Origin: Thunnus maccoyii
Lineage: Eukaryota; Chordata; Actinopteri; Scombriformes; Scombridae
Direction of reading: 5' to 3'
DNA: 64,000 nucleotides
Assembly (NCBI RefSeq): GCF_910596095.1
Contig: NC_056550.1
Span: 4,216,001 to 4,280,000, forward strand
Of this stretch, positions 1 through 64,000 are shown in pieces (within the stretch, counting starts at the first letter, position 1; each line of letters starts with the position of its first letter). Made by a program: the position numbers and the translations under genes. The notes under the pieces were generated by a model, which searched no databases, was not told where the DNA came from, and was given only the letters and a program-made list of their open reading frames with translations.

Positions 1-1047
1 AGAGCTGGCCAGTACTGGATTTTTCATGCTGTTACCAACATCAATATGAAAGTTTTACATATATGTCGGTGCTTTCTGGTGTCTCTAAAGTACCTCAAAT
101 ATATCTTGGCATTTCTGTATTGCTGAAATATACACTGATACTGATATGTACTCAGTTGCCAGTTTTTTTTTAGCTTAAACTAATGCAAATTACATACAAC
201 AGCCCTGCAGTAAACCTTCATAAAGGTTATAATGCTCTGTTTTTCTTGAACCCGTCTTACACAAATTGATTCACCTTATGGTTATTGTTGGTTCTGTGGT
301 TTGTGCTGCTGTTGAATTGTACGGGGTTACACACTGAGAGGTGTTCTTCCACTCGCTGAAATAAATGAGGTGGAAGAAAGATGAGGAACTTCTGCCATTA
401 GAAAGGAACAGTGTGCCTAATAAACTGGCAACTGAGTATGTGATAAACTTAAACTGGCCAATAATACAGTGTTAATGTGCCAGTCTGCCTGTACTAAAAA
501 TAAATCTATTCACATTCTATTCCTTCTGCTCTCAACACACAGTCATTGTACCCATGATCATCGACAATGTGTTATATTGCTATGTGCTATAGATTTTTAG
601 GTCTGATGGCATATTTGCTGTATGTTCATTCGCTCTGTCTTTCAAGTGTTTCTTGGTGCATCTCATGTATAACACTATGTATATAGTGTTACAGTTTGTG
701 GGCAATGTTTACATATGTTATTCATACATTTAAAGGTGCCTTTATGGGTCTTTTTAACCATTCTTTCTTTCTTTTAGGTGGCAGAAACTGTAAATCAGCT
801 TGTCTCTGACAAAATGAATATCCCAAATAAATTCCATGATGTTATTAATTTGTTGAGTCTGATTACTATTACTACTACTATTGTTAGTACTGTTTTATTT
901 TTCTCTCTTTTAGTTTTTTTGGATTAACTGACTGCAAGTGTGTGGAAAAAGCTGCTGCAGAGGGAAACTTATTAGATTTTATGATTTGTATATCATGATG
1001 TCATTGTTCTGTTGTTTCTTTGTTATTTTTTCATCCCCAGGAGCACC
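1..1047. other. non-coding stretch, no gene recognised
   Basis: AT-rich sequence with no recognisable domain. A pyrimidine tract followed by AG near 778 leads into about 49 open codons, but these resemble no family I know and contain an AATAAA-like string. I do not call an exon here. Confidence 0.5.
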
Positions 1048-2373
1048 TTAAAGGACAGGTTCACAGTTTTTCAAGTCTGTCTTAAAACAACAGTCAGGAA
1101 CCCAAACGAACATTGAATTAGGTTTTTCTTGCCATAATCATTCCTCCTGTTCATACTGACCATTAGAAGATCCCTTCATGATGCACTTACAATGTAAGTA
1201 ATTGGGGACAAAATCCACAGTCCTCCTGTGCAAAAATGTATTTAAAAGTTTATCTGAAGCTAATATGAACGTTCATATATGATATCCATATGAGTCAAAT
1301 CAAGTAGATGTCTTTCAATGTTACAGTCTTTTTAGTGCCAAAGTTCCTCTTTTTGTTACTATACTTCCACCTCAGTTCAACAGGGAAACACTGTCCGAGG
1401 AAACACAAAGAGGGAATCTGATGCTAAAAAGACTGTAAATGTGTCAGATATCCACTTGATATGACTAACTCAGACTGATGAAGCCTCATATAAGCTTCAC
1501 ATCAACTTTTAAATACATTCTTGCACTAAATGACTATGTGGACATTAGGGATGTGCAGAGAGCCCAGTGCTTGTATTTGTATCTCTATTTGTTGAGGCAG
1601 CAAAATTATTAATATTTGTATTTATATTCAAATTAAAGTGGAAATAGCCGTAAAAATCCAGTTTTTGCTTTTATTATGCTTTTTTTTTAGGAGTCTTACG
1701 AAGGAGGTCTCAAACTCGAGTCTCCCAGATCATAGACGACTGCACTGACTACTGAGCTAAAGCAAGTGCATCGCAAATGCACAGACAGACCTCTACCTAT
1801 TTATACACCCATAACACAGAGACAACACAGCAGGTAACATGTAGAGAAGAACTTTAGTGGTGATTCTTGCTTTGCACTTTTCATTCACTGCCTATTTTTT
1901 ACAACTTAACTTTGTGGAAAGGAGAAGGAAAACAACAGGTTATGTAGAGTCCCTTGGGAGCACTTTGCTTGTGTCAGTAGCTCAGCTTTATCTCTGGGGA
2001 ACACCCCCAACTCTGGGAGTGATGTCCAAATTAGGAAATGTACAGCATTCAGAAGGTGCATGTGACTCCCTTCGAGAGAAAAACAAATCATTTTTAAAAT
2101 ATTTGTACAAATTAAATGTCTGTAAAAAAACAACAAAAAAACGCTATTTGTGCTTTGCCAAATAACATATTTGGATTCAGACACACCCCTAGTGGACACA
2201 CTGTGGATTTTGGCCTCCATCACTTACATTGAAAGCACATTTGAAGGGGATCTTTTAACAGCCAGTATGAACAGGAGGAATGATTACAGCAAGGAAAACC
2301 TCTTTCACTGTTCATATGGACACCTGACTGTTGTTTTAAGACACACTTGACAAACTGTGAACCCGTCCTTTAA
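1048..2373. mobile_element. non-autonomous DNA transposon with 127-bp terminal inverted repeats
   Basis: The left end begins TTAAAGGACAGGTTCACAG and the right end finishes with the reverse complement (CTGTGAACCCGTCCTTTAA). The inverted repeats cover 1048-1174 and 2247-2373, the same length, with scattered mismatches. The interior has a second inverted arrangement: the segment around 1257-1345 is complementary to that around 1420-1520, so the left half could fold into a large hairpin. No transposase is visible, so it would have been moved in trans. A single copy of the same 127-bp end lies at 23934-24060. The superfamily is not certain. Confidence 0.7.
1690..1774 (-). other. tRNA-like relic (tRNA pseudogene or SINE head)
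   Basis: On the minus strand an A-box-like string (TAGCTCAGTAGTCAGTGC, 1742-1759) is followed at tRNA spacing by a degenerate B-box-like string (GAGTTTGAGACCTCC, 1704-1718). I cannot fold a convincing acceptor stem or anticodon arm. It is therefore more likely a decayed tRNA-derived SINE head or tRNA pseudogene carried inside the 1048-2373 element than a working tRNA gene. Confidence 0.4.
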
Positions 2374-2556
2374 AGTTCCCTGGACTTACTACATGTGAAA
2401 CTAACTAGGCGCTTGGCCCTGTATTATTTTTTATAAATTAAAAAGTAATAATACAAATAAAAAAAGTAAAAAAGTAGTGAGTAAAATAGCTCCCAGTTGG
2501 GCTCATTACTATACACCTGAACTACAAAAACAGCCAAACATACACTGCTGTGAGCT

Positions 2557-2880
2557 CCATCTGCTACCCTCTTCCTCCTCACCTTGCCTCTACCTCCATC
2601 CTCTTTCCCTCTTCATCTCTCCGTTCCTGTCCCACCTGCTATCCTCCCTCACTGTTTTGTCCGCTTCTTGCCTCCTCATCTTCCCATCCTCAACTCCCTC
2701 CATTGCCTCAGGATCCTCTCCCTCTCCTCTCTCCCTTTATACTTTCCCTCACTTGCAGCCCCCACCCCTAATGTTCCCTCCTTCCTCTCCTCCCGACATC
2801 CTCCCCTCCATTACTCCCTTATTTATTCCCCCCCTCCTCCTCCATCACTGCCCCTCCTCCCTCCGTCTCCTACCATCTTC
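2557..2880. repeat. pyrimidine-rich (CT) low-complexity tract
   Basis: About 320 bases of almost uninterrupted C and T on the plus strand. The overlapping open frames here are serine/proline/leucine-rich in every phase, which is what composition alone gives. Confidence 0.8.
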
Positions 2881-3264
2881 CATCTGCTCAGCTGCGCCAA
2901 TATATAAAGAAAAAAATGTTGCCAGGCGCAAACACTCACACACACCCACACACTCATACACGCAACACACACACACACACACCTTACCTTGATGTGAAGA
3001 TACAATGTTGTTCTTTTTCCTCTCATTTTTTTCTTGACATTTTACATGATTTCAAGTGTCCTGACATCATAAAACAATTATTATTATTATTATTATGCCC
3101 AATGGGGTGTAATGGGTATTATGTGTGTCTGTGTGTGAGGGGGTGGGTGTGGAGTGGGTGTCACTTGAACCACATCAGCACTGTTTGTGAGTGTATTTCA
3201 TAAGCTCGTCTCTTCATTAAACGTTTGTAGCATGATAACTTTGATATCACTGGCATTTTTCACC

Positions 3265-3266
<2 letters not shown>

Positions 3267-3320
<54 letters not shown>
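3267..3320. repeat. (CA)n microsatellite
   Basis: An uninterrupted AC dinucleotide repeat of about 27 units. Confidence 0.95.
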
Positions 3321-3323
<3 letters not shown>

Positions 3324-3372
3324 GAAGGGTCTTCTTATTAGTCTCAGGGGTCATATATAACAAAGCGTGCTG

Positions 3373-3373
<1 letters not shown>

Positions 3374-3418
<45 letters not shown>
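3374..3418. repeat. (CA)n microsatellite
   Basis: A second AC repeat of about 22 units, 50 bases after the first. Confidence 0.95.
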
Positions 3419-3423
<5 letters not shown>

Positions 3424-6400
3424 CTGGCCGACAGAGAAAATGCTAACTCAACAATATTGGAGTAAATGCTGGTCGAGTAGCGCTATTATGAGCGTACTGT
3501 TTTATTTAAGTAGCTACACACATATTGTCACGCACGCACCTTTGCCAACCTGGTGGTCCAGTACAGCTGCTCTACAATAGACCAGTCTCAGTGGGAGGAG
3601 AGAGAGAAAAAGGAGTACAAGATGCTCTACAGCACCTGCAATACATGCCGCCTGTTAATAAAGCCACCATGTTTGTGTTGAATTAAAAGCCCTTCACCTA
3701 CCTTTCAGCACAATGAGGCAGGCTTCCCGCTGTCTGTGATGTCTCGTGCGTTTCTTGTTGTCGTCTGGCTTCGTTTAGCCGTCAGCGGCGGCAAAAGTGT
3801 CAATTCTGGCAGTAACATAAACATGACTTCCGACAGTATTTCAGAATAAAACCCTTTTGGCAACAATATGCAGTTTCAATTGTTGAATAACATATATAGA
3901 CTGGACCTTTAAGTACTAAAATATATACAGTGTGAATCAGGAGTTGATTTAAAACGTTAAACAAGTAAATAATCAGGCCTAATTCACTTAATTTTGAAGG
4001 TAAATGCGATATATTTCCGGTCATTCTCGACATATTTTTGGAACCTTGACACCAATCGACGCGGTATTAGTGTATGGCCAGTGTTTTGTTTTTCTTTTTG
4101 TGTTTTTCTGCCCTCTTCAAAAGGGGTAATCAAAGCAATTTTACAAATGAAGATCAGTTTACTCGTCATGGGGAATATACAGCTGTATATTGTCTCTACA
4201 ACCCATGTGATGTCATAGTGATGTCACCAGAGTAGAATTGGGGATGTGGAGACGTTTAACAAAAACATGCTACTGAACTCCATTCTGATAAATTTAAGAT
4301 CTAGTAACCAAAGGTCAGGATATCTCGCTTTGGTTTTGACCATTCTTTTCTGAATTTGTCTCTCAGAGGTCGCTAAAACTTTATAGAAGTGTAAATGTCT
4401 TTTGGGTCACATGAAGAGATTTGGTATAAATCGTAATCTGCTAGATGAGACAGAGAGGAAATGTTAATGTCCTGTGTCTCTCCTGTGATAGGTTATTATT
4501 TTAAAATTCAGCTCTCGAGGTTGTGATTGACCTACTGTTGTCATTTCCTCCTCTCAAGTCTGTGATTCTGTTGTTTTGCTGCAGCATCATCAATTTAAAG
4601 CGGTATACTCCAGCAATTTAGTGTTATTTACCATTACCCTTGTGCCCCTGTGGTAAAATACTCCTTCTCCGAGCTTCTCATGTGTGCTTTTATGTTATTT
4701 ACCCGTTATTTTCTTATATGACCAGGAAAGTCTTCACGCAGCACTGTGGTTAGAAGGATGCTGTAGCAGCAGACATGCTGTTTTTTTCCTGTATAAACAA
4801 TGCAACAGCACGGTGCAGTGGAGAGATCGGGGTATTACATTTGAGTTGAGTCAACTTGTGATTTGATGGGGTGATGAGTGATGGGTTGCACTTTTTATTA
4901 CAGCTCAGTAATAACAATTAATAAGGGGACAATGGGTTAATATCTTGGGAGCCATACTGGGAAATAATACCATGGTGAATACAGATATTTAAACTAGGTA
5001 ATATCTTGGTAATAACAATGAGACTATTTGTAATACTGGGATTTTATTTCTGTAAATGGGACAATATAAAGTGGGATCTCACGGTGATAATGGGGCGGAA
5101 CCTCTTAGTAATATCATGGAAATAATGAGGTGATAATGGTATTATCTTTGCAATTACTGAAACGTTCTTCTCATGTTTTTGCCCTTCTATTACCATATTA
5201 CAGCAAATAGACCCTAATATTACCAAGGTGATAGTGCCACAATATTACCCAGTTATTACTACTGTAATTAATATGATATTATTCCACTATTACCCCTCAC
5301 ATGAGTTTTCAGTGCTCATAGACTGGGAAAGTGCACTCTATGAGAACATTTAATTGTGATTCATTCTAATATAAAGGTGCAATGTGTAGCATTTTTGAAT
5401 ATGACCATAGAATTTAACCATTTGAATATAGTAATTATTGGAAAAACTATAGACCATGGTCTCAACATGTTTTAATTTCACAGCTCACAGCTTTTGCTCT
5501 GTTTGTTCTCAGAGGAGAGTGCCCTGTTTCATTAATGTGCTGGAAAATAACCTGGCAGATGTTCCTGTGAGTGGAACCCATTGGCTCACAATGTGAAATG
5601 CAGGTTAGATTACTGTAGAGGCTGCCAGTTTTCTTCAACAACATTTATGACTCTCAAACCTAATGCAGTGATGAAATCTTAAACCTCTAATGACTGATTT
5701 TTTGGCCACTTGGGCGCAGTGGAAAAAAGCTGTAAACAACACTTATGTTATCAACTTATCAACTTGCTATGTAAGTTGATATGGCAAACACTTGCCTTTT
5801 TACCCATCCAGCAGATATGGAGCAACATTATCATTCATTTGGAGTCATGTTTCTGGCTGCCATCTTTTAGCTCTGTTTTTGCTCTCCAATAACTCCAGGG
5901 AAAAAATCTGGCTCTTTAGCTGCTAAATGCTCCACTATGTTCACCAGCTCTGCTGTTGTGTGCTGGGCAGATAGTGTACACTAGCTTTAGAGAGCTTCTT
6001 CACTGAAAGCAGCTGTCTGCTCCTGCCAAAAACTATTCTGTGAGAGCAATGACACTGAACAAAAACAGTAAAGGCCGGAAAACCAACACGATGAGCTGAA
6101 ACACACTATAAAGCTACATTGAGCTGAAAGGAACTGCAGAGTCAAGTGAAAATTTCCTGCATTTCATCACTACGAACGACTCATTTTACATAAAAGTAAG
6201 TTGTGTAATCCACTGTTGATCTACTATAAATACTGATTATAGCCACTTTAACAAAGAGGAATGTCCTTTACTTTTTTGCACTGTAAAGCAATATCCCTCT
6301 GTGCCATAAAACGACACAGATGAGTTGTGCTATCCTCACTATAGAACATGTGTTCTATATTTTCCTCATTTTTAACAAATCTCATGAAGGGAGCCAAACT

Positions 6401-7208
6401 AACAATGTGTAGATCTACTAACAAGTATTGTATGTGTATCCAGAGCCTGATGCATCTTATTCTTCTGTCCTGTAGAACTCTGTTGTTGTCCAAAAGCTAT
6501 TAAAAACACACCAATGAGCCACACGGTTGCACTGAGTGACATGTTCCTTCATTACCGTGAACATACACACTGACAAATGTATATTAATCCACAGCTGAAA
6601 ACAGTCTCTAACAAATACACTATTTCCTCCTGATCTAGTGGTTGCTAAAAACTACAATGCCCAGCTGTTTTAGGAAATACTGAAGCTTTTTTTTTTTTTT
6701 TAATGATTGTATATTTCTGAGACAGACTAGCGTGTTGTTGATTTTTGTCTTTTTGTGGGATTTGTTGACAGTAAGAAAAATATAGAATAAGACCAGCCTT
6801 ATCATTTAATATGTAAAGTAAGTGGAGTGCCTTGGTTCTCCCTTTCTTTTAAATTATACTTAAGTCCAAAAACTGCTGTGGTAATGCTCAGGTCATAACA
6901 AAGTATGCCATGTTGTAACTTTAATTATCTGTTATCCAGAGGGGTTAGGCTAGAATAGAAGATGAATGTGAACTCTGCACACTGACAACATCATTACATG
7001 AATCTTAAAAGAAAATTATTCCAGGTCATCCAGCAAATTTTAATCACACAGAAATTTTTTTATTCACTTATTCTGATGTTACTTTTTACAGTAGCAACAG
7101 TAAAACAAGAATTTCCTCCTCTAAACACTGTTGGACAGTAGATGCTCACTCACACACACACAGACACAGTTCCAGCTTCTGATTAGTAGCTCTGATCTCA
7201 TATATATC

Positions 7209-7214
7209 TTTATT
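7209..7214 (-). promoter_or_regulatory. candidate polyadenylation signal of the PYY gene
   Basis: AATAAA on the minus strand, about 210 bases after the PYY stop codon. This gives a plausible 3' UTR length for a family member. Confidence 0.5.
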
Positions 7215-7426
7215 TCAATAATAAATTATGTACAATTTTGTTGTCATGAGAGAGATGTGAGACAATGACAAGAGAGACAGAGGGAGCTTGTGTTCCGGTC
7301 AGTGATGGTCATTGGTTGGGATCAGGTTCGGGGGTCAGAGATGAGAGGCACATGTTGGCCCCTCCACGTGCATTGTGGGACGCACCCAGAGGGAATGCCC
7401 GATGAGGAGGGAGAGAGGTGGTGGAG

Positions 7427-7451
7427 TCACCACATGTAAGAGTCGTCATAT
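7427..7451 (-). CDS. pyya: PYY last coding exon
   Basis: Follows a CACAG acceptor. It completes an Arg codon begun in the previous exon, then encodes YDDSYMW and a TGA stop. Confidence 0.88.
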
Positions 7452-9242
7452 CTGTGGGAAGACACAAACAAAAATGTAAAACCACTTAAATGATCAAATC
7501 ATTCCTGTGTGTTCATTACAGTTCACATGACTCATTCAGCTTATGTGTTTCATGGCCTCTACCTTGATCTCTGGTCTCTGTTGTTGTCACCACCAAAAAG
7601 CAGCTCTGCAACCACATCCTCCTGAGTTGAACGCTTTCCATACCTGCAAGAGAGATAAGAAGAGGAGTTCTTAAAATACATCTTACATCCTGTCTCAACT
7701 CAATTACATCTTAAAAAAACACAATACGATTTTAAAATTCCCTCATTATCATTTTACATATGCTGTAAATATATAGAGAGAAACAAACCTAAAAGTCTAC
7801 AGCCATGCTAGCAGCTCTGTAAGGCTGCACTTTGCTAAATGCTAACGTCAGCATGCTAACATGCTCATAATGACAATGCTAACGTGTTGATGTTTAGCAG
7901 GTGTCACGATTACCATGTTTGCCATCTTAGCTTAACATGTTAACCTGCGAACATTTGCTAATTAGCACCAAACACTAAATACAACGGAAGCTGGAATAGG
8001 AATGTTATTAGATTTCCAGGTATCTGGTCATTGCAAAAATATTGGATAAATTCAAATTTTGAAATGATGTTGGCGCTAGAGGAAAGTTAAGGGGTTCACC
8101 AAAATTATTACAATACATCCTGAGGGGGACATGGATGTGTGTACAAAATGGCATAGCAATGCATCCAATAGTTGTTGACATATTTCAGTCTGGACCAAAG
8201 TGGTGGACCGACCACCATTGCCTTCCCTAAAGCCATGCTAGCGTGGCTAAAAATGGAACAGTAAACAGGGCAGGATTTTTACTAAATTACTAATTACCAC
8301 TAAATTGGAGGACTTGAAAGAGATTAAAAAGAATAGTCAAAAGTGACACAGCAGATGTCGAGATATCCTGACTTTTAGTGCCTAGTATGGGTCAAGTTCC
8401 AAAAATCCCTAAGATCCTACATTTCCCATAATGCAAGCAATACCATCATTACTTGAGCCTTGCTGTCTGGTAAATGCCCCTCGTCTGACAAACTCCCTAC
8501 CTCCAATTAGTGAGGCAGGCTAATCTGTAGTCTCCATGCTAGAGCCAAGACAACCTTAATGACATCATCAGGGTTATTATCTCAGACTTGGCAGCTCCTC
8601 ACACAGAGGACATTATGAAATAGTTTGCACAGTCTGAGTAGCACTAACCGTGACTAATAAACTGACCTTTATGTGTAGAATCAGCTGAGTTCCTCTTTAA
8701 ACACATGAGTCTTTGGTTGACACAAATGAAAGCAACACTGTCATGTTATGTCCTGGTTGTGGTGGCTCCCAATGTGCACAGAGGCTATGTTATAAATTCA
8801 GAAACACCAACCATGTGACTTTTTGCCTTCTTGTATGTCCATCGTTTGGATTCTCTTAGTTCTGTCTGTCTGCCTTTCCGACATAGTACACTTGTTCCCC
8901 TTCCTTGTGCCTAATGGTTCAATTTCAGAGCCAGATTCAGACTGTGTGTGTGTGTTTTAATGTGTGTGTGTACAAATTGTCATTTCCAAGTCTGGATGAT
9001 TCTTATCATTCTCTTGATAAGGAAACTAGCGGTCCAAGAGAGCCGCAATTGTAAAATCACAGAGCCAGAAAGTTTACTTGGTAAAGTGTGTTTGCTTATG
9101 TGTGTGTACGTACGTGAGACGACACTATTCAACACAACTCCCTCAGAGCTACCCACACACAGTTCCTCTGTTTCCCCATCAACCACCTGTTCCACCTCCC
9201 TCTAAGACCCCAGCACCTAATCTTATGCTTCGTTTCTCCTGA

Positions 9243-9286
<44 letters not shown>

Positions 9287-12160
9287 CTTACCCTGTAGGA
9301 AAGCAATCAAACAGCTGAAATGTTCAGTCTCAGCTGTCACACAGTGTGACACATCAGGATGTATAATGCTTTCCTGTCTGATAATGACCTGTTTCCACTC
9401 ATATGTCTCCATTATTCTCCCTGGTCGGTCCTGCTCTTTATTTTCTCTCTGTCTGACTGTCTTTTACTATCTCTCCATCTCTGCATTTCTGGATTTATTT
9501 CTCTGTCTGATAATCTTTCTTTCTTTATTTCTTTCTTGTTTTCTCTGCAGTGGTCAGTTTGCCCTACTTGACTTTTGCTCTCTCATATGTAGGAATCTTC
9601 ATCACAGTTAGAAATATAGCCCCCGGTTGTGCCTCTCCTCTACTACTATTACATTCAAGTCACAGAGCTTACATCAGATTTTCCAAAAAATAAATCTAAC
9701 AATATTTACCAGTGTTCTGAAGGAATTTCCAGAATCCTTAAAGACTCTTCTAACCATACGGATGAAAAAATATTTCATCCACTGCATGATAGAAAATAAT
9801 TTTTGACCCATTTGTCAAGTTGTGACTGTATTTCCTAATTCAGGTGCCAAAAATGTATTTGCTCTTTTTGCCAAACACAAGCAAAATATTAGTACATTAG
9901 TTTGTATGTGCAATATAAAATATTGGAAAGTAACATCAATATACACTAATATAACAGATGATCGAACTTTAAAGAGTTACATCTTGGGAAAACTGGTTAA
10001 AAATCTTTCTTGTCATGCAGCAGACGGAATATTTTGTCATACCTTCAGAGCAGCAGCGAGTTTTCAAGATTACTGGGTTTTTATTTTTTGCAAAATCAGA
10101 TGCTTAGCTGTGTGACTCGAATGTGAAGGTGGTACCATATATGAGAGGCACAAACTAGAGCTAAACTAAACTAAACTCTCCCTAAAATAACTGCCTCAGA
10201 ACTTGGTCTCTATTTTTCTCCATAATTAGTATCAGATTACATACTTTAAATTATCAGGAAACGAGAAAGGCTAAATTCTCTAAAGGAAATGTAAGTGTGC
10301 TTGCTGAAAATTGTGGAAGATGATTGTGGAAATTGGTCTTAAAATTGTAAATGTTTGCATAAATCAGTTGAAGTGTTGCTCGAAGTTGAACCACTGAAAG
10401 GGTTTAAAGTGTCTTTTGAAGTGTAATTGCTGAAAGCATGTGAAATTTCAAGTTGGCAGGAATAAAATTCTGTTGGTGAAATACAGAATCCTGGTGAACA
10501 AATATTCCCTTCCAGGTTGCTTGAACCCTCAAATTCCCAGAAAAAATACAGTGGTCACAACCTCAATGATAGCTATAGTCCTGATTTCCATGTCTTTAAT
10601 AGACTCCAGTGTATCTGTACACAATGCTATGAACTGCCATATATAGTTATGCACCAAAGGCACTAGACTGCCCAGATCCATCAATTATATCTGGAGTGCC
10701 CTGCCTAAAGCTGGCAGCCATCACATTCTCCAGCATTTTATTTGATACTGCCAAACCTTTATACATCCATTAGTTGTCTTTATCACATGTGTCTTCATCT
10801 GCATCTCTCCAGTGAAATGTAAAAAAAACTTTATTGACTCGTTACGGCACCAGGAGTCTTCTTTAAACCAAATATCTAAATATCAATGACCTATTTGACT
10901 TTCATGAATAACAACAGATAGCTCATGAGCCATGCTTTCCTTCCCCTATCAGCCAGACCGCTGCCAATTCCATACCAGTGTCTTTTATACCTGAGAGCAG
11001 CAGGCCTCAGCTCAGGCCGCTAACTGGATTTGGGATTCTTTCTTGGGTCCATCTGTACCATTTTTATTGCTCTGGTCCTGTTGATTTGGAGGCCTGGAGG
11101 TTTTGGAAAGTGGCCAGTAATCTAATCTGCTGAGCTGCCATTGTGTGTGGGCAAAAGGTTGGGAGCTGAGGTAGATCAGGGGGGAGTGCATCACACATAG
11201 ACAGAGCTCTGGGCTGAGGTATGAGCATGAAACTCATACAACAAAAAAGAAAAGAAATCTGGACTAAAAGAGAAAACGGGAAGAAGCAAATAAGGCTAGG
11301 TTTTTGGGGATCCATGTGGTTCATTACATAGAGGACAAATAGCTGAACAACGCAGTCTAGTCACAGAATTAGCTTCTATCTTTATGAGGAACCTCCACTT
11401 AATACGTTCATTACTGATCGTTAACCTTAAGATTTAGGGACTGTATGAAAATTATTATTGAGGGAGGGGCAGTCAAAAAAGGGGGATTGTATTGTCATTT
11501 TACTTTTGGCCAAAGGGAGGTTAATCTTAATTTTATGGGGAGCAAGGGAGGGCCTTTTATTTTCATCAATCCATATAATATGTTTTATTTCTGCCTTTCC
11601 TTGCAAGATTTGTTAGGATAAAAAGAGATTGCAATGGGTCATTAAAGAACCCATTTTACTCAGGAGGCAGTAATAACCCTGTAATAGGCCTTTATTCAAA
11701 AATGTGGTTGGAATATTTTATAATGTTTGCAATGTTTGCCTTGAATTTGCCTTGATTTTGGCAATTTTTAGTTTCACTCGTAATGTGTGCATTGGTGGCT
11801 ATTGCAAAAATTATTATTCAGTTTTGATGTTGAGATCTGATTAAGAGTCCATCAGCTTAAATTTGGTAATTGTTTCTGTATCAAGGTATGAGTCCAAACA
11901 AATATTCAGTAACTCTGGAGAGGGTCTTGCTTTATTAAAAAGTTAAATATAAACTTCTCCCCTCCTCTCCACCCCAATAATTTTCATGCAGTCCCTAATC
12001 TAAAGCTAATCCTAGTCTTAAACTCGAACCTGAACCTCTTTTCAAGGCATTCACAGTTTCCTCATTATAGAAGATTGTCTGACTCATCTATATGAGGTTA
12101 TTTGGCTGTCAAAAAACAGAAATACAAGACAAAACAAAACAAAGTGTATATATATGTATG

Positions 12161-12203
<43 letters not shown>

Positions 12204-12404
12204 TCTGTATTTTCACCTCTGCCTGGTGATCAGATTGATGTAGTGTCTCAGGGCAGTGTAGTACTTGGCCAGCTCTTCGGGTGGGGCGTCTTCACCGGGG
12301 TTCTCAGGTTTGGGGGGGTAGGCATCTGCCACCATTCCCAGACACACCAGCACACACAGCACAACAGCCACCAGCACTGTCCATGGCTTCAGCATCACGG
12401 CCAT
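7427..12404 (-). CDS. pyya: peptide YY precursor (prepro-PYY), 3 coding exons
   Basis: Secreted gut/brain hormone of the NPY family that acts on Y-type G-protein-coupled receptors. The coding parts are 12217-12404, 7563-7643 and 7427-7451, giving 97 residues in all. Residues 1-28 form a hydrophobic signal peptide. The mature peptide starts YPPKPENPG, has the PP-fold helix, and ends LITRQRY, followed by the amidation and cleavage signal GKR. The C-flanking peptide ends YDDSYMW. The final Arg codon of the mature peptide is split between exons, which is the classical NPY/PYY arrangement. A non-coding first exon lies at about 15148-15300, so the layout matches the four-exon family gene. The mature sequence fits fish PYYa as I remember it better than PYYb. 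Splice sites are GT/AG and the phases agree. Confidence 0.93.
7563..7643 (-). CDS. pyya: PYY coding exon: last Tyr, GKR and C-flanking peptide
   Basis: Follows a TTGCAG acceptor and ends at a GTAGAG donor. It encodes the C-terminal Tyr of the hormone, the amide-donor Gly, the dibasic KR site and most of the C-flanking peptide ([14 protein letters not shown] and onward). 81 nt. Confidence 0.92.
7801..8250. repeat. dispersed 'GCTAAC' repeat with inverted ends
   Basis: Inside PYY intron 2. It begins AGCCATGCTAGC and ends with a near-complementary copy of that string. The interior repeats GCTAAC/GCATGCTAAC and carries the phrase 'ccaatagttgttgacatatttcagt'-like sequence also found at about 25900 and 26320. 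It is probably an old non-autonomous DNA element. Confidence 0.6.
9244..9285. repeat. (GT)n microsatellite
   Basis: About 21 TG units, within PYY intron 2. Confidence 0.95.
12147..12201. repeat. (TA)n microsatellite beside a PYY splice donor
   Basis: An alternating TA/TATG repeat that ends about 15 bases inside intron 2, counted from the donor of the hormone-coding exon. Confidence 0.95.
12217..12404 (-). CDS. pyya: PYY signal peptide and mature hormone exon
   Basis: The ATG at 12404 lies directly after a TTCCAG acceptor, so the first exon is non-coding. It encodes the 28-residue signal peptide and 34 full residues plus two bases of the 35th residue of the 36-residue hormone. The donor is GTGAAA. 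A second in-frame Met at codon 4 is an alternative start. Confidence 0.95.
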
Positions 12405-13228
12405 CTGGAACAGGGCGACAAAATGAGAGGAGTTATAGATGCTGAGGGTCCAATGTTGTGAATGAACACCTAATAAGATAATGAAGATCTGAATTTCTTT
12501 AAAATAAATATTTTTGTAAATTGATTTTTTTCTGTTGATGGTTGATTATGGTCATTGAACAGTCCCATTGGTAAGAATTATGAACAGGATAAAAAGTTGG
12601 AAATGACAAATGTATTTTGTTAAAAATCAATACGTAAAAGAAAATATCACCTCCTATTACAGATGTTTGATTGAATTAACCCCAGAAATTGAAAAAAGGA
12701 AAGAGAGAGTGATGGAGACATGAGGGCTGATAAAGACATTTTCTCTTTCTCCCCTAATGAGAAAATCATTTGGTGTGTGTCAAACCTCTTCTGAGGGGTG
12801 CAGAGGGAAAAAATTTGTTTTCCTAGGACATGTCTGCTCAGTCTAAGTTGTCCGATGAGTAAATAGAGGTGTGTGAAGCAGTGAAACAAATCAATATAAT
12901 GTATATTGGGTAAAGAAAAAAAAAACCTTCAGCCTGTGGATTGACATATTGTCAGACTCCCCTGGCTGAGTGTTGTTTAGTTCCAGGGAAAGATGAAGAA
13001 AATGGATTGACTCCAGAGGAGGAAACTAATTTCACACATCATCAAGGAGGCAGAGGGCTTGATGGTTGGTATGAAATGGACATAATTTATGATAGCATGC
13101 TGCATGTGTAAGATGTGTTGATAATATTTGGTACGCTGTTGTGGTAGCTTGATTTCCATTCCAGTGTATGATGAAGCAGTTATATCTTTATAAGCTTTAG
13201 GGACATTATCATCATGACTACACAACTG

Positions 13229-13261
<33 letters not shown>

Positions 13262-15141
13262 TTACTACAAGTAATAATAATAACAATATCAATAATGTTT
13301 AGGAATTGAATATTTGTCGCCTGTGTGAATCGGTAAAATCTTAGATGTGTTCACTAGCAGGGGCAGAATGGGTCTCACTTTCACCTTGGAAGTTAAACAC
13401 CCAAGTGACCAACCTCAATTGGATAATGGTTGTTGATGAGACAATAAAACCTCCATTATGACACAGCATTCATAAAAACACTCTAGTTTTTAAGATACTA
13501 AATAAATAAACAATAAACTCTACATTAACTCTTAAGTCACACCATCTGTATCCTAAAGAAAGCTGACAAATACCTAAATTGCCAATTTTATTTTGTGAAA
13601 ACTGCCACAGTGATAAACTATATGTCCACGTTTCATTACTCAGTCCCTGCACTCTTTGATCATTTGCCATAATGTTAATTAACTTTTTAAAAAAAATGTT
13701 TTAACTTAATTTCATGTGATAGGTAAGGAAGACGGCTAATAATAACATTTGAGAGTTGCTTGACTATTTGAAATGTAAGAACAATTATTTTAGCATTTAA
13801 TTACATTGATTAACATGTGCACTTCTACTGCCCATCTGCCGTTATTTTAATACACTTGGCAGCACCCCGATCCAGTTGGTCCAGTTTTTTTTCTTTGTAG
13901 TGCGTTAACTATTCCCTTTCTACCGCGTTTTGCTCCCCGTTTGAGGACAGATACTGTCGAAATTCAGTAGTCTGGGCATGTCAGGTCATTGTACGACTGT
14001 ACTTATTTGGGGTGTGTCATCTTGGCACTGTTCACAAGCAAAACATCCTAAAATAATAACATGAACTGTATAAATATATAAATACTGTGATACTTCTTCC
14101 TATTTTTAAAACTCTCAGGATATGTAACAAATAGAGCTGAAGGTGTAAAAATGTTAACACGGATTAAGTCTAGTTACGATTAGCAACAGGTCGACTTATC
14201 GTTTTCCTCAGTCACATCCCTGTATACACTTCATGCGCTCTTCAAAACCCCTCTCATTCTTCTACAGAACTGTTACAGGTTGACCGAATAAATTACCTTT
14301 GCGCTTCGTTTTACTTAAAAAAGCGCAGGTCAGCTACTGTGTATGTCTGCAATAATGTTAGGACAATGTTAAAAATGCCAGATAAACTATCAAGAGATGC
14401 CTTGCTGAAATATTTGGTTCGGATGTAGTCTGTGTTTGGTTAAAATGCCAGCGGCGCTGTCCGCGGTGCTGAAAGCTGCCAGCATCACCTCATGAAGGTG
14501 ATCTTACTTCAACTTAACGCACAAACACATTCTCTCAAAGAAGAAATATTATGTTTGTTTAAACAGTGAACAAATTAATTTCACAAAAGAAGCTAAAGGT
14601 TACGGAGCCCTTTACATTTAGCCGCAGTGTTAACTCTTTTACAAAGTCGTTTTACAAATTGCGCATCCTAACAAATCATTTAGTCTCCTGCAGTTTGTTA
14701 GGGGACACTGGAATGCGTACTTGTGCCATGCCTTTGCAGAACATAAGTCTGACCGCAAAGATGTGAGCTTTATGGAGTCAATGACAATAATATTACGATA
14801 TGCATTTTCCTATATGTGCAAAAGTTGATTGAAAAAAAGGGAATCTGGTAAACAGAACATGTCAACATCCTGTGTTATCTAAAGGTTGAAAATTGTCTTA
14901 TATTATTCGTTCTGCATGAATTTCTGTATAAAGATAAACTTTCTTTCCAGTGCAGTTTAACTTTTTTAGGACCAGTGAACCCCCTTTTAAACAGAACACA
15001 GCAGATCAGCCTAAACATGATTGTCTCAGTAAAGTAAATTACTAAAATAAATGTGCCTGCCTCATCACAATGCATACAATTTTCTCTCGCTTAAAAATGT
15101 GTTGTTAAGATGTAAATCAAAAAACAATGAGAATTGTGAAG
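12405..15141 (-). other. PYY intron 1, no other gene seen
   Basis: About 2.7 kb between the non-coding first exon and the hormone exon. It includes a CTA trinucleotide repeat at 13229-13268 and otherwise unremarkable AT-rich sequence. Confidence 0.55.
13229..13268. repeat. (CTA)n trinucleotide repeat
   Basis: About 12 CTA units with one interruption, in PYY intron 1. Confidence 0.9.
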
Positions 15142-15300
15142 ACTTACTTTGAGAAGACTTTGGAGGTTACAGGTAGTAGTCGGAGCCACAGGGGGTTTCT
15201 GACAGCTGCAGGGTCCTGGCTCAGGTCTGTGTTCTGCCGTCAAGGATGTTTCTCGTCTTTCCTCTTCGATCAGTTTTTACTCTGCAGTTCGCTGCACCTT
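15142..15300 (-). other. pyya: PYY non-coding first exon (5' UTR)
   Basis: A GTAAGT donor lies at 15142-15147, preceded by about 150 bases with no ATG that would start the hormone frame. A TATA box sits just upstream. The 5' end is estimated from the TATA position (transcription start roughly 25-30 bases downstream). This matches the family pattern of a non-coding exon 1. Confidence 0.7.
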
Positions 15301-15323
15301 GGTCTCAAACTCCGACAGAGGTG

Positions 15324-15330
15324 ATTTATA
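15324..15330 (-). promoter_or_regulatory. PYY TATA box
   Basis: TATAAAT on the minus strand, at the right distance upstream of the inferred first exon. The upstream flank contains G-rich strings. Confidence 0.65.
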
Positions 15331-16629
15331 TGGTTTACCAGCACTGGAGGAGGGAGGGGTTATACCACAGTGCGTGCACGATTGTGTGCGTGTGTGCGTG
15401 CGCTTGTGTGTGAAGGAAAAGGGTGGGTGAAGAAGCCGAATGCGTCAGATGGTGATGATGATGGAGACATTACTAACGCACTGGTCACGCAGTCAGCCCT
15501 CCGTTTTTGATAAAGTTAACAGATGACATTTTGGGCCATGACACTCATGACAGCTCCATCAGTGGAGAAAAAAGAACGTTTGCTGTGGATTTCCATCTGC
15601 CTCCTCCAACAAAACTACACATACCCCTAAGTAGGTTCCTGTCTCCATCCACCCTCACTGAATCGTCCCATACAGCAACACTGTGAATTCCTACCCCTCT
15701 AGCAACATCTTGACCTATGACCTCACCATTCAGAACAAAAAATGAGCAATATCTCCTTTGGGAAAATCAATAAAATATTACTTTACATGTCCAAATCACT
15801 CAATCACTCAACTGGAAAATGTTTAAAGGAGGGATAATTATTTTTTGTTTGTCCATGTGCACTCTTGCATCTGCACTTGGTGTGTTTTTTTTGCAGTGAA
15901 CATGTAAGACTGACTTGCACACGGGCAGCAGCTTTGTGGAATTACTCACTGACTAGAATCATTGTAATGTGTTTTTCTGATCAGCTCAACTCTGTCTTTA
16001 GTGAGAAAATGTATTTCATTTTCATTGGATTAGATATGTCTAGACATTAGCCACTGTATGCAAGTGTCCAAATCCTATATTTGATCTCAAAAACATGGAG
16101 CTGTCGCATAATTATGTAGAGGTGACTCTTATTTTCTTTGCCATGCTCCTAATTGTGCAGACTGTTAAATTTGGCCGAGATTGGGTTGGAGATGATTAAA
16201 CAAGATGTACCTGCTCTGGTACCCACCACTAGGTGGAGCTCTGGTCTATGTATGACAGTAGTGAGGCTGTCAGACATGCATACAGGTATTTCATTGGAAA
16301 GTAGTTGTTGTGACGCAAAGTCTCAGCTCTCCAAGGCTTTGACGCACAAACACATGTGTACTATGTTTTTACGCGTCACCTTGTTTCTATCCAGTCTCCC
16401 TTGACTAATCATCCACCTCCTCTGTCTCCTCCTCTCTGTGATTTTTCCCTTTGATATAATGACATCATTGCAGGAGTGTATATGATCATTCATTCTGTTT
16501 GTAGGCCTGCAGTGGCTTCATGTCCAGCCTGTGTCTGCAGCAACAAGCCATATCTGGTTCCACCATGTCATCTGTGAAGAATATTTAAAACTCTGTAACA
16601 TTATTTTTATTTTTTTATTTTTATTATAT
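15331..16629. other. upstream flank of PYY, no gene recognised
   Basis: GT-rich and AT-rich sequence without domains or repeats that I can name. Confidence 0.5.
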
Positions 16630-18540
16630 ATCAATTTTAAATGTCTGAGGCATCCATCTTTTCTACCTGATACAGAACTGGTTGCCAGATGGTGTAAAAC
16701 TTGAGGGCACAGCATATTGTAGCATAACAAATTTTTTCTAGGGTCAGATAATCCATAAGATCTATAATCCATAGACTGAAGGTTGAAGGAAATCTTTCCT
16801 TACATTTAAGCAGTTTAAGTCTCCTAGCCAGGAGCGTAGCAAAGGCTATCATGTTTTTGCCGCATTGGTTGAGACGGAGATCCTGCGGTAACATGCCCAA
16901 TATTGCTATTATGACAAGAGGTTCTATGGATATTGCTAGCATGTCAGAAAAGAATTTGAATACAGATTGACAAAAATCTGTTAATTTGGGGCAGAGCCAA
17001 AACATATGTGATAAAATGGCTGGTGTTGTACTACAGCAATTAATATTTGGTGTCCATTTGGTCAATCTCGTTTTAGACCAATGCGATCTATGTACAATCT
17101 TGAATTATATAACTTTATGTTTTACACAAATTGAAGATGAGTGTATCTTATCTAATGTAGACTGCCATATATCCTCAGAGAGTTCTGTATCTAATTCTTC
17201 TTCCCATTGGCTTTTTAAATGTGTCGGGGTTCTAAATTGTAAGAGTTGAGTAAAGTGTAGATTTTGCCAATAATCTCTTTAGGGTAGGAACTGAGCTCCA
17301 AAACAGATTGAAGGAGAGAGCTGGGCAGTAATAATGGAAAGTGAGCAGAGTATGAGGATACAAAGCTGCAAAGTTGCAAGTATGTGAAGCAGTGGGTTAG
17401 GAATTTTAAATTGTAATCTCTGCTGCTCAAATGATGCGAAATTATCATCAACATATAAGTCTTTTAATGTGACTAATCCATTCTTGGCCAGGTATTGAAG
17501 AATCCATCTACAATAGAGGGTTTAAACATGTTTCTTGCTATAGGGGCATTGATTGATTAATTATTAAGTGACAGGCTCATCTGATCTGCCCAAACCTGAA
17601 CCAGTGCTTAACCACTGGGTTCATAGAGTGTCTGGGTACAGGTTCAGGCAGTGGGAACAAAGGTAAGCATGTGAGGAGGCAGGTCCATGTGACAAGTTCT
17701 CTAACTGTAACCAAATGTAACCACATTCATTTTAATGGTGTCAATTCTAGCTCCTAATGATAATGATACCAAGTTCTAATGTTCAAAATCTTGTTTCAGA
17801 GAATGTGGGGGGAAGTTAGCTTTGTAAAGGTGTTTAAAATTATGCGCGATCTGTTTAGCTGCAGGGTTAATAGGCATAAGTTCATTTTTTATAACCTGAT
17901 AATTTTCCAAATTTATCTAGTAAGGTAAGTGTTTGTGGCAGGCTGCTTAAGGGTTCAGATAAGTACACGAACATATCATCCGCATAAAGGGATACTTTAT
18001 GTTCAGAATTCTTCCTCTGTATACCTTTAATTAAAATAAGATGGGAGATAAAGGGCAGCCTTGTCTGGTCCCACGACATAGTGAAAAGAAGGAGGATAGA
18101 GTATTACTCATAGAGGGAAGGAGTAGAGAACCTGAATTCATGATGTAAACTTTACATCAAATCCAAATCTTTTTAGGGTATAGAAGAGATAATTCCACTC
18201 CACCCGATCAAATGCTTTCTCAGCATCAAGTGATAAAAGTACCTCAGGAATGTCAAGTGGAGTGGGATTTTAAAGGATATTCAGTAATCTACATAAATTA
18301 AAAAAGGAATGATCATTTTTAATAAATCCAGTCTGATCGTCAGAAACTATCGGGGGTAAAACTGTTTCTAAACAACAGACTAACATTTTAGCAAGCAATT
18401 TGCTATCAACATTCAGTAATGAACTGAGTCTAAATGAACTCCATTCTAGGTTGCTTTTTTAAAAATCTTTTTCAGGAATTAATGATATAACCACTTGTCT
18501 CAGGTAGTCCTCCAAATATAAGGTGATGTGTATCTATATT
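16630..18540 (-). mobile_element. L1-type LINE fragment, reverse transcriptase C-terminal half, degenerate
   Basis: Translating the minus strand in pieces recovers reverse transcriptase motifs. LLAKMLVCCLETVLPPIVSD lies at about 18310-18400, [20 protein letters not shown] (catalytic Asp block) at about 18170-18240, and the YADD box (VSLYADDMFVYLSEPL) at about 17950-18010. After these come the typical C-terminal part at about 16990-17450 and a C-terminal segment ending near 16637. The frames are broken several times. An A-rich minus-strand tail lies at about 16590-16625. Together these indicate a 5'-truncated, dead L1-like insertion in antisense. The exact 5' limit is uncertain. Confidence 0.85.
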
Positions 18541-21500
18541 GGGTAGACGTGAAAAAGAAGTAGTAAAAAATGTACTGGGACTTTTTTTCTGAAGATATCT
18601 GTAACCCACAAACTAATGTAGTAGATGAGACGGATGTGCTCCTCTGCTTTGGAAGTAACGATTGGTTACTGCTAGTGGGCTAGTTGGCCGGGCATGCTAA
18701 TATATGCAGTTTATGTTGTAGCAGAAAAACACATTGTTTAATCCATTCCTTAGATTTATTTTGCACTTTTGGTTTTGGCTAAAAAATAACACAACCACCC
18801 AAAATTGTGTTGCTAAGCTATGACTGGACAAATGCTGTTTAAGAGAGGGGTTTTGTGTGCAGCCAATTATGAAAAGAATAAGGAAATAGCTCTCTGACAT
18901 CACTTTGTACCTTTCCACCTCTCTCAAAACTGTCTGTCTCCTCTTCCACCAATCCTCAACATTGTCCTTTTCCTCCACTTCTTCCCCTCACCTCCGCCAT
19001 GTCTTTTTTGTTTTCCTTTCTCCTCTCTATTAATTCTCAGACAAAAGCAACATGCAAATGGTAAATGGTTGCATTTCCATAGAGCTCTTATCCAAATTGC
19101 TTTCCAATTTGCATTCACCCATTCAGCAGAAAGTTACTGATACTGATAAACTCTAAACTCGCACCATCAACTCATACTTTTATTTTATCTAGCTGAACAT
19201 TTGTCGTCCTTAGTTTTAGTGAAAAAGAATAAACATTGAGAAGATGTTTAAAGATCCCCTTAAGATATGTTTTAGGTCATCCTCTGCTTGGAATAATAAA
19301 CTATGGCTGAAAACACAACATTTAACCAAACAACAAAACAAATACTACAACATATATTATATCAGACATTATGATCAAGTGGCTGCAGTGCATCAATTTA
19401 ATCACTTCCTTTAACATTCAGTGTTTAGTCCACACAGGAACACTGAGACCTACTTAGGACCCAAACTCTGATTTAACAGTTTGACAGACTGAGTTGCCAA
19501 ATATCTTACTTCAAGCTGTTTAGGAGAATAAATGTCACCCACATGCCAGTCCATATTGACCACATAGTGTGTCTATCTGTTGCACTTGCAACCACAGACA
19601 TTAAACAGACCAAACGCTGCTGCGGCAGAGAGAAAGGTCCCATCCTCAAGATTCACTCCATTTGCACAAATGATTTAATTAGAATGGTCACTGGTGGGAC
19701 ATTTTTGTGTGAAATCATCTTGCCACACAGGAAGTGACAAATCATGCACAGCAGAAATCTTCTGCTGAATGAGGCCCATGATACCCATGGAACAGTATCA
19801 TCATCAACATCACATAATCAAGTTCTACTCATCTACATTCTCAGCTACAGCTACCTGACTTCATATCATTTTCAACCACTTCAGTCTAACACAGCCGCTC
19901 AGCTGCTCTACAAAATGAGTGTGAGAATGTAAAGGGGAGCCCTGTTACATGTACAGTACAACACAAATTGTACAGGATCTAATGGAAAAAAAGAAAGTGA
20001 TTCTAAATCAAATAGACATGCTCGAGCTGAACACAGATCACTAACATATATTGATCCTCCCCTCTGCACAGAAGCTTGTGAGGAGTAATTATCATACCGA
20101 TAAGTAGACAATGCAGAGACAATGCATGTGAGTGAGATTGGTGAAGAGAATGAAGTCAAAATGTTTAGAGAGCTACACACAGAATGAGGCTGAAAGGCTC
20201 ATAGCTGTATGTCTGTGTGATGGGTTTCATGCTGTACTCTTCCCAGCAGTGAACCAGGCTATGAGAGGACAGAGCCACATGAGCTTTCACTGCAATACAT
20301 CACTGAGTGGGCTGACCCAGGCTGTCGTCCAGGCTTGACTTATCTCTATATTCAAATCTTTGATAAGACCATGGACAACATGAAGTGAGAAAGCCTTTGC
20401 TTGTGCCTGAAGACTCATTTATATATATATAAAAAAATAGTTTTAGCATCCTTTTTTTCACTTTTTAAATGTCCCAAACCACATGTGCACTCCCATTCAC
20501 CTGCTTCTATGCACATTTTCAGTTTGTGCACAAAAACTTGGAAATGCTGGAAAGGGGAAAAAATATCTTTAAAAAGTTTTATGCTTGGCTGAGGTGGAAA
20601 AGTTGGTGTATCGATAAAAAGAAAATGTGCAATGGAAACAGACTTAGCAAATAAAATCATGACATAGGCCTACATTAAGCATAACATCACGTGTACGGAG
20701 CGTTGAGGAGACTGTAATGTTCTTCAAATGAATACATGAAACGAACAGAAATGTCCATCATGTTTTCCAGATGGTTTTCCATCATTTGAGCTTTGACTGG
20801 CGCTCTTTCAATTACGTCATCTTGTTGCATGCTCTTCTTCGGCAATAGTTTAATGGCACCTGACTGGAAAATTAGTGTCATCAAATTTTTTTCGTGACGT
20901 GCCCAACTACTAATATTAACATAATTGTTGTGGATCACAGTAGTAGTTATTTTATTTGATTAAATTTGGCACAACATTAGAATGGCAGCTTGGCTTATGA
21001 CTACTTCCAGAGTTACCGTAGCTAGCAAGCTCACTGGTATCATGCTAGCGCTAGCCAGCCATAGAAGCCTGTCAAGCTAGCTGACTTTTTTTTTTTAAAT
21101 CAGATCATCTAGTTTGATAATATCTAGTAATTCCCTGTATCAGAGCTGATAGTTAAGCTGGTAGTTGGTAGCAACAAGTAGGTTAACAAGTTGGTTGTGC
21201 ATAAGTTGTGGGTTCAGATCTTGTCTCTAACTGCTATAAGTTATTGTTTTGCTGTACTCAGTATTACAAAAGCACATATTTCTGCAATAGACATGTGGCA
21301 TATGATAAACCACATGTGTCTTTATGTAAATTCATCACATGTGAAATGTTTTCACACGTTGTTTCCCACATGTCACACATCAAATCACACTGGCATCCTG
21401 CTAGGATTGATGCCCACTGACACAAAATAAATATTATATACAGGAATTGGAAGAATAACAGAATACATGATGCAATATTTTTAACACTACTTGCAGAAAG

Positions 21501-22862
21501 AAAAGAAAGAAAGAGACATTTGGTTTTAATGATTCTCAAATTGCTGTGAATTTTTGACAGTGACTCTGGCATTTGGACATTTTCTGTGACGGGACTGCTA
21601 AAGATAACAAACCGTCTGTCTTCTGCCTGTGTGCAGTTGCCGTATTCTTTCAGCAGTTTATGGGCAGCATGGTCTGAAAATGAGAGCAGTTGACGTTTCC
21701 AGATATCATTTTAATCTACTTCCATTTAACATTTAGCCAGTGAAGATAATGTTACACAGTCTGAAAACAACGTGCTGTGAGGGCTGGTCCAATATATTTT
21801 AATTACAATGAGGCATCACATATCAGATTGAAGAATGATGACAATCTGATATCATTAACACTCAACTAATATGAAAAAGGTATAAATAAACAAAACCTAC
21901 CACTCATTTATTATGTCATAGGTAATCAACTTTCTTCCTCTTATTACTCTGTGGGAATAAATAAAACATTATAGTCTTTAAAAGCACACTCAGAGGGTAG
22001 ATGTGTAAAACCTGACATATGTAATGCAACACCATTATTACTATAGTAGTGAAAAATGCAATCAGATATCAGTTTCCACTGCGAAGTGTGAAACTGAATC
22101 AAGTGAATGTAATTATTCTGCTGGATTATGACATACTGTAGCTTTCAAAATGAAAAAAGAAAACAAATAAAGGAGATAATTTGCTCACTGTGATGGAGTA
22201 CCTGTAAGCAAGTTTACAAATTGTTTTTCATGCCGTATTTGTATGAAGTGAATCTAGTGGCTGACTGGAGGGTAAGAAGTTGAACTAAAACGTTCGGATG
22301 TGTTTTAGCCAATGTAGATGTAGGAAATGCCCACTTAGAACATGCAAAATCACGGTAGCCTCCTTTACAGAAAAGTGACTTTCCTCTGAAAAGCACAATG
22401 TAAGCATACCAGATTAGAGTGAAAGTTGCAGCGCTAAAATTTAAAAAATAGAGAGTGAGTCATTTTCTCTCATGCTGCATCTTTCTTATTCTCTCTCACT
22501 CACACACACAAGAATGACACATGTTTAATGTCAGTCTCTTTTTTACTAATAGTTTACCCTGAGAAACTGGATAAATAATTGTTTTCATCCCTTAATCACT
22601 CTCATTCTTTGTCTCAATCATCTTTTTCTAAACCTCACTTGATTAAAAAAACATATGTTATTCCTCAAATTTGGATACTTTTTCCATTCTCTCTCTCTCA
22701 TTTTCTCTGTCTGTATTAGACACACAGAGTCAATAAAAGCAGTGCAAACATGTCAGAGATTAGCTCTCAGCCATAGTCTATTGCCTGAGCAAACACGGGA
22801 GCTACTGCTTTCCTTTGTGTGTTTGTGTGTGTGCGTGTGTTTCTGTATGTGTGTGTGTGTGT

Positions 22863-22902
<40 letters not shown>

Positions 22903-23933
22903 TGTGTGCGTGTGTGTGTGCTTGAAGGGGAATGTAGGTGTGTTTGGAGAAGCCAGAACACCATAGTTCCTTCCACAAATATTTTTACCTGTGATAATGC
23001 TTTGCTAAAAGGGCAATTACTGCGGATAGTGTGTGTGTATGTCTGTGTGTGTGCTTGATTGTCTACCCAAAGGCCACATTGAGGCTGCTAATGACCCTTT
23101 TTTCAAGAATCTAGCTTAATTTATGAAATGAGACAAATAAAAATGATGGAAAGGATTTCATCTCAGCGCCAGTAAAGAGAAGAGAATTGAATGACACTGA
23201 ACAGAATAAAACTGAAATTGAATTGAGATGAAAACATGCAGACAGACTGGATGATATTCATTATGAAATAAATCGAATGGCCCATTAAGTATTGTATCGT
23301 GAGAGTAATATTGAGCCTGATGAACACATTGATCAAACTGAAGTGACCTTTTCCATAAGCTGATATTGATTGACAAGCTAATATCGAATGTTTGCATCTT
23401 CTTCACAATCATACTTATCAATACAGGGTTAGCTGGCTGCTAATCAATCCTCATTAAAAGTGGCTCCATAATTATGAAATTGGTGTTTTCCACTTAGGTA
23501 ATATTGTTAATATGCTTGTATGACACTTTGACGTGATACCATAGTCGACAGTCTGAATGGAAGTTATTCAGTCATAAGACACTAGGCTGACATCAGTTCA
23601 GACACAGGTTTTGGGAAAAAAATAACATTAATGTAGTGCTTCTGTACAGCCTTCACAGTGTGTGAGTTCAATGACTGTCTTGCGTCTGGTTAATCAGGGT
23701 TACTATGTTCACTTTCTTAGCTTAAAGTTTTATTACCATTTATTTTCACACAGCTGTTGTGTGTTACTGTTGGGGACTTGGGAAATAATTTTTGCATATA
23801 CATGAGGCTTTGTGTTTTACATGAGCTTGTTTTAGTGCATTAAAGAATAGGTTCCACTACTATTATGTTAATATTAGTAGTTTGGCACACCGAGATAAAC
23901 ATTTGGTGATGCTAATTTTCCAGTCAGGTGCCA
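18541..23933. other. intergenic, no gene recognised
   Basis: AT-rich sequence. It holds a long GT microsatellite (22815-22920) and a short SINE/LINE-tail-like string near 19058-19130. The open frames carry no known domain. Confidence 0.5.
22815..22920. repeat. (GT)n microsatellite, imperfect
   Basis: GT repeat with several single-base interruptions over about 105 bases. Confidence 0.95.
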
Positions 23934-24060
23934 TTAAAGATATAGTTTGACAGTTTTTCAAGTTTGTCCTAAAACAAGAGTCAGGCGTCCATATGAACAG
24001 TGAAAAAGGTTTCCTCATTGTAATCATTCCTCCTGTTCACACTGACTACTAAAAGATCCC
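23934..24060. repeat. solo end of the 1048-2373 transposon family
   Basis: It matches the 127-bp terminal repeat of the element at 1048 almost end to end, from TTAAAGATA... to ...AAAAGATCCC. No second end is seen nearby. Confidence 0.65.
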
Positions 24061-24835
24061 CCTCAAATGTGTGATGTCTGATGACTGATTGCAGACTGTG
24101 CTACACCTCATCCCATTTCATAGAACACTTCATACTCCTGAAGTGCAGGGTTATATAAATTGGATGGTGTGACACAGCAAAGTTGAACTCCAAAATCCAC
24201 TGATTGCAGCAGTTTCCTTGAGGTAAAATTGATTTTGGTTTGAAATTTTGCTGCTCTAAATATTGGTGTGACTGTTGGTGGCTCATGGATGGAAATTAGA
24301 GGTGACAGCTCTCTCTTTCTCTCTCCCTCACAGCCCTGGGCTGTCTGTCTATGTGTTGCAGCAGCACCTGCTGCAGGTCAGCCTCAAGGCAATCACACAT
24401 GTGCACACACATTGGTTTAGAGAACATCACAGACCCACGTCATCTAATCACAAACCATTTTACACTACATTATGAAGTGTACCTGAATTATTTAGGTGTT
24501 TGAGCCTGGGTTGGAGAGGGGAGCACATGAATGATTTAGTTATTAATTTGTATCATTTAAAAATGAAAGATCCTTTCTGGACATGTTTTAAGACATTTGT
24601 AATACTCTGCTGTCAAACTCTGCACACATCTTCATGAAGTAGCCCAAAGTGGTGCTACAAGCTTGGAGAGGAAGTGACAACTTGCACTTTTGGTACCTAG
24701 CTAACTGCACATCAAGTTCAAACAATTATTTCATAGCCATACCATCGACTCATGTCTCATGACTGACTGTAAACTATGCAGCATCACTATTGTAGAACAG
24801 GTCATACTCTTGGAGAGCAAGATTATGTAAAATAG

Positions 24836-26420
24836 GATTGGGCGACTCAGTGGTGCTTTAAACTAAATGCTAACATCAGTATGCTAAGATGCTGACAATG
24901 ACTAAGCTAACATGCTTAGTCAATGCCAAATATAATGCTTACCATGTTCACCATCTTAGTTTTTACTAATTTGCACTAAACATAGAGTATTATATACTCT
25001 ATATCAGGGGTTCTCAACTGGTCTCACCCTGAGACCCACATTTTCCCATGGTCATTAAGTCGAGACCCACTTTTATAGAATTCAAACCAAGCAAATTTAT
25101 TTTTCAAAAATATCCTTCAAAAACACAAGTATGTCATCTTTTTTTCAACATAAATACATTTATTTACATGTATAGTGAATGTAAAGTGAATTTCAGAGTA
25201 CATTATTAAGAAACTAAGGAGGACCATGACAACTGCATATACATTAAAATAAATATCAAAACTGCACAAAATAAATAAGGCCACAAAATTAGATATTTTC
25301 ACTTATATACTTATATCGCTCAATCAAAGCTAAAACAGCCAGGATGTGCAATTGCTTCTTTCCACAAGCCATAAGACTTATAAACAGCCAAGCACCTTAA
25401 ACCTGTGCATGCAAAAAAAAAAAAAAAAAAAAAAAATCTAAATAGTGCTTCAGTTTTCAATGTATGAAAATCCACATTTTAAATACTACGGGTCATATTT
25501 GCGCTTCGCCATCTTGCCTCCGAACATCAACACAAACTTAAAGTGGACGTCAATCAAATGATGGTTACAACGCAAGACTGCTGCACGTCTCTGATGTATG
25601 CCTGTCAAAAAATGTTTTTTCAAAATAAAAGACAAGTCTAACATCAGATGAGCATTAAATATTATTTATTTATTTTTGACCAGCTGTCCACGACCCACCC
25701 AGAATGGGTCCGCGACCCAAAAATGGGTCACGACCCACCAGTTGAGAATCACTGCTCTATACATGGAGTGTATAATAAAGGGAATATCATTAATTTTTCA
25801 TTAACCAAAGTATTGGACAAATAAAAACTTTGACCTGATGATGTCGCTAGATGAATGATTTTCTTGTTGGGGAATTTCTGTCCAAAATTTCATGGAGAGC
25901 CATCCAATAGTTGTTGAGGCATTTAACTGGACAATCTGGATTCGACTGATATCCTGAGGTTTTGTTGCTACTGGCTATAATTTACAGTCAACATAAACAG
26001 GACTGAATCATTGACAGAAGAAACCTGGACTTGACTGGTCTTGAAGTTCTGTTGCTGTGTGGGCCTATCAAGAAAACACCAAAGAAGGAGGGTGCCCACC
26101 TGACGACCCCAGTGAAGCATTTACTCCCTACCCCCACTCGAGGAATGATTGCCAATTACAATACAGTACTGTAAAACCAAGTCTTATGAGCTCAACTCTG
26201 AACCAAAAATGTCAACCTCATGATGGTACAAGATTAAAAGTCAAGTGGTTTACCAAAACAATTAGGGTGCATTGCCTGGCAAATATAAATGTTTGTACCA
26301 AATTTCATGACATTCAAACCAATGGTTGTTGAGATATTTCAGTGTAGCTCTAAGTAGTGGACCAACTGACCGACCAACATTGCTATCCCTAAAGCCACAC
26401 TGCTGCTGTGGCAAAAAATT
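24836..26420. repeat. older 'GCTAAC' repeat split by a hAT-type insertion
   Basis: The left part (24836-25004) and the right parts (about 25755-25940 and 26195-26420) match the repeat at 7801-8250, including the GCTAAC block and the closing 'cctaaagccac' type end. A 750-bp element separates them. Boundaries are approximate. Confidence 0.5.
25005..25754. mobile_element. non-autonomous hAT-type element, 750 bp, with target duplication
   Basis: The ends are CAGGGGTTCTCAACTGG and, inverted, CAGTGATTCTCAACTGG. Eight-base flanks CTCTATAT (24997-25004) and CTCTATAC (25755-25762) agree at 7 of 8 bases, as expected for a hAT target duplication. There is no transposase frame. An A-run lies at about 25410-25436. 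Confidence 0.85.
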
Positions 26421-27206
26421 ACATAATAACAACAAATAACTTTTTAGCAACTTGCAAACCAGGGCAAATAAATCTGACATGAACAACAGCACATTGGCTG
26501 GTTTTGAGTAAGCTGCCTAATACTGGTCCTCCTGCAGAAGCAGACCGTGGTCATACCAGGAAGCTCCCAGCTGTGAATCTGAACATACAGTATGCATTAA
26601 TAAGAAAAAAAACATGTCTGAGAAAGAGCATGTCAATGCGTCAGTGTGTTTACGCATCTGTGTTTGTGCCTGATTGTATCAATAGCAGCCTTGTAAAGGT
26701 TAGCGTCGCTGAAAGCGCAGAGGAAGAGTGGCAGGAAACATTTAACCAGCGCTGATAAAACACACAGTGCTGTCGCTGTCACTGCATGTCACTCAGCATC
26801 ATCTCACACACCTACACACACCTGCACACCCTCACATGTATACACTTGTATCTTAAAATATACAATATTTGTTCAAATTACTTTTAAAAATGGAAACTTT
26901 TTCGCTGCAAATCACATCCTGAGGAATGTTAACCAGTGCTATATATACAGATAACTAAGCACATCAATAAGCACATGTATATTCTCTCACTCAAACAAGC
27001 ACAAAAACATGCACTCAAACACACACACATACACAAATGCTTTTAAAGCCCATATCCTGTCCTGATGTGCGGGAGCCTTTCAATGTTTATTTAAGTCTGT
27101 GATTCTTCTATCTGTATCTCCGCTCTGTCAGGACAATATGACAGCCAGACTGATAACCAGCCGTATCAGCACCAAGAACAACACATCACTCTAATGGACC
27201 CTGCTG

Positions 27207-27212
<6 letters not shown>

Positions 27213-27258
<46 letters not shown>
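27213..27258. repeat. (GT)n microsatellite
   Basis: About 23 TG units. Confidence 0.95.
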
Positions 27259-27261
<3 letters not shown>

Positions 27262-27719
27262 CCCTCACTTTGCCTCTTTTTATATATTTTTGTGTGCATG
27301 TGTTTGCTGAATGTGTGTATCTGTTTTACACTCAGTTCTCTTCTTCTCTACACCTCTCTGTTCCTCAGGAGAGCCGTTATGCTATTTATATAGGTTAGAC
27401 TGCAAAGTCTAAATCCCAAAATGTGTCACAAAAAAAAACCAGTGCCTCAACCCCTGTATGAAATATAATTAGATATAATATAATGACTGAGATTAATGAG
27501 CTCAAGTTTCATAGCTATATCATTACACTGTTGTTTTCCTTTTCAATACCAAACAGTAAATGAAATTCTAACTAGCTGCTAACTCCATTACCTGCTGCTA
27601 TTGATTAACAATGTAATGCTATCATAGTCTCTCATAGCCTCCTTTAAAATCAGCATCACATGCATGGAATGAAATGGTACGATACATAATAAAGAAGGAT
27701 TGTGAAGGTTGGCTGAATA

Positions 27720-28070
27720 GCCAGGAGCAAGAATTCAACAAGAATTCAGCAGTCCAAGTGAATTTTATTCAACCTCAGTGGAGTCCCGTGCAGATATTTA
27801 CAGTGGACATAAAGAATATCTGGCCAAAGTGACAAAAATAAAAAAATAAAATAATAAACTAAACAGAAATAACCCTTTTTCTCAAAAATAGGGGAATACA
27901 AATAAAAAAAGAAAAGAAATCAACTCTGAACTGCACTTCAGAGTGCCCCCTGAGATTGGGCCCAAGGCAGGAGCTGCAGAATGAAGCTTCTCTGAATGAC
28001 TAGAAGTGTCGAGCCACCCCAGCCTCCTCCCTTTTATACAGGTGGACTCCACCTAGACAAGAGAAAAATA
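27720..28070 (-). mobile_element. possible solo LTR or retroelement promoter fragment
   Basis: Read on the minus strand it carries a TATAAAAG box (28031-28038) and then a GC-richer leader, unlike its AT-rich surroundings. Neither LTR ends nor a target duplication were confirmed, so this is a weak call. Confidence 0.25.
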
Positions 28071-31000
28071 TCTCTTACAAAACACTCACAGGGACAGCAG
28101 TATTGAATAACAATATATTATCAAATAGAAATTCATTTAACACAACTGCAATGTCTGTTCTTTTTTTCTTAACCACATTTTAAATGTGTGCATTGTACAT
28201 GTCGATTTTAGCATCAACACCTACACAGTAGGTAAACAAGCTGTCAGATAAAAATCTCTGACCAACAACAAGATTGAGAGGAGAGGGCTGCTGATGCATG
28301 TATATGTGGTGTATGCACCTTACTTTAGGGCATGGGGCTTCATTTAAAGGACACATCTAAAGAAAATATTCTTCATGCACAGTCAACATTAATACACATG
28401 TAAGTAAAATGTGACCTTGAGAAGTAAGTTTTGATATAAAACATGAACTGTTTGTTTCTATCTTCAAGTAACTATTTAGACCTGTTAGACTTCTTTGAAC
28501 CAAAATGCTGTATGTCAACATCATAATCATCATCTTTTTCTTGACATTACATGATAAATCTAGAGTCATTGTATACTGTTCTTATTGCATTGGACTGTAG
28601 CCGGCTAAACTGTTAGCAATGATAGCTTAGTAGTGACACCAAACTGGCGTATTCTCATGTTAGATAGCCAAAAGGTTTTATAGTTTATCGGTCTGATAGT
28701 CCTACAAACAGTGATAAGACCCAAGATAAGTTTTATGATCAATCCAACTTTTTTTCTGATCATGTCATACATGGACGGCTAAGTAACCATAGCCTCTATA
28801 AAACAAAACTTTAGGCTACTAGCTGAACTGATTATGTTAGTCAGTTTAAAAAGTTGGCTCTCATGAGAGATGTCAGATTAAACTAGGAAATAAACACTAA
28901 ATCTCAATGATTTAGATGTGTCACACACATTACTGTAGGTCAGGTGTAATATACAGTTTCCAGTGTAATCATTTATTGTGGTTCATGTCAAGTATATCCA
29001 TCAGCAATGATTTCGCAACCAAATTATAAAAGTTTGCTCTGTCACTTTGAGTTTTTTGCTGTTTTTCAACTCTCATTTGTGAAATTACCATAGTATTATG
29101 GGTTTTGAAGATTTTCTTTCATGTGGGCCTAGTAATAATGGTTGTAGGTATCTGATATGACTCATTTTGATTTGAGACATTCGAGTGGCTGGAATATTCA
29201 TGTGCAGATTATATGGTAAATCAAAGCCAAACCCTTCCTTCCTTTTCCAATTTTCACATTTTTATGCAAGAAAAAAAACCATGGAAACAGTCTATTTAGA
29301 AGTACATTCTTAAAAGTTTTTGGATGGAGAAGAATCTGGGCTCAGCCCCTGATGGTTAACAGTCCAGCCAACACCCCTGTATATCACATTCACAAATAGC
29401 ATATGGAAGAGGGCCACTTCAGGCAATGATGCGGAAATGCTGACCTTCTTCTGGCCTGGACAAAATGGATGTGAACCTGAAATGGCCCACATGTGAAATA
29501 GCAAATATGGCCCAAATGTCCCCAATCAAATGTGGGCCTTTTTTAGGTAAAGATGCGGTGCTCTTAGGCATGTGTATTCTGGATGTGGGCCAGTTCTTGT
29601 TTATCTGGTTTGTTCTTGGTTGACATACAGCTTGCTTGTGGCCCAGATCTGGGAAACACGAGTGGACCACCCAAGTGCCATCATTCCACGTGGTATGTGG
29701 GCCGGATGAAAGAGCAGCAAGTGTTGGTTGTGGTCTGGATCTGGGCCACAGCAATTTTGCTATCTGTGCTAACATTTTCAACTTTCAAACATACAAGTGA
29801 AACCAACATAAGGAACAACAAAAATCTGGCACAGACTGTTGAATCATTTTAGCATGTTAGATATTTACAGGACATCCACCTTCTGCCCACCTACAGATTC
29901 CCCTTCAGTCTATCCATAAACATTGATAGAGGACAGATCAATATACACAGAGGACATCTATGGCAATGTAAGATCACAACACAGGATTAAACAGTCGGTT
30001 TATCTTAATATTCAAAGTATTTGTCTTTTTCCCACTTAGTCCAGACTTATAATCAAAGGGAAAAAAGCTGAGGGTCTGGTGGATAATGGCAGCTAAGGAA
30101 CATAGAGCCAAACTGGGACAGAACCATAACAGCTTCCTCCATGACTGGGATCTGGATAAACAGCAGAAAATTGATGTACTATTATTAACTTAAAATGAAG
30201 TGTCCAGACAATCCTTTGATTTTCAAAATCACAAAGAGTGGTTGACATTTTTGCACTTGACAGTTACTGTTGGTTGGTTTGTCCAGATGGAAGGCCTTGT
30301 TTTTCCCCTGGGCACGGGGCTCTGCCCAGCATAATACAGGCTGCTCCTCATATTTATGACATGTCAGAAACAGCTTTAGTGCTGTCTTGTGTCCTGCTGT
30401 AACTCCTCTTATTCGATGCTGGAAAGCCAGGAGTGTGAATGTGTTTGTGTGTTTGCAAAAGATTTAAGTCAGAAGAATCCCAAGGGTCCATACAGGTTAG
30501 TTTTCATCATTGGAAAAGTGAGAAATATCTAGAAAATATCTATGCAGACACAGGGAGAGATCAAATAGACAGGAGAGGAGGGACGGATCTGAGAAAGGAA
30601 AAAAGTAAAAACACATTAAAAAAAATAAAATTCTCAAAAAAAGACAGAAACCAGAGAGAAATAAGAGAAGGGTTAAGAAGTGAACAAGGAGCCCCAGGGC
30701 TTCTCCATTTGATAGCTTATCATCCGATCAATAAAGCTCATTTCTACCATCGATCTCCCCACATCTTTCACACACCTGTTGGCCTCTTGGAGAATGGAGG
30801 CAGAAAAAATAAAGAGGCAGACAATCGAGAGAGCAACAACACCTTAAAGACAATGAAAGAAACATCTAAGTAGACCACAGGGAGGTAAAAGAGTGGATGG
30901 GCAAAAGAAAAGAGAGATATAAAAAGTAGAAATAGCATAAGATAAAAGAGACATCTACCTAATGCTTAGCCTTTTGTCAAAAATCCTCTACTCCTTGTCT

Positions 31001-31204
31001 TCAACTAGATGAAAATGCAGAAGCACAGACAGACTTTTTTATTCTTCAAGCTGGATGTTATTTGTTTCATGACTGATACTAATGATGAAGTTTGTTTCCA
31101 TGATCTTATTATATTTTATGGCATTTTATTTTATTTTACTTGGTGTTTTATAATGTGCTTACTTTTTATGGCTTTCAGTTTGTTTTTACATTTAAAATGT
31201 GTTC

Positions 31205-31282
31205 TGTTTTTTATTGTAAAGCACTTTGTAACTGTGTTTTGAAAAGTGATATATAAATAAAGTTATTTTTATTGTTATTATT
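31205..31282 (+). repeat. LINE2/SINE-type 3' tail
   Basis: Contains the phrase 'aaagcactttgtaactgtg' followed by 'atataaataaagtt' and an ATT-rich end, a common 3' tail of fish L2-like elements and their SINEs. The upstream part is not recognisable. Confidence 0.6.
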
Positions 31283-32926
31283 ATGATAACAAATTGATTA
31301 TGATCATTACCATATCAAGGAGCTTGGTAATGGTATGGGTTGGATGGAGGGCAATGGACATTTTGGTTTCACTTTATTTTTAGTGTTTTAATTCCTGAAG
31401 TTTATGTTTCTTGGCCCTAGTACAAAAAGACTCATTGTTTTTAACTAGTGTGGTGTTGGGCAATCGCTCAGAAATTAAAATATGTTTTAACAAGGTTGGG
31501 AGGGATTCTTACTGACCTTTGACATCTAGAGCAGCTCCAGTGACTGCACACATGAAGCATCCTCATGAAGTTGCAGGGTTGAAAAAAAAATCCAAGTGAT
31601 TCCTGAATGAAGTCTTATCAGTGGCTAAACTAGCCAGCTAAAATAAACACAACATGGAAATATTAGCCCGTTTTCACTACAGGAATTGTCCCAGGGGCCC
31701 AGAAACCTTTCTTAATGACTGAGGAAAATCCTACATTTTGACAGGAAAAACTAAGGTCTACATTTACCTTAGTTTCAGGGCTGGGGGTCTTACCTTCTAA
31801 AAAGTCCCTACCAGGGGGGCAGTACTCTCTGATGACCCAGAAGCTATTGGAATGGGTCTTGCAGTACCTGAATGTTGACAAACATAAACCTTTTTTTGCT
31901 GTCAGTAAAGAGTTTATATCTTCCATTTTTTGCTAAAAGCAACACTATCATTGGCTGTATGACTCTATTTACTATGTTTTTCTGCCTTCTACCTGTGACA
32001 TTTTGAGAAAGACTCCAACCCACAAAGAGAATGCACAGTACTATTAATGAACTATGAATACCATGAATGGTTCTTGTTTTGCAGTGTAAAGCAGCCCAAC
32101 ATATTTTCTGCCACAAAATGTAAAATGTAGAAGGCTTCTTTGTTTACATTTTTTTCTTCTAATATGTCAAAATTGTTAGTACATAATGCTACATTTGTCA
32201 CCTTTTGATGAATCAGTTGTCACCATGTCATAACTCTAACGCCATTTGGTGGACATCTTGATCCAAAATGACTCACAATGGCTCACAAAAGCTCATCCAC
32301 TTTTAGCTAGGATGGCCCAGTGGGAATCAAACAGCTAACCCTGGCTGTGTTAGAGTGTCTCACTCTTCCCACATAGTACTGCAAATAAAGCAGCATCTAA
32401 CCATACCAGAAGAGTTGTCATTCATGAGAAATGAAATCTGTCAAAATTAAGGTTAATATCAGCTGTTTGTTTGATTGATTGATCAGGGAACAGAATTAGT
32501 CTGTAATAAGTTGTTTCACAGTGAGCTTGCCATGAAGTGCTTCCTCCAGGCCAGGTATGCTGATCTAATGTTTATTTAAGTCATCAATCAGATTTTGGCA
32601 GTTTGTAGGGGGAGCAGCACACACACTGATGTAAAAATTAGAGTGCTACCTGGAGAGACAGGAAAGGATCACAAAATTAAGCCTGCAGGATGAATTGCTC
32701 ATCACTGCATACACCAATGCTGCTGTGATGTTAGTGCATTAGTCTGGTAGGATAGAGCTGTAGGCAGTGTTGTGGCATTAAAAAGAAACAGCCCAGAGAT
32801 ACACAACATGTGTAGCTGAGTTATTGTGCCATCCCTCTCTCTCCATTTTTTGAAACTGTATGTCCTTAATGTAATGTTATTGTTACTATTTTATACACTG
32901 GCCCTGAGATCTCAACACTTTGCAAC

Positions 32927-33202
32927 TTAAAGGACCAGTATGTAAGACTTAGTGGCATCCAGTAGTGAGGTTGCAGACTGCAACAAACTGGAAGGCCCTC
33001 TCTAGAGCCAGTGTTTGGTTTGTCAGTTCTGGGCTACAGTAGAAACATGGTGGTGTTACATGGTGGGCTCCATGGAAGAGGACCCATATAAAGGGCTCAT
33101 TCTAAGGTAATGAAAACACAACAATGAATGAAAAAACACTTATATTATTATATTCAATTTCTGCCAGTATATCCCCCTAAACCCTACACACTGCTCCTTT
33201 AA
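32927..33202. mobile_element. 276-bp MITE with TTAAAGGA-type ends
   Basis: Starts TTAAAGGACCAGTATGTAAG and ends with the inverse (CACACTGCTCCTTTAA). The same family is present at 34838-36447, where it is interrupted. No coding capacity. Confidence 0.75.
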
Positions 33203-34184
33203 GAAAGCACATACAAATAGACAATAAACTGCAAACGCACAAAAATGCACAATCAAATACAGAAAATACAACCAAACACAGAGATGTGTAAACAGAATAC
33301 AGACAACACAACCTGACTACAGATGCAGGTTATTTTGTCTGTATATGCAATGTGTTTCTGTATTCGGTTGTGTTTTCTGTATTTGCTGCATATTTTTTAT
33401 GCTGCATTGTCTCAAATTAGAAAAGATGTTTTCTTCATTTGATTGTGTTTTTTTTCTATTTGCATGTGTTTTAATAAGTTGCAGTGCCTTGAGCTCTCAA
33501 GATCACTGTCGCTTTTATATGTAACAGAAGCAGCCGGTAAGCAGCAAGTAAAAAAAATGGAATACCTCAACTTGACTTTGACTTCAACACCAAATCAGAC
33601 TCCAAGGTCTATCCTAAACAAAGCACAAAGATCACAATTTATATCACAAAGTGCAGCAAACCAGCTCTTAATTTTCCTCACAATTAATATACTTTTAAGC
33701 AATCCAACTGTGGCCAATCATGTGCAAGTAGGATGGAATGGTGCATTTGACTTAGTCCTGATTTGGTATCTGGTATCTCTGTAAGCAGCAAAAGGATTTT
33801 TCACCTTTGGTGAGAAATCAACCAAAGGACCACCCAGACTGCAGCACACAACGCACAAATCAGATTATTGAGATGAGAGTTTTGTATGTTTAGAATGAAC
33901 TGGCTGCCAGTGTAAACAGTGTCCTCCGCTGAGGAAGTCTGTCTCCAGGAGAAACAAAGTTTACCACCTCACTGGACTGGAGAATCCATCATCATTATGA
34001 CCTCATATCTGTCACCATGGAAAATGTGCAGTCATTTCCCGCCAAGTGTGTGCGTGTGTGTTTGTGTGTTTGTATATGTGTGCTGGAGTCTTAAGTGTTG
34101 GGGTGGGGAGGGGGACAAAATATCATGCCAAGGGATTAATTATCATCTGCAAGTCTTGCACACTTTTCTCCACAATTGTGTGAA

Positions 34185-34240
<56 letters not shown>

Positions 34241-34837
34241 TATACACTTGCATCTATATCACTTGTTTGTCAGCAAAATGCCTTCACTCTGGAGGACGTC
34301 ATTCTACGTGCATGAGCACATTTGGTCCTTACGACTGTAGAAATGCAAGAACTTACGCACATGCACACACTCATATACAAATAACACAAACACATGCTCA
34401 GTCACAATCACATACACCTACACACAACAACCCCCTGTGGAGCCTGTGAAGACATTTCAGTCCGTGAGGACAATTACCAAGAATTTGACGAGAGGAGGAC
34501 ACAGTGTGAGAGGCATAAAAACAGATCATTGGAAAGAAAGAAAGGAAAACTTTGTGATAATAACCTACAAACTAAAGGGGTAACTGTAAGGCAATGGAAA
34601 CACTGTATTCAAAAAAGAATCCTGTTTTATTTTAGTAGGGGCAGAAAACAGATTGACAAAAAACTAAATAAAATTTAAAAATTATATATATGATTATGCA
34701 TTTGCATCTGAGAAAGAAAGTGATCATAAATATTTCCCTTTTTTAGGGCCCAGATTTACTTGCAGGCTCAAAAGGGAACAATCAAAAGAACAATAAATCC
34801 TTGGTAAAACATGTTTGTTTAGTTAGTAAAGCCTTTA
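33203..34837. other. intergenic, low-complexity sequence
   Basis: An imperfect inverted repeat centred near 33320 (ATACAGAAAATACAACCAAAC and its complement) is followed by a segment (about 33410-33510) related to one at 52690-52785. A CA microsatellite lies at 34188-34240. No gene was recognised. Confidence 0.5.
34188..34240. repeat. (CA)n microsatellite
   Basis: About 25 CA units with one A-rich interruption. Confidence 0.95.
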
Positions 34838-35078
34838 TTAAAGGACCAGTGTGCAGAATATAGTGACATCTAACAGTGAGGGTGCAGATTGCAACCAAAT
34901 TATTACACTTCCCCTCCCTCTCCCCTTCCAAGCATGTAGGAGAACCCACGGTGGCTGCAAAACCTGCCAAAAATGCAAAAGGCCCTCTCTAGAACCAGTG
35001 TTTGGTTTGTCCATTCTGGGCTACTGTAGAAACATGGCAGAATCCGTGGAAGGGGACCTGCTCATCATTTCATTCAAA

Positions 35079-36285
35079 GATCATTTCTTTGTTGTAACAA
35101 TGCTTCTTGGCAATAAATCTTATACCATTGGAAAGCCTGTTTATTTCCCTTTTAAATGGTGCCACATTTGTAAGGAACATGCATTTGTGTGATGAGCAGC
35201 AGAGCTAAGTATGTGGCTTGCGCCCATGAAAAATTTGCCAAATCTTCTCTGCCAATGCCAAACAGCTCATTTTGCTGTTGCTATTGACTCTTGTTTTGAG
35301 CTTCTGGTACCCCCAGGTGCTGCCAGGAGGCCTGCCATGACTGCCCTTCACCGTCAGTCCTGTTTGCGCTGGTGTCGGCAACAGGTGCACTGGAACCTGA
35401 ACATGTGGAGGAACGTTATGTTCAACGATGAGTCCAGATTCTGCCTATGGCAGTTGGATCGTAGGGTCAAAGTGTGGAAAAGACACGGACAACGCTATGC
35501 TGATTGCTGCACCGATAGAGTAGCATATTTGGTGGAGGCAGTGTGATGGTGTAGGGCGGCATCTCCCTCACTGGAAAAACTAAGCTTGTCATCATTGGAG
35601 GCAATCTCAATGAAGAGAGATATTGAGATGAGATTCTGCAACCAGTGGCAATCCCATATCTCCACAGTCTGGGACCGAACTCTATCCTCCAAGATGACAA
35701 TGCTCACCCCCACAGAGCGAGGTTTATCAGTGAGTACCTCCAGAATTTGGGAGTGGAGAGGATGGAATGGCCTGCCAGCACCTCAACCCCATTGAACACT
35801 TGTGGGATCAGCTTGGGCATGCTGTTCATGCCAGAGTGACCAACACAACCACGTTGGCTGACTTGCAACAAATGCTGGTTGAAGAATGGGATGCCATCCA
35901 ACAGCAGTGTGTGACCAGGCTGGTGACCAGCATGAAGAGGAGGTGCCAGGCTGTTGTGGCTGTGTATGGTTCTTCTACACACTACTGAGGCTCCTGTTTG
36001 TTAAATGAATAAATTGATAAATTGCCAATATTTCTTGTTTCTTCAAACTTCAATCATCCAATCCACAAAACACCAAATAATGTCAATGGCAGAATAAACT
36101 GTTTGGCATTGGCAAAAAAGATTTGGCAAATTTTTCATGGGCACAACCCACATACTCAGCTCTGCTGCTCATCCCACATATGCATGTTCCTTACAAATGT
36201 GGCACCATTTAAAAGGGAAATAAACAGGCTTTCCAACAGTATAAGATTTATTGCCAAGAAGCATTGTTACAACAAAGAAATGATC
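35079..36285 (+). mobile_element. Tc1-like DNA transposon with 187-bp inverted repeats
   Basis: The terminal repeats 35079-35265 and 36099-36285 are both 187 bases and about 95% identical by hand count (roughly 9 mismatches). Between them lies a decayed transposase. About 1.2 kb in total. The outer ends may extend slightly further but diverge beyond these points. Confidence 0.85.
35320..35988 (+). pseudogene. Tc1-like transposase, N-terminal part missing, frame broken
   Basis: Tc1/mariner transposases cut and paste DNA with a DDE/D catalytic triad. The three acidic blocks are visible in order: VMFNDESRFCLW (about 35420), ILQDDNAHPHRAR (about 35690) and LNPIEHLWDQLGHA (about 35775). They fall in different frames. 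An apparent frameshift occurs near 35530, and a TGG-to-TAG type stop stands where the family has MVWGG (about 35548). There are further breaks before the last block. The paired-type DNA-binding region normally found at the N-terminus is absent, since the left inverted repeat ends just before the catalytic core. Not functional. Confidence 0.85.
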
Positions 36286-36698
36286 TACCAAACACAAATT
36301 TCCTTACTTTTTGTGCTATGTTTATGTAGCTATAAAGGGCTCATTCTAAGGTAATGAAAACACAACAATTCTTATTTTCAGGTGATTATACACTCTGCCA
36401 AGTCCATTCCACTAGATGCCACTAAATCTTACACACTGGTCCTTTAAATTTGATGTTGGCACTAGTTCCAACAGTAGAGGTGGTAAATTTATTGCATAAC
36501 TGCCACAGTATGGTCCAATGACCATCATTTTGCAATGTAACCACTATGCTTTATGTTATAGAGTTGGGATATACAGTGAGTGTCTATAGGTGTCACTGTT
36601 TTTGTGTGTGTTTTGTCACAGTGGCTATCAGTACTCATGTGTTTCTTCCATGTTCTTCCCAGTCACTGTGTTTATAACAGCAAAATGGATGAACTTCC

Positions 36699-37304
36699 TT
36701 AAATGGTCAGTTCACCCAAATTACAAAAATAAATAAATAAAAAACTTATGTTCTTACTTACCTCTAGGGGTATTCAGCCATGCAGATAGCTTCTTCTTTT
36801 TTCTTTTTTTTTAGCCAGCTTTTGAATAATCTGTCTCAGAGATTTCTCCAGTGTAATAGAGGTCAATGGCATTCACAGCATTGAAAATTGATATAAAAAT
36901 AAATAAATTAATAAACTGCTACATGGCTTTAAAAATCAGTGTTGCTGTTATTCTGGATAATTAACAAAACATACTTTTAAAGCTTTTATAGATCCCTACT
37001 AAAACTGTTAACAGCATGTTTCCGTCGACTATCCAGAGTAAAAGAAACACTGATTCTTGAAAAAGATGCTGCCGTTGGCATTTTATAATGTACATTTTCT
37101 ATATATTGCACATTACAAACAAAATTAAATTTACCTCCTTTGGGATGCAAGCAGATATCTCAGACACAGGTATCTCAAAATCTGAACAAATAACACCAAA
37201 ACTATCCGCATGCCTAGATACCACTAGATGTAAGTAAGAACATGTTTTTATTTATTTCTATTTATAGATGTACTTATTGTAATTTGGGTGAACTGCCCCT
37301 TTAA
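36699..37304. mobile_element. 606-bp MITE with TTAAA(T/G)GG ends
   Basis: The left end TTAAATGGTCAGTTCACCC and the right end (inverted) TTAAAGGGGCAGTTCACCC match. An internal inverted pair also occurs around 36950-37050. No transposase. Confidence 0.75.
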
Positions 37305-37432
37305 ATACTCATTCTAGGTTAAAGACTGAATCATAAGATGCAATAATATTACTTATAGCAGAAAATAGCAGGACAGACTATTATTTATATTAAAAGTTAT
37401 AAATTCAATATATATATCAATTATATATATTG

Positions 37433-37534
37433 CTCTTCTCTTCTCTTCTCTTCTCTTCTCTTCTCTTCTCTTCTCTTCTCTTCTCTTCTCTTCTCTTCTC
37501 TTCTCTTCTCTTCTCTTCTCTTCTCTTCTCTTCT
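37433..37534. repeat. (CTCTT)n pentanucleotide array
   Basis: About 20 near-perfect copies of a five-base unit over 102 bases, uninterrupted. The open frames here are artefacts of the repeat. Confidence 0.97.
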
Positions 37535-38124
37535 GGCATTTCCACTTCTTTTCTCCTAATGCCTTTATTTCTTCTCTCCTCTGTTGTGAGCCCCTCAGGG
37601 CAGGACTCATAAAACATTCAACTGCTGCTTTTCTTTGTCACCTGCTGCGGCGCGCCAACAAATAACTTCTCCCCATGAAACCAAATGTCACTGGAACCTT
37701 TTAAAGTTAGTAATTTAGTCACCTGAGGGGAGTTTAATGCACTGCTAGCAGTTAGGACTTTATCTTATTCTTCCCTCCACTTTCTGTCTCCCTCACTCCC
37801 TTCCTCCTGCGTGTCTGTCCTCTGTGTAAATAGAATGCTGGCGCCATCATATGGTCACACAAGGCCATTATATATGTATTTATCTATTTCTTTCATAAAT
37901 CCCTGCCCCATGTACACAGTAATGTAGGCTACAAATATTATTTTCTGAAAATCAAAAACTTTATTTTGTTTCATCAAATTATACAAATTACAAACAATTA
38001 TAAAATAAATAATCTCTTCATTTTGTTATCGTAAACGTTGCTCATTGTAGACAGTCTTTTAGTGGAAGCGTGTGTGTGTGTGAGCATAAAAACATATGCA
38101 TGTTTATTTAAGGTCATGTGTGTA

Positions 38125-38587
38125 TTAGTCTGTGTGGTCCTCCTCTGTCTTGTCCTTGGTGATGGGAAATTCCAACGATGTCCTGAACCGAATGGGCACC
38201 TCATGCTCTTCACTGATTGGCTGTTTGGCCACAGGGGCGTGGATACGCAGCTGTCCGTCATCCATCAGGGAGCAGGATAGGCCGGACAGATCCAGGTGAG
38301 GAGGCAAGTCGATCTTTTGGGCAAATCCCATCTGAGAGGAGGCCGAGGAGCAGAAGGAAGCGCTGGAGGAGGAGGAGGAGCAGGACTGAGTCTCCTCGGC
38401 TCCGGCCTGCTTCATGGCCACCACTGCCAGGCTGCGCCCCTCCAGTTTGACTGTGATGTCACTGGGGGCATAACCGCGTGCATCTAGGGTCACCAGGAGG
38501 TCACTGTTGTTTTCTGTATCCTGCAGGGCTTCCTTTTGCAGCTCTGAGCTGGGAGTTTCTTTCAGCTGCTCTTTACCGTCACTCAGC
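38125..38587 (-). CDS. small HSP exon 2 (crystallin domain and tail)
   Basis: Begins after a TTTCAG acceptor. It encodes the linker, the alpha-crystallin domain with its serine insert and an acidic tail ending EEDHTD, then TAA. Confidence 0.85.
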
Positions 38588-38921
38588 CTGAAAGAGAATC
38601 AGAATCTGGATCAAAATCAGCTCCCTGACTCTACTGGTCTAAAACATAAGCCAGGCAAGGTGTAGCTACTTCTGAGATAGCCAGTTACTGTACATACCTG
38701 GAGAAAGAGGAGGAAATGAAGGGCAAAGGGCTAAGTTTGAGCAGGTGGGGCCCATTGTGAAGCTCCCTCAGGAGGCTGTTGGCCAGCGTGACTCTGCGGT
38801 TGAAGAAGTCTTGCTGCAGCGAGGAGAGAGACTCATGATGCAGCGGCCACAGCAGCCGCTCCTGGCTGAAGAAAGGGTCATTGCCAAACAGGCTGTTCAA
38901 GGCTGCGTGCTGGGACATCAT
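38125..38921 (-). CDS. small heat-shock protein, hsp30/hspb9-like, 2 exons
   Basis: ATP-independent chaperone of the alpha-crystallin family, expected in cytosol/nucleus. Exon 1 is 38698-38921 and exon 2 is 38125-38587. The donor is GTATGT, the acceptor TTTCAG, and the phase fits (Arg codon split). About 228 residues starting at the ATG pair (38921 or 38918); no ATG is in frame further upstream. The N-terminal region is rich in Leu/Phe, with a WPLHHE string. The crystallin domain runs from LLVTLDARGYAPSDITVKLE to GQLRIHAP. A run of serines (CSSSSSSASFCSSASS) sits in the loop where other family members have a short linker. The FAQKIDLPP string, lacking the alphaB Arg, resembles fish hsp30 proteins. 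In human, HSPB9 and PYY are both on 17q21, so hspb9 is the leading candidate name, unproven. Confidence 0.85.
38698..38921 (-). CDS. small HSP exon 1 (N-terminal arm)
   Basis: Starts at ATGATGTCCCAG and ends ISSSFS plus two bases before a GTATGT donor. Confidence 0.82.
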
Positions 38922-39100
38922 GTCAGAAGACAGTTCTTGATAAAAACCTTGTTTATAAGGCAAGCTATGAGTGTTGCGTATCCTTGCCGCTTTGGCTTGA
39001 GATTCTTCAGATTCCCCTTCTCAGACTTGATATCTCAAGGCTCCAGTGAAGAGTAAGAGCTCAGAGTCTCTTAAGTTTCTTCTGTGTTGTTAGTCCTCTT

Positions 39101-39118
39101 TCAAGTAGTTTGGGACAT
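39101..39118 (-). other. 5-codon upstream ORF in the small-HSP leader
   Basis: ATG TCC CAA ACT ACT TGA lies in the inferred 5' UTR, between the TATA box and the main start. It could reduce or gate translation. This is inference only. Confidence 0.35.
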
Positions 39119-39134
39119 CACACAAGACTTCTCT

Positions 39135-39144
39135 CCTTTATATA
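39135..39144 (-). promoter_or_regulatory. TATA box of the small-HSP gene
   Basis: TATATAAAGG on the minus strand, about 215 bases upstream of the start codon, with GC-richer flanks. I did not find a clear tandem nGAAn heat-shock element within the next 110 bases upstream. Confidence 0.65.
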
Positions 39145-41144
39145 CTCCAGCTGCCCTGCTTCGTCCCTCCCACTGAGCTATTTACAACCCATGAGCTCAC
39201 TGCTGTTAGTTCGCATGTGCCAGCGAGGTCAGGAATGCCCTGCAACTCATCAAAAGGCTAAAGACAGCTCATGGTCATACTCCTGGCTGTTTGAGTTTGT
39301 GTGCATGTGGCCATGTTCACACTGCTATCCTAATTGTGTTTTTTTCTCTCTTAATATATGATGTAGATACAGATTTCTAAAGTGTGTGAATATAAAAATG
39401 GTTAGCTTGTTGGCCATTTTTAATTCTGCAGAATAAGAATATCTGGGATGATAGTGAAAAGAGTTCATTCGTGTGAAATAACTGAAACTGAAACACTTTA
39501 TTGAAAGCAAAAAAACAAAACAAAACAAACAAACCCTCCAGCAAGTGTAAAAAAGGATTATGTGATACTGACATTTAACTGGATATCATTGTTTCCTTCC
39601 AAATTTGTGTTTGTGATTTTAAATATTTGATGGCTACCAAAACTCTGTTTGTTTTCAGTTTTCATCCTGAACAGATGGGATATAACATATATACAGTATA
39701 TATCATAACCTCTTTATATCCAGCGTCCACTGTAATAGGCAGTTCAGGTTCAGGTTTAAGCCAATAAAATTGTACTTTTTAAGATTTGACTTCTGCATAG
39801 TTACTAAGTAGACTCTAACCAACGTTAACCAACATTAAATGTCAAGTTTTGTGTTACTGGATTAAAAAAAAGAATGTACATCCCAATGGAAATTAGAATA
39901 ACATAAAACAAAACAGAAGACTGAGAACAATATTATTCTGATGGTTAATGAAGAAAGGACAGCTGATTTTTTCTTGCAACAAAGAGTTATTTTAGATGAT
40001 ATCAAGATAATCTTCAAATTATCAAGTTATTATAATATTTTACTTTTAGTTACAGAGGTTCTTAAGCTAAATGTACATTCTCTACTTGGATTTGGAGAAC
40101 AAGGAGGAACATTCTGTCAAGACTGAGATAATTTTGTAAATGTGGACATTAGATAAATAGTTCCTGAAAATGGTAACAATGTATGACATGAGTCATTGAA
40201 TTTAGGGTAAGACAATGACATGCATGTACGGGGACAAAATGGCTAATGAGAATAAAATAGTAGGCCTACAAATGTATGTAGTAAACACTTGGAGGGTCTA
40301 AAGAAAGATTGTAAAGTTTATAATAACATTTAATTCTATACCATCTCAATGACAGTGTCCATTGATGTTGACATAAAAGGTTTAATTTAGCCTGTATGGA
40401 AGTCCATTTCTACCAGGAAAAGGGAAAAAATAAATGTTTTGCATGATAAAAATAAATATATACTTCTGTTGAGTCAAAATTACGGGTTAGTTAGTGAAAA
40501 ATTTTGTATTTCATTTTTACCGTGCAGAACTTTTCATCCAGGTAGACATTATGTTGCCTCTAAAGCTCAATAATTACTGCAAAACATTATATATTTTGTT
40601 TATTTAAAACATCTTGTCATATCTTATTTATTTAAAACAAGAAATAACAGACACATAGTGGTTTTATGGGTTGGATGGTACGCAGATGTTGTTACTTTTG
40701 GACACAGCCAGGCGCTATTTCCTTGTTTGTGCTATGCTAAGCTAACCCAGCTGTTGGTGGTAGCTTCATATTTAGCCTACAGACACGAGAGTGGTATCAA
40801 CTTCCTATCTAATTGTCAGCAGGAAAGTGAATAAGCATATTTCCCAAAATGGCAAACTATTCATTTACAGAATATATGCTGAAACTATAGTATGTCGGAG
40901 CTGCCATGACAAATGTTGTCATCCAAGCTAGTATTAGTTTGGACAACAAGACAAAAAAACTGAAATTCACTTTATTGCTGATGAGATGCCATTAATTGAA
41001 AAGTTTTACTTATCTAAAATATGTTCAAATCAAGTTGAAAGTGTAGGTATTAGAACAGATGTGTGGTCTTCTGCTGCTGTTACAGCTCACACACATTTTC
41101 ATTATGTATGTGTTATATGCTCTATTTACATTTTTCTCTGAACA
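39145..41144. other. intergenic, no gene recognised
   Basis: AT-rich sequence without repeats or domains that I can name. Confidence 0.45.
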
Positions 41145-41286
41145 GATGCAAACTGAAATGCAAAAATCAGACCTGAGCAGCTGTTCAGAAATGAGCCTGC
41201 AGACCAGCAGTGTGAGCGAAGCCTCTCTTGTCTCAGGTTACAAGGCTTCATCACTGGTTCTTCGAGGGATGAGCTCAGTGCACTAA
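41145..41286 (+). other. candidate orphan exon, Ser-rich, ends in a stop
   Basis: A good acceptor (TTTTTCTCTGAACAG) is followed by 46 open codons beginning MQTEMQKSDLSSCSEMSLQT and ending LVLRGMSSVH and TAA. It looks like a C-terminal coding exon, but I found no upstream exon on the plus strand and do not recognise the sequence. It may be a chance frame. Confidence 0.22.
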
Positions 41287-42710
41287 CATCCCCTAGAGAG
41301 TCTGTCTGCGTGTGTGTGTGTGTGTGTGCATGTGTGTGTGTGTGAGGACAGTGTGCTAACATTACAAGGTGCCTGTGTCATATCTATTTGTGGCTGCCTA
41401 GGCGTCATACCGTAAACCTGCCTCCACATCATTGGCTCAAACTGTGATGTAGCTCGCATGTGATTGGCTCATTGTGGTTTTTGCCACCTCTGCTTGTCAC
41501 AGTGTGTTGAGGCAAAATAGACAAATTTATATCAATCTATCTATTGTTTCTATATATTTTTGTTTAATCAATTAAACATTTTGTCAACAGTGTTGGTGTG
41601 GATGAATTCAATGTAACCTAATACAACTGCTAAGCATTTAATATTACTAATGTAAAATGTGTTTAGTTTTTGTTGACAGGGTCACAGAGGTGTTGTCACT
41701 TTTATGGCTTTGTGTTTTAGTTGTACTGGAATGTGATATCTGTTTATGGTCATGATGTGGATACAAAGATTTTGACTAAAGTGGGACAGATTAAGACATC
41801 ATCAGACTGAAGAAAAGACAGATAGTCAGCTTTGAGTCATAAAGAGGGCTACCGCAAAAATAAGGAAGTGTGTCAGTGAACCAAGGGATGCCAGGAACAG
41901 AAATAGAAAGGGAGGTTCAAGATGGCTGCCTTTTCCTCAGCTATAAATTACTGGACTATTATTACACCACCCAGTCTGGTCAGTATTTATGGTTGTATGA
42001 GACCATCCTGCTTAAGACTCCCCATGGTTATATCTGGGTTATGTGTGTGTATGTGCATGTGCAAAGAGATGGACAAGAAAACAAATGACTTCATTAAGAA
42101 ATTTTTTTTAAACAAAATAGGTATCTATAAGTAAGCTATGTTTTCAACATTAATCACTTTAGATGTAGCCTTTAAAACAATATTTCAAAATAAAAATGTA
42201 CAATTTATGTATTTGAATTATGTCTTCAAATGATTTCATACAACAACAACAAAGATATTACCCAGCAAAAGAAAAACAATAACAAAAACAAAGACACTTT
42301 TTCATTACTGATCCACTTCTCCACACCTCAACCCGAAACTCTGATAACATTATGCCTGATCATAAAAAATGTCATTTGACACAATAATTACAGTATGTTT
42401 ATATGTATATATATATGTCAATAACACTAAGCAATTCGACATAAGATTAAAGATCCCCTCTGGACATGTTTTAAGAAATATAAAAACACGAATAAGCTTG
42501 AAATAATAATCATGTTTTGTTCAGAAAAATTGTTCAGTTACCATGTTAAAAAAATCCTCAAAATTACATCTACTCCTTCATTCTCATTGAAAAATCCACA
42601 ATCAATGAATATACAAATATATTTTCATTTCAAAAAGTTTAACTGCTGCGCATAAGATGTCTCCTGCTTCACTATAAAGTCCAATCTCAGTGTCTAGCTA
42701 AATGACTAGC
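41287..42710. other. downstream flank of SRCR-Ig gene A, no gene recognised
   Basis: Includes the likely 3' UTR of gene A at its right end. About 42445-42670 resembles 56830-57070 (phrases 'agatcccctc..gacatgttttaag' and 'gtttaactg..ataagatgtctcct'), so it is a dispersed or duplicated segment. Confidence 0.45.
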
Positions 42711-43096
42711 TTAGCCTACATTTACATAGTCATCTTCATCATCACTGGTTTCTTCTTCATCATCTTCTTCCTCTTCGTTGTCCTCTACACCGTGACAGAA
42801 CTCCTCGGCATTTATGTAATTCACATCACTGTCCACGTCTTCATAATCACAACCTTCGTCCTCCACACTGTGACAGAACTCCTCGGCATTTATGTAATTC
42901 ACATCCCTGTCCACGTCTTCATAATCATGACCTTCGTCACTCTCTGGCTGCTCATAATCATCACTCTCCTCTTCCTCCACTCCGCATGCTTGCTCTTTGA
43001 GTTTCATTTTGGTGCTCACTGGCTCAACGTTCTCATAGTCTTCCTCCTCCTCCTCATCCTCATCATCGCCGTAATGGTTCTCAACACTGACAGCCA
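42711..43096 (-). CDS. gene A cytoplasmic tail exon
   Basis: Follows a TTTCCAG acceptor. It encodes 127 residues, very rich in Glu/Asp, with eight Tyr. Residues about 637-685 are two copies of a 26-residue module, encoded by the 78-bp tandem repeats 42781-42858 and 42859-42936. Ends DDYVNVG and TAA. Confidence 0.88.
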
Positions 43097-46000
43097 CTGG
43101 AAACCCGATCATTGGAACAAAAATGTGTCATGAATGTGAAATCAGTTTGTTAAAAGCACAAAATTCTTTGGATGAAAGTGTGTAGTGAAAACTGAGGAAT
43201 TGTGTATCCTGGTGAGCACAGACCTGGAGTCAGAGCGAGGGCTACGGGCTGTTTGGCTTGTCGTCTTCTCCTGCGGACCAGACAGACCACCAACAAGACC
43301 AGCAGGAGCAGCAGCAGACTCCCAGCGGCTACTGAAGACATCAACAGCAACAACGGCACTATAGGAGGAAAAAACATAGTCAAGGTTATGTTCGTTCTTC
43401 AAAACATACCTGATACTCTACAAGTATAATTTACTCCACAAGTAACTGCTGCAAGATTGTTTCACTGACAGAACTTCTACACTTTTTTATGAGAGTACTT
43501 TACTACTGTTTGGCTCACCTGCAGTTGTCTGTCAACATTCTCAGTCATCCAAATGCAGCTGGACTTGCTTTACATTCTTGAAAACCAATCATCTCTCATC
43601 CTAAAGACTTTTTCAGTTCTGACTGACTGGGGGGAGTCCCAGGCATTAACCCTCTTCAGGATTAACACATTGGGTCATTCACACAGTTGTATATGAATTG
43701 TTTTTGTTGGGTTTTTTTTTTTTTTTTGTAGAACTGAGTTTCATTGTGTGTGAACACACCTTAACAACAATACATAGGCCTACATTTAGAAAATTTTAAT
43801 GTAATGTAGTGTTTGGGTGCAATGAGGAAGCACTCAACCATTTAGAGATATTTTATATGGTATTTATTTGTTCTTTTTTCCGTCTTTCATGACTATACAA
43901 AACTGCATCCTCTGCATACACTTGCACTTTAGTTCCAGAACAGTCTGCAGGCAGGTCCTCTATACCAGTGGTTCTCAAACTTTTTCCTGTCAAGCACCCC
44001 TAAACTGACACAAAATAGACCATGGACCTCCATTTGATATTTTTTGTCCAAGGGTCCCCAATGTGATAGGATTTTTGCTTTTAGATGTTTTATTACAGAA
44101 AGTCTATAAAACCCTTGACCAAAATAGTCAGACATTCTGTCATTGTGTTACTTATAGATGGAATTACAGTGAAAATAAATTATTCCCTTTTTTGCTTGGG
44201 ACTCCCTGGAACCCTCTTAAGGACCCCTGGGGGTCCCCAGACCCCACTTTGAGAACCACTGCTCTATACAGACTGTAAACGGATTGTGTAAGAATAAGGT
44301 AAATTGGTGGATCCCAGTGTTGTACAGGAGGGACCATTTGGCCGCTGTTAATGAAATAATATTTAATCCAGGAAAGTGCTTCATTAACTTAACATCCAGT
44401 TTTTCCCTTTTTTTAAATTTCCATTTAAATAGCTTTTTAAGGTTAGAAAAATATCTTACTTCACTCTGTCTGACAGTATCGAATATATTGTGCCTCATCC
44501 TGTTTTATCTCTTCATTGAAACTATGTATGATGTTAACACTCCCAGTCCCCCGGCCATGGACCAGTGCCAGACCATCAAACATTTGCAACCAGGTCACAA
44601 GGAAATAATATTTTGGGGTTTTGGGGCAAAAAACAATGAAAAACAATTATGTAACATTACAGTCAAGTAAATTAAAGTCAGCCCTCAAAGGGCTTTACAA
44701 TCTGTACAGCACATAACACCCTCTATCCTAGGTTCAGTGAACATGGCACAGTCTGCGTTTTTTCTCATCACTACTCAACCATTCACCTAACAACAATAAC
44801 TGTCACCACCATCTTTACGCACGCAGCAGTTCATGAAATCAGTATAAAGCCAGTTGTTTGCTGAAAGGTCTATTTGTATTTTTTTTAAATTTAGTAAGTA
44901 AACACAATAGAATACAGACCACATAAGTTCAGTTTCTGTTTCTTGTTTAGTTTCGTTTTTATGCTCGCCCACGCTCTGTTTTGTGTGTTCCTGTTTCTCT
45001 GTGTGTGTGTGTCTCTATGCTGTTCTCTAATTTATATCGAGGCTTTTCGGTGTGGTGGGAGGATAAATAGAAGGAGATCATGCCTGAACCAAAACTTCGG
45101 TGGTTGATAATTACAGTATGTATGTGAACCCACAAACTTTATCTTCCAGTGTGCGTACTGAAAGGGTATGGAGAGTAATTAGCACCAGTGGGTCATATTT
45201 AGTTGTGTTTAAGTTAACAATATAAATAGGTTATGTGACTCTGGTACATTGGCAAATGTATCATTCAGCTATTGTTCATAAAATATATCAATGCATAGCT
45301 TAAATTCTACAGTCTACTTACATGTAATGATGACAATAATCGGTGCTGTCTCTGTTGAACTGAACTTCTGCCCAGACAGAGTGACTTCATACACACAGCT
45401 GTAGTTGCCCTGGTGTTCATACTCAGCCTCAGGGAAGTTAAAGGAGGCTGAGAGGTTGACTGCTGGCTTTGTGTAATTAACGTTGGAGCCAGAGAAGATG
45501 AGAGAGAAATGGCCTTCACGATAGATGGAGTTAATGGAGCAGGTGAAGACAAAGCTGGAACTCCTGGTGACCTCTGCACCCTCAGGACCCCAGACCAGCT
45601 TTCTGTTAGGAGATGTCAGGGAGATACTGGGCTGCTGCAGTCTCACTGGGTAGAAAAAAGGGTACACAGGATTTAAAAAATATACATTTTTTTAAAAATA
45701 TACATTTAAAAAAATATACATTTTTAAATCAGCAAAGATGAGATTTATTCTGAATTCTGGATATTCAAGCTAAATTATTCTAAAAAAAACATTTCACAAG
45801 ACAATCAATGCATTTTTCTAAAAATGAAAGAAAAATGAAGGTAAAAACAAAGAACCGAGGATAAGTGATGATACTATGATTTTCACTTGGAAGTGTGTGT
45901 AGCACTGGAATAATTATAGACTTTTTAGTTGATGATTATTATCATTCGATACACTGATTTGCTTTGAAAAACATAAATGTTAAATAAAATTAGCTTGCTT

Positions 46001-49000
46001 ATGTATTAATAAATATTGGCAAAACATCTTAAAATTATCATTTAAATGCCAATTAAGAATTTTACAATACTATTATTCTAATAAAATAATGAAAGGAGAA
46101 AAAATTGACAGAATTAATATTAAAAAAAAACATACTTTTGAACATATTCAGAGGGCTTTTATATTTTTCTTGCTGTTCCATTTACTAACATGCCTTCTTC
46201 TAATAATTATTAAGCAACCTGATCTGTTGTAATGTTTAGTTTTTTAAATAACTATGTGTTATAGGTATATAGCTGCTACCTTAGTGGCAGCTAATAGAGA
46301 TCCAAATAAAGAATAAGAATTTTCCTTTTTATTGCTTTTCATAGAGCTTGACTGCTTCCAAGTCTTCGTGCAGAGAGGTGAAAATGAGATCAGTCTTCTC
46401 ATTAAACTCAAAACAGTAAAAAAACAAATATAATTGTTGCCAAAATGCAGACAAAGACAATGCGATTTTGTGTGTGTGGTGTTTATGGACATTATTGTTC
46501 CATGTGCAACAGAAAGGGAGCCACTTATCAATGGAAAACAGTGAAATCTCTGGGGTCACCTCAGAAAACAAAGCAATGAAGAATAGCAATGAACCTTCTT
46601 GGAAACCATTTGACTGGTTATTTGTTTTCTATTTTGAAACTTAAGCGACATTCCAGTTGCAGTTTGACTTCTCACTTTATACTAAAACATGGCCGTTTCC
46701 TCTTGTTCTTTAGCTTTTTATATTCTTAATGACATGTCACTTAAGTTTTTCAGCAGCTACATAAAATATTTTGAAGGGAGATTTTAGGATTGTCTTCACT
46801 CTTACTAATACTAATTACTTCTAGTGCTGGTTATATAGTATTTTTGAGTTCTTTTAACTTTTTGAAACACAATTTTTAAACATGACAGCAAAAACAGTTG
46901 CATCACAATTTGTTTTGTTATGACGCTAATGCCTTTTATCTTGTGATGTTTTCAGACAGATTTGATGGTGTTGCTGCACTACTGTTGTGTGATTCTTGTT
47001 TTGTTTTATGAGTTAATGTATTGATTAATTTGCTTTTCTTACCAGTGATAGAGAGTCTGACAGAGTCACTTAGAGGGGAGTTGAAGTTTCGTCTTGAACC
47101 ACTTATCTCATACTGACACTGGTACGATCCCTCATTATCAAAGTTCACATTAGGTATGTTGAAGGTAGCAGAGTTGCTACTTGACAATTGGGTCATTCTG
47201 AATGACCCTGAGGTCTTCTTCAGAATGAATGTTCCACCTAAATGCTGAGTTGAGATTGAACAAGTGATGCCGACGTTCTGACCCCAGTTAACCTCACCAG
47301 CAGGATTCATGGAGATGCTGGGCTTTGGGAAGCTCACTGAAAAAGCAACACAATATTAAATGTGTTAAATGTGTTGCCTTTGAGCTGAGCTTTATATTCT
47401 GCACTCTTATTAAGTTGCTTGATTTCCATTGATTATATACACAAGTGAATAAAACATCAAGACTTAGATCTTACCAGTAACAGAGAGTGTGACAGAGTCA
47501 CTCAGGGGGGAGCTGAATGATTGACTTGAAATGCTTTTCTCATACTGACACTGGTACGATCCCTCATTATCAAAGTTCACATTAGGGATGTTGAAGGTTG
47601 CAGGGTTTCTACTTGATGTTTGAGTTTGTCTGTATGAACCTGAGGTCTTCTTCAGATTGAATGTTCCACCTGAAAGCTGAGTTGAGACTGAACAAGTGAT
47701 GCCGACGTTCTGACCCCAGCTAACCTCACCAGCAGGATTCATGGAGATGCTGGGCTTTGGGAGATCCACTGAAAAAAAAAGCACAGTAATCAATGTGAGT
47801 CACAGCATTCAGTGTTATATCATTGATTCACATTTGCTTTGCCTTTTATTTCAGAGCTCAGTGAGCATGTAGTGGTAAAGCAACCACCTGAGGCAACTAT
47901 TGTGGGCAGAATTTGACACACATCAACTATCAAATAATCACCAAGTCACAAGCTTTGTTTATCCAATCCTTAAATTGGATTCATGATAAATGATTAAAAA
48001 AATAATAAAAAAAACAACATATGTATAAGGCACTCCCGTCTCTTTTAGCTTTATTATATTTCAGCCTCTTAACAAGTTCTAACTGGGGGAGTCATGATCA
48101 TTTACTTGTTATATACAGTGACAATAAAAACATATAAAACGTAAATGTTCTGCATTGAAAATCCAACTTCAGTGAAACTAAACAAGTAGTACATGTACTT
48201 AAAGTAAGCAGTTAATTTTATCTACTTTATACACATTTAAGTAATTTATTCTTGTGGTTCCAAACTTAGGGGTCAGGCCCCTCCAATAGGTCATCATATA
48301 AATCTGAGGGGTCGAGGCATGATTAACGGGAGAGGAAAGAAGAAAAAACAAAGTTCCGCCACACAAATGATAATCTTTTCTCTCTTTTTTTTAAAAGGGG
48401 ACATATTACTACATACTATATTTATATTCTAGGGCTCTCTTGGAATATCTTTGCATGATTTACAGTTTAAAAAGGTCTTATACTGACCCTTTTTTGGAAG
48501 CATTTGTACATATTCTTCTTTATACTTTTTTTTACTGACCCTTTATGCAGCCCCTCACTTCAGCCTCTGTCTGAAACAGGCTGTTTTAGCTTCTGTCTCT
48601 CTCAATGAGCCCACTCTGTTCTGATTGGTTAGCTCCCCAAAACTGTGCCTTGACTGACTTCATGTGGCTCATGAGGTTATGCACATACTGCAGTAGTAGT
48701 AGGATTTCACTTTTTGTTCTTTACTTGAAATGGAAACTTATCAAATACATCCATACATGTTTGAGCTGGAAGGTGATTCCAAAATATGAGAGAGGACAAC
48801 GTAAACAACACATGAAAAGACCTTAGCAGTAACCTTAGCAACCAAGGCTACAGAACAGACAGCCATTTGTGGGCAAGTCTGACCTCATCATGAGGAGGAA
48901 GTAGAGGTAACTATGCAGACGAAGTGTTCAGGGCAGGTTGAAGCCCTGGCTTTTGACTTGCAGGGAGCATTTTTTACTTATGTTCACCTCAAGTTTTGGA

Positions 49001-51597
49001 ACTTTGACCATGTTTAACATAAACATCCGACAGCAGTACATAAATAACAGAAAATCACAAAAAGTATAATGTGTACCTTTGAACTTTTATCAAATGTTTA
49101 CTTTTTTATGAAATTTTCCTCTTTGAGTCTCAAACTGTTTATTACTTTAAATTTTGTTTATTATTTTTAATGAAATTGCAGCACTGGAGAAAATGTTCTT
49201 TGGGTGATACTTCAAAGATAGACTGTCAGTGGAGAATTCCTTTAACAGTGTCTCTTAACAGTAACAATATAAAACACTTTCTATATTGGTCCACTTTGGG
49301 GAACTGCTTGGTTTTCCCAAATGTCAGCTTAACATTGTGCAGACTTTATAAAAATCTTGTCAGTGTAGCTTTTCTGCTAAATTAGAAAAGAGTCATTTTG
49401 CAACTATGTGTCTCCTTGTATGTAACACTTTGAGATTAAAGTGATCAGTATTGTGTCACATGGCCCCTCAGACTGCCAATCAGTCTGTTTTTATATTATT
49501 ATAACATACAGTATATCATGTAAGTGATTAAAATGTTTTCTCACCTGAACAGACGACACCAGCGTCCTCACTGTGTTGACAGTTGTGTGTCCCAAATCCA
49601 CTGTGTCGACACTCAGTTAGAGACCTTTCACTGCCTGAACAGCTCACTTCATCAAGCCAGATTTTTCCTGTTCCTTCACCAAAGCGGGCTGATTGAGGGG
49701 CCTCCAGTGACGTCCCACAGCCCAGCTGCCTGCAAACCACCTTAGCATCATTTATGTCCCAGTTGTCATCACAGACTGTTCCCCAGGCGTTGTTGTGATA
49801 GATTTCAACTCTTCCAGAGCACCGAGTGGACCCAGGCCCAGCTAATCTGATCTGATCACCTAGGCACAGAACACAGAAGACAAACTAATAAAGGATAGAA
49901 CAAGTATCTCTTGTGTGTGTATCTTAAGAGCAGTTTTACCAAAACCATTATTATTGATTCTATTAAATGACAGCAAACATTATTAGCAGTAAAAAAAAGT
50001 GATACATGCAGATACATTATCAACACTAAACCAACCACTAGTAATATGAACCTGCACAAACGATTTCAATACATGATATTATATTATCCATTTCACAAGT
50101 AGGTTTTCTGAGACTTGTGGCAGAGTTTGGTGAATCTTGGAGGGAAACACTTGGAGGAGTCACTGTTACTTGGTTTTTATGTCAGAAGCCTTGAACCAGC
50201 AGGGCTTTGAAAAGAGGCTCTAATGAAAAGCAAGGCAAGGCAGCTTTATTTGTATAGCACATTCATACACTGGGACAAGTCAAAGTGCTTTACAGAGTAA
50301 TAGAAATACAGTAAAGGTAAAAGATTTACAATTGAAACGTGGAAATGCACATACAAGAGATACAAAAGATAAAATACTTAAAAAGTATAAAAGATAAAGT
50401 AAAAAAAGGTAAAGTATTTAAAAACCAGTGCAGTTCAAATCAAGTGAAATAGAAAGATCACCGTGTTTTGTTCTAACTCTTGAGACAGCCAGTAGGCCAG
50501 CCCCAGATGTGCGGAGGCTCATATGGCACAAGCATGTCAGAGATGAACAGTATTTGGGACCAGAGCCACAGATTTGTAGAGAAGTAGCAAAGGAGTTTCC
50601 TTATATAGTCCTGTTTGTGCTATCAGATGCTCTTTTCACACACACTCACATCTTGTGCTAAAGCCTTGATGCATGAAGAAAGCAGAAGAGAAGAAGAGGC
50701 CTGAGGTCTGGTTTGGTGGGAAAGGACAGAGGCAGGCTGTATGTACTACATACATGACTGAAAATATTTTGGTAGGAAACATTTTGCAAAAGTTGTCATT
50801 AATATTCCTGCTTGGTATCACTCAAACAGACTGTTGAAGAAACAAACTACTATCGTCACAACTGCCAGTAAGATATAATGCTTTTCACAGTTATCAAATG
50901 CTCGATCCACACTTACATCACAGTTTGATTAACAGTGGATTAAGAAACATTTCACACTTGCTACTCTGCTATTCAATGCGAAAAACATGCTGCAGAAAGT
51001 GGTTGCCAGCTGTTTTTCACTGCTGAATGGTGTTGACACACATCACAAGCCACACTGACTGGATGACACAACTGTTATAAATAAAGGTTTACAGTTATTA
51101 TAAATACTTTATTCAAAAGTTTCTCACCTGAACAAACGACACCAGCGTCCTCACTGTGTCCACAGTCGTGTGTCCCAAATCCACTGTGTCGACACTCAGT
51201 TAGAGACCATTCACTGCCTGAACAGCTCACATCATCAAGCCAGATTTTTCCTGTTCCTTGACCAAATTGGGCTGATTGAAGGGCCTCCAGTGATGTCCCA
51301 CAGCCCAGCTGCCAGCAAACCACCTTAGCATCATTTATGTCCCAGTTGTCATCACAGACTGTTCCCCAGGTATAGCTGTGATAGATTTCAACTCTTCCAG
51401 AGCACCGAGTGGACCCAGGCCCAGCTAATCTGATCTGATCACCTATAAGGCACAAAAGACGTAACACACAAAATTTTACAAATGAAGTAAACACTTAAAA
51501 AAGGATTTTATGCATCACACAGAGGAATGTACTGACCTGAAGCAGTTGAAGTTGAGGTGAGGAGAAGATAGACTATAGGAAAGAAAAAACACGACAT
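42711..51597 (-). CDS. SRCR-Ig type I membrane receptor (gene A), 8 coding exons, 707 aa
   Basis: Predicted leukocyte-type surface receptor. The exons are 51537-51597, 51128-51442, 49545-49859, 47475-47768, 47043-47336, 45322-45645, 43224-43358 and 42711-43096. All introns are phase 1 with GT/AG ends and the total is 2124 nt. Domains: signal peptide about 1-20; SRCR 21-125 and 126-230, each with eight Cys (group B pattern); Ig-like 231-328, 329-426 and 427-534; one transmembrane helix within 535-565 followed by RRRRR; acidic tail 580-707 with tyrosines at 588, 600, 627, 638, 647, 664, 673 and 703. Several of these fit pYxN, an SH2-adaptor (GRB2-like) pattern. CD5/CD6/WC1-type receptors have SRCR but no Ig domains, so the combination is unusual. 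Ligand unknown. The symmetric exons allow domain skipping. A partial paralogue follows at 58882. Confidence 0.88.
42781..42936. repeat. in-frame 78-bp tandem duplication in the tail
   Basis: Two copies (42781-42858 and 42859-42936) that differ at only a few bases. Each encodes a YEDVD(R/S)[12 protein letters not shown] module. Confidence 0.92.
43224..43358 (-). CDS. gene A transmembrane exon
   Basis: 45 codons. The hydrophobic span [14 protein letters not shown] is followed by a five-Arg stop-transfer. Acceptor CCTATAG, donor GTCTGT. Confidence 0.9.
43966..44261. mobile_element. 296-bp hAT-type non-autonomous element with perfect 8-bp target duplication
   Basis: Ends CAGTGGTTCTCAAA (left) and TTTGAGAACCACTG (right). 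It is flanked by CTCTATAC on both sides (43958-43965 and 44262-44269). Lies in an intron of gene A. Confidence 0.9.
45322..45645 (-). CDS. gene A Ig-like domain 3 exon (membrane-proximal)
   Basis: 108 codons starting [10 protein letters not shown], with Ig cysteines in FTCSINS and YSCVYEV. Homologous to the gene B exon 60736-61056. Confidence 0.9.
45646..47042 (-). other. gene A intron between Ig exons 2 and 3
   Basis: AT-rich with no domain. The open frames at 46259-46589 carry nothing recognisable and may be repeat-derived. Confidence 0.5.
47043..47336 (-). CDS. gene A Ig-like domain 2 exon
   Basis: 98 codons starting [10 protein letters not shown]. The conserved Cys residues are in ITCSIST and YQCQYE. 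About 80% identical to the neighbouring Ig1 exon. Confidence 0.92.
47475..47768 (-). CDS. gene A Ig-like domain 1 exon
   Basis: 98 codons starting [10 protein letters not shown]. Same length as Ig2 and clearly a duplicate of it. Acceptor TTTTTCAG, donor GTAAGA. Confidence 0.92.
48395..48990. repeat. dispersed repeat, copy 1
   Basis: In gene A intron 3. It matches 59878-60330 in the same orientation, including 'gagcccactctgttctgatt' and 'ccctttatgcagccc'. The pair could be copies of a mobile repeat or traces of the gene A/B duplication. Confidence 0.6.
49545..49859 (-). CDS. gene A SRCR domain 2 exon
   Basis: 105 codons encoding a full SRCR fold ([19 protein letters not shown] ... DAGVVCSG) with eight Cys. 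About 95% identical in DNA to the SRCR1 exon. Confidence 0.95.
50229..50297 (-). repeat. LINE2/SINE-type 3' tail, antisense
   Basis: 'aaggcagctttatttgtata' and 'caaagtgctttac' are the reverse complement of the common fish L2/SINE tail also seen at 31205-31282. Lies in gene A intron 2. Confidence 0.6.
51128..51442 (-). CDS. gene A SRCR domain 1 exon
   Basis: 105 codons with eight Cys. Begins with [10 protein letters not shown] after a TTATAG acceptor. Donor GTGAGA. Confidence 0.95.
51537..51597 (-). CDS. gene A start codon and signal peptide exon
   Basis: ATG at 51597, hydrophobic [13 protein letters not shown] then STSTAS. It ends one base into a Gly codon at a GTCAGT donor and joins in frame to SRCR1. 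Confidence 0.85.
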
Positions 51598-51881
51598 GGC
51601 TCAATATATAAGCTGAAAAGTGCTGAGATGAAAATTGCCCTTTTTCTGATTTAGGTTCCTATTCTAATGAAACAAAGTCAAGAAACTTTAAAGTGAATTC
51701 CAAAAGTCCTCCTTCCTCTAAAATCTGTATACAGAAAAACAGTTGTTTAGAACGACATTTTAGAAAATGCATCAGGCTCAAATAGCAACGGTTTCTCTGT
51801 ACAAAGACAGAGCCGACGACAGAAAACTGAACTAAAAACCGCCTTGTACAGAAACATTCACACTGCTTGTCCTTCCTGGAT

Positions 51882-51893
51882 CACTTCCTCTTT
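51882..51893 (-). promoter_or_regulatory. PU.1/ETS consensus upstream of gene A
   Basis: AAAGAGGAAGTG on the minus strand is an exact PU.1 (SPI1) type site, about 285 bases upstream of the start codon. A second ETS-like AGGAAGGAC lies about 11 bases closer to the start. PU.1 drives myeloid and B-cell genes, which fits a leukocyte receptor. Confidence 0.45.
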
Positions 51894-51897
51894 CTCT

Positions 51898-53839
51898 TTC
51901 TGGTAATTTGTTTCTTTTTTTTTTTCTTCTTCTCACATTAAATATTCTGGAACCATAATGTACAAGGAACAAAAGTTGCAACACTCAAGCAACACATTTG
52001 TGTACAAAACTCACTTTTAAGCAAGCACTATACTTCTGAGTTATTACGTATGTCTTGTGTATTATGTCATCCACATTTTTACTATACGTTACTTACTTAA
52101 ACTCTTAATGCTTAAGATTTTTGTAATGAAGTCAAACCCCATTTTTGATACTATTTGTGGACTGCATTTTTTCTGCAACAGCCATTCAAAATATTTAAAT
52201 TCAGAGATTTTCTCTCTATATAGTGGCTTTTATTGGTAGTGTTGGAGTCTGCCATGGCAGCGCTGGATTCAGAGGCAATATCATGAGGGATTCACAGTAA
52301 ACAATGCATGTATGTAAGCACAAGTTTATCTAATTAATAACAGCCTCATTGTATATTTCTCACCATATCAGAGCTATATTAAGTTACTGCTAATGCAAAG
52401 TAAAGATTTCCTTCTGCTGCTGCTTCACATTAAAAGTGTTCAACTGTCAAAACACAGGGTGGCTTTTATTGTGAAGCAGCCACAGGAAACAATGTGTTTG
52501 TCACCACAATTAGCACTCACAGCAATTGTTCATCAAAAGTGAGCTACAGAAGAAGTCATTTTAGGCATTTTTGTCATTTTTGTCATTCAGATAACTTTCT
52601 GCATTTGTAACACTTTTCTGTTTTTTGCTGTGTTTTCTCAATTTGCAGCGGTTTTTTTTTTTTGTTTGTTTCTCTTTTTTTTCAGAATGTTATGTGTGTT
52701 GTCAAATTGGTGAAGATGTTTTCTTCATTTGCTTTTTCTTTTGTCTATTTGCATGTTTTCTATGTTGCAGCTCTCAGAGCCACCAAAGGTTTCTTTTTTC
52801 ATCCTTTCCAAAGGCAAAAACTGAAAGAGGAATGTAAGAGTTTGTTTGTCTGCTCTAACATAAACTGCAAATGTTAGCATATCTGGCTAACTGGCTTATG
52901 TGCTGTAGTGACCCAGCGTTACTAACAAGTCCACGGCCATTTCATACTATACTGGGAAGTCTGCTCTTGTCTACCTCTTTCTACAGGTGCTGTGAAATCT
53001 GTTTTCTGTTTGCTGAACCAGCAAATGTACAGATATTTTAATCAGTAATGTTGGAAACCTGCAGCTACAACCTGAATATCTCAGCAGCAAATAATCTGAA
53101 AGGCTGAATATGTATGATTAAATACACATACACCACTTTTACGCACAAGTTAACATTTTAAGAAATTATAAACTTTCCAGCTGGCTCCTACAGGTTGTAA
53201 CAAAGCATTTAGTACAATTTAAGAACCTTCACAGTAGCATAATCTGATAGTTTATTGTTTAAGACTATCAGAGGTGGAACAGACTGAGGTTAGTAATTGT
53301 GCCCTTGATATACTGTAGCTATGACATAGCCAAAATAGAAGTAGAGGTCACATAGCCACACACAGCCAGTAACAGCAGATCATCTTTAAGCACGTCTTAC
53401 TCACCACAAACCAGCAACATCCTGGTTCTTGCAAATAGTGCAGAGAAGCATCTGGGCTCAGGAGGGCTGGTACAGACACAGAAAGGCAGCACTACAGTGT
53501 ACTGCTTGTGTTAGCAGTGACAGAATCTCTCTCACTGACACATTTCACTTTCATTTGCTGCACTGAAGCAAATTAAGAGGAATTGTAGGCTAGCATTTCA
53601 CAGCCCATCCCCATGTTTTTAACACTGACATTTTTTTCCAGGCCACAAAGACAGCAGTTGCTTCTTTCCTACAGCTGGGAAAGTCAGACTGAAACTAGCA
53701 CTAGTTCCTGCTCAGATATTACAAACTTATCATTAACACAAAATTCAGCTCCTCAAAGACTGTGGACCTGGAGGAGTATTACTTCTTTAGAATTATTTAT
53801 TTTCTTATTGGTTTGTGTGTAGCTCCCAGTTTGTAGCCC
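51898..53839. other. upstream flank of gene A
   Basis: No domain-bearing ORF. A segment at about 52690-52785 resembles 33410-33510. A possible minus-strand leader exon ending at 53405 is described among the findings. Confidence 0.45.
53543..53552 (-). promoter_or_regulatory. possible interferon-response (IRF) element
   Basis: GAAAGTGAAA on the minus strand fits the IRF/ISRE core GAAANNGAAA. It is about 140 bases upstream of a GTGAGTAAG donor. Short motif, so it may be chance. Confidence 0.25.
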
Positions 53840-54809
53840 CAGGGCTGGCTAAAGCCATAGGCCATATAGGCATTCGCCTTGGGTGCCACCTTGTCTGGTG
53901 GGCACTGGTCACCCTCAAAGAAAAATAAATAATTAAATAATTAAATAAACAAATAAATAAATAAATGAATAAAACTTCACCAGTGGACGCCCTTCCTCAT
54001 TTTCTTTCCTGAGGTAACAAATGAACAAATAAAGAAAGGAAGAAATTTTGCACCTCTGTTCCTCACAATTTTTCATCTGCCCTCCACCTGAACTATGCAC
54101 TATCTATGAAAGAGAGTAGTGGGACACATTTTATTTCATAATGAAAAGGTCCAAACCTTCAGGTGCGCAAGGAAGAAAACAGAGAAAAGAGGAGGAGGAA
54201 AATAAAGCCCAATATAGAAGTATATTGTGTTATGTTAATGTTAGACGTTTCCATTGTAGTAGCCTGCTAGCTAAGTAGCAATAAAGCTAATGCTAGGTAA
54301 TGATACTACGATAGCTGCTATACTCAGATAATGTTACAGACTGAAGGATATGAGACTGAATGGCAAGCCAGTAGCTAGTTATCTGGAACCTGGAAACTGC
54401 TCCTTCCTAGAACGTAAGACATTGTTCTGAAATTTCACTGACCAACGCTATATCCATAAAAACATAGAATTCTGCACTGGGTTGCACCAGCTATATATAA
54501 GCTGGCATGAGGCACTTGGCATTGTTGCACATTGTAATAAACTAGATTGATATTGACATATTATATCAATAAATTAGGTTTATACTGGATTACTGTGTTG
54601 TAAAATGGCAGCAATTAATGAAAAAATGATTTTACCATCAGTGAGTTCTGTGACATTTTATGATTGACACCTACCCTAGGAGCATGTGTGTAACTATTTA
54701 GTTGTTACTCAGAGTAATGTTGGAACTTATCTCCGTGGTGCAAGCTTTTATTTTAGTAATGCAAATCCTAATCTCACCTAGGGCACCAAAATGGCTACAG
54801 CTGGCCCTG
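53840..54809. mobile_element. 970-bp hAT-like non-autonomous element
   Basis: Ends CAGGGCTGGCTAAAGCC and, inverted, CAGGGCCAGCTGTAGCC. Flanking octamers TGTAGCCC and TGTAACCC agree at 7 of 8 bases. No transposase frame was identified. Confidence 0.75.
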
Positions 54810-54837
54810 TGTAACCCTGTGCCAGCAAATAACCGCT

Positions 54838-54840
<3 letters not shown>

Positions 54841-54928
<88 letters not shown>

Positions 54929-54929
54929 T
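54841..54929. repeat. (CT)n microsatellite
   Basis: About 40 uninterrupted CT units plus a short imperfect end, 31 bases right of the hAT-like element. Confidence 0.97.
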
Positions 54930-57900
54930 TCATTTTTTCATTTCAGAAGACATGATATCTGAAAATCTAATTATGCACCCACATATGTATGCATATGTGT
55001 AAATGGGTGTGTATATTCATATGCATTTGTGAGATGGATGACATTTTTTACTTTGGCTCCATTAATTGTGGTTTTTGACAGCAGAACAAGTTGGAAATAT
55101 AACAGTTAAGATATTATCATCTTATAAAATTGATTTGGCTAATGTGTAATGAGTTGCCTATTTTCACATCCAACAGACACAGAGCAACACTAGCAATTAT
55201 TTGGAGTCATGATTCTGGCAACCTGGGAATTGTTCAATGTTCACTCTCCTTTTAGCTCTGTTTTAGATTAATTGTTGTAGATTAGTAAGAGTTTTTTGCC
55301 TGCTGTGTCTGGAGACATGGTTGATGAGAGTGAAGTTACAGGCCATGAAACCAAAAAGATTAGCTAAAAGGTGCTAAAAGTCTCCATAGCGCTGAGGGAA
55401 ACTGTAGAGTTTTGGCATTTTTTCATTGTTTTTGGGGTAGTCACGCCAAGCCATGCCGGGAGCACTCAGGTCGAGCTGGCAAGCTGCAAGTGTTCTATTA
55501 CACAGCATGGCAGGTAAAAGAAGTTGTTTACCTGCTGGGGATGTGCTGTTCAAATATCTCACTGTGGCTGTTTCTGCAGTGCAGCTCACTAAAGTTATCC
55601 ACTAAGTGAGGATGCAGTGGAGATGTGTTTCATCGTGGGTTGGCTTGGCTTGGTTTGGTTTGCTAAAGTGAACCAACCCAATATAATGGAAAAACTGTCA
55701 TTGTGATCATTCTAACAAGTTGACCAAATAAGTCATTTTTCCATGCACTCCAGGACTACACATATGGGCGCTTTCTAATCTGGCACCCCTATCGGCAGTA
55801 ATCGGCAGGACAACATTTGTCTGTGCGTTCAAAAATGGTAACTACTCATTGTTAAAAAATAATGTTTTATGATGTGACAATACTACAGTTAAGGTCTTAA
55901 TAGGTTTAGGCACAAAAACCACTTTTTATACTTTTTACTTTTTATTAAGGAATTTTTTAAATGTTTTGGGTTAAAATGATCAAATTGTTAAGGGTAGAGA
56001 AATGTGAATCAAAGTTACCTTCGTTGTCATGCCTACCATAATAACCACGGGGTTAAGGTTAGGGGACAATCGTAGTTAAGTTTTTTTTAAAAACTTTCCC
56101 GACTCACGGTTGGACATGTGACAATCGTGGTTGGAAAAGGTAAAGGAAGAGTTGTCTCTTTTGGTAAAGCCCACAGTTGGGTTAATACCTCCATGCATGC
56201 CACGCTAGATGGCATCTGTCACATAAATTTAACTACATGTCATTTTTAGTAAGCCATTTCACATGATGCATTTTCATTTCTCCATTGTTAAAATGAAGAG
56301 ATTAATAATATATGTATACATATACACTCACAGAGCAATTTATTAGGAACACCTATAGAATCTAAAGAATTCCAATATGACAGCTCTGCCATAAATTCTG
56401 CTTTGACATTGTCAGAATGGTGATTATTGTATTTTATGTTTATTATTAAGGTTGTAGTTGGTGGTGATGGTGTACTGGAATGCATTATATTGAAATGTGT
56501 TCCTAATATTTTGTCCACCCCATTAACATACATGAGGGCAATAAAACATTTTCAATGTTCGATGTTTTCTTTTTAGTAATGTATAGATCAGTATAGACTT
56601 TCTGTTTATGTTGTAGCTATTTTTGTCATTATATATATGTAGTTTTAAAACAAACCTCCATTTAATGGCTTGTTTCAAACCACATTGAGACTTTTAATGT
56701 GAGATTAATGGAGACTCATGTCATTAACTGCCCTACCAGCATGTGTACTGATGTGGTGTGAAGAGGTAAGTTTGGAAGAGTTTTTTTCCGCTGCCCCCAA
56801 GTGGTCAGAGAAATCAGTTATTGCAGGTTTCAAGATCCCCCTCCAGACATGTTTTAAGGCAAATAAAAATACTTGTTTAAATTATTACTCGTATCTCGTG
56901 TTTTTTTCACAAAAAGTTCAATTACCTAGTTTAAAATTCTTGAAAAATGTCTTAAAATGCCTTAAAACGACATTTATTCCTTTTGCCTCATTGAAAAGTT
57001 CAGAATCTATGAATATGGAAATTGTTTAATATCAAAAGTTTAACTGATGGACACAAGATGTCTCCTACTTCACTGAAGAGTCAGTGTGTATGTGCACTGG
57101 AGGCTTCAAGTTTCAATATCACACTTGTATTTGCATATTAGATCACGATTGTCTCCATACTAGTCATAAATCATGCTCTACTCCTCCTTCAGTAGGCAAA
57201 GGTGAAAACAGCTTTATAACTCTGCACATACAGTACATCATTCTACAAAGTGAAGCAACAAGAGGAAGAACTAACTGAAAATTAACTTTTAAAGTCAGTA
57301 ACATATCTTGGAGGGTTTTCTATCACTTGCAAAAATATCAAAAGTTAGAAGATTTAAATATCAAGACGATTCAGAGAAACAGGCTCATGTATTCAAGTAA
57401 AACAGGTTTGACTATTGTAAAACTCTATGTGTGTGTGTGTGTGTGTGCGTGTGAGTGTGTGTGTGTGGGGGGGGGGCTGTGCCTCTGCCACAGCTGCAGC
57501 TGTGTGCATGATATGAACCATATCATATACCAGCTATGTGCAGAAAATTTGACTGGCAAAAAACAGACAGATCTGCCAGTCACCGATGGCTGATCAGCTG
57601 AAAACAGACTGTTTTAGATCAGTGGATGTTTGATCAGTGCGCCTCTAATTAATATAGCTAATATCTTATGCCAAATTAGAAGGGCCTATTACAAAAAACT
57701 AACAAAAACAAACAAACAAAAAAAACTTTTACTTCTTTATCAATTAACGAGTCCGAGTCCGAGTCATCAGTGCACAAGTCCAAGTTGAGTCAGGAGTCCT
57801 GAAAATTAGGACTTGAATTGGACTCGAGCACTACAACACTGGCTCAGAGTGCAATAAATTAATTCAGTTCAAACTTCTAATAATAGTCTCTAACACTTAA

Positions 57901-58881
57901 TTTTTTCTTCCTCAGTACATTTCCTACCAGCTAACAGACTACAATTCATTAAGTGATGGTCTTCTAACTGTACACACTGTATAAGATTCACATCTGGTGA
58001 GGATGCTTTTTGTTATTTTGCTTTTCTGTAGCAAACCTAATGACAAGCCTGAAGACCTGAGATCTATCACAACTCTCTGATGTCATGTAAAATGATATTC
58101 TTCTGTTTTCTGTTTGAGTGCAGGTGTGCTTCTGTGTTTTGTATGGAACGCCACCAGGATCACTATTTGCTATAAATGGCTGATTGCGTAAAAGCATGTA
58201 ACCAGGCGTTAATAGTGTTAATTAAGTGCTAAAGCAGGTGAATAGTGGGGCAAGGGCCCAACTGTCCCTGGTACTGATAGAGTGAGGAACCTATTGTTTT
58301 TGGTAAGATTATTATTATTCCTCTACGCCATTGCATTTTTAGGGGCTTGGGATGCTTGAAAACTCATGAAAATTGGCACACATGTCAGAACTGATGAAAT
58401 TGGACTCAGGGCATAGCCAGGGGCTCCATAGTGCCCCCAAAAAGCAGGGTCATGTTGGGATAAAGTTCTTTGGATGTTCATGAAATTCGGTGGGATCATT
58501 GCTCTCATCATTTTTGGACATGATACATATTTTTTGAAATTTTTTTGCCAAACAGGAAGTCAGCCATTTTGGATTTTGTGTGTCAATTTTCATCTTAGGA
58601 ACACGTTTGAGGCCTTTAGGATACACAAAAACTCACAAAACATTGTACTCATGTTGCACCTTGTCTTGTCTTCAACATCATTCAGCATTTCAAAAACACA
58701 GAAATCTGCCTGATTCGTTTGACTGGTTAGTTGTCATTCATTTCCTTTGTCTTGGTATATTTCCAGATTATATCAAAAGGTTTTCATTCACTGAACACTA
58801 TGTACTTGCTTAGTTGCTGATATGACCAAAGAATGTAAATAGATAACAGTGTAGAAAGGACGTAGCCTGACATGAAGACAC
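54930..58881. other. intergenic between genes A and B, no gene recognised
   Basis: Contains a repeat-like segment with 'cagagcaatttattaggaac' and 'gtgttcctaatattttgtcc' (about 56325-56520), the copy of the gene A downstream segment (56830-57070), a GT-rich patch near 57428-57475, and a common fish-type repeat phrase set at about 58310-58720. No coding domain. Confidence 0.45.
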
Positions 58882-59165
58882 CTAAGTCTTTTGATAAATA
58901 TTCTGATGTTCTCCAAACATATCCACAGTTTGTTCAGCTAAAGGCTGGGTAACATCTACATAGTCACTTTCATCATTTTCTTCTGGTCTGTTGCCATCTA
59001 CAGTAACAAAAACCTCCTCAGCTTCTACATAATTATTCTCACTCTCCTCTTCCTCTACTCTTCCTGCTTGCTCTTTCTGCTTCCTCCTGGTGTCCGCAGG
59101 CTCAATATTCTCACAGACTCCCTCGTCCTTGTATTCCTCATCTTCACAATGGTTCCTGACAGTCA
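58882..59165 (-). CDS. gene B cytoplasmic tail exon
   Basis: Begins after a GTTTCAG acceptor with VTVRNHCEDEE and ends NIYQKT and TAG. Acidic. Alignable to the gene A tail through ENIEP, KEQAG, VEEEES and DYVDV. Confidence 0.85.
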
Positions 59166-61989
59166 CTGAAACACAAGCATCAAACCAAAGTATCAAATCA
59201 CTTCTCCAAATATCCAGCAACTCCTTACATGCTGTGAAAAACGAGCACTTAGATGAAAGTGTGTCTTAAAAATATGAAAAACAAACAGCCACACTTTTAT
59301 GTAATGTACTGTGTCAATGTGAGCACAGACCTGGAGTCATGACGAGTGCTCCGGGCTGTCTGGCTCGTTGTCTTCTCCAGCGGGTCAGACAATCCACCAA
59401 CAAAACCAGCAAGAGCAGCAGCAGACCCCAAGCAGCTACTAAGGACACCAGCAGCAACAACGGCACTGTAGGAGGAAGAACATTTGACAGTTTATCTAAA
59501 ATAACATCCGTTATCCCGTCATGCCTCGGATGATGTAAACAGGAAGTGCCATGGAGCAGGTGACGTAGGTGTGGGCCACAACTGAGCTGCTAGTTTTACA
59601 CCTTTTAATTTTGGCAAATCTGCATCATAGAAAATGATGCTGCATGAGCTATTAGCACTTCCTGTTTGCACTGTAACCATGGATATACAAACTACAATCA
59701 TCATATCACTAAATATGATGACTAGGACACTGCTCTCACTGGAGAGAATAAGTTGTGCTGATTCCAGCAGGCTGTGCATGATGTCTGTGTATTATAATGC
59801 CACCAGCTCTGAGCGTCTCCTCAACTCTTTCAAAACTCAGGTGATGAATATTAATACTCCACCTCCAGCACCAGTTTTAAAGGGGAGATCCACATTTTCA
59901 GCACTATATTTATATTTCGAGACTTTACTGGAATGTCTTTCCATGATGTACAGTTCATAAATCTCCTTATTTATCTTACACTGGCCCTTTATGCAGCCCT
60001 TCAGTCCAGCCTCTGTCCGAAACAGGCTCCTGTCTCTTTAAGGCCCCCCCTACCGATGAGCCCACTCTGTTCTGATTGGTCGGCTTCTGGAAGCTGCCGC
60101 ATGGCAGACTTCTGCCAGCTATGTAAACAAATAATAGTAGTAAGGTTTCACATCTTTTTCTTGTTCTTTACTCGAAATGTCAACTTCTCAGTACATGTTC
60201 AAGCCTGAATCAAAAGAGGAATATGTGAGTGGACAACATGAACAACCTCGAGACTACAGAATGGATGGTCATTTATGGGCATGCATGATGAGCTGACATC
60301 ATCTTGTCAGAAAGGTAGAATTTTTTGTAATAAGTATAGGCCTACTTTAAAAAATCAGTTTTCACTCCTTCTATTCTCTACTGTTATTTAAAAGTGACAA
60401 AATTCATTCATTCATTTAGACGAGGGCCAGCTGATTCTGAAGTGAAACCGACAGCTGATAACGGCAGTGATGTGTTTTCACTCAGGTAACAAGAGTTCCT
60501 CTCTGAGTACTGTGTGGGAGCTGTATGCTCAGATAAATGTCAAATCTGGAGGCTGAAGAATCTCAGTAGTGAACTAAAACTTTACTGATCTGATATAACA
60601 TTCAGCTCAGCTGTGTTCACAATACATCAGTACATTAGTAATTAGCATCAGATGTCTGGTTGTTAAGAACAGTACCATTGAGCTGTTATTCATAAAATAC
60701 AACAATGCTTAGCTTAAATTCTACAGTGTACTCACATTTAATGCTGACACTAATCAGTGTAGACTGTGTAGAAGTGTATTTCCGTGTGGACCATGTGACT
60801 TCATAGACACAACTGTAGTGTCCCTGGTGTTCATACTCAGCTACAGGGAAGTTAAAGGTGGCTGAGTGGTTGATGGCTGGCTTGGTTTCAATGATGTTGG
60901 AGCCAGAGAGATTGAGAAAGAAAACACCAGTGGGACAGTGGGAGGAAATGGAGCAGGTGATGAGAAAGTCATAACCCCTAGTGACCTCTACACCTTCTGG
61001 ACGCGAGACCAGCCCTGTGTTGGATGTCACTGAGATGCTGGGCTGCTGCAGTCTCACTAGGTACAAAAGGGTACAAGATACAACAGTATAAAGGCAATAT
61101 ACAATTCCTTACTTCCAAACCAGAAACTATGAGATCATGATTTATTCTAAACATACTAAGGCTATACTGTTCTGAAAAGCAATGCACAACAAGACTGATC
61201 TTTATACAAATATGTTGCATCTGTAAAATTAAAGAAAAGTATTTAATTTTTAAAGCATATAGAGAAAAAATATACAATATATGATACAATGGCCCTGCCC
61301 TGCTCCCTGTGTCCTCCCCAGCCAATCAGCTCCCAGCCTACCCTTGTATCTTACCACCTGTTCCTAATTGTTTCATTAGATTAGTTTGCATTTAAGTCCT
61401 GTTTTTCAGTTCAGTTTTGTTGGATCTTTTGTTCTGTATTCTGTTCGCTCTGATCTGCCACTTTTGTTTTTGCCTGCATGAGCCTAAAATAAAGTTAATC
61501 TTCAGCCTCGCTCAGCCTGCATTTGGTTCCACTCCACATAACATAAATTATAATTAGCCTATAATCTAATCTAATTATACAATCTATACCAAATCAAAAG
61601 TAATATTTTAAAATAATCTTTAAAATAACTAATTAAGAACATCTCAGAACTATCTCTGCATTGAAAGCGCGGATAATGGAGTTTGTCAGCTCTGTTACTG
61701 ATTTAAATAGATTTTAGAGTTTGGAATTTGTTTTATGTTTCCAGAACAGCTGCAGTGTTTAACCCAACAGCCATTAATTCACATTTGGCCCTGTTTGGGA
61801 CGCCCAAGCTCTAAGGGACAGTACGAAAGTTATTGGGGTTGGGAGGGGTGAATCTTATATTTCGCTTTATTAAAAAATGCATGATCCTCCCCAGCTATAT
61901 CTATATTTTTGTTGTATCCTGCAAAAAATGCAATACTCCTTCCCGCAACTTCTCAGAACAATAATGCCAATTTGAGCATTCCAACACTG

Positions 61990-62040
<51 letters not shown>

Positions 62041-63404
62041 ACTGAACTGAATTACATAATTATTAGTGTGTTTTGGAGGTGTGGAAATTTCTCGATTCTA
62101 AGATGCATCGTGATGTGGACGTGGATTATTCTGCATTCACAAATTTCAAAAATCAATTTTCTAAATGTTAATTACGTGATGTTGACGGAACGAACAAGGC
62201 GGAACTCAACTGGGCAATGCAGCACCTGGACAGTCTACAGCACACACATGCTTAACATATCTTGTAGTTCATCTTCAAAAAAGGCAGCGGTTGCAAGCAT
62301 TTTTTGATTTAATGATTAAATAATTACTGTTGCGAGACGAACGTGAAGTATATTGTGAACTTTCTGTGCCGTCACTCAGAGATTCACGTTAGCAGAGCGG
62401 AGCAGCGATCAGTAGTAACAAATGAGACTGGCAGACCAACACACACTGCAGCATTAAAGAATTTAAACCAACTCTGAGGTGAAGAAAATAACTTGGTGCT
62501 CAGTCTGTTTCACCTCAAAAACCGTGTGCCCACTCAACGTCTTGGACATCAATGTCTTTCCCCAGAGCTAACGGTGCATCAGAAAGGCTGCTCTCCACTA
62601 CTAGAGGCATGATGTTAATAACAACACAGCGGAGAACATTTTGTCATTCTCATACAGGCAGGAGACTGTAAGATGCTTTCAAATTAATTAATTCATTAAC
62701 TAATACAGTTAACTTTTTAAAATAAAAAGGCTGCGGACCATTTATCTTAATCGTCAGTTATATTTCATATTGTATTTCAGTGGACTGATGACACCAGTGA
62801 ATGATTTAGCACACAGTATACTGGAGCAAGAGAGTGAAAATAGTGCCCCCTTTTATATTCATTCAATCGAGAATCGGTTTTGAATCAAGAATTGATTCTG
62901 AATGGAATCTAACACCTAAGAAACCAGTATCAAATGGATTCACACCTCAGTTCCTTAATAAACCACATTTTCCCACAATTTAACACAGCATTAGCACAAA
63001 AAACTTAAGACCGTGGTGTAATTACACTTTTGTGCGTTTCTTGTTTTTTTTTTTTCTTTCTTGTTTTTTTCCTGTTTTATTTCCACCTTTAATTTACTTA
63101 CCAGTAACAGAGAGCTTGACGGAGTCACTAATGGGAGAGCTAAAGTCTCGACCTGAAACACTTGTTTGAAACTGACACTGGTACAATCCCTCATAATCAA
63201 AATCCACTTTATTGATGCTGAAGGCAGCAAGGTTGGTACTTGGTGTTTGGTTCTGTCTGAATGAGCTTGAAGTCTTTGTCAATATGAAGTTTCCAGGTAA
63301 AGAATGTTGAATTTGTGTTGAAATAGAACAAGTGATGTCAAGGTTCTGACCCCAGGTCACCTCACCGACAGGATTCATGGAGATGTTGGGCTTTGTTAGG
63401 CCTT
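58882..63404 (-). CDS. SRCR-Ig receptor paralogue (gene B), 3' part, runs off the right edge
   Basis: Tandem duplicate of gene A. Exons in the window are 63102-63404 (Ig), 60736-61056 (Ig), 59331-59465 (transmembrane) and 58882-59165 (tail), all joined by phase-1 introns with GT/AG ends. The upstream exons (signal peptide and any SRCR domains) would lie beyond 64000; none is visible in 63405-64000. Unlike gene A there is only one copy of the PKPSISM-type Ig exon so far. The tail is shorter (about 94 residues), lacks the 78-bp tandem module, and keeps four Tyr (EEYKDE, NNYVEAEE, SDYVDV, NIYQKT). The transmembrane span has an Asp near its inner end (LLVDCLTR). Open frames suggest a functional gene. 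Homology with gene A extends into the intron beside the membrane-proximal Ig exon. Confidence 0.82.
59331..59465 (-). CDS. gene B transmembrane exon
   Basis: 45 codons, identical in length to the gene A exon. The hydrophobic core [12 protein letters not shown] is followed by basic residues. Confidence 0.88.
59878..60330. repeat. dispersed repeat, copy 2
   Basis: Same family and orientation as 48395-48990. Lies in the intron before the gene B transmembrane exon. Confidence 0.6.
60736..61056 (-). CDS. gene B Ig-like domain exon (membrane-proximal)
   Basis: 107 codons starting [10 protein letters not shown], with Cys in ITCSISS and YSCVYEV. Acceptor TACCTAG, donor GTGAGT. Confidence 0.9.
61991..62040. 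repeat. (TTA)n microsatellite
   Basis: About 16 uninterrupted TTA units. Confidence 0.97.
62072..62925. mobile_element. possible non-autonomous DNA element
   Basis: The left end 'gaggtgtggaaatttctcgattc' region and the right end 'gaatggaatctaacacc' region are roughly inverted, with 'gattct/agaatc' words at both ends. Boundaries and superfamily are not established. Confidence 0.3.
63102..63404 (-). CDS. gene B Ig-like domain exon (membrane-distal in this window)
   Basis: 101 codons starting EGLTKPNISM, with Cys in ITCSIST and YQCQFQ. Homologous to the Ig1/Ig2 exons of gene A but three codons longer (HSLPGN region). Donor GTAAGT. Confidence 0.9.
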
Positions 63405-64000
63405 CTGGAGAAAGAACAAAATAATAAAATGTTAAATGTACTGTATCTTTGATTTGGATTGTTTTTACATTGTTTGAATTCTTTCTATTTCAAGACTCAA
63501 TAAACATGTACTGGTGAAGCAGAATCAGAAATATGACTGATGGAGCAACTAGTGAATATCAAATACACAGTCAAAAGCCACTTAATCCAGTTGGGTTTTT
63601 AATCAAATTCTCTTTGGGCTTTTTATGTTGCCCACCTCTTTAATAAAACAGAATAAATGAATAGTCTATATATCATCATTTATCCCCATACAAGTGCATC
63701 ACAGCAGCAAAACATGTTTGGCCTTTGTGTTTGTCAAATAAGCCAGGCTATGGTTAAATGAAGCACGCAGCAGGATACAGTAGTCATATTAAAAAACAGA
63801 CGGGGCTTACTGTGTAGGATGAATCTGAACTCATAGTGATTTGGACAAGAGATGTGGTAACATCAGTGGCTGTATTCATATCTATAACTGAGATTTTATT
63901 TCGTCTTCATTTACCTCTGCAACCTGGGAGGAAATGTTGGAAAGGGAAACAGATGTTGTATTGGTACAAGTTGCCCAGAAGCTACCTGGATACCGCTTGC
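63405..64000. other. right edge, presumed gene B intron
   Basis: No SRCR or Ig exon is visible before the window ends. Confidence 0.5.

Follow-up and report, generated by a model that had tools for sequence, protein, structure and literature searches.

The window (the whole 64-kb stretch analysed, C18:4216001-4280000 of the 782-Mb Thunnus maccoyii genome) carries on its minus strand a gene, G2, whose product is best explained as a leukocyte-type, type I receptor of an SRCR-Ig family with a tail that would dock adaptors, a reading that we regard as probable when taken as a whole. Sequence alone gives the gene model, shows that there is a family and shows that its domain order recurs; the kinase and adaptor steps we infer. 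Predicted splicing of the window sequence joins eight exons through canonical GT-AG introns, all seven junctions being in phase 1, into 707 residues free of stops (Table 1), which bears out the single type I membrane protein proposed in the preliminary description. The protein runs from a signal peptide through two group B SRCR domains, two LILR-like Ig domains and a membrane-proximal Ig domain to a transmembrane segment (TM) and an acidic tail. Its claimed content of two SRCR and three Ig domains was recovered with Pfam, which gives two SRCR stretches (E 4.4e-69) and three ig stretches (E 9.3e-23).

Table 1. Features of G2 and of its neighbour G3 within the window.
Feature	Window positions	Strand	Remarks
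G2 exon 1, signal peptide	51537..51597	-	sole strict-threshold minus-strand signal-exon candidate in window; residues identical in G1
G2 exon 2, SRCR1, 8 cysteines, one exon	51128..51442	-	Pfam PF00530 E 1.4e-34
G2 exon 3, SRCR2, 89% identity to SRCR1	49545..49859	-	Pfam
G2 exon 4, Ig1, LILR/PIR-B-like C2 type	47475..47768	-	C2-type Ig
G2 exon 5, Ig2, 80% identity to Ig1	47043..47336	-	Pfam
G2 exon 6, membrane-proximal Ig3	45322..45645	-	Pfam ig E 3.1e-5, past cut-off
G2 exon 7, transmembrane segment and RRRRR stop-transfer	43224..43358	-	weak donor, score 1.63
G2 exon 8, acidic tail with 8 Tyr, 4 YxN	42711..43096	-	ITIM/ITAM/ITSM absent
78-nt tandem duplication in G2 tail, 94% identical, each unit one YEDV and one YINA	42780..42935	-	shared with G1
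G3 Ig exon	63102..63404	-	own SRCR at C18:4283648-4283947, signal exon about 4284482, both outside window
G3 membrane-proximal Ig exon	60736..61056	-	homology to G2
G3 transmembrane exon	59331..59465	-	homology to G2
G3 tail exon with 4 Tyr, no YxN, one ITIM-like SDYVDV	58882..59165	-	motif count

Group B SRCR domains have up to eight cysteines and are contained within one exon. Both SRCR domains of G2 have eight cysteines, are encoded by one 315-nt exon each and belong to PF00530. In phmmer searches the best solved relative of the pair was CD163/M130; we know of no Ig domain in CD163 or WC1. The closest solved relatives of Ig1-Ig3 were PIR-B (E 3e-19) and LILRB2 (E 2.9e-18), and the fold-search matches included KIR2DL3, LAIR-1 and OSCAR, as for C2 Ig domains of the leukocyte receptor complex (LRC) type (LILR/PIR-B/KIR-like). 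Plain Foldseek rows for Ig1 were mainly generic Ig folds. The structure of Ig3 was poorly predicted (pLDDT 44.7, with two sequences in the input) and its profile had no match in the PDB at E 0.01. No relatives were found in viral contigs with Ig1-Ig2 as the query, and SRCR2 gave a single weak match among prokaryote genome contigs, a Roseovarius MAG sequence that aligned with residues 60-86.

The locus had been presented as a single receptor gene. One gene with the order SRCR-Ig-TM-tail is indeed there, but it is not the sole one, since C18 holds four and relatives lie elsewhere. In the 264 kb examined, the four genes (G1 to G4) occupy C18:4153984-4377933 (225 kb); in each of them SRCR comes first and is followed on the same strand by Ig, Ig3, TM and tail. 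G1 (plus strand, one SRCR, 600 aa) is intact; its signal peptide is exactly that of G2, its main aligned pieces match G2 at 92.6-95.7% identity in exons and introns alike (79.5% for a 502-bp piece past the stop), and the length differences between corresponding exons are limited to 0, 3 or 9 nt. SRCR2 is hence optional, one SRCR being present in G1 and two in G2, where exon 3 sits inside a block of ~1.1 kb (about 50316-49209) that is missing from G1. G3 lies on the minus strand, with its Ig, Ig3, TM and tail at window positions 63404-58882 and its SRCR and signal exon past the right end. Its homologous signal exon, with an ATG, was found by similarity and was missed by the signal-exon scan; a rival candidate between SRCR and Ig (4281516-4281417) scores above exon 1 of G2, at a scan threshold that yields 3 matches per 64-kb strand. 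G3 may have an Ig-only start, as judged from this candidate. G4 (plus strand) has two SRCR, seven Ig2-type domains and Ig3, and its homologous signal exon has no in-frame ATG; a signal exon with an in-frame ATG thus stands ahead of SRCR in three of the four genes. A solitary SRCR at C18:4294810 has no signal exon in the 1.5 kb upstream.

Beyond this cluster, G2 appears to be a member of a large, lineage-expanded SRCR-Ig family in the genome. Searching with Ig3 gave 50 genome matches, and removal of the 11 Ig1/2-type exons of the C18 cluster left 39 Ig3-type places, among which a pair of neighbours on C2 and another on C6 may each share a gene. At 32 of these places an SRCR precedes the Ig3-type domain on its own strand by at most 6 kb, and at 36 by at most 15 kb; none of the 39 has one on the opposite strand, and at five an SRCR follows on the same strand at a distance of up to 15 kb. 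The three places without a near upstream SRCR are C20:1491328, C6:34868694 and C9:315628, the last with an internal stop. The SRCR list used here comprises at least 106 places (the best 150 candidates were scored per search) and excludes the C2 arrays at 30.88-31.06 Mb. As a control, the 150 top-scoring generic Ig_2 places were compared with this list, and none was near a listed SRCR. They represent few independent loci: 147 fall within C2:4.43-6.10 Mb, where the closest listed SRCR is 17.6 Mb away, one is on C18, 2.6 Mb off, and two are on C10, where no SRCR is listed. Clear places of the LILR-like Ig1/2 type number 13 and are spread over five genes; the C18 cluster has 12 of them and C17 the remaining one, and all 13 have an SRCR upstream within 8 kb. 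Relatives lie near the contig starts of C5 (11-33 kb), C9 (25-45 kb), C11 (41-60 kb) and C14 (35-50 kb), and those on C7 are 22-57 kb from the contig end.

The association is looser when counted from the SRCR side: of the 80 listed C7-type places (those outside C2 and C17), 50 are followed on their own strand by an Ig3-type place within 15 kb, and 57 within 30 kb. Because the remaining places (30 within 15 kb, 23 within 30 kb) have no such neighbour, with arrays such as C20:698672-737250 and C20:1343953-1354240 among those lacking one, the family seems to contain also SRCR genes without an Ig3-type Ig, or with an Ig too divergent for detection. Outside C18, the DNA was read at one place on C7 and one on C17. 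The C17 relative has five SRCR in the stretch read and two more listed upstream; its last SRCR is followed by an 84-bp intron, a LILR-like Ig in frame, and then an Ig3-type domain and TM. An 84-bp gap leaves no room for a boundary between genes, and on this ground we consider the SRCR-Ig join established in kind. The C7 relative consists of an SRCR, a divergent SRCR, an Ig3-type domain, TM and a very short tail, which means that the signalling tail is not common to the whole family.

These relatives bear on whether G2 is one gene. Phase-1 exons join in frame whichever gene owns them, so that the frame by itself proves little: since all exon types are phase 1-1, any neighbours would fuse, and an adjoining secreted SRCR gene and Ig receptor gene could have been read as one. 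The preliminary description had raised a split between 47800 and 49500, and the signs of separate genes sought there came to five AATAAA and no signal exon. The AATAAA, all in the SRCR2-Ig1 intron, are at about twice the rate for the strand and form a mild counterpoint to the one-gene reading; the SRCR arrays without a nearby Ig3-type place elsewhere in the genome also favour two genes. Against two genes, the Ig part of G2 has no signal exon of its own even at lax thresholds. The strict scan of the 64-kb window gave one candidate on the minus strand (51597-51537) and one, background, on the plus strand; with looser settings, which raised the candidates in the window to as many as 26 on the minus and 20 on the plus strand, none fell within the SRCR2-Ig1 intron. 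One lax candidate, a point on the other side, lies at 50755-50650, inside the SRCR1-SRCR2 intron. Furthermore, SRCR is found upstream at 36/39 Ig3-type places versus 0/150 generic Ig places, the order is constant in all four C18 paralogues and the C17 intron measures only 84 bp. The last two observations make a split between 47800 and 49500 very unlikely; two fused neighbours are accordingly a highly improbable account of the locus, and the sequence argues that G2 is very probably one gene with the order SRCR-Ig-TM-tail. A decaying pseudogene copy of the tandem cluster is more improbable still: the solitary SRCR at C18:4294810 does resemble a relic of the same 5' region, but the 707 codons of G2 are free of frameshifts as well as stops, the exon lengths keep to those of G1 as given above, and the inner part is constrained. 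A conserved element at 48743-48534 was considered as a promoter within the SRCR2-Ig1 intron and rejected, since its copy at 60190-59980 lies in a different intron of G3, and we read it as a repeat.

The tail of G2, including the end of exon 7, comprises 145 residues, 39% of them acidic, and half of its eight tyrosines are in YxN motifs (YENV, YINA, YINA, YVNV). Both YINA, that is two of the four, derive from the single 78-nt duplication. YxN motifs number four in G1, four in G2, three in G4 and none in G3, and their excess over shuffled tails has P values of 0.0002 (G2), 0.00015 (G1) and 0.025 (G4). As G3 has one ITIM-like site (SDYVDV) in place of YxN, the docking motif is not universal. Motif scans of the G2 tail found no ITIM, ITAM or ITSM, and the same holds for G1 and G4; an ITIM/ITAM reading of the G2 tail was discarded for want of such a motif. 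The proposed tyrosine-based signalling would thus be retained in the form of four YxN motifs, and not as ITIM, ITAM or ITSM. The end of the tail resembles DDYVNV, which we take to be the context of LAT Y171. The relevant part of PMC5440646 reports that CD6 Y629, a YXN site, binds the GADS and GRB2 SH2 domains directly, with only GADS enriched in cells, that CD6 Y662 is a second site, for SLP-76, and that the GADS SH2 domain binds LAT at the YXN motifs Y171 and Y191.

In the mechanism that we propose, the two outer SRCR and two LRC-type Ig domains would bind ligand and the conserved Ig3 would serve as a stalk. Clustering driven by ligand would allow a Src/Syk-type kinase to phosphorylate the acid-flanked tyrosines, after which YENV, the two YINA and YVNV could recruit GADS/GRB2-type SH2 adaptors; to such a role as docking sites we give an even chance. 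The other acidic sites, YEQP and YEDV, are possible further SH2 sites, and the output would be CD6/LAT-like co-stimulatory signalling, not ITIM inhibition. As for the ligand, we are equally inclined to accept and to doubt that it is microbial or self-surface. G2 could instead signal inhibition of the ITIM/SHP type, or serve uptake alone with its acidic tail unphosphorylated. Scavenger receptors often internalise, and G3 has its ITIM-like SDYVDV, but the three tails of G1, G2 and G4 contain no ITIM, ITAM or ITSM, and we find this rather unlikely. It is conceivable, although we would not expect it, that one locus yields both forms, the full receptor and a soluble SRCR-only or Ig-only product of alternative splicing or intron retention: read-through of the SRCR2 donor meets a stop within a few codons, which would give a soluble two-SRCR protein, and the second SRCR is optional between G1 and G2, while nothing in the sequence requires such forms.

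Comparison of G1 and G2 shows that dN exceeds dS in the outer domains (SRCR, Ig1, Ig2; 46.5 nonsynonymous and 10.5 synonymous changes) and is lower than dS in the inner part (Ig3, TM, tail; 21 and 14). By domain, dN and dS are 0.058 and 0.037 for SRCR1, 0.089 and 0.076 for Ig1, 0.067 and 0.056 for Ig2, versus 0.021 and 0.041 for Ig3, 0.011 and 0.079 for TM, and 0.048 and 0.146 for the tail. The contrast between outer and inner parts is weak and comes from one gene pair (Fisher P 0.027 or 0.052, depending on rounding); it fits a changing ligand face together with a kept signalling part. Within G2, dN/dS is 1.03 between SRCR1 and SRCR2 and 0.63 between Ig1 and Ig2.

Known receptors share parts of this design. 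The ectodomain of CD6 is, to our knowledge, SRCR-only and without Ig, whereas G2 has three Ig domains. LILR, PIR-B, KIR and CHIR, the LRC receptors to which PIR-B and LILRB2 tie Ig1-Ig3, have no SRCR that we know of and typically signal through ITIM or an ITAM partner; G2 has neither of these motifs, found in many LRC and LITR members. Among fish entries, those labelled M130-like or DMBT1-like may at times contain SRCR-Ig proteins, and automatic annotation may split or misname such genes. With some hesitation, and with confidence a little short of even, we see in these loci an unreported, lineage-expanded innate receptor system: at least 36 Ig3-type places with SRCR just upstream, WC1/CD163 and LILR/KIR ligand logic in single molecules, many near-identical copies, several near contig ends, outer domains that change fast and, for most genes of the C18 branch, a tail that would dock adaptors in the manner of CD6/LAT. 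If expressed, the family would supply a set of receptors that are encoded in the germline and differ in their number of domains, and through them scavenger-type binding may lead into adaptor-type signalling.

CD6 resembles G2 as an SRCR receptor with a long tail carrying a YxN site, Y629, which binds GADS (PMC5440646, in part). The premise that SRCR leukocyte receptors have no Ig domains is contradicted by published descriptions of FCRLS (PMC7940838) and of sponge transcriptomes, in which SRCR and Ig domains are found in combination (PMC6208332). The former presents FCRLS, from eutherian mammals, as an Ig-like/SRCR-B chimera without a transmembrane segment (also PMC4016189, in part), with FCRL-type Ig, a 21-bp second leader exon and a gene near CD5L. 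It thus combines Ig-like and group B SRCR domains in one protein, as G2 does, but it is soluble and, on our reading, has Ig before SRCR, while G2 has SRCR at its N terminus, LRC-type Ig, a TM exon (43358-43224) and a tail. In the predicted gene models of G2 and G1, moreover, a single 61-bp leader exon joins SRCR directly, in contrast to the split leader of FCR/FCRL genes. FCRLS and G2-type hybrids are probably of independent origin, and our results indicate that a family of membrane receptors outside mammals unites SRCR and Ig recognition modules, in the reverse of the FCRLS order, and has multiplied. The teleost LITR are likewise fish LRC/FcR-like Ig receptors, but the term 'SRCR' occurs 0 times in the text available of PMC4810170, PMC6032007 and PMC7404264. 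The main text of an invertebrate SRCR survey (PMC10855680) never uses the term 'Ig domain' and mentions 'immunoglobulin' a single time, in a comparison. Among the matches listed from the open-access literature, which holds no sequence records, titles and abstract openings named no fish SRCR-Ig receptor. In cod, CD8-negative T cells with putative TCR gamma and delta are reported to express an SRCR gene called m130 (PMC9276791); it is a different gene, and gives a hint of where such genes may act.

SRCR exons lie in large tandem arrays on contig C2, near-identical and at a spacing of, for example, 538 bp; every place matching the membrane-proximal Ig domain of the main gene G2 (Ig3-type) is distant from them. 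Two C20 arrays, whose SRCR places are related to those of a C7 SRCR-Ig relative, lacked any Ig3-type place over the 190 kb downstream of them, and are either SRCR-only members or members with Ig domains too divergent for detection. On C6, one SRCR match falls within a 5143-residue open frame that is perhaps masked sequence. The generic Ig domain profile used as a control, Ig_2, has 147 of its 150 best places in the genome within a single region of C2, which is a very large Ig-receptor cluster.

A lone SRCR exon on C18 is preceded by DNA resembling the upstream region and an intron of G2. The 1.5 kb read in front of it showed no signal exon, and it appears to be a remnant of the 5′ region seen in G2. 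Open frames upstream of the C7 SRCR-Ig exons, which we take to resemble von Willebrand A domain segments, may or may not belong to the same gene. The element common to G2 and its paralogue G3 occupies different introns in the two, and is probably a mobile repeat.

Three other loci in the window carry open frames. We take these to resemble peptide YY (in a 35-residue C-terminal peptide), an HSP30-type small heat-shock protein (both frames) and a Tc1-type transposase (broken frames).

Coordinates of the features described
Feature	Location	Strand
SRCR arrays	C2:30.88-31.06 Mb	
C7-type SRCR arrays	C20:698672-737250; C20:1343953-1354240	
SRCR match	C6:34116917-34117165	
Ig-receptor cluster	C2:4.43-6.10 Mb	
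Solitary SRCR exon	C18:4294810-4295112 (L011)	
Frames upstream of SRCR-Ig exons	C7:33830927-33831755 (L030 1113-1941)	
Shared element (~300 bp; pieces 71-78% identical)	window 48743-48415; 60190-59903	
Open frame	window 12216-12545	-
Two open frames	window 38128-39020	-
Broken frames	window 35196-35985	+
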